Shown one piece after another: positions 1-64,000 of a DNA stretch of 64,000 nucleotides. Each line of letters begins with the position of its first letter. Position 1 is the stretch's first letter. The notes under the pieces were generated by a model, which was not told the origin of the DNA, did no database searches, and saw nothing but the letters and a program-made list of their open reading frames with translations. This DNA comes from Pholiota molesta. Its lineage: Eukaryota > Basidiomycota > Agaricomycetes > Agaricales > Strophariaceae. Both the position numbers and the translations under genes were made by a program. The stretch spans positions 124,001 through 188,000 of the forward strand of contig JACGCK010000040.1 of assembly GCA_014925825.1 (NCBI GenBank), given 5' to 3'.

Positions 1-241
1 CACGGGTTCCCGGTGGTCGTCAGACTATCGACTTGATTGCAGTTAGTGTCATAGACGTCCCCTATAGGCGTTCAGCAAATTAAGTCTCGTCAGTATGGTT
101 GCCCTTGTGAGTACAAGTTAGCGTACATCTCTGAAAACCTTGGCCAAGGTTCATGACATTGCCAACGCCATAGTTGTAGCCAGGGCAGATGGCAGCGACG
201 CTGGCGACCAAGACAGAGAGAGCGATGAATGTAGAGCGCAT
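1..241 (-). CDS. Small secreted protein, 5' part only
   Basis: Starts at 241 and reads leftwards off the window. Exon 1 is 241-127, intron 126-62 (65 bp, GTACGC...TAG with a CTGAAC branch-like site), exon 2 is 61-1. The N-terminus has a signal peptide (MRSTFIALSVLVASVAA), after which mature sequence begins ICPGYNYGVGNV. Splicing joins GFQR to WDVYDTNCNQVDSL, keeping the frame open. The Cys-Pro-Gly-Tyr-Asn-Tyr start and the later DxxCNxVDSLTTTGNPC block match a family of short Cys-containing secreted proteins I recognise from Agaricomycetes but which has no function known to me. A TATA-like box lies 46 bp upstream. The C-terminal part and stop are outside the window. Confidence 0.7.
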
Positions 242-286
242 GTTTTCTTTGCTATGAGATGGGGATGTAAGAGCAATTTTGAGTCG

Positions 287-293
287 TTTTTAT
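287..293 (-). promoter_or_regulatory. TATA-like box of the secreted protein gene
   Basis: TATAAAA on the minus strand, 46 bp upstream of the ATG at 241. Position and sequence suit a core promoter of a strongly expressed fungal secreted-protein gene; inferred from sequence only. Confidence 0.5.
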
Positions 294-1469
294 AGGTATT
301 TGGAGAGGCAACTTTTTACATAAATGAGTCCTAATTGATACATCACAACAAAACAAACGATGCATAAGATGCGGTAGGAATCATCCGTTTGAGCTCTCAC
401 CACGGGCAAACCTTGCCTCCTCCCAACTGAAGTTATCTCGGTTCATGACTGGTTTGAAGAGATACATGTTTAATTGGTCCAGATCGCTTAGTCCCAATCC
501 AATGTCATAAGACCTTTCTTGCGTACTTGCCCGCATGGTATGAGACCGTGCTGGCTTGGTGAGTCGATCAGAAATGCTGATACTAGGTACGTATTATTGA
601 CGCATTTTATTAAGTCCCACAGCCCGAAAAACTTGGGTACCGATGGTCATCCATCAGCACGGTCCACCGTTGACTTTCTCCAGAATGATGGATTATTCTC
701 ATTGGCACGATGGTGGTACTTAATAGAAATAGAGTGCTGGACTAGACACGTTTGTTAATGCATACTATACTAGAACAAATTATGATTGAAAAGCCGAGAA
801 TTATTGGAATTGCGGGGAAGTTTTATCAACATCTGACGGAAGGAATAACGGTTCGTGGAGAACCGTCCACCGCCTCATGGCCCTGTTTTAAGGGATTTTT
901 TTTGGTCATTTAAAACCAACAAGATCATCTGGTACAGTGCCAGATGTTAAAAACAAGGATGAATATTATCTTGCACACCATGACTGCATCGCTACTTCGT
1001 ACATATTTTCAAAGTTGACATTATCATACATGTAGAGTAACAGAGATCAATCACTGCGGAATAATTGTATTCAGCTATAGTACATGAACCAAGTGTATAT
1101 TCTTGTTAAATCCTGGAGAATTTATAATTTGTTGCAAGTTCGATTGGTAGGCTCCAAGCCTCCGTGATGATTTCTCCCTTCTCAGCCCCTGCTGCTGAGG
1201 CTGAGTTGAATTGAACGCAACTCAATAAATGAGACCATGAAACCCGGGCTAACAGTTTTCTAATTGGGCCATGGGCTACTCGGCTGGAAACTAAGTACAT
1301 ACTCGCCAATTGCAATTGTTCTCTAGAATGACCGAAAAAGTCGGATCTCTGCAGAGCAGTTGCAGAGTGATGGACCAACGATGGACGCAAGGTGGACCGT
1401 GGTTGGACCGTGGACGTGGACGAATTTCGTCTCCGGGCCGCCAGAGTCTGACTCCAGTTGTCCAGCGGC
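294..1469. other. Intergenic, no gene seen
   Basis: No reading frame here has splice structure or a recognisable family. Around 1375-1420 there is a short purine-rich stretch with repeated TGGACCGTGG-like units. Short open frames at 519-758 and 1106-1501 look random. Confidence 0.6.
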
Positions 1470-2868
1470 AAGCCTTCCTCTCCCAATTTTCTCGACGACA
1501 TTGACGCTACACATCACATACCCCATGCGTTGCTTGCAATGCTCCAGGCACTTTTTCCTTGTTCGTTTCTGCTGCGGGTCTGCAATTCCCGACCCACTCA
1601 ACAACCATGCGACTGGATGCGAGATCGCTTACTGGCATCCTTTGGTTAACCCGCTCATCATACCCTTGAACGTGGCGAGAATCATCTTCCATCGGTGGGT
1701 ATCAGGTGGAAGAACAGATACCTATACGCAAGCTTCAAGAATGTCTGGTTTCAATCGTTCTTGCTGGTGTTGGCAGGTCAAAGGCTAGAATGATGACGGA
1801 TGTTAGTGAGCGCTCTTCAATGGGCGAGGCCTCTCCCACAAGTTTGCAATGCAAGTGAGGTTCGTCTTTCCCCCCTGCTCTTTCTGTCCACCAACCTTCG
1901 TCTCCGTCACTCAGCGTTACTGTTCATAACTGCTACTTTTCTCTTACGACAACTTCCCTTCTAGAATCCCTCGTCTTATACACGCGCAGTAGTCAGGGGA
2001 TGGCATCCTGGGCTGATACTCCGACGGCTTGCTTCACCCATGAGAAATGGTTACACCGTCTTGCTGTCGAACCCATGTCAACTCGTACCCATGTACACCG
2101 CTGTTCCTACTACCCACTAGCAGTCCTACATGTACATCCGTGGCGACGTATTCACTTGGGTCTAGGAAACTTGAATGCCCACTCTTAGAGTCGCACTCCC
2201 GCTTGTATTTTCGCCTCAGAGGCTTACCCTTGTATTTGGCCGCTGGCATTGGATTTCGATTTCCTTCTGGACCCGCCTACGTCATGTAATCGATCCATTC
2301 TGGTTCCACCGATCTTCGTCGAAGTAACTTCCCAACCCCAGCATATGCCTTTTTCCGGCCTATATCTACATGCATCATCATCAGTCTTTTGTCCCGCAGG
2401 AGCAGCAAAAAGGGCAACGTCGGCAGGTGAAGTTAAAAGCCACAATACGGGTGAGTGCGATATACCAAGCGCCTTTGGTGACTATACTTACTTTTCCCTA
2501 TATCTCCAGTTCTAAATCTACATGACATTGTATCACAGCATCTACCGATTATCTTCTCGCGATGTGCACTCCCCAATATCGCCATTTGTTCACCTATGCT
2601 TGTTCTTATCCTTCGCTATCGACTCTTCAGGTAAAACTTCAACATTCGATATCGATGCGTTTCCTTTGTTACTGACCGACTTCATGGACATCTAGCGCTA
2701 CGATAACTTTCGTCTTAGTCGATCGGCTTCCAATGAATCAGCTATTTCGTTATCCGACAGCTAGTTAGCTGTAAATTTCCGCGTTTATCTGTCCGTGCAA
2801 ATGATCATAATATCAGTCTCAGACTACGGATACTCAGTCAGAGCCTTGCCGGATTATTTTTTCCCTCG
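1470..2868 (+). repeat. Diverged 1.4 kb dispersed repeat, copy 1
   Basis: About 1.4 kb that recurs in opposite orientation at 11901-13320. Both copies share long blocks, for example the strings following AAGCCTT at the left and the block AGACTACGGATACTCAGTCA near the right end. By eye the copies are near 90% identical with small indels. Neither carries a long open frame, and I did not find clear terminal inverted repeats, TG...CA termini or a target-site duplication. Candidates are a solo LTR or a non-autonomous transposon. Confidence 0.75.
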
Positions 2869-3621
2869 TTGACTTCACAATCGAACAACATGCAGTGTTC
2901 TTCGGTTCATTCGCTTTCTCCGTTCAAGGTTCCCTCACTGTCCGCACCGATCGGGAATTTCCAAAAGCGTACATCGCCTGAAGAGCTCTTCATAGTCATC
3001 GATCATCAATTGCCTCTAAGACGAAGCAATGAATGCTTTGGTATGTTGTCGATGAATTGTTTACAGATTGACGATGGACGCTGAGAACCCTGAAGGATCT
3101 GATTTATGTGCTGGACCAAAATTATACCATGCGCCCAGAATCAAATCGCTTTCAGTATACCAGTGCCAGGATCAGCACCCTCGCATTCAACACTAAAACT
3201 TAAAAGTGACTGTTTATTGCTGACAAGGATCCTAAATGCGCGCATTGTTATCACCACCATCTCTTGCGAATCATCCGGCTGCGAAAAATCGCTAGGAAGC
3301 ATGTCAACGAAACATAATGGCCAAAATTTGACCTTGCTCACTCACTCAAGTGATCGACAAATCTTGCTCGGCTTTGTCGCAATCGCGGTCAGCGGTATCC
3401 CTCAGACTGCACCATCGTAATTCTCTGTTTTGAACAATCACGCACAGACCCCTTTCCATCCCTCACGTCTACTTGGCTTTAACTGCCAAGACACATGTCC
3501 ATGCGTAGCGCGCTAGGCTGACATGATGGACTTCGCATGCTTATCATTTGGCCAAGCTATAAAGCCATGGTGGGTTCTTTCGAAGCCTGTTACGACGCTG
3601 CCCTCATCTCTCCTTCCAGTC
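2869..3621. other. Intergenic, upstream of the peptide transporter
   Basis: Contains no convincing gene. The 3' part is the presumed promoter and leader of the transporter, with a pyrimidine-rich stretch just before the ATG at 3622. Confidence 0.5.
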
Positions 3622-5987
3622 ATGGCTTCTGCCTTCGATGGGAAAGCCGGGTCCAAAGAGCATCTCCCCATCGCCTCAGATGAGAAGCTCGGAGGAAGCT
3701 TTGACGCTGGTCAAACCTTTATTGAAGGTTCCGAGGGCGTGACGCAGCATGACCTTGATACCTTGAGGCATGTAGCTGACAGGCTGCCTTATACGGCTTG
3801 GTTGGTTGTTTCCGTCGAGTTCGCGGAGCGGTGCGTTTTATTTCTTATATGAGTACCATATTTTCCCTCTAACTCACATCCCTGTAATCAAGTTGGTCGT
3901 ACTATGGGACCACGAACATCTACAATAACTATATCCGTGCGGCCCTGCCCAGGAACTCAAAAACGGGTGCAGTCGTCATTGATCGTGCCAGTGGTGTTGC
4001 TGGAGCGCTTGGGAAAGGTCAGCAGATCTCGTTTGCCATCCGTACTGTGAGTCTATCCCCTGTTGCAATTTGTCTTATCCGAGTACTGAACTGCCGTCTT
4101 TTTCGTGTCAGTTTAACACTTTCTGGGTTTATGTTACCCCATGGCTTGGGGGTATCCTCGCTGATACGCTCTGGGGTCGGTACAACACTATCATGATTTT
4201 CTCCCTTGTTTGCCTGTAAGTATGATTCTTTCCCCCGTGTCTTATGTTTGCCATTTTGAATGACTTTCATCTTCAGCGCTGGGCACATCGTCCTCGTTGG
4301 ATCTGCCACGCCTTCGTCGATCGCCCACCCCGATGCTGCTCTGGGTCTACTTGCGCTTTCAATTGTCATCATCGTACGTTTACGGATCGCTTATGAATTC
4401 TTCGGATTGGATTCTTACGATGTATGGTCACAGGGCACCGGTGCTGGTGCGATCAAGGCAAATGTATCTCCCATGATTGCTGAGCAATATACTGGCAAAT
4501 TGAGAAAAAGTAAGTTATATGTACCCTTGCGCCATCTCGCTCTCTAATTGTTTTTACAGAAACACTGTCTTCTGGTGAAGTCGTTGTCGTATCTCCGGCT
4601 GTCACCGTGCAGAGTATCTACCTATGTACGTCTCATTTCGCTTTGAGTTCACTTTTCTTCTCTTGCCTATTACTGGATCCTTTATCCTCATAGATTTCTA
4701 CGCCGCCATCAATCTCGGATCGTGTGGTGCTATATCGGCCTCCTTCCTCGCTCGTGACCACGGATATTGGGTTGCCTTCCTTGTACCTACTCTCATCTTC
4801 CTCCTCGTTCCTTTGGTCCTCCTCGTCGGCAAGAACAATTACGTCAAAACCCCTCCTCGTGGCTCGATTCTCCTCGAGACGTTGCGTGTCATAACTCTCG
4901 CTCTAGAGCCTAAATGGTCGATCAACCCCGTTACGACCATCCGCGGGTGCCGAGCCAAGGACTTCTGGGATCCCGCTAAGCCATGTGAGTACATTCATTC
5001 CATGAGAGCTCGATGAGCCAGGATTAGCATACTGATTTTCATGATTTTTTCTTCTCCAGCCCACTATGCCGACGGTCAACGCCCGAAGAAAATTACATGG
5101 GATGATGAGTTCGTCGAAGAAGTCGCGCGTACTCTCAATGCCTGCGCCGTGTTCTTGTTTCTCCCATTCTTCTGGCTCTGCTACTCCCAGATCGACGGAA
5201 ATCTGGGCACAGTCGCTGCTGGAATGACTCTGAATGGTTCTCCCAACGATCTGATCCAGTGCGTCTTTCCCATTTGCGCAATCCAAAACCGTTCACTAAA
5301 GACATCGTTCACGTAGGAACCTGAACCCAATCAGCATTGTTGTCCTCATCCCGATCTTCGACTACCTCATCTATCCCTTCCTACGCCGCCGCGGCATCAA
5401 CTTCACCCCTATCAAGCGCATCTACGCCGGCTTCCTCGTCGCCGGCCTCGCCATGCTCTACGCCGCCGTCCTCCAGCACTTCATCTTCAAGACGCTGCCC
5501 TGCCACGACAACGTGCCCTCCGAGTGCATGACCGCCGACAAACAGCAGAACCCGTCGCCGATCAACGTCTGGGTCGTCTCGGGCCCCTACATCCTCGTCG
5601 GCATCTCCGAGATCTTCGCCTCCATCACGTCGCTCGAGTACGCGTTCACCAAGGCGCCCGCGCGCATGAAGTCGGTCGTCATGGCGTTCTCGCAGTTCCA
5701 GATCGCGCTCTCGTCGGCGCTCAACTTCAGCTTGACCGCGGTCAATACGGAGCCCAGCTTCGCGTGGCTGTTTGGCTCGTTCGCTGTCACTGCGTGGGTC
5801 GTTGGTACTATCTTCTTCATCACGTATGTCTTGCTTTTTATATGAGTCTTATCACTGTGCTTCTTGCTGACGATAATTGATATGTAGTTTCCGCGGTCTA
5901 GATAAGCGAGAAATCGCCCTCAATAATATTGGCAAGGGTGGCCGTGCTGGTTTCATTGATGAAGCCGCTGCCGACGAGAAGCTCTAA
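3622..5987 (+). CDS. PTR2: PTR2-type proton-coupled oligopeptide transporter
   Basis: Ten exons: 3622-3830, 3893-4046, 4112-4215, 4277-4373, 4434-4509, 4560-4625, 4694-4984, 5060-5258, 5317-5823, 5888-5987, giving 600 aa. All introns are GT-AG and the frame is kept throughout. The product belongs to the POT/PTR2 family of the major facilitator superfamily, importing di- and tripeptides with protons across the plasma membrane. Visible family signatures are EFAERWSYYGTT near residue 67, the segment VYVTPWLGGILADTLWGRY, and FYAAINLGS, with hydrophobic helices spread along the rest (12 expected). The N-terminal 55 residues are hydrophilic and acidic; the C-terminus is short and cytosolic. Length is normal for fungal PTR2 (about 600 aa). 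The upstream in-frame extension from 3523 is unlikely, because MASAFDGKAG looks like a native start. Confidence 0.93.
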
Positions 5988-6272
5988 GCAAGTGGTCTGT
6001 AGTTTGAAGAGGTCCCTATAATCTTGGTTGTCGCGATTATGATTCTAATGTGTGTATTGTACGATATCCTTTGGATGGTGATATTTTGCGCAAAAATATA
6101 TCATTTGAGCATTTCTATCCTTGGTGAATAAGCGAATGAAATCATTATTTTGTAACAAATAAATATACCAAACAGGAACCGTATCTGAACTGCGAAAGGC
6201 GAATCTACACTACTAGGTTACATATGTACATTAAAAGACGTGAAATCATGAGCATGAAAAAAGGCAATGGAA

Positions 6273-9200
6273 TCATGGGAGAACCAACAATGAAGTGGTC
6301 ACTATCCCTGCGAGCGCGCCAACGACGCCAACTATGATCCACCTCGCATAATCCTCGAAAGAGGTCTTCGATCCAGGGCTTCCAAGAGGGGCGCCGCGGA
6401 ACGTGTATAAAATCAGGCCAGTCAGGAAACCGATGAGCGCATAGGCAAGGAACACCATCGGCAGAGAAAGCGCAACCGTTCGCCTCTGTCAACAGCAGAC
6501 ACGTCAGAATCGCCGCACAACCCGCAGCAGGCAAAGTTACGCACCGAGATGACCATAAGCCCTTCGATGCCTACATGCGATATTGGGCGTTCCAGATCTG
6601 CCTTATGTCTGAGGATAGCCACCCCCGTCGCGACCAGCGAGAACGTGGCAAAGACGACGGCCACCATCCCCGCAGTCCGCGCGACACTGTCCAGACCTGG
6701 CAAAGAAAGGAAGGTCACAGATGCGCTCAACACAATCGCAGCCTGGAAGGAGGCAGACAGAGGTGGGTTATAGGTATATAACGGCTCGCCGCGCTATCGG
6801 CGGGAAGGGGGGGTGGGGGAGGAGAAGACTTACCACGAGGCAGGTGCACGCGCCGATGATGACCATGGAGTTCTGGCGGAACATGCCGGATTCGGGGTCG
6901 CCGCGGGCGGAGAGGCGGGCGCGCTCGAGGAAGATGTAGGGAATGCCGAGGCAGAGGCAGGAGACGAGGAAGTCAAACAGCGCGCGGCGGACAGGGCGGC
7001 GTTGAACTGGAACCTCGTTCGGGCCTACGCTGACGTCTTTTGGCAGAGGCTTGTTGGGGCGGAAGTACATCTGACGCCATTGGGCTATTGAAAAATCGAC
7101 CATTAGGACCATTATACATGAATGCAATGAATCATAATTTCTTACCAACTCGGAGCAGGATGCGAGCGACAACGCGAGTTTGGATGCCGTGGTCGTCGTG
7201 ATGACCCTCTGTCAAGTTATTTTAGCATGCCACGTTCCGTTATTAAGAGAAAATAGGGAGACATACCTGCACTGAACGATCGAAGCAGGTTCATCAACTC
7301 CTGACATTCGTCCTGAGTGAAAGGAGGAGGAATAGGGCGGGCGGAAGGCAGCAGACGATCTTGGAAAAAAAATGAATAAGCACGAATCAATATTACAAGA
7401 AATGAACCATACCAGTCCACGCCCAAGTCAACACATCCATCGCCTCCGCCTTGGCCTTGTGCGGCAACGGCTGGTGCGCAGGGTGCGCCTCCATGAAAGA
7501 CCAGAACCTATATTCCAAGTCCAACTCTATCACCCCCTCATCAGCACCCAAATCCCAAAAGACGAACAGACAGCACGACTCACGATCTTCCTGATTCTGC
7601 GCAGCCGCGCCCCCGACCTGCTTCCCCTTCCCATGCCCGCCCGCACCGCGGATATGGCCCCTCGTATACCCCGTCACCCTCCGGTCCTCCCCATCGTCCC
7701 TCACCACCGTCCGCGCATGGTGGTCCACCCAAAAGCGCTCCAGCTCCACCGGCCGCAGCGCCTTCTTCCCGCCGCGCCACACACCACCCCCCTTCCCACC
7801 ACCACCACCGCCGGGCGCCTCGCGGAGCCACGCCTCCACGCCCACATCCAGCACCTCGTCCCCGCGCGCGTCGAGCCACGCCTCCACCGCGACGAGCACG
7901 CGCTCCGTGCGCAGCGCCGCGTCCGTCGCGACCCGCCGCGTCGGGTGCACGTAGTACGCGCCCCCGTCTGGGAGGTGGTACGCGAGCCAGCCGAGCTCGT
8001 GCAGGCGCGGCTGCGCCGCGGCGACGCCGTGCGGGTTCCACGCGGCGGACGGGCCGGCGCGCCCGGGCGCGAGCGGGGAGACCGTGGCGTGGTTCGTCCC
8101 GTTCGTGGGCGTCTGCACGTACGAGGCGGGCTTGTGGGGCGTTCCTGGGCGGGCGAGGAGAGGGATGCGTTCGCTGGTAGTACATAGTCAGCCTTGTTGG
8201 TGTAGGAGAACGGAAGGATGGGTACGTACTTAGTTTCGGCGTTGGGCATCATGCTGGCTCCAAAGCTCGACTGCGATGGAATCGCCTGGATGGGCCTTCA
8301 TAAAACACCGAGCAGTCAGCATCGAATAATCAACGCATAGGATCATGCAGCACTTACTGAGGCACGACATCATGGAACGCAGGCAACGGCATCGTCACGA
8401 TCCCCGTCACATCGTCGTGGCTCGCCACGGGCATGACCTGCGGCTGCGGTACCATCTCAGCGCTGCAAAAATACACGCACGTCAGCGACTCGATCAAAGA
8501 AAGCCAGACAAAAGAGAATCGCGCACCCAGACGACTCCGCCGGCTGTACAGCAATGGTTGGCTGCACGGGGTCGGCGAACGGATCCTCAGAGTAGCTGAC
8601 CTCCGGATGCGGGTTGGGCATCCTATGGAAAGGCGACAGAGGCAATCAGCGTCGTTCGTTAGACAAGGATCAGAAGAAAAACCAAAAAACACCAACACGC
8701 ACTTGAAACTCGGCGCCAAACTATGCACGCCGCTCCCATTTCCATTTCCATGCCCATTGCCATTCCCCACCGACGCGCCCCTTGCCACCGGGATCGCAAT
8801 CGGCACCGCGCCCGCATACCCCCCTTCACCCCGCTCCTCCGCGCGCGCCGGCTGCGCACCCGGCATCGCGCTCGCCGCCGCCCACACATTATGCTGCGGC
8901 CCGCCCTCGCCCTGGCCGCGCTGCGCGCCGCCCCAGATGTCCGGGGTCATGTACTCCGGGAGGTAGTCGTACGCCGCGCCGCCGCTGCTGAACGTCGGCG
9001 CGCGCGATTCCTCGGGCGCAGGCTCATCCGCGTGTTGGTGTTGCGGGGCATCGGCGTCGGAGGCGTGCGGGTAATGCGGCTCGGCGACGGGCATCCCCGG
9101 CGCGCCGCCGTAGTACTCCGCCGCCGCGCCCACGGGCTCTGGCTGCACCTCTGGCTTGTGCCCCTCCTCCTCCTCCTCCGAGGCCGGCGCGTTGGCGACG

Positions 9201-10114
9201 CCCAGCGCGAGGATCGGCCCGAAGACGTCGTCGTCGTCGCGCGCCGGCACGGGTGCGTGCACCTCGACCGCGTGCGCGAACTCAGCAGGCACCGGCGCGG
9301 GCGCGGGCGCGGCGGGGTCGTACTCGAGCATGCTCTCCGCCATCGCCTTGTCCTCGAAGTACGAATCAGCGTGCGCGAGCGCGGCGGGGCTCTCAGCGCG
9401 CGGGATGTTGCTGGGGTCCTCCGCGGGCGCAGCGGCGAACGGGTCCTGCGCGGCGGCGGGAGGCGGCTGTGGGAGCTCCGTCGCGAGGTCGGTGTATGCA
9501 CCTGGGTTGCCGGCGGCGGAGTCGAGTACGGCGGGCGGGACATACTCTGAATCAGTCGCTGGGGCTGCTGCTGCTTCGGGTTCCGCAGCGGGTTCAGGGT
9601 CGGCGACTGGGGCCGCGGGGTCTTCAACGGGCGCGGGGGGCGGGCCTGTGTTGCTCGCGGCGTACGGGTCTCTGACGACGTCGGGCTGCGGGAGCGCCTC
9701 CGGGTCGTCCGTGAACGCGCCGGGGTTGCCGACGGTGGAGTCGATGACGGGCGGGGGCACGTAGCCCACCGGGCTCGTCGCCGCTTCCTCAGCCGCAGCA
9801 GCAGCCGGCTCCGGCTCCGGCGAAGCAGCGCTCTCCTCCGCGGCGCGCGCCGCCTGAGCGAGCGGCGACGGGCCCACGACCGTCTCCTGCTGCATCGCCG
9901 CCGCCTCGCGCGCGGGGCTCTCCGCGATCGGGGTGGGCAGCGTGCTCGGGTCCGCCGCCGCGGGGAGCCGGGCGGTGGACAGCGCGGGCGCGGCGGCGGG
10001 GATGGCCTCGCGCGACGTGCTGCGGCGGAGCGACGCGGTGTCGCTGTCCGGCGCGGGCGTCGTGGGCCGCGAGATGCTGAGCAGCGTGGAGGAGCGGCGC
10101 ACGGCGGCGCCCAT
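6273..10114 (-). CDS. WW-like domain protein with disordered N-terminus and C-terminal membrane helices
   Basis: Eleven exons on the minus strand: 10114-8703, 8622-8527, 8462-8358, 8295-8230, 8173-7584, 7526-7413, 7359-7267, 7208-7146, 7084-6834, 6742-6545, 6485-6273; 1066 aa from the first in-frame ATG. The first ~550 residues are low-complexity (Pro/Ala/Glu-rich) and probably disordered. A WW-like stretch (GWLAYHLPDGGAYYVHPTRR) lies mid-protein, followed by an acidic/aromatic region (ELERFWVDHHART). The last ~220 residues hold four or five hydrophobic helices, ending TTSLLVLP. This architecture recurs in Agaricomycetes but I know no function. Start is uncertain: the best-looking ATG is at 10170, out of frame by one base (see findings). 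GC is very high in exon 1. Confidence 0.75.
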
Positions 10115-10170
10115 CCGCGAGGCCCACTTCGAGCCGCCCTTCGGCGTCGTGGGGGTGTCGGGCTGCTCAT

Positions 10171-11900
10171 GGTCGTCTACGTTGGGTGGTGGTGATAGAA
10201 TAGATACGGGTTGTGTTGGGTGGGAGGGCGGGGGTGGTGGTGTTCTGGTCGTGCAGGTAGGCTGCTGTGTCGATGACGGTGGTGGGAGGTATGATGGTGG
10301 GCACCGGCAGAGCGAGAAGGGAGGGTTATCTATGCTTTGCCAGGAGGATGCGTCGAGGCAGACGTGATAGCGAATGCATATCGGGGCGAACAGAGTCAGC
10401 ACGCGTAGGGTCGTGGTAACGCAGTGCCACCAGCCAGGCCCACACGTTGCGCCGGGCGCCCTCACGACTCGCGCGGCAAGTCCATCTCCCCAATTCCATC
10501 TGATACTCCCTCACCCGACGGTTCCATTCCACACAGACGGCCGAAACACGGCGTGCTTCAGAAGAGATCGCCCCTTCGCATAGGCCTGGAAGGAGATTAG
10601 ACAAGGGAGATGGATCACAAGCCTCCTGCACGAGGCGCTACGCGCGCGTTCGCGATTGTCTGACACAGTTCTTGCGCGAGAAAGCTGACGCGATGCCGGC
10701 AAACACGTTGCAGATGGAATGCGAAATGAAGGTGGCTGCGGGACGTATGTAAAACGCCTCGTTGCGTACATGCCTTCGCGAGCTTTTTGTCTTCATGAGT
10801 CATTGCGCGGTGGGTCGGGTCCAGGAGATGAGGGAAATATGAAATGCCAAGCGATGTTCATGGAAAGGCGCAACTATGTAGTACAGCGAGATAGAGGCCT
10901 CGTCGTCGTCGTAGACAGTGAGAGAGCTGGCAACAGACAGCAGCAATAAACGCGACTGCACAGCCACTCAACGCGTCCGCCTCGAGGCCCGGTTTTCAAA
11001 GTTCAGACATCTGCGCATGACGCATTTGCCAAGTCTCTGGCAGGGTGTATGATGGAAATAACCAAATGACATCTGAGAGGCGCTAATAGACGTCAACGCA
11101 GTGTCCAGGAAGACGTGCATCAAGGCGAACAAGACAAGTTGGTTGCCTTGAAGCCGGATGTTGGCCGGATGACTAGTCTAGATTTTTTACCTTTTTCTTG
11201 AAGGCTGGATGCGCCGCCTGGAGCAATCAAAAGTGGTGGGATCGTCATTGGGAATTTACATGCGGCGGCCTCTGCGATTAGGTCTGCAAGTCGGGCGTAA
11301 TGCATAAGTACTTATACTAGCAGCAGCGCGCGGTGAGCGTACATTCGCTGAGTTGATAACACCACCCAATTATGTCTTCCGCCTGCTTCCCTCAGTGCGC
11401 AGTGCGCATCTCTCTATAATATCTACGCGCACCAATTGGGAATCAAAGATCGGCATATATATAACTTGTTTGAAACGACTATGAATTGTCGCATTTCGCC
11501 ATCCCTGACCTCTTCTTACGTCCTTTTTGGCGCGATGCTCGTTTCTTCGAAAATATGGCCGCCTTTGGGTCGCCTCCACGGCTTTTTCTGCTAGCTTGAG
11601 CCTCGTATTTACGAATTTGGGACCGTGTCACCGTGGGGCTCGTCTTTAGTGGTTGATCGTGCCATACCTGGCAGGTATGGTGTCGATCTTCCGAAAGGCT
11701 CGCCGCGCCGCCTCCAGATGTCTATCCGCACTCCGCTCATATTTGGTCCCGAAATTCAGCGTTGAAATGGCGCCCATCGACGGCGCTCCAGGGCAATAAT
11801 ATGCGCGTACTTGAAGAGGGCGTCCAGGCAAAGATGGACAGATTCTGATATTAGAAGCCGCCTCTGTGCGATCTGAATGATTTATCTTGTTTGCTTATCG
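10171..11900. other. Intergenic, no gene supported
   Basis: Holds the leader of the WW-like gene (to about 10465) and then non-coding-looking DNA. Minus-strand frames at 11370-11579 and 11646-11831 are the only mildly protein-like stretches (basic, Arg-rich), but neither has family resemblance or splice context. Confidence 0.5.
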
Positions 11901-13320
11901 CGAGGGAAAAATAATATGGCAAGGCTCTGACTGAGTATCCGTAGTCTGCGACTGACATCATGATCATTTGCACGGACAGATAAACGCGGAGTTTTACAGC
12001 TAACTAGCTGTCGGATAACAAAATAGCTGATTCATTGGAAGCTGACTGACTAAGACGAAAGTCATCATAGCGCTAGATATCCTCAATGAAGTTAGTCAGT
12101 AGGAAACGCATCGATATTGAATGGTTGAAGTTTACCTGGAGAACCGAGAGCGAAGGATAAGAACAAGCATAGGTGAACAAATGGCGATAAGTATTGCGGA
12201 GTGCACATTGCGAGGATATAATCAGTAGAGGCTGCGATATAATGTCACGTAGATTTAGCGCTAGAAATATAGGGAAAAGTAAGTATAGTCACCAAAGGCG
12301 CTTGGTATATCGTACTCACCCGTATCGTGGCTTTTAAGTTCACCCGCTGACGTTGCCCTTTTGGCTGCTCCTGCGGGACAAAAGACTGATGATGATGCAT
12401 GTAGAGATAGGCCGGAAAATGCTGAGGTTGGGAAGTTACTTCGACGACGATCGGTGGAACCAGAATGGATCAATTACATGACGTAGGCGGGTCCAGAAGG
12501 AAATCGAAAGCCAATGCCAGCGGCCAAATTCAAGGGTAATCCTCTGAGGCGAGAAAACAGGCGGAAGAGCGACTCTAAGGGTGGGCATCCAAGTTTCGCA
12601 GATCCAAGTGACTATGTCGCATGGATGTACATGTAGGACTGCTAGTGGGTAGTAGGAACCGCGGTGTACATGGGTACGAGTTGACATGGGTTCGGCAGCA
12701 GGGCGGTGTAAATATTCCTCAGGGGTGAAGCAAGCCGTCGGAGTATCAGCCCAGGAAGAGCTGTCATTCCCTGACTCCTGCGCGTTTATGAGACAGGGGA
12801 AACTAGAAGGGAAGTTGTCATAAGAGAAGAGTAGTAGCTATGAACAGTAAAGCTGAATAAATGTGATGGAGACGAAGGTTGGCGGACAGGAAGAAGGGAG
12901 GGGTGGGTGGAAAGACGAACCTGACTTGCGTTGCAAACTTGTGGGCGAGGCCTCGCCCATTGAAGAGCACTCACTAACATCCGTCATCATTCTAGCCTCT
13001 GACCTGCCAACACCGGCAAGAGCGACTAAACCCAGACATTCTTAAAGCTTGCGTATACTCATCCGTTCTTCTAACTGACGCCCCGATGAAAGACGATTCT
13101 CGCCATGTTCAAGGTTTATGTGTATGATGAGCGGGCTAACCAAAGGATGCCAGTAAGCGATCTCGCATCCAGTCGCATGGGTGTTGAGTGGGTCGGGAAT
13201 TGCGGACCCGCAGCAGAAACGAATAAGGAGGAAGTGCCAGGAGCATTGCAAGCACCGCATTGGGTGTGATGTGTAGCGTTAACGTCGTGGTCCTGGAGAA
13301 AATTGAGAGAGAAAGGCTTG
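11901..13320 (-). repeat. Diverged 1.4 kb dispersed repeat, copy 2 (inverted)
   Basis: Reverse-complement relative of 1470-2868. It includes a perfect 16-bp palindrome, GGGCGAGGCCTCGCCC, at about 12944-12960, which is imperfect in copy 1. Ends correspond to CCCTCG (right end of copy 1) at 11901-11906 and CAAGCC at 13315-13320; weaker similarity may continue past the latter. The copies differ by scattered substitutions and small indels. Confidence 0.75.
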
Positions 13321-13979
13321 CGGACCTCGGCGGCCCAAGCGGGCCGAGCTTTGATTAGATTAGATTCCATCGATCCATCAGTAGAGCCTGCACAGCATGT
13401 CCGTATGTAGACGCGCGTGGTGTTATGATAGTGTTATGACGAAGAGACCTGGCCTTGCCTCCTGCCATCGCATGCTCGCCTGGCGCGCGCCTGCTCGACG
13501 CGTTCCCGAGCCTCGTCATACCCCAAGCTGCTAGAGTAGGCTAGACTGGCCTACTCCATCGGGTAAGAACGGCGGTCGGCGTCTGGGGATAAGATAAGAC
13601 TCGCTTTATCCGGGTCAGTGTTAGCGAGGCTGTTGCTTTGATCTTGCTTTGATCATGATAACAGATTCTTTCAACAAGGAGCCTTTGTCTCGTAGGCACA
13701 TACTGCTATTAGAACCCTCGCTGGGAATCACGGTGCTTTGTAAGCGCGTGGCATAGAAGACGAAGTGCTTGACCGTTGCTTGCCCGGTGCCACTGCCACC
13801 TTTCCAATATCCTATTCCGTCTCATCACGCTTTGATTTTGCTTTGATTATAGTGGCTCTTTGGACCTCTACAGTAGTATATATACGGTAGATGTTCCTCC
13901 TCACTTCAATAACCAATCGTCTGTATCCAGCTCTCGCAAGGAACGCCTCATCAACAAAGCCCCAGAACCTTGCTACCAG
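13321..13979. other. Intergenic upstream of the recombinase remnant
   Basis: No gene seen. The short tandem GTGTTATGA-type repeat at about 13420-13440 and the phrase CTTTGATCTTGCTTTGATCATGATAA near 13640 are the only notable features. The frame of the downstream recombinase is open back to about 13860 but lacks an ATG there. Confidence 0.5.
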
Positions 13980-15026
13980 ATGCATACTCACTTTTCTCGT
14001 CGAACCGCCTTCTACCTCTGGCATGGGCTCGCCTCCAGCACTCGGAGATCTTATGGCTCTGGGCAGCGATCCTTCCTCAACTTTGTCGCCGTTAACCCAG
14101 CACTCCAGCCTGTTCCCGGCCTCTCTCTCCCTGCCAATACGGCTGCCGTAGCAGAATGGATGACTTACCTCGCGGATCGGGGCCTCAAGCACACTACGAT
14201 CAAAACCTACCTTTCCAGCGTTCGCTACCTTCACGTCAACGCTGGTATCTCGGCAGCACCTTGTCACTCGCCTATCTTACAGCAAATTTACCGCGGTATC
14301 AAGACCAACGCCATCTCTCAGGCGCCACGAGCGCCTAAGCTTCCCAGAGGCACCCTTGCAACTCCCCAAGATTTAGCGCGGAAATCTGCTGGTTTTTCTT
14401 TTTTGAGGCACAGCGTCTTCAATAGCGTCATCAAGTTGGCTTGGCCGGGCTTCAAGCGCCGCAAGGAGTTCACCGTCCTTATCCGTACTGCATTCAACTC
14501 CATGATCCACTTGTCTCGCCACCATGAGTCTTCCCCTCGATTCCTCCCTTCCTGTATCCAGCCAACCAATATGCGCCCGTCTATCCTAAATGCCAAGATA
14601 AACTCCTTCCGCACTGGTGGTACTGTCCTGGTTGCTTGTTCACCTCCTTATGCTGCTTCGAGGGCCTCCATCAACGTTTTCGAAATGCAGCGCTACCTTC
14701 TCCAGCGGTCAAAGATAGAAGCTTCAGTACCTCCTTTCCGTGGCACCACAAGAAAGGCTCATTCTCGTCCCCACTCCAAATCCCTTCACAAATCCCAATC
14801 TCCCCGTGCGCTTAACAATCCAAACAAATCTTTATACTCTGGCCACAGCTTCCGACGCGGTGCATCCACCTCCACGGCTACAGCGGGCTACAAGGACTAC
14901 GAGATTCCGAACCAGCTCCTGGGGCTCCGGTGCCACAACAGTTACCAGCTGTTCATCTATACGCATCCAGGGAGGACGCTCCAGGTTTCCTCTCGACTTC
15001 ACGTGGCCCGAATCGTTCTCCTCTGA
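13980..15026 (+). pseudogene. Crypton-type tyrosine recombinase, decaying
   Basis: A single 348-codon frame without introns, starting MHTHFSRRTAFYLWHGL. The N-terminal part resembles the core-binding domain of fungal Crypton-like tyrosine recombinases (STRRSYGSGQRSFLNF; TIKTYLSSVRYLHVNAG; LQQIYRGIK). The C-terminal part retains candidates for the catalytic set: Arg in GFKRRKEFTV, Lys in NAKINSFRTG, the HxxR motif in GHSFRRGAST, and the Tyr in NSYQLFIYTHP. Between these motifs the sequence is strongly diverged, and the tryptophan usual after LLG is gone (LLGLRCHNSYQ). Such enzymes cut and rejoin DNA for element mobility. No flanking element boundaries were found. I read it as a degenerate transposon gene whose frame has survived. 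Confidence 0.7.
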
Positions 15027-15662
15027 ATTTTCTCCGTGGCTTGATCTCGGTTTGCGAGCCAGCTTGATTTCTTATTAGAATTTTCTATCCTGTAGTCGAC
15101 TTGAATTAGAACTAAAAATGCCAATGTTTATATATTGAATTGTCACACTTTTTTGAGCTTGAGCTATTCTCGTTAAGTATTAGCTGCGAATGTTTTGCTT
15201 TAGAAAATGAGTTTGCGCTATTGGTGCGCGACCGGAAAATTGCCATATACATCTAGCGGGCAACAACTTTCAGAGACTTGTCAGAGACAGAGAGAGCAGC
15301 CAACGGCCATCGTATCCATTTATGCATCATCGAAGGTGCAGCACCGCCATTAAGTATGCAGTCGCGACTCGCCATCGTCTGAGATTTTCGGAAGACCTGA
15401 GCGAACAGGAATCGCGAGGTGTTGAAACCGAAAGCCGCAGAACTCTTTCTCGAGCAAATCGTAAGTTCCAGTCAAAACCAGGCGGTATTATGATTGTAGA
15501 TAATTAACTCATGACCGCGTATACAATATATCTATCACTACAAATAATCGGGTGCCCAACCCAACGAAGCCCAATAAAGATAACAATCCAGGAACTCTTG
15601 AGCAGAACCGTCACGGGCATAATAAATTACACAGGCGGACGCGAAGCCGGCGGCGCCGCGTC
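15027..15662. other. Intergenic between recombinase remnant and sugar transporter 3' end
   Basis: AT-richer than its neighbours. No gene is supported; the right end is the 3' UTR of the minus-strand transporter. Confidence 0.5.
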
Positions 15663-17659
15663 TCAGAGCGACGACGCCGTATCCTTCTTCTCATCATCAA
15701 AGTGCAGCACCTCCACCGGCATCGAATGCGCGGGATACGCAGACGCCGCGACCACCGCCTTCGCCGCCGCCTCCTTCTCGCTTTTCGCGCGCTCCAAGAT
15801 CGTCTTTCTATACCCCACCGACCCAATAATCGAGCTCTCCCGATACACCATATCAATCTGCTCCAACGACAAGCCCCTCGTCTCCGGCACGAAGAAGTAC
15901 GTGAACAGCAGCGAGCCCACACACGTCCCGCCCCAGATGAAGAACACCTTCACGCCCAGGTCCGCCGCCTTCTCGCCGTTGACGCCGTGCGTCGTGGGAT
16001 TGACGAGGTACGGCGTCGCGTAGCCGATGCCGAAGTTCCAGAGCCAGTTCGACGCGACGGAGAGCGACATGCCCTTGCCGCGGATGGAGAGCGGGAACAC
16101 CTCCGCGGTGACGACCCACGCGACGGGGCCCCAGGACATCGCGAAGAACACGATGTAGATGCACACGAAGGCGATGAGCACGCGCTGCGCGACGAGGTTG
16201 ACGGAGCCGTCCGCTTGGACGTTGCCCACGGTTACACCGACCTACGAAAGCGGAGCACGTAAGTTTATGCTCAAGAGGGGGAAAGATGAGAAGCACGACG
16301 TACGATGGCGACAATGAACTCGCAGACACACATACCAGCAGCACCGATGATGAGGAGACGACGACGGCCGACCTTGTCGATAAAGGGCAGCGAGCAGATG
16401 GTCGCAACGGTGTTGACGACATCACAGATGATGGTGATGATGAAGGGGTTCGCCATGCCCGCCGACTTAAAGAACGTCGTGCCGTAGTAGAAGATGAAGT
16501 TGATACCGGTGAGTTGTTGCCACTAACGAAGCGCCACGTCGTCAGCGACAATTTTCACAGGGCGAGGAGAAAAAAGCATACCGCTTGCAAGAAGATACCA
16601 GTCCAGGTGCGTAGTCCATGACGATTCTCGTTGTTCTGGAAGCAATCGAAGTAGGTGCCAGTGCTTTCCTCATGCTCGAGCTTCAACCCAAGCGCAACAG
16701 CCGCGCATTCATCTTCAACCTCTTGAGAGTCAGCGGGCTTGCTAAGCAAGCGGCCGAGAGCATGGCGTGCAGCCGCATCTCTGCCCTTGAGAAGAAGGTA
16801 TCGCGGCGATTCAGGGAGGAGCAGCATGCCGCCGCCGAGAATAGCGCCCCAGGCGAATTGGACGGCAATAGGTGTTCGCCATGCAGAGTGGCTGTTGAAG
16901 TTTTTTGTAGAGTTGAGCACGATAGCGGCAAGGAGGGCACCGATGGTGACTGAAAAAGTGTTTTTAGGACAGGCAGAGACTATAGCCGAGGGCGGATACA
17001 TACTGGCAAATTGGTATAGACCAACGATGAGCCCACGGATAGCTTTGGGAGCGCACTGTGGACGAGCGTTAGAAAGATACGTGGATTTGAACTCCGATGG
17101 AGACATACCTCTGATTGATACATGGGCACCAAACAGGAGACGATACCCACACCGAAACCAGCGATGACACGTCCGATGACGAAGGCGATCCAGTTTGTAT
17201 CTAGTTGGAGACCGATACCGAGGAAGAAGACGAGGCATCCGGTGACAATTCCATATTTGCGACCTAGGCGATCACCAAGTGGGTATGCGATAAGAGCGCC
17301 GATGAAAGTGCCAGCAGAGAGAATTGATACCTTGAAAGCAAAAAATGAGCGATGTAGGTAGAAGAGGAGAAAAGAAGACCACATACGACAAGTGACTTGT
17401 CTTTTGTGGGTAGGTAGAATCCTAGCGTAGAGTCGAAGCTTCCGAAAGTACGTAGGTAGTCTTCGGTAGCGATGATGCCGCCAATGACACCAGTGTCATA
17501 ACCGAATAAGATGCCGCCAAAAGCTGCGGCGATATGAGATTAGCTGATCCCCAGAGCCTATGGCAGATTGCACGTACCAGCAAAGGCCGACATAACCACC
17601 GACCATATCACTGAATGTGACGAGAGCCCTTCACCAGATCCTCCAGGTCCACCTCCCAT
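15663..17659 (-). CDS. MFS sugar porter (hexose transporter family)
   Basis: Seven exons: 17659-17578, 17523-17387, 17330-17109, 17055-17004, 16949-16582, 16522-16304, 16241-15663; 552 aa. The product is a 12-helix sugar/H+ symporter of the plasma membrane. Signatures seen: FGYDTGVIGG in helix 1, GDRLGRKYG in loop 2-3, PESPRYLL after helix 6, WQQLTGINFIFYYGTTFF in helix 7, DKVGRRRLL in loop 8-9, and PETRGLSLEQID after helix 12. The N-terminus is Gly-rich (MGGGPGGSG) as in many Agaricomycete hexose transporters. A long charged C-terminal tail ends KKDTASSL. A paralogue lies at 23909-26616 with a different intron set. The substrate cannot be told from sequence; glucose or another hexose is most likely. 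Confidence 0.92.
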
Positions 17660-17795
17660 TTGTGCAGCGAGTGTTGGGTATGTGTGGTATAGGTATGAAG
17701 CAGCACGGAAGGGCCTATGGAAGTCGAGGTGTGGGGGAAGGAGTGCGGGGGCGGGATGAAAAGGGTTCAGAAAACCTGGAGTTGCTCCAGAAGGA

Positions 17796-17802
17796 CTTTA
17801 TA
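17796..17802 (-). promoter_or_regulatory. TATA-like box of the minus-strand sugar transporter
   Basis: TATAAAG on the minus strand, 137 bp upstream of the ATG at 17659. Plausible core promoter; no experimental support. Confidence 0.4.
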
Positions 17803-19331
17803 CCAATTTTTTTTCGCCATACGCTACCAAGGCTCCCCCCGCGTCACACCGGCTAGATCTGCGCTAGCGACTCCTCGCTCCGCAGAGCGATGTCACAGTT
17901 GGTCCCTACGAAAAGCAGGATAAACTCGCGCCGGCGATGGGACCGAGAGAGGTGCATGTGGTGCACCACCGGTCGGCACAGTTACAGAGGCTGAGGCCCA
18001 TAGTTGCTCCGCCTTGGTCCGCCCGTCCAGATGCCCCGCACCCAGCCGCGCCTAGCCGCTGAACGCACAAGAGCGATGAGCTGGACAGTTGAAATTTGTG
18101 AAACCCGGTTGAAAAGGGGTGATGCTGGTTTTTCGCGCGATTTTGAGCTTCTATACGCATAATTGTCTGTAAATATAAGGATTTCGAAACGAGAGCATGG
18201 AATGAACACACCTTGGGATGGTTGGGAGGAGGTTGGGGTAGAGACGCCGAGCGGAGAGAAACGTTGAGGCCGGCCGATTGACTATTTTTAGTCCGGTTGG
18301 TCAATCACCCGCCGGATCAAGCCGTATTGCATAATGTCCAATTTCACTGTTTGCCCTTCCCCGCTGCTTCGTGTTTTGGTGTGGAAGGTAATCCAGGTAT
18401 GTACATCCACAGTCTAAGCTGGTGTATACGACCATGTTCTGGAGAATATGTTCAGCGACGGTTCGTGATTCAACATTGGCCAAGACGGACCTTAGCAGCC
18501 GAAAATTTCAACTCCCCACCCCCGCTCGATCGTCTCTGCCCGAAGATCCGCTCGTTCATGCAGCAACGCGCTACGGCACTCCGCGTTTGAAATACGCAAT
18601 GACATACATACCACTTAAGGCAACGTAGGCAGCGTCACCCATTCTTCCAAGTTCCATGTGGATGTTCTTCCCTGCGGCGTCGGGGACGTGAAGAACTTGC
18701 TCCCTGCGAAGACGATAAACGCATTATCGAAATTCAAGAGACGTATAGATAGCACAGGACAGCACTGAAGAAAATTCAGAGGAGATAGGGATGATCGGCG
18801 AGAGCTAGCGCGTCCATGCCAAGACTAGCGATGCTGGATGAAGGAATCCAGGTTGTAGTGAGCCGCTGGGCTCTGGTTTCTGGACTTCGGGGTTGGTGGG
18901 GAAACGGCGTCTCCAAATACTATTGAAGTGAACATGTCGCGATGCAGTACGTCACGATCCTCTTGAGATGCGGGCAGAGGAAATTTACGAGAGCGTATGG
19001 ATTATAGGAGTAGACGATGTCAATAGGAGAATATCAGTGTTATGAAACAATAACAATTCTTTTATTCACCTGATCTTCAGATATATATTCCCTTCAGTGA
19101 ATTTTGGAGTTGACGAAGGAGCAGTCACGATCGCAACAGCACAAAACAACAAGAAATTTTGAAGAAGCATCGATGTTAACAGCCTACGTCTTGCTAGGAA
19201 TGGATGACAGTCGCATTCAGCGCTCATAAACTACGAAACGGGGTCGAATCACCCACCTATATGTTCCACTTCCACATTAAGACAGAAAGGAGTATCATCC
19301 GCTCAGCCATGTCTCGCCGCCGTCCTCATTA
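17803..19331. other. Intergenic between divergent transporter and cyclin genes
   Basis: No gene supported. The two genes flanking it are transcribed away from one another, so this interval should carry both promoters. Confidence 0.5.
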
Positions 19332-20579
19332 ATGTCCTGGCGCGCATTGTGTCTTGCAACGCAGCTCTCATCTCGACCGCCACGTTCAACCGCCCTACAA
19401 GAGGACGCGGTTCATCACATTGCTGAAAGCAAACGCTTGACGGAAATGGCCATCGTAAGTCGACTGCAGCTGGGCGCCTAACTTCATCCCATCAATCCAA
19501 CCTAATCGGGGAACTTACAGATACACCAACCCCAAACCCGGCGCCCCGCACACCCAGCAGCGCACCCCTCATCCTCCAGGGCCAGCATCACCGCCCCACC
19601 CGCCGCGCCCGACATCCCGCCCAGCGTCCTCGCGCGCGCCTTCACCCAGCAGATCATCCACATCTTCAAGTCCGCGCGCTACCCCTACCCGTCCGTGCGC
19701 TCCATGTGGCAGGTCACGCTCCCCCTGTACATCTCCGGCATCCTCTACGCCGCGCAGCTCCCCGTCGAGGTGGGGCTGGCCGCGATGGTGCTCGTGTTCC
19801 GCTACAAGGACGCCGTGCCGCACAGCGTCGCGTACGGGGACGACGCCGCGCGGCTCTTCCTCGCGGCGTACATCATCGCCGCGAAGGTCGTCGCCGACGG
19901 CGGCGGCGGCGGGGCGGCGTCGTCGTCGTCACCACCCCCGCAGACGCTGGACTTCTGGTTCCGCGTGTCGCAGAAGAGGTTCCCCGTCGAGGAGCTGCGC
20001 CGCATGGAGCTGCAGCTGTGCCGCATCCTGCGCTGGGATGTGCAGGTCAGCCGCGAGGCGCTCGCGTGCATCCGGCGCGCGGTGTACCAAGAATGCGGCG
20101 AGGTGGGCGACGAGGCGCTCGGGGTGATGGAGGAGGAGGAGGAGGAGGAGGAGACGGGGGAGGAAGACAGGGTGCGGTATGAGCAGTATGTCGAACGGCC
20201 GCCGCCACCGTATTGCGAGTCGGAACGGGACGTCAGGGTTGTAGAGACACCTGGCGCGCACGGCACTGTCGCAAGTCAAGGCGAATATAGTGGGTCTCGC
20301 CGTGGAAGCTGGCAGAGTGGAGGAGTTAGTCCTTTGGTGCGACCCCAAGCCCAGGCTTTAATTCCTTCCGCGAACGGTATGACCCATGAGGACTACGAGG
20401 ACCGCCAGAGTTTCGGCAGAATATTCGAGGACGTGAGCGCTCCTCCTCCGAACATCAGCACGGCGAGGGAAGAGAACAGGAGAGGGAACTCAGAGGAGAA
20501 GGAGAAGAGTTTGATGGCGGTGGTCAAGGAAAGAATATTTCAGATCGTCTTGAGGAAGCCCTCTCTACCGAGCATCTGA
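19332..20579 (+). CDS. Cyclin-domain protein (PCL/PHO80-like)
   Basis: Two exons, 19332-19454 and 19521-20579, joined in phase to give 393 aa. The start MSWRALCLATQ was preferred over the ATG at 19311, which meets a stop after seven codons. The first exon ends HHIAESKRLTEMAI and exon 2 continues IHQPQTRR. The cyclin fold covers about residues 80-220: FTQQIIHIFKSARYPYPSV, YISGILYAAQLPVEVGLAAMVLVFRYKD, LFLAAYIIAAKVVAD, then FWFRVSQKRFPVEELRRMELQLCRILRWDV. Proteins like this activate cyclin-dependent kinases in cell-cycle or nutrient signalling. The cyclin core is followed by an acidic run of about eight Glu and a disordered tail. A Gly/Ser-rich insertion sits between the cyclin helices. The CDK partner is unknown. 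Confidence 0.85.
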
Positions 20580-23500
20580 ATGTTCATGGATCCTCACCAT
20601 CTTATATATGTCGACTTGCTTAAATCAAGTGGGGCTTGGGCTTGGTACGGAGCGGAACTCCACGCCTACCGTGTATGTGGCCATTATATACATAGTGCCC
20701 AGTGGATTCCTTGCCTTATTCGGTATCGCCTTAACAAGTCTTTCCCATCCCTTCTTTCGAGTACTCTAAAGCCTAATTTATTGCCCGAAGAGTACTCCCA
20801 TTCCGGTACCGAAACGATCTATTTCTCCGCCGTCTTCTCGAGTCCCTAACGTTCAAAGCGTAGCTGCAAAAGGTAATCGGAGCGGTCAAATGACTCCCCG
20901 AAGACCGTACTTCAACGACTTCCAACCTTTTCAGGTGCGATAGAGTTCGGAAGGCGCCATAAAGCAAGATTCTAGAGCATACTTACACAATGTATACTCT
21001 GAAGACACATTCTGACGTATCCCAGAAGCCGCTTTCCAGACGTATAAACTTGGTTCAGACGCCGGGGTGAGAGAGATTGGGTGGCACGAACACGGGCCGC
21101 TACCCCGCCACGCGCTCCGGGCTTCTCAGTTGCCGGCGTTACGGCAACCCATCGGCAGTCACTTCCCCGCGCGCCCCACCCCCGCTGCCCCGCATCTACC
21201 CTACGTACTCGTACTTTGTCGTATGTACGGCTGAGATCCGTGAATGTGAAAGCATGTATGCACTCGCGATAGGCAGTCGCAGACAGATGTAGGCGGGAGG
21301 TACGTGGTATATTTCTCACAGACAGGGCTACTAGCTCAAGGCTAGCTGAGTAACCGCCTACATCGACCTTGCTGCCACATGGTCCTCTGGCTGAAAAAGT
21401 GTCTGCAGGACCCAGGTGTCTGCGCTGTCTGGAATTGGGTAGAATACGCAATGCTGGGATTACAAATCAAACTGGAATAAACGGCGCCGGCTTTACTTAG
21501 ATGACCTTGATTTTTGTGAGCATGTGAGTGAACCCCGGGTAACTCGTTCAACTGGAGCCTGGTATGCGAGGGATTCCTGATTTGTGAATACCATCCCAGA
21601 TACCTTTCAGATCCTGGATTGGGATGAGTAAAGACCCGCTGGCTGTAAGTAAAGCCTAGTCAAGCACTGGGCGTACATAGGCCCCGACAATAATTGTGTC
21701 AGAAATGTGTCAATGAAGAGGCTTTCCGGATTCGGCCTCCCCTCCCCTCTTTCTTTATGAAACCTCTCGGAGTTCATCATTTAATCACCGTGGGTTCGGG
21801 TTCTGATCTTTGTGCACATTACATACTACTCCTGTATGTAGGACGCCTAACGTTCGCCCTGCAGAAGATCTGATGCAAACAAAAAAAGAAGCCAGGAAAA
21901 CGTCCAATAGCGTCGCAACAGATTGCAACGGAAACCTAAAAAAACTTGTGCTTGTGTGTGCTGAGCATGTGACTCCGCGAGTAGGACGACTGAGCACGCT
22001 GCGCTATTTTTTGAAAGTTCGGGTGTCAAGGGGTAGCATATATAGAATGATATGATATCAGTATGGAGATGAGGATTGATTCGTTCCGGTATGTGGCCTA
22101 GTGCCTACGTTATGTAGGATGTAAATCTTACGCAGTCGGCCGATCACAATCCATCCATCGATGCGTCCTTCCTCAGTCGTCCACCTGTCAGCCAGTAGGC
22201 ATTCTGTCGTCGATCTATGGATATTTCTTGAGGTTTCGATATAAATGGTAGTGTACGAAGTCAGGTGAATTTTGAGATCGGAGAGAGAGCCCATGTAAGG
22301 GCAATTTGCACGGAAATGGTTAGTCAGTCCATGCAATTACTGGCTAGCAACGTGCACCTCTCCGACTCTCAAATTTTAATTTTGACGGTGCCTGAATATC
22401 GTAAATTGCTCGTCCAGCGTGCAAAATAAAAATATAAACTTCTGCCTAAGTAGGACTTCGTAACCCAATAAAAGTCGAAGTATGCCTAGATAAGTATGAA
22501 GCCCGAGCTACCCCCATTCTGTGCTCATATCACTGGTCCATGTAAATGGAGTGGGATACATAACATAACTTACGAAGTGAACGTATTTAGCAGCGCAAGA
22601 ACTTGTTCTGCGATGGATTCGCGGCCGCATAAGTATGAAGACCGAAGGGATGAGTTGTATCGGATCACCAAGCTGCTTTGAAATTATAAAAAAGACATTC
22701 CAGAAAAACAAGGATACACAGGCGCTTGGCGGCTGTTCCTTGCACTTTCCCGTGTTATTTGGCGTGCACAAGGATGCATCTGGATGCATATCCATCGGGA
22801 GTGCAGAGACGAAAAATCGCAGAGGGATTCCTGAACGAGTATTCGTATTTGCCCCGCGTGAGAGGCACATTGATGGGACCACATGGTTGACCCCGGGCGA
22901 CTGCGGGGGCGGGGACATGGGGTCCATCGCGTTACGCGTAGTAGCGCTCCGTTAGCATTTCTTACAAGGCGAAGTAATTTCTTCCCCTTTCAAACGCTGA
23001 ACATGGTGGCTCAGCAGAGATGGCGCTTGTAATCGAGAACTTCCAACAGAAGTGCGTACTTGCATACTGACCTTCACAAGTCTCGCCAAGAAATGACAAG
23101 GCGGGCAGCTCCGTTTGCCGAATAACAGAGCGTGATCTATTTTCGGCAATTCCAAACGCGGTGATGTGATGATGCGATCAGCATTCTTCCCGCCTCGTCT
23201 TCCTCCCTGCGTCCACCTAACGTCCGAACCTACATATTCTGCCTGCCTTCTTTGCACAGTGTTTAAGCGGTATTACGAGTGTTTTATGTGAGATGCTAGC
23301 GCTACTTCATACGCGTATTGTGAGGCGCAATTCACCCGTATACAAACTTTCCGTTGGCGCGTTGACCCCGACTTGTTTGCATTCCGCAAACTGATGAGAT
23401 CCGGTGTAAAAAATGTAAAATGCTTAGCCTAACCAACATTCCGTACGGTTGGACCTTGCAATTTTCATGATCCGTTTGCACCTGCGAGCTCCTCTGGATC

Positions 23501-23796
23501 CCCGAATTCTCCTGGCTGGATGAGGCTGAACGGCGAGAGTTATTGACGCCCGCTGGCAAAACAGGCTGATTCCCACTCCAAGCGTAGCTTATGGCTTCCT
23601 ATTCAAGGCCATACCGACATATCATTCATGATTGAAGGATTTCGGGCCTTCGCGACGAACCCATTCTGCCAGCAGTGATTCAGAATCTCGATCCGTCCTA
23701 ATTCGCAGCCGGATGAATGGACGCATGCTCCAGGGCGGAGCTATTTTTAGGTGCGCGGGGACATTTGTTGTGGGGACGGATGCTTCTCCAGAGCCA
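20580..23796. other. 3.2 kb intergenic region, no gene supported
   Basis: Several short frames on both strands but none with family resemblance, splice structure or protein-like composition. Includes short imperfect repeats such as AAGTATGAAG at about 22494 and 22631. The right end is the promoter of the next sugar transporter. Confidence 0.5.
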
Positions 23797-23802
23797 TATA
23801 AA
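23797..23802 (+). promoter_or_regulatory. TATA box of the plus-strand sugar transporter
   Basis: TATAAA in the context GAGCCATATAAACTAGC, 112 bp before the ATG at 23909, followed by a pyrimidine-rich leader. Good match to a fungal core promoter. Confidence 0.55.
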
Positions 23803-23908
23803 CTAGCTTCGATGCGTCCCATTGTCTTCGGTTGGTTCTCATCACTTTGTCCCACCCTTCTCGCTAGCCAGCGCCCTCCATCCCTTCCACTTGAACGCGT
23901 ATTCAAAC

Positions 23909-26616
23909 ATGGCTGGAGGTCCAGGAGGCACTGGTGGAGGCATAGAGACGTCGTCGCTGCTATGGGCAATCATTATGTCTGCGTTTGCAGGTATGTTCAT
24001 TCGAGAAAAAATCTTATGGAGATCAGGGATTGACCGCGTCACCCTACAGGCTTTGGTGGTATCTTATTCGGGTTTGTCTTCTTGTGATTCTCTGTCTATC
24101 CTTCGTCTGAACGTGTTTCCAGATATGATACAGGAACCATTGGAGGAATCATCGCCATGCAAGATTGGCTAGAAACCTTCGGAAAATTCGACAACACCCT
24201 CTTGGACAACGGTAACAAGGGCTTCTATATCCCAACAAACGACAAATCCCTCGTTGTAAGTCCAAGAATCGTTATTGGTCGTGGATGCAGATGGGCTAAC
24301 GTGCTCGTTCATATAGGTATCTATCCTCTCTGCCGGCACCTTCTTCGGTGCTCTCCTCGCTTTCCCAATGGGTGACAGAGTCGGCCGTAAATGGGGTCTC
24401 GTTGCCTCATGTCTCGTCTTCTGTCTGGGCGTCGGTCTTCAACTTGACGACAAGTGGCCAACCTTCATTGTTGGACGTGTCATTGCTGGTTTCGGTGTGG
24501 TCAGTGATGACGATATTTGCCCTCAGGAGATGCGATTTTCTCATGTTCATTTTTTTCTCTCCTCGCGTAGGGTCTCGTGTCATGCCTCGTGCCCATGTAT
24601 CAATCAGAGGTGCGCATTGTACTGTCATTCAGAGAGCGACACTTGCTTAACCGTTTCTTGCCATCTAGTGTGCACCCAAAGCAATTCGTGGTCTCATCGT
24701 TGGTCTCTATCAACTTGCCAGTCAGTCTGTTTTCTTTGTTGTGCAATCAGTCCTCGTTGGCGAGGATTTTTCTATCTCTTTCGGTGTGCTCATATAATGT
24801 CCGCCCATTTCGCCTACAGTCACTATCGGCGCATTGCTTGCCGCTATCGTATTAAACTCTACCAAAAACCGACCAAATCACTCTTCATGGAGGGTAAGTG
24901 CACATTAGATTTCATTTCACCAGCGCTATCTCTTCTCTTTCGGTGTGCTTCTGCCGCCCGCAGCCAGCTTCGTCTATATCTGGGGATACCTAATCATTAT
25001 CACTGATACATTCACTTATACATCTTTCATGTTCCATCTTTACGCTTTCGAACCACATGCTCACCCTCCTTTCTAGATCCCCATCGCCGTGCAATTCGTC
25101 TGGGCGGCCGTGCTTTCCGGTGGAATGGTGAGTAACTCCTTCCTCTCCCAAGGCCTCCGGAACGTCATCTCAACTAATCAACCTTCTCCTTTCCCATCGA
25201 TCCATCACGCCATCTAAAAATAGATGATGCTCCCCGAATCGCCTCGCTACCTCCTCCTCAAGAACAGGCAGGCCGAAGCCCGTCACGCTCTGGGCCGACT
25301 GATGACGCTCCCGCACGACTCGCCCGAGGTCGAGGCCGAGGCGCTGGAGATCGCCACTGCGCTGGCCGTTGAGCTGAAGGCGGACGCCGGCAGCTACGCG
25401 GACTGCTTCAAGAACAACGAGAGCAGGAACGGCTTCAGGACATGGACTGGTATCTTGATGCAGGGATGGCAACAGCTTACTGGTATCAACTTCATCTGTG
25501 AGTCGAGGTTTCTGAATTGGAGGGAAATGTGTGGCTAACGTCTGTGTTGCGTGAACCTTAGTCTACTACGGCACGACGTTCTTCAAGCAGGCTGGTATTC
25601 AAAATGCGTTCATCATCACGTACGCGATCTTTTCTCGTTACTTCTATAGCGGTTTTGTTAACCATTTGTCCGCAGAATTATTGCGGATGTCGTCAACACC
25701 GTCATGACCATCGTCGGTATCCAGCTCATCGACCGCGTCGGCCGCAGAAGGCTGCTCCTCATCGGCGCCGTCGGCATGTGCTTGAGCGAGTTCATCGTCG
25801 CCATCGTCGGTGTCACTGTCGGCACCCCCCATGCCACGGCTGCTGGTCTTGTTGTCAACGTCACCGCGCAAAGAGTGCTGATTGCATTCACTTGCATGTG
25901 CGTTTCCTTACGATCTTCTCTTGTAATAGGAATTACATACTGACCTGCTCTTGTTAACTCAGCTACATCGCCTTCTTCGCCACTTCATGGGGCCCCGTCA
26001 TCTGGGTGCTCACCGGCGAGATCTTCGTACGTCCCCTCCCCCTCCACCCACCCCGTCCCCCACTGACTGACCCCTTCCCCGCCAGCCGCTCGGCATCCGC
26101 GCGAAGGGCATGTCCCTCTCCGTCGCCTCGAACTGGCTGTGGAACTTCGGCATCGGCTACGCGACGCCCTACCTCGTCGACCAGACCACGACGGGCATCA
26201 ACGGCGTCAAGGCCGCGAACCTCGGCGTCAAGGTGTTCTTCATCTGGGGCGGCACGTGTGTGGGCTGCCTGATCTTCACGTACTTCTTCATCCCCGAGAC
26301 CAGGGGCTTGTCGCTGGAGCAGATCGATTTGCTGTACCGCGAGTCTACTAGTGCGTTTTTTTGTTTGGGTTGTGTGGTTGGTTTGTTGACGGAGCGCTGA
26401 CGTCCTTCACTAGTCACCGGATCCGATGCGTACCGCAGGAAGATCCTCTCCGAAAACGAGACGTTCGTCAACACCTACGTGTCCGAAAAAGAGAAAGTGG
26501 TACGTCTTCCCTCCACGCATCTTACCCCCGCATTTCATTCATCCATGCTGACCGTCGCTAAATTTTCTTTATGATTGCAGGAGCAACACCACGAAGACCA
26601 CGACGAGAAGGCCTGA
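23909..26616 (+). CDS. MFS sugar porter (hexose transporter family), intron-rich paralogue
   Basis: Fifteen exons: 23909-23990, 24050-24071 (22 nt), 24123-24255, 24317-24499, 24571-24609, 24669-24720, 24820-24893, 25077-25127, 25224-25497, 25562-25619, 25676-25897, 25963-26026, 26086-26350, 26414-26499, 26581-26616; 546 aa, frame intact. It imports sugar with protons across the plasma membrane. Seen: FGYDTGTIGG, GDRVGRKWG, PESPRYLLL, WQQLTGINFIFYYGTTFF, DRVGRRRLL and PETRGLSLEQID. N-terminus MAGGPGGTGGG; C-terminus is a His/Glu/Asp-rich tail (EQHHEDHDEKA). Sequence is closely parallel to the transporter at 15663-17659, with four shared introns and many unshared ones. Substrate not determinable; hexose probable. 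Confidence 0.92.
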
Positions 26617-26889
26617 TCCTGATTCGCTGCTCTGTCTGTCTGGGGTTGGGGGGATTGTGTGCATGTGGCTCGTGGGTTTGTGGATCACTTTTGTTTCGGA
26701 CTACCCCATGTTGTGTTGTAATGTTTCTTGATGCTTAGCACACGAATAATCATTTTTTTTTGTTGTACCTCCGTTTCTGCGTGAATATCTGTGCTTCAGA
26801 CGTATTTATGGTGGGTCTCCGCCTCCCCTGACCTTCATCCACCCCTGCATATTCGTCCCATGCAAGGAGAAAGAAAAAAAATGTTTGTT

Positions 26890-29210
26890 CTACAAATACA
26901 AACTGATCAATTGCATGCCATGTTTCGGTAGTTTACGCCTTCGAATCTGCCAATACCAGACGTGCGGGTCAACGTGTCTTGCTTTCCTATTACTGATCTC
27001 GAAAACAATGGGCTTCTCTGTTCGAATAGTATCAATGAATTTCGGGTTCGACACGTCGCCCGCCGGCTCCGAGCTCGTTAGTCCTAGAGCGATGCATCTT
27101 TTCGGAACGTAGACGATGTTTCGTTCCGTGGAGAAATTGAAAACAGCGAACGTCGTATGAGGCTCTCGCACGACATTCGAGCCATATCTATAGATCTGTT
27201 TGTCCAGGAGATTGTAGGTGATAGGGGTATGACTATCGGGGAATGGAAGTAGCCGAGTCGAAGAAATATGCACGGTGGCTTGGTAGTCACCAATAGGTTT
27301 AGATCGTAATTTTGTATACATCCTTCCAGGCATCAGCAGCACCGACACGCAGAGTCCCAGGACCGAAAGCGACAGTGGTTCAATAGGTGCAAGTAGCTGC
27401 AAATCGATGTTGGAAGCGCGGTTGATATAGTGCTTAGGGCTGGATGGAAGAATGCGCGAGGTAGAGGGTGGTGGCGACGGGAGATCGCCTGCCCAGTTGA
27501 GCAGGTCCAACGCGCCATCAGAAGAAACCATGATCTCTTGAAGTAGACGAAGAAAGGCGCGTCCAGCACCTTCGCCGTAAGCAGTCGGGATGCTGACATT
27601 GAAGATCCCCATCAGAGAGTACGCTGTGTCTTCTTCCCGAGTCACTTCGCGGGTCGCCGCCAACTGCATCTTGCGCGAAATGGGTGCCTCGCGGATATGG
27701 TAGAGCTCGTTCGCTGTGATCGTCGTGGCTCGCTTGATCTGTTGCGCAATCTCTGCGTCGTTCTTGTCGCTGGCTGACTGGTTGATAAATCCCTCCCAGT
27801 CGCTGTTGTAAAATTTGATGAATTCTGGTGCGAGTAGCTCCTGCAGCGTCCATCCACGGGTGAACCAGGGGTCGAGGTGCATATTCGCGAGTGTCTGAGT
27901 CTCCGCAAGATACGTGATGCACACGGCCGCACGCGCGTACCAGTTGTACATCGAACGGATGGACTCGTCGAGCTCCGCGCTGCTTTCCTTGTTGATGCAG
28001 ACGGTGTCCATCCAGCCCAAGGCGAGGCGGTGGTCCTTCCACGCAGCTTTGCAGAAGTTGACCATTTTTCGATATCCAGGGTCTTTGGCATCGAGGCGCC
28101 CTTTGTTCCAATCGCCATAGGTCACCTCGCCGGATTCCGTACGAAGCCATGTGTGAGACAGGATGGCATATCGTGCGTACTTGGATATCAACCTCTCGAT
28201 GGTATCCTTCTCTACTTCCCACGCGACTCCTCCTCGTCCACCGTCAAGCAATGTCCACTGGCGGCGGCGGAATTCTTTCTTGTGCATTTTCCCTCGTAGG
28301 TCAGAAGCGAGATGCGCAAAGATGGCGCCTCTTTCGAAGAGGGAGATTCGGAAGCTTGATCCATGTGGCTCAAAGCATAACAAGCGAATGGGCATCTTAT
28401 TGAAGACGTGTTCTCGCAATGCTCTCAACAGCTTTTCTTCGAACTTTGGCTGGAAATTTTCCAATGTCACTGAACATTTGAGTGAGACTTCTTGTATGAT
28501 AGTTCGAAGATAATTTGATTATCTCACCCGGAGCGACATTATCCACTGGTGAACCGCTTTCCGAAGGCGATTCATCTTCTGTTCAAAATATGGCAAATAA
28601 TGGGCTCTCTCATAATGCTCCTATCTTGAATTTGGCATACCTTCTTCATCGTCGGAATCAGACTCGCCCCTCTGATGATCATTTTCTCTAAAATCACTCT
28701 TTGAGAGATCTTCCTCTAGCACACATACTGCATTAACGCAATTCGTTCCGCAAATTCTCAATGCATACGACATACCAGCATCCAGGCTCACATCTACGAC
28801 TCTGATTTGGGGCCCAGACTGAGATTGTACTACAACGCTGGAGACGAACTCCTGCAGCGCACTGATCAACTTCCCCGCCTCAGGTCCCAAGTGTATCGGG
28901 TTCTTGTCTAAGAACGGTATGTTATTTTGATATCATATGTACAGTCATTCGATAACATACCGTTCGTCTGCTTCGGGCCCATGACCCGTACGATAAGATC
29001 TTGCAAAGCCTTCAGTAAGGTCTGATCTTGGGCATCCGCGGAAGAGGCGTTCTGATCTATTAGAGTGGATGAGTGGATGAGTATGCGCCTTCGTCTGCGT
29101 AATCGTAGTTGTCGATAGACAACGAATTACCTTCGTTCAGACTTACCCTCGTTCATCTCGCCTGTTGATGTTGGATTATCAGTCAAGGTGTTCTTGACAT
29201 CGAATGTCAT
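26890..29210 (-). CDS. HET-domain (heterokaryon incompatibility) protein
   Basis: Five exons: 29210-29147, 29056-28961, 28907-28641, 28578-28528, 28469-26890; 685 aa in one frame. The first ~160 residues are polar with an acidic patch (SDSDDEEEDESPSESGS). The HET domain follows, with its three blocks AILSHTWL at about 261, GWMDTVCINKESSAELDESI at about 311, and WFTRGWTLQELLAPEF at about 361. HET proteins control self/non-self recognition after hyphal fusion and can trigger cell death; this basidiomycete type (short HET core followed by a long unknown region) is often numerous and polymorphic. The 3' end converges on the sugar transporter 273 bp away. The start is the first ATG of the 5'-most exon; a further upstream exon cannot be excluded. 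The mobile element is inserted 577 bp upstream of this start. Confidence 0.85.
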
Positions 29211-29777
29211 GGGTAGGTTCTGAAGTGCTATCAGACGAGAACATCGATATACAACATGACAGCGTACCAGGCAATAGCAGCGCGCAAGTGTCTTTGAAAA
29301 GTACAATGTAAAAAACAGTACAAAGTGAGGACCTTTCTTGCGATTCGAATGCCATAGATATCCCACGAGGACAGCACGAGGAGATTACACTGGGCTGTTT
29401 GGTGTTGAGCTAAAATAGATGCCTGCTCTCGGCCTTGCGATACCATCAATTCAAATCCAAGGTCAAGCAGCGAGCGTTAGCAAGAAAATATATTTAGACA
29501 ACACAAGGGAAGAGTTCAGAATCTGGGAAGAGGCGGAGACCAGAGGCAGAGCTCAGCACGCTAAAATGGAAAGTTTCGCAGATGGAGCCATTGGCGCTGG
29601 TGGCATTGCCAACATTGCACAGAAACGGCCAATACGTGGAAGCGTGCAGTGTGAGCAAACTAAAACGCAGCCTGTGATGAATCCATCATCATAGCGCAAA
29701 CATGGCACTTCCGATTCCGTATGATATGCGGTAATGTAAACCTGGTTGAAGCATCTAGACGATGAGATTTGACAAAG

Positions 29778-29786
29778 AGTTCTAGT
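29778..29786. repeat. 9-bp target-site duplication, left
   Basis: AGTTCTAGT immediately left of the element terminus TAGTCT. The identical 9-mer follows the right terminus at 35530-35538. Because TA follows in both flanks, a two-base shift is possible. Signature of DNA-mediated transposition. Confidence 0.82.
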
Positions 29787-29838
29787 TAGTCTCTCTAGAC
29801 AGACCAAATAATAGATGACAATCGATCTATATATATAA

Positions 29839-29883
29839 GGTCTGTTCCGATATTTGGGCCCCTTGGTGGTTGGGTCCATTCGG
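29839..29883 (+). repeat. Left terminal inverted repeat block (inner)
   Basis: Matches the reverse complement of 35484-35529 over about 45 bp; the strongest shared core is CTTTGGTGGTTGGGTCC versus CCTTGGTGGTTGGGTCC, with CCGATATnTnGG outside it. A 52-bp stretch between the outermost TAGTCT and this block is absent from the right end. Confidence 0.75.
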
Positions 29884-30076
29884 CCTTCTCGGTGATCCCG
29901 CATCAAAATTGCGAGTCCTTTCGCGATCACGTGTCACAGACATCAATGTGCGCGATGACATAGTGTGCTGCTAAAACATGTCTTCAACATGTCTTAGAAT
30001 TGCTGTAGAGGTGTCGTTCTCGTCGTTGTAGATAGAATATGTCAACTAAAATTTATTTCACCATCTATCGAATAAC

Positions 30077-33000
30077 ATGGAACCATCAAATCCATTTTAC
30101 GAGCCTTCCGAACCTGCAAACCGACGCCGTCCTATCGTACACTTCAATCCGTCTGGTAGCAGCCAAGGTCAAACACCTGTAAGACCGCCAAGCAGCCATT
30201 TACCAACACCAACAACACGCCAGAGCCCTCGAACTGATACCAACAAGCTTGATGCAGTCTTGGATGCAATAGAGAATGCAGGTTGGACCCTCCCAAAATT
30301 CCTTGAGAAGCTTCTTCAGGTTGAAGAAACCAAGGGCGGCAAAATCCAGCCTGTCAAACGAACCCAGAGACATCAACGGGTCATGAACTCCATGCTAAGT
30401 GGTCAATCAAAGCCATACCTGGGTACCATTCTCAGCCTCCTGGAGCAAAATGCTAGAGACGTTAGCTTTCTTGGAAGCGACACAAGTATTCCTCCTGGGA
30501 CAAATATGTTTGCGCCCAACACTCCTTTAGCACAGATCAGACATGCGACGCCAGCAATGACTACGTGGGCCATTCAGTTAGCTGGCGAAACTGTACACCA
30601 GGAGGGTCAAGCCATGACACAAAGACCTGCAGGGCTTCACTCACGCGCACAGACATCTAACACCCGTCGAGTTGATGAACAGATTACATGGGACACTATT
30701 TCGACGCTCAGCTTAAAGCGGCTCGAAGAAAACACAGAGACACACGCACCAGCCACCTCATTTGTACTGAAAGCATATTCCCTGAAAGACTTCAACAGCC
30801 GCAATCCTTCCAACAGTATGCCATCAAATAACAGCGTTATCGCTGTGCGTTCGTACCGCCCGCAGAATATGGTGAGCTCTGTCAATTGAAGTCTGGATAT
30901 GATCTATTAACATGCTGAATAGACACGTCTAAATGCAATGATGGCACTCACATTTGCCCGCTCGAACCGAGCAAGTCTATATCCTCTTTGCCGTGGAATA
31001 TGGTTGTTTGCTGCGAAAGCATCGCGCACAATATTTCGTGTCGAAAGTCGAATTGGACAGTCTGTCGCTTATTCAACAGTCTATATCGCCCTTCGTGCGA
31101 TGGGTCGACAAAAGCTTGATGACCTACGAAAGGCAATTAAAGCTGGACGACATTTCATCACTGTCAGTGACAACATTCAGACCTACGCCAAACAACGAGT
31201 CCGACGGATTGGCCGAGAAAACCAGATGATAACAGGCCTATCTGCGACGGCAATCGAAATGCAAGACTATGATCCGGAGGCCTTTAATCTTGAAGAACTT
31301 GTTGAGCGCCAGTGCAAACAGGAACGCAAGACACTCACAGCCGAAATGTTACTTGCTGACATTGATAGTGACCGACTTCATCACGTCGCTACAGTGGAAT
31401 TCTTGGAGGTCTTATTTGGATTTGTTCCTCGATTATCGACCCTGTATCGAAAAGACCTTGACGACTTCATCTCCAAAAACCTAGCAAAGAAACCCATACC
31501 AGGAAATAGACGAACCAAAATCATTCCCTTGGCTACGAATAGTGCTGACGAAATGCATATTCAAGGTCTCAAGGAAGGCGTCCTTGATTTTGCTACAACA
31601 CAGATGGGTATCAACGAGGAAACCTTGAACAATACAGCATCAATATGGGCGGGTGATGGAAAAACATTCAATATGTTCTTACTGATGAAGAAGCTTCTGT
31701 CTCCAGAGGAGAGCAACTTCTCGTCTTTCCGCTGGCTGCAGCCATTACTCGAGCTCTGGCACACAAAATGGACTGATCTTAGTCGAGTTGTTCGGACACA
31801 CTGGGGCACCAAGGATGATCCTTCGTCACTGGCCAAGATTGCTGAGATCGTCAAATGTCCACCGCCTACCGATCTACGCAAAGTTGATTTCTACGATGGT
31901 GCTCATCTCGTAGGAATCACACTTGATGCACATATATTGAGCTGCTGGGAGCTTTGTTTGTCGATAGAAGACCTGACCATGTTCTTCAAGCGTGAAGAGA
32001 ACATGCTATCCTTTGAAACACTGGTCAGTCATGCTCAGAAATTAGGACGGCAATACGCAACGACACAGGCTTACAATTGCGCCTGTAACCCTCCGGCTGG
32101 AAGCAACGAATATCCGGATATGCCACCTGCTGGATCATCAACGCTCGGTACAACTGAAGACGTAAACATGGCTGATATCTTACCTGGTCTCAGGCTGGGC
32201 CTTCCAATGCCCGAACGCTCTCCACTCGCTGACACCACCCTTGCCAATACAATCCTATTTATGCGGAATGCCATTTGGTGGCGCGAAGTGTGCAAAGCAA
32301 TAGCTCACGGAGATTCTGGTCGTGTATGGGAAATTTTGAAGGTATTTGACTCTACAACGAAGCATCAGTGGTATAACTAACAAAGATGAAAACAGTTGTG
32401 GACATTTACCTTTGCAGGGAGTGGAAACCCCTACTACTCCCAATTCTTGCTCGAGACATACTGCAACTTTCGTTGGGAATACGGCGAAAAATTAACAGAT
32501 GCGATCATGATGAATTGGCTGGTCAACCTAAAAGGACGCGAAGATCAATTCGTCGAAGGTGATCTATTACAAGAACATCATAATTTCTGGCTTGAGGATA
32601 TGGCCCAGCACAAGGGCAATGAATTCGACGCGACCTTTTATCGAGAAGTCCTGGCAACGAACGTGAATGATTTTCTAAACCTGAAGGATGAAATGGAAGA
32701 ACAAGTCACACTGAAACCACGTACGAAGAAACATGTCGAGCCACATCTTGATAATGAGCTTGCGGCACTCCTGGCCCACTTCCGAGAGTTCGAACTCCAT
32801 CGATACTGTCGTGGTCGCAATGAAATGGATCCTGTTCAAGATGACTTCGAGGAGGGAATGAAGAAATTGAGCCAAGGGAAAATCGATGATTTCATAGCAA
32901 AAACTACGATAACATCCTCTGTCCTCAAGATGCACAATGATCTATCACGGCCCACTAATATTACCCCACTTGTAGACGCCGAAGCTGAAATACAAGAAAT

Positions 33001-33100
33001 GAATCAAGCAGTTGAGCTCGAAGATATGGAAAGCGCACCTCCAAATCCAATGATCCTGGTCAATGGCGAGATATATACAAATGAATATCCTACAGAATGA
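30077..33100 (+). CDS. DUF6589 protein, putative transposase of the element
   Basis: Three exons, 30077-30871, 30923-32341 and 32396-33100, give 972 aa. The start MEPSNPFYEPSEPANRR is the first ATG after the left end. The first 120 residues are Pro/Ser/Thr-rich. The conserved region resembles DUF6589 proteins: SVAYSTVYIALRAMG, FITVSDNIQTYAKQ (about 340-355), IWAGDGKTFNMF (about 507-518), LLELWHTKWTDL followed by RTHWG (about 540-560), then FAGSGNPYYSQFLLE and LVNLKGREDQFVEGDLLQEH (about 744-799). Acidic residues in SDN, GDG and GRED...QE are candidates for a DDE-type triad; that is inference from motif position only. The C-terminus is acidic. The 3' end overlaps the helicase stop codon by 11 bp. 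Copy 2 (59400-62421) is frameshifted. Confidence 0.85.
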
Positions 33101-35345
33101 AACTTCTCCGATCCGTGAGTTTCTGGCGTTTGCGTGGCGAAAACTGACTGAATGTTTTGTCAGTAATAATTCCCATGGGAGGCTCCCAATCATCTACAAC
33201 TTCATCCACCACAGCCGCGAGAGGCCGTCTTGCAGGTAAACGAATAGTCAGTCGTCCAGCCGAATTTGAGATAGGATTTGATGACGAAGCGAGCGGCGGT
33301 GTGATGGGTGGTTGGTTCTCCTTATCACGTTTGTCTAGAATAAAAAAACTATTAGAATATGTAAGATGTAATATGTAAATGTACCTTTGTTGAGTGCACG
33401 AGTTGCTGCTGCCTTCTTCGCTGCTTCAGCCTTTTTCTTCTCTTTGTCTTCGCGCTTCTGCAGAAGATCTCTGTCATAGACCCGGTTGAGTTTCTCTGCA
33501 AGCTCAAAAAGCGAGTCCCCGTCAGCTTCAAGATAAACCCAGTGCACAAGGTGTTCATCGAGAGAAGCTCGAGAACGCAGCAAATGGAAGAAAGAAAGTA
33601 CTCTTTCCACGGAGGTTCCTTTCCAGAACGACAGGACGTGTGGAATGTTCGCCATCTCCGGCTTTAACCGCCAGCGGGATTTCGCAAGGTGTTCAAGCCA
33701 TATTTGCGCATGTGCACGATGTGGCTTGTTGAGAGGAGGGGGGAGAGAAGGGTTGAGACAAAGAGAACGTGGTTTTGGTTGAAGTGGCGTGGGCGCGGGA
33801 TGTGATGGGGTCGACAAGAAGTCAGACGGTCTCGACGCTGGGGATGGATCGGCCCAAAATGGTTGACAGGCGCTACAAAAATAGAGACGGCCTGCTTCCT
33901 TGCAGGCGAGGCGAGAATTGGGCCCAGGATTACCAAAGGCAATGTTGACAGCCACAATGAGACATTTGTTCTTGATATCATTTTCGAGGAGTCCGCGGAG
34001 TGATGGTTCAAGATTGTCGAGTCGTTTTTGTATCTGGGAAGAAAGCGCCTGTGGTGTGTCTCCATCATCACTCTCTCGCAGAGATAGGTCAGCGCGGATA
34101 GCACTCATAGTCAAGCTTTGGACATATGTCCATCCGTATGCTTCAGATTCGAGGTCACGGCCAGCACGCCCATTTTGCTGGACTAAAACGGACAACGAGC
34201 TCGGTAAACCGAGGTTGATAGAATGGGTGATGTTACGAATGTTCATGCCCATTCCGAATGCGATGGTGGCTACAATAACGGAGGTGTCGATGTTGTCATG
34301 GAAGAGCTCGAGTGTGCGGGCATTGTACGCAGGTGAGGTAATTGAGGACCACAAGCGAACATTTTCGAGTCGTCGAACACCGTCCGGATATAATGACCAT
34401 CCGTAGCTGGCTACGCGGAAGCACAACTCGATTGTTTCACAGTAGACAACAGCCTTGATTCCGCGCTTGAAGACCCATGCAATATCTGGAAATTGGGAGC
34501 CACCAAGCGGGTGGGAGAGCTCCTTGAGAATCATCCGTACGTTCGGGCGTTCGGACGATAAGCGAATGCATTTGAACATGCCGTCTTTGAGATTGAGCTG
34601 TGCGCAGAGCTCACGGAAGTCGTTACCGTCCGAAAGTGTGGCGGTTACGGCGACGAGACCGGTGTGGGAGGGTAGTCGTTGACGAAGGAGACCAATTTGT
34701 TGATATGCTTTCCGGAAGTCCTTGCCCCAAGGGACGAGAACGTGCGTCTCGTCGATGCCGAGAAGGATGAGGTTCTTGCGGAAGGCTGGGTTGCGAATAA
34801 TGGCATCGACTTCGGGCAGGACCAATCTCTCGGCAGATATGAAGACTATCGCGTACTTGCACTCTCGTATTTCATGGTAGAGATTGCGGCCAGCATCACT
34901 TGCAGCTGTGAGAGTCTCGCTGTTGAGCGAAACAACGCTAATGCCAAGTAGTGCAATTTCACGAGCCTGTCAAAAATTAGTCGATGAGAAGGTAACTCAA
35001 GATAACGAGGAGACGTACATGAGCATTTCCGAGCTCAATGAGCGGGGTGACTACGACCACAACTGGGTTACTAGGTATCTCCGGAAGACCTGGTCTTGGA
35101 TGTTGGCGGAGGTGCTCGAGCACGAGGATAGGACCAAAGAAAGCGGCTGTTTTCCCCCATCCAGTCGATGCTATGAGAATAGTTGGGACAGCCTGAAGGG
35201 AGTGCGCCCAGCACTCCACTTGGGAAACATGTGGGCCATTGGGCCATTGAGGTAGTCGCTCTTCAATTATCTCGCGAATGATCGTTTGTCCAATGGTAGA
35301 GATCCACGAGAATCTCTCTTGTGGAGTTGGCGAGGACGACGACAT
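33090..35345 (-). CDS. RecQ-like SF2 DNA helicase of the element
   Basis: Three exons, 35345-35019, 34966-33385 and 33334-33090, give 717 aa. The start MSSSSPTPQERF is 184 bp inside the right end. ATP-binding motif I is ASTGWGKT (about 59-66); motif Ia TPLIELGNAH; motif II DETH (about 181-184, DExH type); motif III VTATLSDG (about 216); motif V region IVATIAFGMGMN; motif VI QQNGRAGRD (about 372-380). These identify a RecQ-group SF2 helicase. After the core there is a Cys-containing stretch (YFCSACQPFW) and a long Pro-rich region, then a Lys/Ala coiled-coil-like stretch (KEKKKAEAAKKAAATRAL). No HRDC domain was recognised. The final exon was inferred from splice consensus and an open frame ending RRSFIL. 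Possibly unwinds the excised or target DNA. Confidence 0.85.
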
Positions 35346-35483
35346 GGAGTGGAAGGGGGACGGCGAGCCATTTAACGCCCTCCAGAGTGAATATAGAACC
35401 TTTGTTTAGCGCAAACGCGTCGCGAACAATCATGCGTGAGCTACACGTGACGATTACAAACTGGAAAATGTACACTATTGCCA

Positions 35484-35529
35484 CCGAAGGGACCCAACCA
35501 CCAAAGAGCCGAGATATCGGACAAGACTA
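35484..35529 (-). repeat. Right terminal inverted repeat
   Basis: Begins CCGAAGGGACCCAACCACC and ends AGACTA at the element boundary. Its reverse complement matches the left end over about 45 bp when the 52-bp left-specific insertion is skipped. Confidence 0.78.
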
Positions 35530-35538
35530 AGTTCTAGT
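35530..35538. repeat. 9-bp target-site duplication, right
   Basis: AGTTCTAGT directly following AGACTA; exact match to 29778-29786. Confidence 0.82.
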
Positions 35539-36203
35539 TATGATTGAGGATTTGTTGAGGATCATATGGTGGCGAGCGTCACAAGAGATAAAATCAGACG
35601 CTTCAGCCAAACACACATACATAACGCGTCAGCGCGTCAGCTCCTCCAGAGTCCACTCCAAGTCCACTCACTTTCCATTGCCTCCCTTGTTCAAGTTACA
35701 ATTCTGTTCGGATTATGTGTTGTGCCCAAAGCTTTAGGAAAAATTGGCTCGCTCACCTCTTACTGTTCTGCCAGAATTCTCTATAAGCGTCTAGACGTCT
35801 AAGCTTCGTGACAAAACAAGATGAAAATCAACCTCGGTCATCGCAGCAGGCGCAAGTGCAGCCACTGGCAAAGTTGCATGCGTTTTCTTTCTCTTGCAGC
35901 CTGTATGGGCCCGATCTCGAGCTCATACAACGGCGAGGATTTGATTGACATTTGATTGCTAGGTGTCTGGCTTGGACTCAACTAAGTATACTGTTTGCAG
36001 TGCCGGTCAGCTATAGCGCCCAACCCAGACGTGTCCAATGCCCGATAATATGGGCATGAACAACGCATGAAGATGGAGAAGGTCAACCGACATCCATCGC
36101 GCCAACGCCAGAGTATCGCGCGTCAGTCTGCGGTCGCGCAGCTTCGTAAGTGCTATTATCTTCCATTCACCGATGGATGCACTTATCCCATGCCTTCCCC
36201 TAG
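35539..36203. other. Intergenic right of the element
   Basis: No gene supported. Flanking DNA of the insertion, unlike the flank of copy 2. Confidence 0.5.
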
Positions 36204-36330
36204 TTTGTGTACTTTCTGTGCAACGACACTGATTAAACACGTCATGGCGTATCTTATCACGAATTACGACTTCAAGTTGGAAGACGAGTATCCGGTTAAA
36301 CTGATTCTCCAAACCAACGTAACTTGTATC
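36204..36330 (+). pseudogene. Terminal-exon remnant of a cytochrome P450
   Basis: Reads like the last exon of the neighbouring P450 (38801 onwards): LIKHVMAYLITNYDFKLEDEYPVKL against ELKLMMAHLITNYDFKLEKVEYPRKL in the intact gene. It is preceded by a TAG acceptor in the same phase. The heme-loop residues CPGRFF correspond here to CLCTFC, so Gly and Arg are lost. No upstream exons of this copy were recognised; it is a leftover of a tandem duplication. Confidence 0.7.
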
Positions 36331-36838
36331 ATCACAACATCGTCCTTTTCAGGGAGTGTGGCGAAAGAGCCCAGTGTCCCAAATCGTGCGATTCGTCTAA
36401 TTGTGTTTTTTGTAATGCTAACTAGTCCATATTCTGTGTACGCAGCACGATCAGGTCGTAATGCTTATCCACGGTTTCGTCCCTCAAGGACGCCGCTGAC
36501 AAGATTGAAAAACGACATGTATTCAAGATAGCCTTGAATCCCATCCTTCACATTGCTCTACCCTGATGTATTGACTCGTCTTCTCATCTAGACCAGGCAA
36601 GTACTTCGCCTACATCGACTGAAACGTCCACTTTGACCAGCGCATTCCCGCGAAGAAGGTATCAGCGCTCGGGAATGCAGGGTGGACATCCACCTGCAGG
36701 CGCCCACTAACCACCCCAGCTGACCCATGCCACATATAATCAGGTGGATAAGCATAATGCAGGACTCCCAACTCAGTCCTCCTATTATAATAAGACTGCA
36801 CGACAATTCCAGGCAGCCTTCTGATCTTGCCCTTCATC

Positions 36839-38969
36839 ATGCTTGAAATCGGCTCTGTGGCTTTGTTGGCGTTTGCGGCGATCGTTGCCTATGGATATAC
36901 CTCCCGCAGGCGCGATGTATGCATTCACTCCTTGCGTTAATCACCTCCTGGTGGTTCAAACTCCAGGCTTCGCTGACATACTGTGTGCAGCTCGATCATA
37001 TCCCAACTATTGGCTATTCCGACCCGTTCCTCTCCTGGCTCTCGTCCGTCCGTTTTATCTTCCACGTACAGTCCATCCTCGAGGAAGGTTATGCACGGGT
37101 ACGTGATCGCAGATGCTCGTCAGCATAGAATATTGATGCTCGAGATACCAGTACCCCGGCGGCGCGTTCAAGATCCCCATGATCGATGGCTGGATCGTCG
37201 TTTTGAACGGGGATCACCACGTCAAGGATATCGCGCGCGCAAGCCTGGACAAGCTCAACAGCTTCAAGAGTACGTCGACGGTACGTGGACCTTGTACCTT
37301 GTATCGCGGTTCGCGATCGATGTTGCTCAATTATAATTTTCGGGTATGACATGACAGTTTCTGCAATACAAACATACGCTTGGACTGCCTGTCATGGAGA
37401 GCCAATACCACGCCACTGTCATCCGGACGTCGCTCACGAGAAACATCGGGCCGCGCTTCGAGGATATTCACGATCAGATTATCAAGGCGTACGATGAAGG
37501 AATTGCATGTAAGGGGAAAGGTGCGTCTAACATGTTAGCATTCCTCTTCGAATAAGATGTGAAAATATCTTGTATAGACTGGCTCGCTGTACCGGCAGTG
37601 GAACTTCAGGTCGATGTGATTTGCAAAATCACATCCCGCTTTTTCGTCGGGAAGCCGCTCTGTATGTTTCTCTCATTTCCCAGGTCTTTTCGAGATGCAT
37701 ATTGAAAACGCACTTTCTTTGCTATGCACCAATAGGCGATAATGTGCAATTTCGCTCAATTTGCGAGCAAGCGGCTATGGAAATCTTCAAAGGCCGGTTC
37801 ATACGATTGTTCCCTGAATTTATGAAACCGTCAGTCCTCCTCGACAACTATTTGTTGCTGAAGTTATTACTCACTGATCCGTCTTTTTTCTACAACAGGT
37901 ACGCTTCGAGGATCGTCACTAAAGTCCATAGCCTTCGCGCGCAGATGGAGGAATTTGTTGGGCCGATTATCAAGTACAGACTCGAGCAAGAAGTCGTACA
38001 TGGGTCTGATTGGGCAGATAAACCGGTGCGTATTCTCGATCGTACCTCTAGATTCCGCTTAAAGTTCCCGGAATTAATCATTACAGAACGATGTAATCTC
38101 TTGGCTTATGGATGGCGCCAGAGCAGCGAAGCAGCCCATTACGATCAGCGATATCAGCAGCAGGATCTTGCTAGTCAGCTTTGGTGCCATTCATACGTCG
38201 TCTGCAGTAAGCTGTCTCCTTCATTGAAGTACTGGGAACTGACGTTTAGTGCTCGTAGACGTTCACAGCCGCTCTTTATCAGCTGTGTCTGAGCCCGGAA
38301 AATGCCCGAGAACTTCGGGAGGAAATCGAAGCCGTCGTGAAAGAAGAGGGCTGGACGAAAGACGGCCTTTCCAAAATGTACAAACTTGACAGCTATTTCC
38401 GCGAATCCCAAAGGATACATTTCCTGTCCACCCGTAAGGATTTCTATAGCTATGTATACTGTGCGTGTGATACGTCTCTCACGGTTCATTCCATAGTCCC
38501 TGTAGGCAGAACCACGCTCGCCGACTTCACCTTCTCCGATGGACTCTGCATACCGAAAGGAACGTCTATTGGTATCAACGTTTATTCCCGTCATCTAGAT
38601 GAAGAGTATTATCAGAATGCAAGCGAGTTCGACCCTTTCCGACATGTACGCGACGATGGAGAAGCACAGCCGTTAGTGACGGGGCCAGCGGTTGATTACC
38701 ATCCGTTTGGGCACGGACGAGCAGCTTGGTGCGTCTGTTTCCGTTGGAGAGGCCGTTCATGATTGCTAACTAAAACGCTTGTGTTTGTTCTTGCGAGCAG
38801 TCCGGGACGCTTCTTCGCAGCGACTGAGCTGAAGCTGATGATGGCGCATCTCATAACCAACTATGATTTCAAATTGGAGAAGGTTGAATATCCTCGGAAG
38901 TTGATCATTGAATCGCAGTCAGTTCCTGACTACAACGTGAAAGTGTTGTTTAGGAAACGAGCGGAATAG
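36839..38969 (+). CDS. Cytochrome P450 monooxygenase
   Basis: Eleven exons: 36839-36916, 36991-37098, 37152-37280, 37358-37520, 37578-37661, 37736-37829, 37899-38025, 38087-38206, 38259-38433, 38497-38728, 38801-38969; 492 aa, all junctions in frame. It has an N-terminal membrane anchor (MLEIGSVALLAFAAIVAYGY) followed by basic RRRD. I-helix: SFGAIHTSS, with Ala-Ile-His instead of the common AGxxT pattern. K-helix ExxR motif: ESQR in SYFRESQR. Heme loop: PFGHGRAACPGRFF, the Cys being split by the last intron. It belongs to the large Agaricomycete P450 group of ER-anchored monooxygenases that use electrons from P450 reductase. Substrate unknown. The neighbouring fragment at 36204-36330 shows that the locus was once duplicated. 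Confidence 0.88.
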
Positions 38970-39329
38970 GTTCAGAAAGGACGTATCGACTTTGATAGCT
39001 GCTGTATTCGAACCACTTTGTGGAAGATGAGAGTTAAATTTGTTTGACTGTTATATGTACCCTTGCGGAATCTCGTTATTGACTATTCCTGTACTCTGCT
39101 GATACTGATCAGACAATGTCGACATTCATAGGGGTGTGTTATTTTTATCGTGCGGCAGGTGCGGGCCACGCGGCGTGTCGCTCTATTTTTGTATCTCAAC
39201 GCCGAACGCCCATCCTACCATGGTTCGACCACCAGTCCACATGGCCACTGGCCATTTTTCGCCGTTCTTTGCTTTGTTCCTCCATTACTGCCTTCAGTCC
39301 CCCTCCGCTTCACTATCAGGGCCACGCCG

Positions 39330-40811
39330 ATGAGGGTACTCTTCCTCGTCCTGCCTTGTCTGCTCGGCCATGTCGCGGCGATCTACAACCCAGTTACCGA
39401 ATACGCCGGCGACGCGTTCTTCGACAAGTTTGCGTACTATGGGAATGTAGATAACACGACTTGGGGTGCGATACATTTGATCCTCCCAGTCACCAGCTGC
39501 ATCTGACAGAGTTCATCGCGACTAGGAAATGTAACTTTTCTGAACCAAGCCGATGCGACAGTGCAGCAGTTGACCTTCGTCAACGGGGCCGGCAATGCGA
39601 TTATCAAGGTGGATAATACCACTACGCTCACAGCAGGCGCTCCAGGCGTAGCTGTCAACCGGAATTCAGTGAGCAGTTTTCACGCTCCATCCAGTACCCG
39701 CCTCTTACGCCCCGACAGGTTCGGCTGACCTCCCTAGACAGCTACGGGATGGGTTCCCTTATCATCATCGACGCGCTCCATATCCCATTCGGCTGCTCCG
39801 TATGGCCCTCTTTCTGGACGGTTGGGATCGAGACGGAATGGCCGCTATCCGGCGAGATCGACATCATCGAGGCGATCAACGACATGAACAACAACCAGGT
39901 CGCGCTGCACACCGTGCAAGGCTGCGCGCAGCAGGTGCTCACCCCCCCAGCGCAGACAGGACACACGGTCGGGACGGACTGCTCTGTGCCCGAGGGCTGC
40001 CTTGTCACGGAATCGCAACCCAATAGCTACGGCCCAGGCTTCGCCGCGGCGGGCGGAGGTGTCTACGCGCTGCAGATGGAAGTCTCTGGGATATGTTTGG
40101 TTTTGGAGTGTACGTCGCACACTGTCAACGATGTATAACTCCTGCCAACTCATCTTGCTATCGCATCGCATCTATTTTTAGAGGCCAAATGTACCACCTA
40201 ATATCCAGAGTGCGACGACATCGACCCCCATCGACACTTCGACATGGGGACTACCTACAGCTGCATATCCTGCTGGGGCATCTTGTAATGTTACCCAGTT
40301 CTTCCCACCTCAAAATCTAGTTCTCCTCACTACTCTCTGTGGTGTATGGTACGCATCTCATCTAATTATCTGTGTCGAATCCTCATGTTCATTGTTCATC
40401 GTCTCTTAGGGCTGGAGTCCCAAGCATCTACACCAGCACATGCCACACCCCCACAGGGGACTGCGTACGTCCACCACTTTCTCGATCCCATACCCGTACC
40501 CCTCCCTAATCCCACCGCACCACCAGTTCACCGACAACGTCCTCGGCAACGGGAGCAACTACGCGGACGCGTACTGGGAGATCCGGTACATCCGCACGTA
40601 CCTCTCCTCGTCCGCCGTCCCCAGCGGCGCGCCTTCGCCCACCGCGGGCTCGCCGACTGCGGGTGACACTACTACGGTCATCACGTCCACGGTGGTGAAG
40701 ACGGGGCTGCCGACTGTGGCTCCGCCGGCGTCCTCTGCCGGGACGAGGCGGGTCTGGGCGCCTGTATGGTTACTGGCGCTTGTGGGATCCTTATTGTTTT
40801 TTATGCTATAA
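39330..40811 (+). CDS. GH16 endo-beta-glucanase-like protein, frameshift in exon 3
   Basis: Exons 39330-39465, 39526-39668, 39719-about 40110, 40182-40348, 40410-40464, 40527-40811. Signal peptide (MRVLFLVLPCLLGHVAA), then a GH16 fold with the catalytic ExDxxE motif in GEIDIIEAIND, preceded by PSFWTVG. The last exon gives GNGSNYADAYWEIRYIRTYL and a Ser/Thr/Pro linker ending in a hydrophobic C-terminal helix, suggesting a GPI or membrane anchor. Such enzymes cut beta-1,3/1,4-glucans in the fungal or plant wall. At about 40092-40098 the frame fails: GGG ATA T runs into GTT TGG TTT TGG, where two bases are missing for the expected G-I-x-V-W-F-W-S. Loss of one AT unit would explain it. So it is either a pseudogene or an assembly error. 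Confidence 0.8.
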
Positions 40812-41515
40812 CGACTTTTTTTCTGGACTTTTCGCCTTGATTTTTTGTTAGTGATGATTATTGTTGTAATAATTTTGTTTGGGGTTCGGTCTCCTTGCTA
40901 TACCCTATGTACTGGAGATTTTTGGACATTTTTTGGCATCTATTTGCTTTCGCGCAATTTTTCTTTATGTCCATTTTATGACCTGCGGTAAATCTACGAT
41001 GATTGGTTTGAGAGGCCACTATGTGTAGTTCTATATTCTTCCGGAGATAAAGGATAGATGCGATGTATATTTTCTCCTAGTTCTGCGGAGGAGCTAAGCA
41101 GTTGTCATGAAATTATAGAAATGTCTTGCAGGGCCGCTGAAAAATTCATTAGGCACTACTTAAGCAATTCGAACAAGGAGATCATCGAGGACTTGCATCA
41201 AGTCGTCCGTGAGATCTTGAGCGATCAACTCAGTAATCGATAAGTCTCAAAGTGGGCAATACTGCAATTTAAATCCTTGGAACTAGTTGAATAGGGTTGC
41301 AAATTCCAAAGGTAAATCATCGAGCAAGCTTATTGAGACGTCGGACACCAGAATAAGTTGAACACCAAAATAATTTGCACCCTGGTAAGATATATACGTG
41401 GCTGTAATTTACTTATTTGAACCCCTCATATAACGGAATAAGCTAAAGTAATAAGGTCTTCATCCACAAAAATGCAAAGCGTATGCAAGCCGACAGCGAG
41501 ATCAAAGCCTCAAGA
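40812..41515. other. Intergenic between GH16 and hydrophobin 3' ends
   Basis: The genes converge here. The short plus-strand frame at 41058-41243 has helix-like composition but no family resemblance or splice context, so it is not called. Confidence 0.5.
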
Positions 41516-41983
41516 TTAGGCAATGTTAACGGGGCTGCATCCAATAGCGATAACACCGTCTGTAAAAAAAAAAAGCCAAATTCATGAGCGAGTGTCCATT
41601 AAAAACGAAAAGCAAGCAAAACGCACTGAAGTTGTTGTTGCTGCAGCAGACGGGCTGGGTAGTGCAAGAAGAGCCTCCTCCAACGGCGATGGCGCTGATG
41701 GGGCTGCAGTTCACGCCCAGCTGGCCGGTGATGTCTCCCGCGGCAACACCAAGAAGCGCCAAGAATCCAGAGTATTGCGGGCTGTTCGCCTGCTGGAGGG
41801 AGTTACCTATTTGTCGATGAATTGAATGAAAGTCAGCGAGGGTAGATGAAAGAAGGTAGCGGTAAAATACGAACAGCACTGCACTTTGCCAGTGTTGCAC
41901 GAGTTGGAGATACCGCCGTCGGGAGAGCCAACGACGAAGACGGCCATGGCGGCAACGGTGAAAAAAGCGAGCTTGGAGAACAT
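41516..41983 (-). CDS. Class I hydrophobin
   Basis: Three exons, 41983-41875, 41806-41627 and 41559-41516, give 110 aa. Signal peptide MFSKLAFFTVAAMAVFVVG. All eight hydrophobin cysteines are present in order: SC, QCC, NC, SC, VCC, GC (N-S-C; V-Q-C-C-N; V-N-C-S; S-S-C; V-C-C-S; I-G-C-S). Exon 1 uses the donor GTTCGT so that the CC pair is split correctly; the more usual GTATTT donor three bases later would create a stop. Exon 3 encodes NGVIAIGCSPVNIA. Hydrophobins self-assemble at air-water interfaces and coat aerial hyphae and fruiting bodies. A TATA-like box lies 127 bp upstream. Confidence 0.92.
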
Positions 41984-42109
41984 TTTGTTGGTCGAAAGTT
42001 ATTAAGGATAGGTTAAAAACCAAAAAGTGAAGGAGCTGATGAGTGAGGTGGAGATGACAGACGAAAGTGGGCGTTCGACTGAGGAATGAGAAGAATATTT
42101 GCGGCCCCT

Positions 42110-42115
42110 CTTATA
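42110..42115 (-). promoter_or_regulatory. TATA box of the hydrophobin gene
   Basis: TATAAG on the minus strand within GGGTATAAGAGGGG, 127 bp upstream of the hydrophobin ATG. Suits a highly expressed gene; sequence evidence only. Confidence 0.5.
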
Positions 42116-42484
42116 CCCTTCATGGTGGCTCGTGCACCAGTTGAAAACGTACGTGGCTTGTCCGTTCGTTTAAACCAAGTCCATTGGCGGGCTGCAGTGC
42201 AGGGTGGTGAAGAAGGTCGGCAAGATGCGAGTAGCCCAAATAGGGCTCTGACTATCCCAAAAAGGAATGGTTTGCCCGTTTCTGACGTCGAGGCGGCCGG
42301 GACTTGCCGACTGAAATTGGCAGTTCGTTGGCAGTCGTCGACTCTCACCGACTACTCGCCATGGACAGCCATGGACGTTCTTGCTCAAAGTATGTTATCA
42401 AAAAACCATTGAAGTAATATAAACTTTTGATTTCAAAGCAATTCATAGGCTACAAGCAGGCTACAAGGCAGAATCGAACACTAC

Positions 42485-43756
42485 TTAACGAAGACGGGGC
42501 ACCTCCCAGTCAATCCAGTCGGAATCAACGAAACCCAAGTCGTTGGGACCGTCGGTCTCGATGACGCTCGTGTTCGTGTTTTGGCCAAAGAAGAACTTGC
42601 TGAAGAAAGCGTCCAGGTCTGGCTGTTGCGACGCCGGGAACGCGCAATGGTCGTGGTTTCCAACACCCGAGAATCCCATATTGTCCGGAACGCCCAGGGC
42701 CTGCCATATCTTGTTGGCGGTCTTCATGCAGCCGAAGTTGGACTCGGGCCCCAGCCAGTCGATCCCCGTGTTGTCGATCACGAATAGAGCTCTGGGCGCG
42801 ATCAGCCCCGCGAGCATGTGGTGGTCGAAAGGGAGCACGTCGACGTCGTTGGCGAAGTTGGCGAAGTTGAGCGAGAACCATACGTTCTCTTGGACGATCT
42901 CGGAGGCGGTCTGCGTGTCGGTTCCGTTGGCGAGCATCCAGTCGGAGATACGCCAGCAGCCTTCGCCGCCCGATCCTGACTCCTGCGGGATGGTGAGGGC
43001 AATGCGATCGTCGAAGGCCCCGGCCACGAAGGCGCCTTTTCCGTTACGAGAGCAGCCCGTAACACCGAGTCTCTTGAGATCGATGTTGGCCTCCGGCGTC
43101 TGCTCGAGGACGTCGATGATTCGGCTGATGGCCCAGGACCACGCCATCATGGACGACGCTGTCGCATTCGCGCCGAAAAGGGTGTAGAAGTCGCCGATCC
43201 CTCGACTGGTCGCGTCGTTCTGCTGCGCGATCGCGTTGTTGTCGAAGACGAGAGTGGCCACGCCTGCGGGATGGGCACGCTGATGCCGCCGATGCCAATC
43301 AGACCTGGGAAGGGCGCGGTACCGTTGGTGGGTAAGGTCACAGTGACGTTGAACGAGATCGACTGGTTGGCGTGGGTGATGTCGATGGTGAGGGTCTTGC
43401 CACTGAGTGTACCCGTCGCCGAATCTGGCTTAGGTGGGAGCGTTCCTAATTCATAGCGCTGAAAGAGCTGATTGATCTCCTCGCGGCGGCAGGACCATTG
43501 CGCCTTCGTTTCGATAGGCGTGCGGCTCGCGGCGAATTTGAATGGGTTCGGAAGTTTTGCGTCGGAGGTGAGTGTGAGGTTCTTTGGGAGCTCGGGGCAA
43601 AGCACAGGGGGTGGAAGACTAAAATCTGGGCTACTTATAGCTGTATAGGACGATATATTAACACCGAAAAAGGATCAGCATCGTATTCAACGACTCACAA
43701 GCAGCCCATAGCGGTAAGGCAAGAGAGAGGTAAACGAGATAGGATTTGAAAACCAT
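42485..43756 (-). CDS. CE15 glucuronoyl esterase, single frameshift
   Basis: Exon 1 43756-43699 (signal peptide MVFKSYLVYLSLALPLWAA), exon 2 43640-42485. The enzyme hydrolyses the ester between glucuronic acid on xylan and lignin alcohols. Visible: CPELPKNLTL, KAQWSCRREEINQLFQRYELG, then the Ser-nucleophile motif GCSRNGKGA, the acid region PQESGSGGEG, and the His region GNHDHCAF, in normal CE15 order. Length would be about 404 aa, with no CBM1 module. The frame breaks at about 43267-43270: SVPIP must continue AGVATLVFDN, which needs one more C in the CCC run. Downstream frame is fully open to the stop at 42485. Either recent inactivation or a homopolymer error. Confidence 0.85.
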
Positions 43757-43821
43757 GTCTCAAACAACGAGGGACGTTCAAATGAATATGGGACTGAGGG
43801 AATGAGAAGGATGGTTACTCG

Positions 43822-43828
43822 TTTTATA
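43822..43828 (-). promoter_or_regulatory. TATA box of the CE15 gene
   Basis: TATAAAA on the minus strand, 66 bp upstream of the ATG at 43756. Confidence 0.5.
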
Positions 43829-45484
43829 GAGAACAGGACCAGCCAGAAAGTGGAGTCGGAGAGGTTTGGAGACGACGGGCCGTACTCATAGTTCGCAACT
43901 GCCCGCTACGACTTCGAAATCCTACCTATCTCCTCACCTATTTAAGCGCTCCATGTGTCCGACGCCATATTTACAGGAACGGATAGTCACTGGGTATGTT
44001 CTGCCCGCAAGAGCTTTGCGAAGTAGAAGACCGCGTCAGCAATTCCGCAATGAACGTCCTGCACGGGCCGTACTACGCTCAAACGTTCAAGGAACTACTT
44101 CGCGGGTTCCGGTTTTACCTTGTCCAAATTGTAAACAAAACACCGAAGCTCCGAAATGGAGCTTCACTATAATACGCAGTGGGGTGTGCATATTTTGGCG
44201 CCTTCATATAGGCATGACGCGCCAATGCACTTGATCGTCGGCGCTAAAGCACTTCATGGTGGGTTGGATAGAATTGACTTAGAAAGATTTCGATCGGGCC
44301 AGACCTCCCTTGTAATTGAGCACAGGCAATGTTTAATTACCCTATTCTTTAGCGGAACGGTCGAAGTAGATGCAATTATTCCGAGGATTTCCAGACCTAA
44401 ATGTCAGCTGATATCTTGAAACTGAAGAAGAGTTGAACTCCATGGACCATGCGACGTTTAAATTTATCAGGAAGTCTCCTCCTCCACAACTTCTTTAACA
44501 TCGATTAATGGAACTTAGTTTACCAGATGACGAGTGTATATGTCGAGTTCAGGAATAGAAGTATATTGATGTTATACCGGTACGATAATCCGAGCAGCTC
44601 GTTTCATTTTATTTACGATGAAAAGAAAGGTATGTATGCAGTAGAATACAACATAATACTCTACTAGTATACGAGTATCTTATTAGACTGAGCACTCTGA
44701 TCCGGCCTCAGTTTGATATCGCCACTATAGCTGAGGCGCTTAATTCAGTGCGGGTGCTTAGCCATCGTCTTGATAATACTGTCAATGATCTGTAGATGAC
44801 GCCGAGGCAATGATTGCAAGTCTAATATATTACCAGTAGCTACTCGACCAGGTACCTCACTCATATCAGAACCATACCCAGCGGGCAAGTGGTCCTCATG
44901 CTCTGAACCTATAGGAATTGTATGAGGGCTGGCAGTGCCGCAGAGCCAAGCTATTGATAGCGAATTCAACATCGTTGCAACACTCTATATGCCAGTAATA
45001 CGAATACATGTTCTCCAAAGGAGAGAAAAATGGGGAAAGCGGATACAAACAACACGATAGCGACGAACGATCTCTAGAAGAGAGGAAGAAAGGAGATAAA
45101 TCAACAGCGATATGAAGTCTAGGTAAGGTTGAGGGTACATGTTTGATTGAAAGAAAAGATGCGAAAGGAAATGAAATGAGAACTGCGTGAACGTTGGGAT
45201 ATATTAGAAATTACGGGTATTATATGGTGTAGGATGAGGGGATGCATGAAGTCATTACAAAGTCATAAGAAATGCGAGTAGCACGGTTCACTCCAGCGTC
45301 AAGATTTGGGAGGCGAAGCAAGCTAGGGATTTGATGATGGGCTGGAGGCATATCCATCGTTCGAGTTCATCGGAAGTTCTTGTTTCGTGAAAAAAAGCCG
45401 ATGCTGGAGGTAAGTCGAGCGCCACGATTGGACCATGTCGGGGGAAAGGGGCCATTTAATCGTCGAAAGAATGGAGTGAAAGGA
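43829..45484. other. Intergenic, AT-rich
   Basis: No gene supported. The minus-strand frame 44745-44972 (75 codons, ending KTMAKHPH) has somewhat protein-like composition but no family match and no splice context. Confidence 0.5.
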
Positions 45485-46410
45485 TTAATCGCCCCAACTG
45501 ATGATAATCGGGCCAATGTCATAGAGTTTGAAATCAGCGACAGCCTAGAAAGGAGGAAACGTTAAATAATTTCTACAGGAGAAGAGAACATGACGCACTG
45601 TGCCTTGCCTTGCCACGTCTTTGTCTTCTAAAGATACGGTGGACAACTGGGGGGGAGACCGACTGGTCTTTGTCAGAGATGGGGAGCCAGAAGGGTGAGG
45701 TCCTCTTTCGGTTGTTCGTCCTCTGCTTCTGATGTCCGTATAACCAACTAGACGGACATTCAGAATCGGCGTAGGTCTTGGTTGGATGGTCGTAGGTGAA
45801 CGGGAACGAGCCGTGTTAGAGGGCCCCGCCTCGCTCCACGTATAGCCACTATGAGCGAGATCTGCATAGAAATGTGGATTTCCAGTATGCGGATGCCTTT
45901 TACGCTTTCGAGCGCTATTCCGATTTGAGTAGACGTCGAAATAAGTTTGACTGGGGTGATAGGGCTGATCGTATTCTCCAGATTCAGAAGCTGATCGTGA
46001 ATGTGAGGAAGACATAGACTTCTCCATCGGAACTACTCGATTATGTAGATTGAAGGGGATCTGGGACGCAACATTCACCATTTTACTGAAGGGGGAAAAA
46101 CAGCTCATCAGCGAGGAGACGGTATGCATTGATGATGACGTACCCTTCCTTTGCACGTACGATGTCCCCTAGACGAGCTTGAAGCTTTCGACGATCATAC
46201 AGGCTCTCGTTCGAGCTATGAATTGTTCAGAAGATTTCAGATCAAAATAGTGAGAAAAGATAAAACATAGGACTTGTGGAAAACATACTGGATATCAGTT
46301 GGTTCAATAATATGAGGAATGAGGTGGGAAGTTTCATCATAAGGTCCATCGATGGCAGGGGGTATGTGGCGATAACAACATATGATATTCTGCAAGAACC
46401 CGAAAACCAT
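45485..46410 (-). CDS. Conserved basidiomycete protein with Cys-rich N-terminus, function unknown
   Basis: Four exons: 46410-46289, 46215-46144, 46085-45599, 45544-45485; 246 aa. Start MVFGFLQNIICCYRH, whose Cys pair near the terminus could be lipidated (inference). Next comes HLIPHIIEPTD, then a basic helix (YDRRKLQARLGDIVRAKEGKMVNV) directly followed by SQIPFNLHNR. The middle is Ser/Arg/Pro-rich and probably disordered. The final short exon encodes AVADFKLYDIGPIIISWGD, a C-terminal SWGD ending I recognise as conserved in similar small Agaricomycete proteins. Four in-phase junctions plus this conserved end make the model credible. Role unknown; a membrane-associated adaptor is one possibility. 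Confidence 0.72.
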
Positions 46411-49241
46411 ACCAGAATATGAAAGTCAAACGTAAGTGAGTGCGCAGACCGTAGACGTATTGGACACGTTTCTTGTTTTGCGCTCTGTCTGTTATTTGGT
46501 CTTATGTGTACAAGGATTATGTTTAATCCGGACCGTCGCCTGCCGGTTCGGTCCGCCTCCCCAAACTTGCCCTCAGGCCCTCCTCAGCGCTCAGCGCTCA
46601 GCTCCCAAATTAGCTGGCCGCTCCTTCTTAGAAGCTTTTCTCTCAGAAAAAACTTCATACAATAGGGTCACTGGTTATGGAACAATTTAATAAAGTGCTT
46701 TTGTATTGACCAGAATCCAACCAGAATCTGACAGTGTAATGGACACACATGTGGTAATCTTTCGAGTTATCTGATCTGTCTGATCAGAGGACGAGCTTTT
46801 GCCAAGCGTCTGCTCGAGAGTGTCTGTTATCACTAGCTACCAGAAAATATACTCCTTAGTGCTGAGAATTCAACTCTACAACAAATTTTGTTGACCATCT
46901 TTCGATGAAGAAATGGCCAAGATACGGAACGTGCCAACGTGCTCCCTATCAAAATATGTGCCATGGCCTCATGCATGTAGAGTGGCAGATACCGTCAGCC
47001 TGTGACGCTCATAGCATTTCAAGGCGAATCTTGAATTTTGGCAGATTTATCTCGTATAAGTTGCGTATAAGTACAAGTATTTTTTTCACATCTGTGTAGC
47101 AACGGCTCTGAATCATCATGAGTTCCCGAGTATCAACAGACTTCCTACCACTTACCTAGTTACAATGGGAAACTGTATTATTTGTAGCAATGCGTCATCC
47201 GGCATCTAGGAAAGCGAACGAGATGTTGTCAAACAAATCTGTTGCGCGCTTATATGCATTTGTACTCATTGTATTAGCTTGCGCGTCGATAAGTACCAAT
47301 CCCATAAATTTCCTTGTCATCTGCATATTTAGATTCTGCCTGAATCTATGTACGTCTGTGTGATGTGAAAACGCCTTGTGAGCTATAAGCTCAAATTACT
47401 ATTGACAATCAGGATGTTGTCGGATGTACTTTTCTCTGATCTCCCGCACAATGATCGGTATACCTTTCCTTGGTTTCATCTATTGATAGAAGCACATCTC
47501 CCCTGTACTTCGGTTTGTCAAAGCATTGGGTAATATGTGTTCCAACGTTGAATGAAACGTATTTTGTCCGTGTCTTCTTTCTAAGCTAGCCCGGAAGGCC
47601 ATCGCAAATTATCCGAAGTGAAGTAAAAACGGAACAAGGCCTTTAGAAAGGGAGAAAATGCTTGAGCATTAATTTTCTGACTTGAGGCGAGCGATAAATT
47701 AAGTGGTTAACCTTATAGCGCCCTTTTCAACAGCATCCAAATGAGGAGCCTTGGAGGAGCCGACTGTCCACGTCTCCAACTATCCCGCGAGCAATTCGTC
47801 AGATTAACTGATAAGATTAGATCATAGCCTGTCATCTTGCGATATGTTCGGAATCTCACAAAATCCATTCAGTCAAATGGCGCATCTGAATAAGCTATCT
47901 TGACAAGATGTTTCAAAGCGTCGATGATCCGCTGTCGCCGACTTTCACCAAGTGCACCTTTTCAGTATCGGACTTCCCCGACGGACTGTTTGGTTGTTTG
48001 AGATATAAGCTTAAATCCTTCTCAGCGCCGACGTCATGATCGTTCTAAGCATGTCAGAGCTTGCCAAAATTCGTCCACTTTCTATCACTGCGGAGGGTAC
48101 GATCCATCCCGCAGTGATCCTGTCAGAATCGTGAGCAAGGTATGAATGTGCGCATTATTTGCCTCGCGAGCCGGCCAATACGAAATTCAGTCGAACTCAC
48201 AACCCTAAAACGGCATTCTGATGAATAAGATGAAAGTGCATATGTACCATGCGGTACGGCTGGTCTCCGCGGTACCATGTGAACATATTGATCAGAGTGC
48301 ACCAAGTCTGCACATAGTCCCGCTGTCCGAAGACGGTAGACCAGATCTTTGATCTACAATAATTTATAAAGACCTTGATGCTGCGTTCCTGAACTTCGAA
48401 TAGGCTTCTTATTGGTTCTTCAACTTGAGGACGAGAAGATGAACCGTCTTTTGTTCAAAGGCGGGATTCTGAATGTCGTACCTTCCACTGCGGACTACGG
48501 TTGTCGTTAAATACGTTCTATTAGCTAAATTTCGCGCAGTCACAGTGTCGCAGCTTTGGGGCTTGCAACCAACTTGCAACAGTACCCCAGACTGAAGAGA
48601 ACTTTGGGGCAGTGTTTGATCTTTCACCGGAACGAAAGCCGATAGTCTACCGCCCATTGACCGCCCAAGTAACGACGTACTTGGCCAGTATCCAGTATCT
48701 ATCGAGGCCGCTGGAAAGAGCAATAGAGGTTCTGCTTTTATTAAAGGCCTCAGATGGCTACTCTGGGTTCTTCATCTCCATCTAACAAAACGAAGTAATT
48801 GTTGGCTTCGTCTATGTACATGGAAAAGAGCCGGTATTAATTATAATGTATAGTTGCCGGAAGATTCGATGGTTGAACAATCGAAAACAGTTCAGTGCAG
48901 AAAGGAAGAACGCCCCGAGTCCCACAACGATGTAGACATTGAATGCGACATAAACAAATAAGTTCGCATTGACGCTTTATAGATGAGGTGTACATTAATT
49001 TATGGTACAATACGACACCTGTCTAAGATTACAGTATATGAGAAGTGTCCTTGATATCCGCTGAGGCAGTATACTAAATTGTCCAAACTGTCCGTAAAAT
49101 GTCCTATAAAATGTCCAATAGTGTATCGGTATGGCTAAAGTATAGCGAGGTAGATAGAACCAATACCATAATATAATTCAAAATAAAACGCTGAGTGGGG
49201 AGTACTTACTCGAAGCCCAAACGCCAACGCCTAGAGATATG
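46411..49241. other. 2.8 kb intergenic region, no gene supported
   Basis: AT-rich, with only short random frames. No tRNA, no repeat relative elsewhere in the window, and no protein-like exon chain was recognised. Confidence 0.55.
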
Positions 49242-50445
49242 TTACTTCGGCGAATGCTTCGATCGCGGTCTAATTTTGTTCTTCTTCAAGGTCAGAGGTC
49301 GGGGTTTGCCTCGCAGCCGCTGATATACGCCACACGCATTACAGAGCTGGTCACCGGTTTTACTTCTCCGCCATACCGATGTATGATGAGTGCGACAGTG
49401 GCTGCACTCTGGACCGACGTAATTGGGGTCCGATTCCTCAGAGGAGCTTCCGTCATCGTCGGCGTCAATGAGCTCCTGAGGTCGAAGCTTGTTACGCTGC
49501 TGCAAATATAGACCACAGGCGTTGCACAAGGGCTTCATCGTTGACGGATCTCGACGCCAGAGAGGGGTGGTAGTCGCTCGGCAATGGGAGCAGCTCTTTC
49601 CTGTCTCAGGACGATCCTCGCTAGTTCTCCTAGTCGCGGTCGACGGTGGTCCTGCGCCAGAAGCCTGTCTCGGGCGATGAGCATAGACAGGCGATGGAGA
49701 AGGGGACGGGACATCAGGGGAGATGCGGTGAGGAAAGGTGAATCCGTCAAGGGGAATGGCCTGCTCATTGGCAGGAGTATAAAGCGCGGACGATGACGAG
49801 GAATCGGAATTAGACATTATCATATGGTCGAAATTCTCGAACTCTGAGATTTCGAGGTTCAGGTGACTGTTCCACGACGATGGCTCATCTGGGAACCTTT
49901 GAAATTGACTGTTAGTGGGCGCGGCAGAACTCGCGTTCATCTCCCAGGAATTCCAATTTGGCACCGAAGGTTGCATAGCCGCAGACATACCCCGAGAATA
50001 GTGATTTTCGAATCCAGATGGACGAAGCAACTGAGATGAACTGGAGAACGTGGAGCTCGAGATCTCTTGATGGGAATGTTGAGGGTGAAGGGAATTAGGG
50101 AGAGATTGTTCGCTAGGACACTCCAAGCGCCTTTCACGAGAGCGTATGTGTGGCTGCTGCTGAGCAAGCCAACGCGCTCGTTGTTGGTCCTGACTGACAA
50201 GGGAGTCAACACCGTTGTATGACTGTCGTTGATCTAGATAAACTGTAAGCACCACCGAAATATATTTCACTGAACGACTCACTCATTGACCAATTTCCCG
50301 GACCCCCATTCCCTGAGCTAGGCGGATACATCGCGGAAGAAGGGTAGGTGCAGATCATAGATGAATTAGTGGTGGAGGAAGTAAGCGTCTGGTTCTTATC
50401 TTGAGGAGAAAAGTCAATCGAATGTTGGCGAGTATGCAAGGGCAT
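49242..50445 (-). CDS. GATA-type transcription factor with two zinc fingers
   Basis: Two exons, 50445-50283 and 50242-49242, give 387 aa. Start MPLHTRQHSIDF is 39 bp below a TATATAA box. The first ~260 residues are Ser/Pro/Gln-rich, likely disordered activation or regulatory sequence. Two GATA fingers close the protein: CSHC-x18-CNAC at about 272-298 (TTPLWRRDPSTMKPL) and CSHC-x17-CNAC at about 334-359 (HTSVWRRSKTGDQL). Each is followed by a basic tail (RNKLRP; RGKPRP), and the C-terminus is Lys/Arg-rich (KKNKIRPRSKH), suitable for nuclear import. Binds GATA-containing promoters. Possible roles include nitrogen, iron or light responses; sequence does not decide. No PAS or Cys-rich linker domain was seen. 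Confidence 0.9.
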
Positions 50446-50483
50446 GTTCAGGTTGAAAGGGATGTTTGCGCAATACTGTGACT

Positions 50484-50495
50484 CGGTTATATAGC
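50484..50495 (-). promoter_or_regulatory. TATA box of the GATA factor gene
   Basis: CGCTATATAACC on the minus strand, about 40-50 bp above the ATG at 50445. This supports the chosen start over non-ATG upstream extension. Confidence 0.5.
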
Positions 50496-51319
50496 GAACA
50501 CACCGAAAGCGAGTCGATGACAAAGTAGCTCTGCCGAGATTTCGAGATTAAACTCCATGCAGGGCGAGATCTAAGCTGAACCTGTGACGTTTGCGTGAAT
50601 GTCAATACAGAATGGATGTGAACTACAAGCTCAGGGCCTAAAGTAAGAACGATCAACCGCGTCACCTTCAGGCGCCTCGAGACCTGGACCTTTATCTGGA
50701 AATAGAATCTAAGACCGTAGAATATCCCTCGAACCCCATTTGCAGCCTACTAAAAGTAGGTGAATAGATTGATGGAGATTCCAACCTTCAATCCCTTGAG
50801 GCCACTGTTCGATAACGTGACATGTAATCCAACGATCTCTGTGATGGCCGACGGTTTCGGGTAATCGATCTGACTCGAGTCAATATTCCGCTTCCGCTCC
50901 TACAAGGCTGCAAAGTGTTGAAACTGGCACCTTCAAAGGTTTAACTCTAAATACGCCAAAGGGATTTGCGCCTTCAGTTTACATTGCACAAATGACTCAT
51001 CTGAGGATTCTGAGCTTCAGCTGCCAGTAATCTCCGGACGTTTTATCAGAAAGAGGGACGGAAGAAAAGGACCGAAAACAATCAGTGGCATGCCCCAAGT
51101 TAGGTGTTTGTCGGTCTACGTGAGCTTAAAAAGTGAAGCATCAGTATCAAAGCGCACGTTATCATCATTTCCTTCACAATGCTGTACGTTTCTGGGGTAA
51201 GTATACACCGGTTTCTTCGTAAAACAGTAATTTCACCTTCCCTTTCGCAGCTTCTACACCACAGAGTCCATTGCGGCAGCACATGCTGACCCGCTGAGAT
51301 ATTTATATCCAGGGCCTCA
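50496..51319. other. Intergenic, no gene seen
   Basis: Upstream region of the GATA factor. No family match on either strand. Confidence 0.5.
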
Positions 51320-52285
51320 ATGGAATCGACACCGATGATCAAGATACGCCAAGCCTCTTCATTGGTGTTTCAAAATCCAGGAAGAGTCGGGAAGAGCAGA
51401 AACAACGCTAGTGGGGCGGAGGTGGCGGGAGCCCCTATATCCTCGCACGGTGGGCACATCATTGATCGATTCTCACGTGGAGTTTCTCTGGACATTCTGC
51501 AGTCTCATATACAATGTGGTTGGAGAGATTCGAGGAACTTCCACTCTTTGGAACCAGAAAGAAAGGCTCTTCAATCCATTCCGACATATCTGCCCTTTCA
51601 TAGTTTCCTCTGCTCCTCCCGACTGCAAATAATGGACAGTTCCCGTCGCGAGAATGTGATATACACATGAAGGCCAGTACAGCCCGTCGGCTTCACGCTT
51701 TCCGGAACTGTCATATGTCTTGCATCTCTTTGGCGACAGTCGTGCCGCATTATTCGACGATATTATTGCGTCTCCAGGAAGCATTCGGCGGGTTGGACGG
51801 TCGCTCATTCGCAGCGGCAGCGGTAAGCGCTCAGGAGGGCTTGCACTGCCAAGAACACCTACTACTTTGATGGGATATTCTGTATGTGTGGTGATTCGTG
51901 AACTATCTATCAGATTGCCTCGGCCTCGCCTTGAACCTTGGAACTATGGGCCGACTTACTTAATTTCTGTTACCTTCTTGATGGATTCAACCTCTCGAAC
52001 AAAAAGAATCCGCGATATGAAGCGAGGATAGGACGCAGACAGACCTGAAATCGACTCTTCTATGGCTGTGATGACCCCGCTGATGCAGGCAAGTCCTTTG
52101 TCTTCGAATCCCACGAGAAGCGGCAGTCGGAAAATACAACGAATACTTAACAGAGCAAATTTCCCACCTCGAGTCTGGACCGAACATTTGTACGTTTGTA
52201 CTTACGAACGTTTCCCAGACCCTCGGGCTCTCGTCGAGGACCGTAAGTCGCAAGAAGCGAAACAACTTTGCGGAGTCGGATGAAG
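51320..52285 (+). pseudogene. Possible decayed gene, family unknown
   Basis: Three separated plus-strand stretches look more protein-like than surrounding DNA: 51411-51632 (LIDSHVEFLWTFCSLIYNVV then GEIRGTSTLWNQKERLFNPF), about 51675-51822 (SRFPELSYVLHLFGDSRAAL, ending at a GTAAGC donor) and about 52090-52150 (GKSFVFESHEKRQSEN). They lie in different frames, with stops between them, and I could not chain them into one gene. Could be a relic, or chance. Confidence 0.3.
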
Positions 52286-52772
52286 ACTTCGTGATTTAGT
52301 TTTAATTTTGGCCAGTTCTCATCATCTGCTGTTGCCTGTATGTATTGCCGCGATTATCAATTATCAATGGGCAATGGGTTTGGGATACAAATAGGATTCG
52401 CAGAACTTGGCAGAAGACATCGATATTTGAACGCTGAAATATTGAGAGGCCGAGGAGCTACCAATCTCTTTGTGTTGATACAATGCAGCGCAAGCCGGAT
52501 CTTGTATGTGTGAAGTTACGGCTTGATATTAGAAGATGTGCAATGATGCATAAGACGAGTATGCTTGATTCAGTTATAAGACACCAAGTAACTCACATGT
52601 CCAGCTCGCATGCCGCTAGATAACGGAAATACAGCGAAGTGATGTTATCTGCAAGCGCCTAAGAGTTTGGATGTCATGTCCCGAGATCATCGAGGCTTCC
52701 TGCACACCGAATTCGAGTTGTTGGTACATAGTAAAACGTCCAAACAGTCTGTCCGAATCCAATGGCCATCAT
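52286..52772. other. Intergenic, no gene seen
   Basis: AT-rich, no features recognised. Confidence 0.5.
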
Positions 52773-52858
52773 TAGGGTGTTTCACGATAGGTTAAGAACC
52801 AAGTTGGGACCAAGTTGGGACCCAAGTTGGCCAACTTAACCTATCGTGAAACACCCTA
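52773..52858. mobile_element. 86-bp MITE-like hairpin
   Basis: Perfect 24-bp inverted repeats, starting TAGGGTGTTTCACGATAGG at 52773-52796 and ending CCTATCGTGAAACACCCTA at 52835-52858, enclose 38 bp made of near-repeats of CCAAGTTGGGA. The outermost bases are TA at both ends, compatible with a TA target as used by Tc1/mariner-type elements, but the duplication cannot be told apart from the repeat itself. A very compact miniature inverted-repeat element or foldback is the best reading. Confidence 0.75.
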
Positions 52859-53893
52859 TTGCCAATGGCGAATACATTATCGATAGTTTCCGCACGACAT
52901 GCATAATACGAGCATTGCTACCGCCATACATAGTCAAAATGCTTATAAGTATTCGTTTCACTACGACAGATGCACCACTTAATTGCGTACTCCAACCACA
53001 TGCTAATCAGCGCCCATAAGTGCTTCATTTAGACTTGCAGTGCCCCCGGATGCCACTGGAGTACCGACACGGAGGAGAGTTTGTATCAGCAGGGTATCAG
53101 CTGTACAGTTGTACATCGGTGTATTACAGTTTGCATGAATAAAAATTAGGATATAGACTGTTTGTCAAAGCTGGAATGATAAATGAGAAGGATATTTAAA
53201 AGATGCCTTTGGACAATCAAATTTTGTCGATTGAGCCCCTTCCAAACTGTCGGCTGCAATAATCCCGGATTTAACACTCTCGCATTCAAAATAAGTATTA
53301 GAGTAAAAATGGGAACACATGAGGTCAATGTTGTTATTCATAGAGTTGTTATTCATAGAGCTTGGCCAATACTTAGCAGAATGTTTGTGGGATTGCGTCC
53401 AATACCGTGTCGAGTTTCGGTTGTGTTTCCGAATCGCTTTAAAAGTGCTGGATATGAGGGAAGCTCCCCATTTGCTCATCGCAAATACTTGAATCCAATT
53501 TGAATATTGAACCCTGATGGAATTTAAACGTTCGAACTTAGCTGATTACTATAAGTCCATACGTTGATGGTGCGTGAATGGTGTAAAAGAATCTATATAA
53601 TACATCAAGCTCAAAAGTATACAGTCAGACAAGATTCATACATACTGTAAGATTTAGACGTTATCATAGGGTAGAACATCATAGATTTTAGCTGTTGCAT
53701 TGCACTGTAGTGCTCGGAGTATTGTAATTAGGGGCTTATAAAGCACGTGATTACACGTCGTCACATCATGTCACGCGTAGGCGCATGACGTTCTCGCGGA
53801 CGTTGAGCATCGTTCCAAGCTTGCTTATGCCACCACATCCATAGCTCACGAAGTCTCAAAAACCGCGTTTACAGTGGGCGGAAAACATCTATA
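52859..53893. other. Intergenic, AT-rich
   Basis: No gene seen. A short tandem repeat, GTTGTTATTCATAGA twice, lies at about 53330-53360. Confidence 0.5.
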
Positions 53894-55225
53894 ATGTCAT
53901 TCTTACGTCGTGTCTTCTCCAAGGTATGCCTTTTCATCGCCAACTTCTCTCATTTGATGACCGAACACCTGAAATTCCGGAGTAGAAGGGCGAAGAGGAC
54001 TACGAAACTATTCTGTCGAATCTCGCAGACGATATACAGAAAAGACAACTGAAGCTTTCGGAGATACGTTTGCGCGAGCGGCGCTCGACTCTATTGGTTA
54101 CCTTATACACGTTGGCAGCATGGGTGGCATACGTTAGCCTGTGGTACTTCAACGTCTTGCCAGATCTCAAACGCGGTCAGCTCGTGACGAATCCAAGCAT
54201 AGGAAAGGCTGTACGGGGAGCGCCCGTAGTGATTGGGCCCATCATGTACGGACCACATCTTGAATCACGCTTGCATCATGTCTAATTCGCTTCTCAGAGT
54301 TCTCTTTATCCGGCGAGTCGTGCAAATCTGGTACATGAAAAAAGGAGACGCCGAAGGTGTGTACATTCTCTAATCCGGCCACTAAATCCTTGCATCTAAA
54401 CCTGGTGTCAGAGAAATCTGTCAAGGAATTGATGAAGAAGCGCCGAGACAAAGTTGAAGAGATCAAGAAAAAAACGAACTACTATTCAACGCGTGATCTT
54501 ATTCAAAAATATGACGAAGCCACACCATTAGCCACGCCCCTTCGACAACGGTTTCCTAATGGTCAGGTCCCCCAGACTCCGCAAGGTCGCCCGATACCCA
54601 ATCTCCCCAATACTGGTATTCCCAGAATGCAAACTCCTGGTTCAAGCGCGGCCAATCTCTCTCGTAAGAACTATATACGGATACGATAGACCATGTCTCA
54701 TTTTAAGCTTTTCTAATTAGCCTTCACACCTCTACCCCCACCGCGCAAACAATGGTATGACAAATTGGCCGACGCGCTCTTGGGCGAAGACGATCCGAAC
54801 ATCGCGTCTCCAAGCTCCCGATACGCCCTGATATGCGAAAAGTGCTTCATGCACAATGGGTTAGTCAAGGAAAGCATGTGGCCAGATGCTCGTAAGTTTA
54901 CCCGTCCCTCTTGCGCTTCACTCGGTGCCAGCAGTCTGATGTTATGTCCTATGCAGAATACGTCTGTCCCAAGTGTGGTCACTTCAATGCTTCTGCGCGC
55001 TCAAAGAAGGAACACCCTCGTCAAAGCCTATCTCCGACACCATCGCCTAACTCCTCGCCATCTCATCCTGTCGATCCACCATCAGCCAGTCGTTCACGGA
55101 CCTCCTCTCCGTCGCAGATAACAAGAAACAGGAGTACGACGTCATCAGAGACGGATCTTCCTGCTGTTGATGGGGAACCTGCTGCAATGGAAGTCGATTC
55201 TAATGAAGACAATCACACTCCTTGA
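53894..55225 (+). CDS. Lunapark-type ER network protein
   Basis: Six exons: 53894-53923, 53986-54244, 54300-54356, 54412-54663, 54721-54891, 54957-55225; 345 aa, all in phase. Start MSFLRRVFSKKGEEDYE, then a coiled basic helix (DDIQKRQLKLSEIRLRERR), a hydrophobic helix (LLVTLYTLAAWVAYVSLWYF), and a second hydrophobic stretch (APVVIGPIMILFIRRVV). After a coiled, Lys-rich segment comes a treble-clef zinc finger: ICEKCFMHNG...YVCPKCGHFN, giving two CxxC pairs. This order is that of Lunapark, which stabilises three-way junctions of the tubular ER in the ER membrane. The C-terminus is Ser/Pro-rich and acidic. Its length and layout are normal. Confidence 0.9.
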
Positions 55226-55512
55226 ACTTACAGAAAACGTCACTTTGATTATAGTAAATACGTTTTCTGTAGCTCTGAAGTTTGCAATAGCAAATAGCTT
55301 TCTCTCTTATCTCTACATAGGAAATGCGGGATTACGTTAACTTTAAGCTCAGGATCAGCTCGCCTTTTCCCGGTTTTTTATGTAAACGACTCCCATCGCG
55401 TGGCTTGCCTGTTTGTTTTCTTGAACGACTCACCTTGGCTGCTTGGCACGTTGAACAGCCATTCCCATTCTGTCTCTTCCTTCAGTTTCCTGGCTCGCCA
55501 ACATATTGCGCA
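55226..55512. other. Short intergenic spacer
   Basis: Separates two same-strand genes; presumed terminator and promoter, no motif recognised. Confidence 0.4.
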
Positions 55513-57234
55513 ATGGATCCGCGTACTTTTGACGCTGATCTGATGTCGGAGATGCTCTCAGCCATGGGAAAAGAGCTCAAGTTGGCGCGGGCAAAAATAC
55601 ACTCGTTAGAGAGCCAGGTGCGTCGACCAACATCCGTTCATAGGGTTCACATTTGCAATCCTTACTCCATATTAGGACTACCAAAAGCGTGCAGAATCAG
55701 CGGAATATGCTCTCGATGTCCTGAAGAAGAATTTCGAGGAGGTCTGTCTTGAGAATCGGCGACTGCAAGCAATGTTAGAAGAGAAGGTGAGCTCGTATCG
55801 CGGGCGCAGGCTCCTAGTTTCGGGTTTTTGACAAGACGACAAATTGAAGGAGAATATCGAGGAAGTAACACCGCCCCCGAGCCCGACGAAGCACTCTAAG
55901 AAATCGGTTTCGACAGACCCTGTGGATACTAAGCATGTTCAGGACCTGGAGCAAGCTTTGGAGACGTATTATCGAAAATACAAGTCGCAAAAGGATTCCA
56001 AAAATCAACTCCGCGAAGTCTGGCTATTCTGCATTTCATGCCTACTTGTCCCGATTTCTGATAAGATTTGTGTAGACTTGTCGCGAACTTGAAGTGAATT
56101 TGTCAAAGATAGAGGCAGAATTGAAAGGGCAGAAAAAGCAAAACCAGGCTATGAAGGAGAAGGGGGCCGCCTGTAAAGTGAGATCATTCCTGTCTACGGC
56201 CGTCAAACTCTCAATCAACACGTAGATTTCAATTGGGGTCCAACCACGGAGTGCCGCAACTATTCCACCTGTTGTTCCCTCGGTGCGTCGTGAGGTCGTT
56301 CATCTTGATGGTATGTCTTGCGGCTAATCAACTGTCGCCAGATCATGACCACCGAAAGTGATATTCACAAATTCATGACGAGTATTCCGACGGGTGCTTC
56401 CTCTCGTTTCTGTGGGAAGAAGCTCAACCCAGTATGTGGCATTTCCATGGATTTAAAGAAATTTCTTGCGGAGGTATGTTCGAGGTTCTAATATCAGCTT
56501 CCCTCTGTTCTACCTACTGATACGCATAAAACTGTATTTGCCCAGGACCCGAGATCAAAAGAGTAATTATCTCACATTTTCACGCATCCGTGGACTGACT
56601 TAACGTTGGATGAAAAAGTGTGGGGAAGAATCTACTGTGTCTCCCAGGACGATTAGTTTGGTGCCCCCCAACGAAGCAACATGCACTCGCTATGTCCCCG
56701 TTGTACATCTATGATGTAGCCAAGAACTCATTATCGAAGAACAAGGCTGCCTTCAACGGCCTGTACGGACAGGCTTTCCATCTTTTCTACAGTTCATATG
56801 ACTCGATCTACTATGCTGGATTCTATAAGGCTATCGATCTACGTCCGAAGACTCCAGGAGGCATATCGTTGACACCGGGCTCTGACCTGGTAAGCTATAT
56901 CCTGACTGTTCGTAATCATTTAACAAACACATGATACTTACGCCTATGTCGAAAGTCATTGAAGACCCTAGCCGAAGCAACGTTGGGTTGTGCATCCTCA
57001 CCACATATAGCTCGTTTTGTCTCACAACTTTACCAGAAGGGCGTCTTAAAAGCTGAAGCCCTAGGGTTGCAATGCCTCGAATTTGATAGCCGCATTTATG
57101 ACATGCTCACCACCCGGTTTGCTTCATTCCAATCTACGACTAAAAAAACCAGTACCCTAGGAGGCTACTATCCGGAGGCGATACAAGAGGAGTCAGATCA
57201 GCCCAAGAAGAAGAAACAGAAGATTGTTTCTTGA
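55513..57234 (+). CDS. Coiled-coil protein with DUF6697-like C-terminal region (model approximate)
   Basis: Exons supported: 55513-55617 (MDPRTFDADLMSEMLSAMG, helical), 55676-55786 (DYQKRAESAEYALDVLKKN), about 55836-56029, 56079-56178 (ELEVNLSKIEAELKGQKKQ), 56225-56282, 56341-56429, about 56600-56889, and 56956-57234. The N-terminal half is a heptad-like coiled coil with an acidic linker (PPPSPTKHSKK). The C-terminal half carries LFYSSYDSIYYAGFYKAIDL, which I recognise from DUF6697-type basidiomycete proteins, then LAEATLGCASSPHIARFVSQ and a basic end (QPKKKKQK) resembling a nuclear signal. Two joins fail by one base, at about 55836 and 56695. I therefore treat the model as approximate; indels or real decay are both possible. 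Function unknown. Confidence 0.55.
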
Positions 57235-59109
57235 GTTTACGTAAAATTTCGACGTCTACTATGTATCTACTATCTGCTATTGACCTCCATTGACCGATAG
57301 CATTTAGACTTGAAACATTGACTGTTTTGATTCTTCATGAATACAAAAAATACGAAATTAGCGTGCTGGAATGGATCCGGGGCTCGGGGACCGGACTTGT
57401 ATTTCTGATGTGTAAATAAATTTGGGTATTGCGTATACATACCAAAAATAATCGCATGGGCGTCGCAGTTCTTTTTGAGGTGTACGTGCTGACTGGGAAA
57501 TCAAAGAATTGTTTGACGTAGGTATGTAGCTTCTAGGGTATTTGGGTTCTGTCCAGAGTATTCTTATATTTAGAGGCGGGTAAATGATTTTTCTTTTTCT
57601 TTTCGTGGGCGACATCTTTTCGTCCGCTAAGGCCTGGTACATTTTCAGAACGGTGAGGCGGTGCTTCTCAGAGGATATGGTCTGCTCTGTTGCCTTGCAC
57701 AGAAATTGGGCCGTAACTCAGTGCCGAAGTAGAGGACAGACCTCAGATATGGCGTTGATTTGGAGTCAAGGAGATGGTAAGGGGCAGATGTTTTCAATCT
57801 CCCATTCGTTTAGGATATTGTTAGCACCTAGATCTTGTCGGAACAGAAAGATCCAAGTACCACTGTAAACGAATTCCGTCTATTAACTGCGCGTTCTAGG
57901 GAGCGAACGAGTAATAGAATCGTGAATCCCGAAAGCCTTTAGGGTATGTAGAATCTCGAGGAGATTCCAAAATCATAGATTCAAACATGAAACTCCTGGT
58001 CGCAATTCCGAGTCCCGATCATATTTGTACGTCCTGGGAGTGAGGCGTGTAAGAAATGAGCTCGATTTGTTGGGGAGACATGTCAAGTCGTCGTCACCCG
58101 AGTTTGTTTTCGTCCTGAGAACTGGTTCGTAGTCAGAAAAAATGGTCTCATAAGGATCTAGTCCAGGAACCATGATGTGGGCCGTTTGAAGAATCCCCAA
58201 AGGTTCCAATCGCCTATAGTATAATGATTTGCATCACTAAAATTGGCTATGTCAGAGCGCCCGCCGCCCGCGTTTTGACTTACGACAACGAAAGGTATCA
58301 AATGCTTTCCCAATTAACGTTGAGGTAATATTATCACATGTGGCCATGGTAGCGGTGAATCTTGGGTTTTCCACCTGCGGAAGGGAGCCCAATCGCAAGG
58401 GAAAGAAAGGAACCTTAATCCAGCGCTCGGTTGGGTTCCAGCTTGAGGCCATCCTGAGTCACTGCGGCGCAGACAGATAGATACATCGTAGAGATGGCGT
58501 TTGGAGATCGTTGATATCAAAAGTCTCAGCACACGACACGATACCGCAGTTTGTGTTTGTATGCCTCAGCCCAGGAAAAGCAGCAAGAGACGAGATCGTC
58601 GGATGGCAAGATAAGCATGGTACTGGCATAGGCGCTTGAACTTCTCGATACGGCCCCAGGATGTAGTACGAGTCACAAAGGAAGAGATTAAGCAGTGCAT
58701 GGGCACGAAGCCTACTTTTTCCGACGCGTACTTACGAGATACGCGGAAAGGAATTAAAAATCGACCGAGAGCGCGAAGACTACATATCGATCTGTAGAAT
58801 CCCTTGAGAATCCCGGCCGGTGGAGCCTTGAGCCACCCCGAGCCATGTACAATCGCTCCCGATGCTCCTCGTGTGAGATTAGATCGCAGAGAGGAAGGAC
58901 AATCCAGCATGTGTCCCGCAGCGAACGGTGGTTGACAGTGTCGTGGTGCAAAGTCCCAACTCTGCTGCGAGTCACTGCGCCGCAATACAGGAACACGTGA
59001 TGGTTCCTCGACGCTTCGCTTAAGTTTTTATTCAATAACAAGACGGCCCGCGATACCCCGTTGCGGTTCCGCATGGATATTGGGGATGACTCACGACGGG
59101 GCTGTTATG
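57235..59109. other. Intergenic, left flank of the second element copy
   Basis: Minus-strand frames at 57973-58209 and 58252-58452 are somewhat protein-like (HIMVPGLDPYETIFSDYEPV; WNPTERWIKVPFFPLRLGSL), but I could not link them or identify a family. They may be fragments of an old gene. Confidence 0.4.
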
Positions 59110-59399
59110 TAGTCTCTCTAGACAGACCAAATAATAGATGACAATCGATCTATATATATAAGGTCTGTTCCGATATTTGGGCCCCTTGGTGGTTGGGTCC
59201 ATTCGGCCTTCTCGGTGATCCCGCATCAAAATTGCGAGTCCTTTCGCGATCACGTGTCACAGACATCAATGTGCGCGATGACATAGTGTGCTGCTAAAAC
59301 ATGTCTTCAACATGTCTTAGAATTGCTGTAGAGGTGTCGTTCTCGTCGTTGTAGATAGAATATGTCAACTAAAATTTATTTCACCATCTATCGAATAAC

Positions 59400-62300
59400 A
59401 TGGAACCATCAAATCCATTTTACGAGCCTTCCGAACCTGCAAACCGACGCCGTCCTATCGTACACTTCAATCCGTCTGGTAGCAGCCAAGGTCAAACACC
59501 TGTAAGACCGCCAAGCAGCCATTTACCAACACCAACAACACGCCAGAGCCCTCGAACTGATACCAACAAGCTTGATGCAGTCTTGGATGCAATAGAGAAT
59601 GCAGGTTGGACCCTCCCAAAATTCCTTGAGAAGCTTCTTCAGGTTGAAGAAACCAAGGGCGGCAAATCCAGCCTGTCAAACGAACCCAGAGACATCAACG
59701 GGTCATGAACTCCATGCTAAGTGGTCAATCAAAGCCATACCTGGGTACCATTCTCAGCCTCCTGGAGCAAAATGCTAGAGACGTTAGCTTTCTTGGAAGC
59801 GACACAAGTATTCCTCCTGGGACAAATATGTTTGCGCCCAACACTCCTTTAGCACAGATCAGACATGCGACGCCAGCAATGACTACGTGGGCCATTCAGT
59901 TAGCTGGCGAAACTGTACACCAGGAGGGTCAAGCCATGACACAAAGACCTGCAGGGCTTCACTCACGCGCACAGACATCTAACACCCGTCGAGTTGATGA
60001 ACAGATTACATGGGACACTATTTCGACGCTCAGCTTAAAGCGGCTCGAAGAAAACACAGAGACACACGCACCAGCCACCTCATTTGTACTGAAAGCATAT
60101 TCCCTGAAAGACTTCAACAGCCGCAATCCTTCCAACAGTATGCCATCAAATAACAGCGTTATCGCTGTGCGTTCGTACCGCCCGCAGAATATGGTGAGCT
60201 CTGTCAATTGAAGTCTGGATATGATCTATTAACATGCTGAATAGACACGTCTAAATGCAATGATGGCACTCACATTTGCCCGCTCGAACCGAGCAAGTCT
60301 ATATCCTCTTTGCCGTGGAATATGGTTGTTTGCTGCGAAAGCATCGCGCACAATATTTCGTGTCGAAAGTCGAATTGGACAGTCTGTCGCTTATTCAACA
60401 GTCTATATCGCCCTTCGTGCGATGGGTCGACAAAAGCTTGATGACCTACGAAAGGCAATTAAAGCTGGACGACATTTCATCACTGTCAGTGACAACATTC
60501 AGACCTACGCCAAACAACGAGTCCGACGGATTGGCCGAGAAAACCGGATGATAACAGGCCTATCTGCGACGGCAATCGAAATGCAAGACTATGATCCGGA
60601 GGCCTTTAATCTTGAAGAACTTGTTGAGCGCCAGTGCAAACAGGAACGCAAGACACTCACAGCCGAAATGTTACTTGCTGACATTGATAGTGACCGACTT
60701 CATCACGTCGCTACAGTGGAATTCTTGGAGGTCTTATTTGGATTTGTTCCTCGATTATCGACCCTGTATCGAAAAGACCTTGACGACTTCATCTCCAAAA
60801 ACCTAGCAAAGAAACCCATACCAGGAAATAGACGAACCAAAATCATTCCCTTGGCTACGAATAGTGCTGACGAAATGCATATTCAAGGTCTCAAGGAAGG
60901 CGTCCTTGATTTTGCTACAACACAGATGGGTATCAACGAGGAAACCTTGAACAATACAGCATCAATATGGGCGGGTGATGGAAAAACATTCAATATGTTC
61001 TTACTGATGAAGAAGCTTCTGTCTCCAGAGGAGAGCAACTTCTCGTCTTTCCGCTGGCTGCAGCCATTACTCGAGCTCTGGCACACAAAATGGACTGATC
61101 TTAGTCGAGTTGTTCGGACACACTGGGGCACCAAGGATGATCCTTCGTCACTGGCCAAGATTGCTGAGATCGTCAAATGTCCACCGCCTACCGATCTACG
61201 CAAAGTTGATTTCTACGATGGTGCTCATCTCGTAGGAATCACACTTGATGCACATATATTGAGCTGCTGGGAGCTTTGTTTGTCGATAGAAGACCTGACC
61301 ATGTTCTTCAAGCGTGAAGAGAACATGCTATCCTTTGAAACACTGGTCAGTCATGCTCAGAAATTAGGACGGCAATACGCAACGACACAGGCTTACAATT
61401 GCGCCTGTAACCCTCCGGCTGGAAGCAACGAATATCCGGATATGCCACCTGCTGGATCATCAACGCTCGGTACAACTGAAGACGTAAACATGGCTGATAT
61501 CTTACCTGGTCTCAGGCTGGGCCTTCCAATGCCCGAACGCTCTCCACTCGCTGACACCACCCTTGCCAATACAATCCTATTTATGCGGAATGCCATTTGG
61601 TGGCGCGAAGTGTGCAAAGCAATAGCTCACGGAGATTCTGGTCGTGTATGGGAAATTTTGAAGGTATTTGACTCTACAACGAAGCATCAGTGGTATAACT
61701 AACAAAGATGAAAACAGTTGTGGACATTTACCTTTGCAGGGAGTGGAAACCCCTACTACTCCCAATTCTTGCTCGAGACATACTGCAACTTTCGTTGGGA
61801 ATACGGCGAAAAATTAACAGATGCGATCATGATGAATTGGCTGGTCAACCTAAAAGGACGCGAAGATCAATTCGTCGAAGGTGATCTATTACAAGAACAT
61901 CATAATTTCTGGCTTGAGGATATGGCCCAGCACAAGGGCAATGAATTCGACGCGACCTTTTATCGAGAAGTCCTGGCAAGAACGTGAATGATTTTCTAAA
62001 CCTGAAGGATGAAATGGAAGAACAAGTCACACTGAAACCACGTACGAAGAAACATGTCGAGCCACATCTTGATAATGAGCTTGCGGCACTCCTGGCCCAC
62101 TTCCGAGAGTTCGAACTCCATCGATACTGTCGTGGTCGCAATGAAATGGATCCTGTTCAAGATGACTTCGAGGAGGGAATGAAGAAATTGAGCCAAGGGA
62201 AAATCGATGATTTCATAGCAAAAACTACGATAACATCCTCTGTCCTCAAGATGCACAATGATCTATCACGGCCCACTAATATTACCCCACTTGTAGACGC

Positions 62301-62421
62301 CGAAGCTGAAATACAAGAAATGAATCAAGCAGTTGAGCTCGAAGATATGGAAAGCGCACCTCCAAATCCAATGATCCTGGTCAATGGCGAGATATATACA
62401 AATGAATATCCTACAGAATGA
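59400..62421 (+). pseudogene. DUF6589 gene of copy 2, frameshifted twice
   Basis: Corresponds to 30077-33100. One A is missing in exon 1 (59664-59666), which shifts the frame after EETKGGK, and one C is missing in exon 3 (near 61979), after FYREVLA. Splice sites and the rest of the sequence equal copy 1, apart from one Gln-to-Arg change (RENRMITG). If real, this copy makes no full DUF6589 protein and would depend on copy 1; if the changes are assembly error, it is intact. Confidence 0.8.
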
Positions 62422-64000
62422 AACTTCTCCGATCCGTGAGTTTCTGGCGTTTGCGTGGCGAAAACTGACTGAATGTTTTGTCAGTAATAATTCCCATGGG
62501 AGGCTCCCAATCATCTACAACTTCATCCACCACAGCCGCGAGAGGCCGTCTTGCAGGTAAACGAATAGTCAGTCGTCCAGCCGAATTTGAGATAGGATTT
62601 GATGACGAAGCGAGCGGCGGTGTGATGGGTGGTTGGTTCTCCTTATCACGTTTGTCTAGAATAAAAAAACTATTAGAATATGTAAGATGTAATATGTAAA
62701 TGTACCTTTGTTGAGTGCACGAGTTGCTGCTGCCTTCTTCGCTGCTTCAGCCTTTTTCTTCTCTTTGTCTTCGCGCTTCTGCAGAAGATCTCTGTCATAG
62801 ACCCGGTTGAGTTTCTCTGCAAGCTCAAAAAGCGAGTCCCCGTCAGCTTCAAGATAAACCCAGTGCACAAGGTGTTCATCGAGAGAAGCTCGAGAACGCA
62901 GCAAATGGAAGAAAGAAAGTACTCTTTCCACGGAGGTTCCTTTCCAGAACGACAGGACGTGTGGAATGTTCGCCATCTCCGGCTTTAACCGCCAGCGGGA
63001 TTTCGCAAGGTGTTCAAGCCATATTTGCGCATGTGCACGATGTGGCTTGTTGAGAGGAGGGGGGAGAGAAGGGTTGAGACAAAGAGAACGTGGTTTTGGT
63101 TGAAGTGGCGTGGGCGCGGGATGTGATGGGGTCGACAAGAAGTCAGACGGTCTCGACGCTGGGGATGGATCGGCCCAAAATGGTTGACAGGCGCTACAAA
63201 AATAGAGACGGCCTGCTTCCTTGCAGGCGAGGCGAGAATTGGGCCCAGGATTACCAAAGGCAATGTTGACAGCCACAATGAGACATTTGTTCTTGATATC
63301 ATTTTCGAGGAGTCCGCGGAGTGATGGTTCAAGATTGTCGAGTCGTTTTTGTATCTGGGAAGAAAGCGCCTGTGGTGTGTCTCCATCATCACTCTCTCGC
63401 AGAGATAGGTCAGCGCGGATAGCACTCATAGTCAAGCTTTGGACATATGTCCATCCGTATGCTTCAGATTCGAGGTCACGGCCAGCACGCCCATTTTGCT
63501 GGACTAAAACGGACAACGAGCTCGGTAAACCGAGGTTGATAGAATGGGTGATGTTACGAATGTTCATGCCCATTCCGAATGCGATGGTGGCTACAATAAC
63601 GGAGGTGTCGATGTTGTCATGGAAGAGCTCGAGTGTGCGGGCATTGTACGCAGGTGAGGTAATTGAGGACCACAAGCGAACATTTTCGAGTCGTCGAACA
63701 CCGTCCGGATATAATGACCATCCGTAGCTGGCTACGCGGAAGCACAACTCGATTGTTTCACAGTAGACAACAGCCTTGATTCCGCGCTTGAAGACCCATG
63801 CAATATCTGGAAATTGGGAGCCACCAAGCGGGTGGGAGAGCTCCTTGAGAATCATCCGTACGTTCGGGCGTTCGGACGATAAGCGAATGCATTTGAACAT
63901 GCCGTCTTTGAGATTGAGCTGTGCGCAGAGCTCACGGAAGTCGTTACCGTCCGAAAGTGTGGCGGTTACGGCGACGAGACCGGTGTGGGAGGGTAGTCGT
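62411..64000 (-). CDS. RecQ-like helicase of copy 2, 5' end outside window
   Basis: Equals the copy 1 helicase over 33090-34679, with exon 3 at 62655-62411 and exon 2 from 62706 to beyond the right edge. Motifs III, V and VI are inside the window and unchanged; motifs I and II are outside. No disabling change seen in the visible part. Confidence 0.85.

Follow-up and report, generated by a model that had tools for sequence, protein, structure and literature searches.

Which kind of mobile element brings together a DUF6589 protein and a RecQ-type helicase between matched ends? The question is raised by a unit of 5.7 kb in a 64,000-nucleotide stretch of the Pholiota molesta genome (the window), for which the author of an earlier note knew of no described superfamily that pairs these two proteins. 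The novelty thus claimed is not supported, as a RecQ-family helicase in Academ elements had already been published in 2013 and 2019 (PMC3627910, PMC6416283, both in excerpt). The unit is very probably a DNA transposon that moves by cut and paste and belongs to the Academ superfamily, in the AcademH lineage or a close relative of it, with the DUF6589 protein acting as its DDE transposase.

Structure and Boundaries of the Element

The element occupies positions 29787–35529 of the window on the forward strand (5743 bp), starts with TAGTCT, ends with AGACTA and is flanked by an exact 9-bp target site duplication (AGTTCTAGT; 29778–29786 on the left and 35530–35538 on the right), 9 bp being the longest exact duplication at its flanks. 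When the extreme ends are compared in register, their match is limited to the 6 bp of TAGTCT. The imperfect terminal inverted repeat of about 45 bp described in the earlier note is present as a 44-bp repeat with 84% identity, but only its right copy is close to terminal: this copy (35484–35527, reverse strand) starts 2 bases inside the right end, whereas the inner left copy with which it pairs (29840–29883, forward strand) starts 53 bases inside the left end, beyond an outer left module of 51 bp (29787–29837, forward strand). The interior holds two convergent genes, encoding the DUF6589 protein on the forward strand and the RecQ-type helicase on the reverse strand. No tRNA gene was found in the window.

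The boundaries of the element are far beyond chance, because two more full-length copies in the assembly (65.6 Mb, 625 contigs) have exactly the same two end points and carry other 9-bp duplications. The second copy (L013; 5741 bp, 99.95% identical) lies 29 kb from the first, occupying positions 59110–64000 of the forward strand, where it is cut by the window's end, and continuing to C334:188850; it is preceded by an exact left duplication, GCTGTTATG, at 59101–59109, and its target occurs in unoccupied form on contig C600. The third copy (L011) is 98.7% identical and carries the duplication GGATGCATA. The complete transposon with a 9-bp duplication and TAGTCT/AGACTA termini proposed in the earlier note is hereby borne out, and its concern that other copies might end elsewhere, without such a duplication, is answered by these two.

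A diverged element of 5692 bp at C522:153236-158927 (L006, L043, L004) has the same type of ends and the duplication GCGAGTCAG, and part of a near-identical element (98% over 3.1 kb, flank included) lies on contig C283, extending in the direction of the contig's end. The outer left modules of the window and C522 families resemble each other more than do their inner parts, which are about 70–75% alike. The C522 element lacks a DUF6589 domain, while it retains an N-terminal fragment 84% like the protein P0002, and one of its open frames contains CxC6, which Pfam links to KDZ transposases; its interior may be nested or exchanged.

Gene Pairing, Target Duplications, and Empty Sites

The association of the two genes extends across the assembly. 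At least 61 matches to PF20231, the DUF6589 family of Pfam, group into 37 clusters, and at least 39 matches to the window helicase fall in 36 clusters. A helicase match lies no more than 6 kb away in 32 of the 37 DUF6589 clusters found (two of the 32, on C152, have one helicase match in common), where random placement would be expected to yield about 0.3, and only four of the 36 helicase clusters lie farther than 6 kb from any DUF6589 match. The helicase is on the strand opposite to DUF6589 in all 32 pairs, 24 of them convergent and eight divergent. The two genes are hence linked, as the earlier note had supposed, and not usually found apart.

The ends and duplications recur in the same way. 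An end scan requiring the motif TA[G/A]NC, agreement between the ends at 8 or more of 20 bases, and a 9-bp duplication with at most one mismatch, its motif having been set after the first families were viewed, revealed matching ends with an exact 9-bp duplication at 12 of 20 further DUF6589 loci, against about 0.12 hits per locus in mononucleotide shuffles; L028 gave two candidate end pairs, and the scan found no pair of ends and duplication at the remaining eight loci. Exact duplications reach 9 bp and no more in the 13 elements measured, among them that of the window. Of 16 loci inspected, 11 showed a single end and five had both; duplications were assessed in the latter five, and all five short derivatives with both ends (176–1124 bp) bear exact 9-bp duplications. 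One derivative, the non-autonomous element L074 (1124 bp, duplication GGCCTGGTT), is lodged within the end of a relative from its own family.

Empty sites were sought by comparing the joined flanks of 10 insertions with the same assembly, 40 of 77 candidates being scored (and 40 of 147 in a further candidate set). Contiguous sequences with the target present once were recovered for L010, L013, L018, L020, and L022, together with a diverged match for L017, and no empty site for the window copy, L011, L014, or L015 was present among the 40 of 77 candidates scored.

The DUF6589 Protein as Candidate Transposase and Its Companion Helicase

The DUF6589 gene (30077–33100, forward strand), recognized through Pfam and the annotated homologue P0001, encodes a protein of 972 aa after removal of two introns (30872–30922 and 32342–32395) placed from splice-like signals and the open frame. 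The protein matches Pfam DUF6589 with E-values of 1.2e-76 and 1.4e-39 on two exons and shows 99% identity to a Pholiota molesta protein. The predicted fold of a 76%-identical DUF6589 homologue is that of an RNase H-type DDE transposase, in agreement with the RNase H-like core anticipated in the earlier note, and the acidic triad suspected there at about residues 348, 510, and 786–798 finds approximate counterparts in three conserved residues. In an alignment of 57 DUF6589 proteins, D347 is present in 49 of the 50 rows with a residue at that place, D509 in all 57, and E773 in all 52 rows with a residue there. A Foldseek comparison of the predicted fold with the PDB returned no match at E ≤ 0.001. 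In a protein search made with the alignment, the names given among the 7992 candidates scored were all fungal, and no animal relatives of the protein were found among them. Two proteins, P0098 and P0105, bear public names of the kind of holocytochrome-c synthase or PI-PLC Y-box protein while their sole listed Pfam domain is DUF6589; these gene models were probably fused with their neighbors or named after them.

The helicase gene (33335–35345, reverse strand), with one putative intron at 34967–35018, encodes a RecQ-type SF2 helicase with the Pfam domains DEAD and Helicase_C. Its best NCBIfam match is recQ_fam, though under the cut-off of that family, and RecQ proteins are its best matches in a sequence comparison with the PDB. 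The 3' end of the gene is uncertain, because the residues just before 33335 resemble, by eye, a read-through intron, and the coding region may run further.

Placement Among Known Superfamilies

The AcademH lineage is said to be the subject of Kojima 2020, Mob DNA 11:15. The element is filed with it by comparison with printed descriptions: because its helicase type, duplication length, and host group match those given for Academ and AcademH, we infer its membership, and the DUF6589 protein would then be its Academ-type transposase. A "RecQ Helicase in Academ" is mentioned in 2013 (PMC3627910), and fungal Academ copies, often annotated as host genes, are described in 2019 as carrying PF00270 and recQ_fam domains (PMC6416283); here, likewise, an SF2 helicase of the RecQ family accompanies the putative transposase. 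Duplications of 9 or 10 bp are given for AcademH (PMC10045372), and those of the element are exactly 9 bp in the window copy and at the 12 further loci. The hosts listed for AcademH are Basidiomycota, Ascomycota, and Mucoromycota (PMC10799480), the first of which includes Pholiota molesta (Agaricales). The predicted fold and the conserved D, D, and E agree with the DDD/E transposase with an RNase H core that characterizes AcademH.

Several other groups share one or another of these features, and KDZ (Kyakuja, Dileera, Zisupton), KolobokH, Helitron, and MULE elements are all found in fungi, yet it is scarcely credible that the unit belongs to any of them. Helitrons generate no target duplication and are a misfit with exact 9-bp duplications and inverted repeats, and Kolobok elements insert at TTAA, whereas the 13 nine-bp duplications of the element are varied in sequence and none is TTAA. 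MULEs do produce duplications of about 9 bp. The hAT (Hermes) and P element transposases are not known to include a helicase, and the DUF6589 profile has no match among PDB sequences at E ≤ 1. Pfam scans found neither the MULE transposase domain (PF10551) nor the Helitron domains Helitron_like_N and Pif1 (PMC8290104) in the two proteins of the element, the transposase candidate giving DUF6589 only, and no KDZ or Plavaka domain was seen there. KDZ elements are, like the element, DNA transposons of Agaricomycetes and other fungi, but in the source consulted in excerpt they have duplications of 7–8 bp, and hAT (Hermes) elements usually of 8 bp (PMC12730594), against an exact 9 bp here; moreover, the 57 DUF6589 proteins of the alignment have DUF6589 as their sole Pfam match at E ≤ 0.01. 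KolobokH, which is a lineage of Kolobok in fungi, resembles the element in encoding a RecQ helicase (PMC9587614, in excerpt), and the pairing of a transposase with such a helicase has therefore arisen more than once. This lends some plausibility to a separate, undescribed superfamily in which a DUF6589 transposase with no relation to Academ independently acquired a RecQ helicase, as does the fact that DUF6589 is placed in Academ through printed descriptions of that group, the word DUF6589 having no match in the literature searched. Such a superfamily is nonetheless improbable, given the agreement in type of helicase, length of duplication, and range of hosts with what is printed for Academ and AcademH.

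Solo Left Ends

The left-end pattern, allowing up to three mismatches, occurs at 22 places in the assembly. Five of these are in longer elements (two on C334, and those on C147, at C522:153236, and on C283), and the other 17 (L007, L008, L029-L032, L035-L042, and L044-L046) are solo left ends, in which about the first 33–51 bp stand alone. The right-end search of the assembly, in contrast, gave four places, all in full-length elements, and no solo right end. Shared left flanks (L037/L040 and L008/L045) reduce the solos to at most 15 independent sites. L030, which has a 6-bp insertion, reaches left position 51, and no solo passes it; when the inner repeat is extrapolated, base 1 of the right end comes to lie opposite left position 52, just past the longest solo. 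A possible single-stranded DNA hairpin at 29799–29845 (stem ACAGACC/GGTCTGT; z of -2.8, and -3.6 in the C522 family) has most solo left ends stopping within its loop side. It was discarded as a general feature, since shuffles showed it to be significant for the elements of the window and of C522 and not for L010, L020, L027, or the right end.

An exact repeat of 8–9 bp of the left flank directly follows the solo in five of the 17 cases (L029, L030, L031, L032, and L035), while none of 268 mispaired controls reached a duplication of 8 bp. The joined flanks of seven solos identified empty counterparts for L029, L032, and L035, for L031 (the site differing at one base), and for L036 (the repeat being degenerate), five in all, and no empty site for L030 or L037 was present among the 40 of 77 candidates scored. 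Nine solos devoid of the duplication were also compared with empty sites. Against clear empty sites, L007, L038, and L039 have an exact left junction and have lost the right duplication and a few bases; of the other six, L008, L041, and L044 proved diverged, the match of L046 was another solo, that of L042 was confined to the right side, and L040 had a repeat. L037 and L040, whose left flanks are 99% identical over 344 bp, were considered as two repair outcomes of one insertion, a notion abandoned as unsafe because the L040 right flank has matches to repeats at other places. The 73-bp end pieces of the L020 family were likewise rejected as solos, L074 proving to be an end interrupted by another insertion and L067 having no duplication by eye.

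How the solos arose can be read in two ways. As an addition to the transposon interpretation, they may be excision scars, the transposase cutting one strand or both at the inner repeat, 51 bp in from the left end, so that up to 51 bp and the right duplication would stay behind and be trimmed during end joining; we consider the chances of this reading to be even. The one-sidedness of the 17 places, their limit at position 51 where the inner repeat begins at 52, the adjoining duplications in excess of the controls, and the three exact left junctions with losses on the right are all consistent with it, and the P element transposase offers a precedent with its 17-nt stagger (PMC10983969, in excerpt). 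On the other side, 12 of the 17 solos have no exact 8–9 bp duplication, no locus was observed with the full element in one strain and a solo in a second, and shorter scars are not clearly tied to a lost duplication (two-sided p of 0.05, with hand-entered lengths). The outer 51 bp are, furthermore, kept in full copies, which means that the outer end is the one used in insertion; simple cleavage at the inner repeat would lose that end, and the site of cleavage would have to differ between the two strands, or the end be filled in again. Alternatively, the solos could stem from insertions that aborted: after joining of the left end to the target and the copying or capture of a short stretch, repair would have closed the 9-bp gap. 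Exact duplications and empty sites indicate that insertion did take place, and a process beginning at the left end would suit the one-sidedness, but a 9-bp duplication normally requires both ends to be joined, and the base losses at right flanks resemble end joining after a break; we regard this origin as rather unlikely.

Among the literature matches listed, none associates AcademH with excision or footprints, which is thin evidence of absence, and the excerpts of Academ and AcademH literature examined make no mention of solo ends of one side. Atypical-site excision is the topic of PMC1978519, seen in excerpt. The one-sided solo left ends are possibly new.

A Model for Transposition and Its Implications

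In the proposed mechanism, the DUF6589 transposase would recognize the related repeats near both ends, excise the element and insert it at points of the two target strands that lie 9 bp apart; the 9-bp duplications would result from this stagger. The RecQ-type helicase would be an accessory protein, probably unwinding the ends or helping to separate or repair the cut strands. At the left end, the inner repeat may be the place of a cut or stagger that leaves a scar, which is then trimmed by end joining, and a long strand overlap would give the helicase a task. A more specific version, in which the left end combines an outer module of about 51 bp with an inner right-end repeat, the strands are cut about 51 nt apart and the helicase is needed to part the overlap, is put forward as a doubtful but concrete proposal.

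The points that deserve attention are the identity proposed for DUF6589 and the occurrence of solo ends from one side only. DUF6589, a Pfam family with no assigned function that is common among the "hypothetical proteins" of mushrooms, gains a concrete proposed role as a transposase from the element ends, target duplications, and empty sites with which it is associated. Should the solo left ends prove to be excision scars, what the helicase does in the superfamily becomes directly testable, and if the cut with an offset of about 51 nt is real, it would account both for one-sided scars of 33–51 bp and for the reason why this lineage keeps a helicase.
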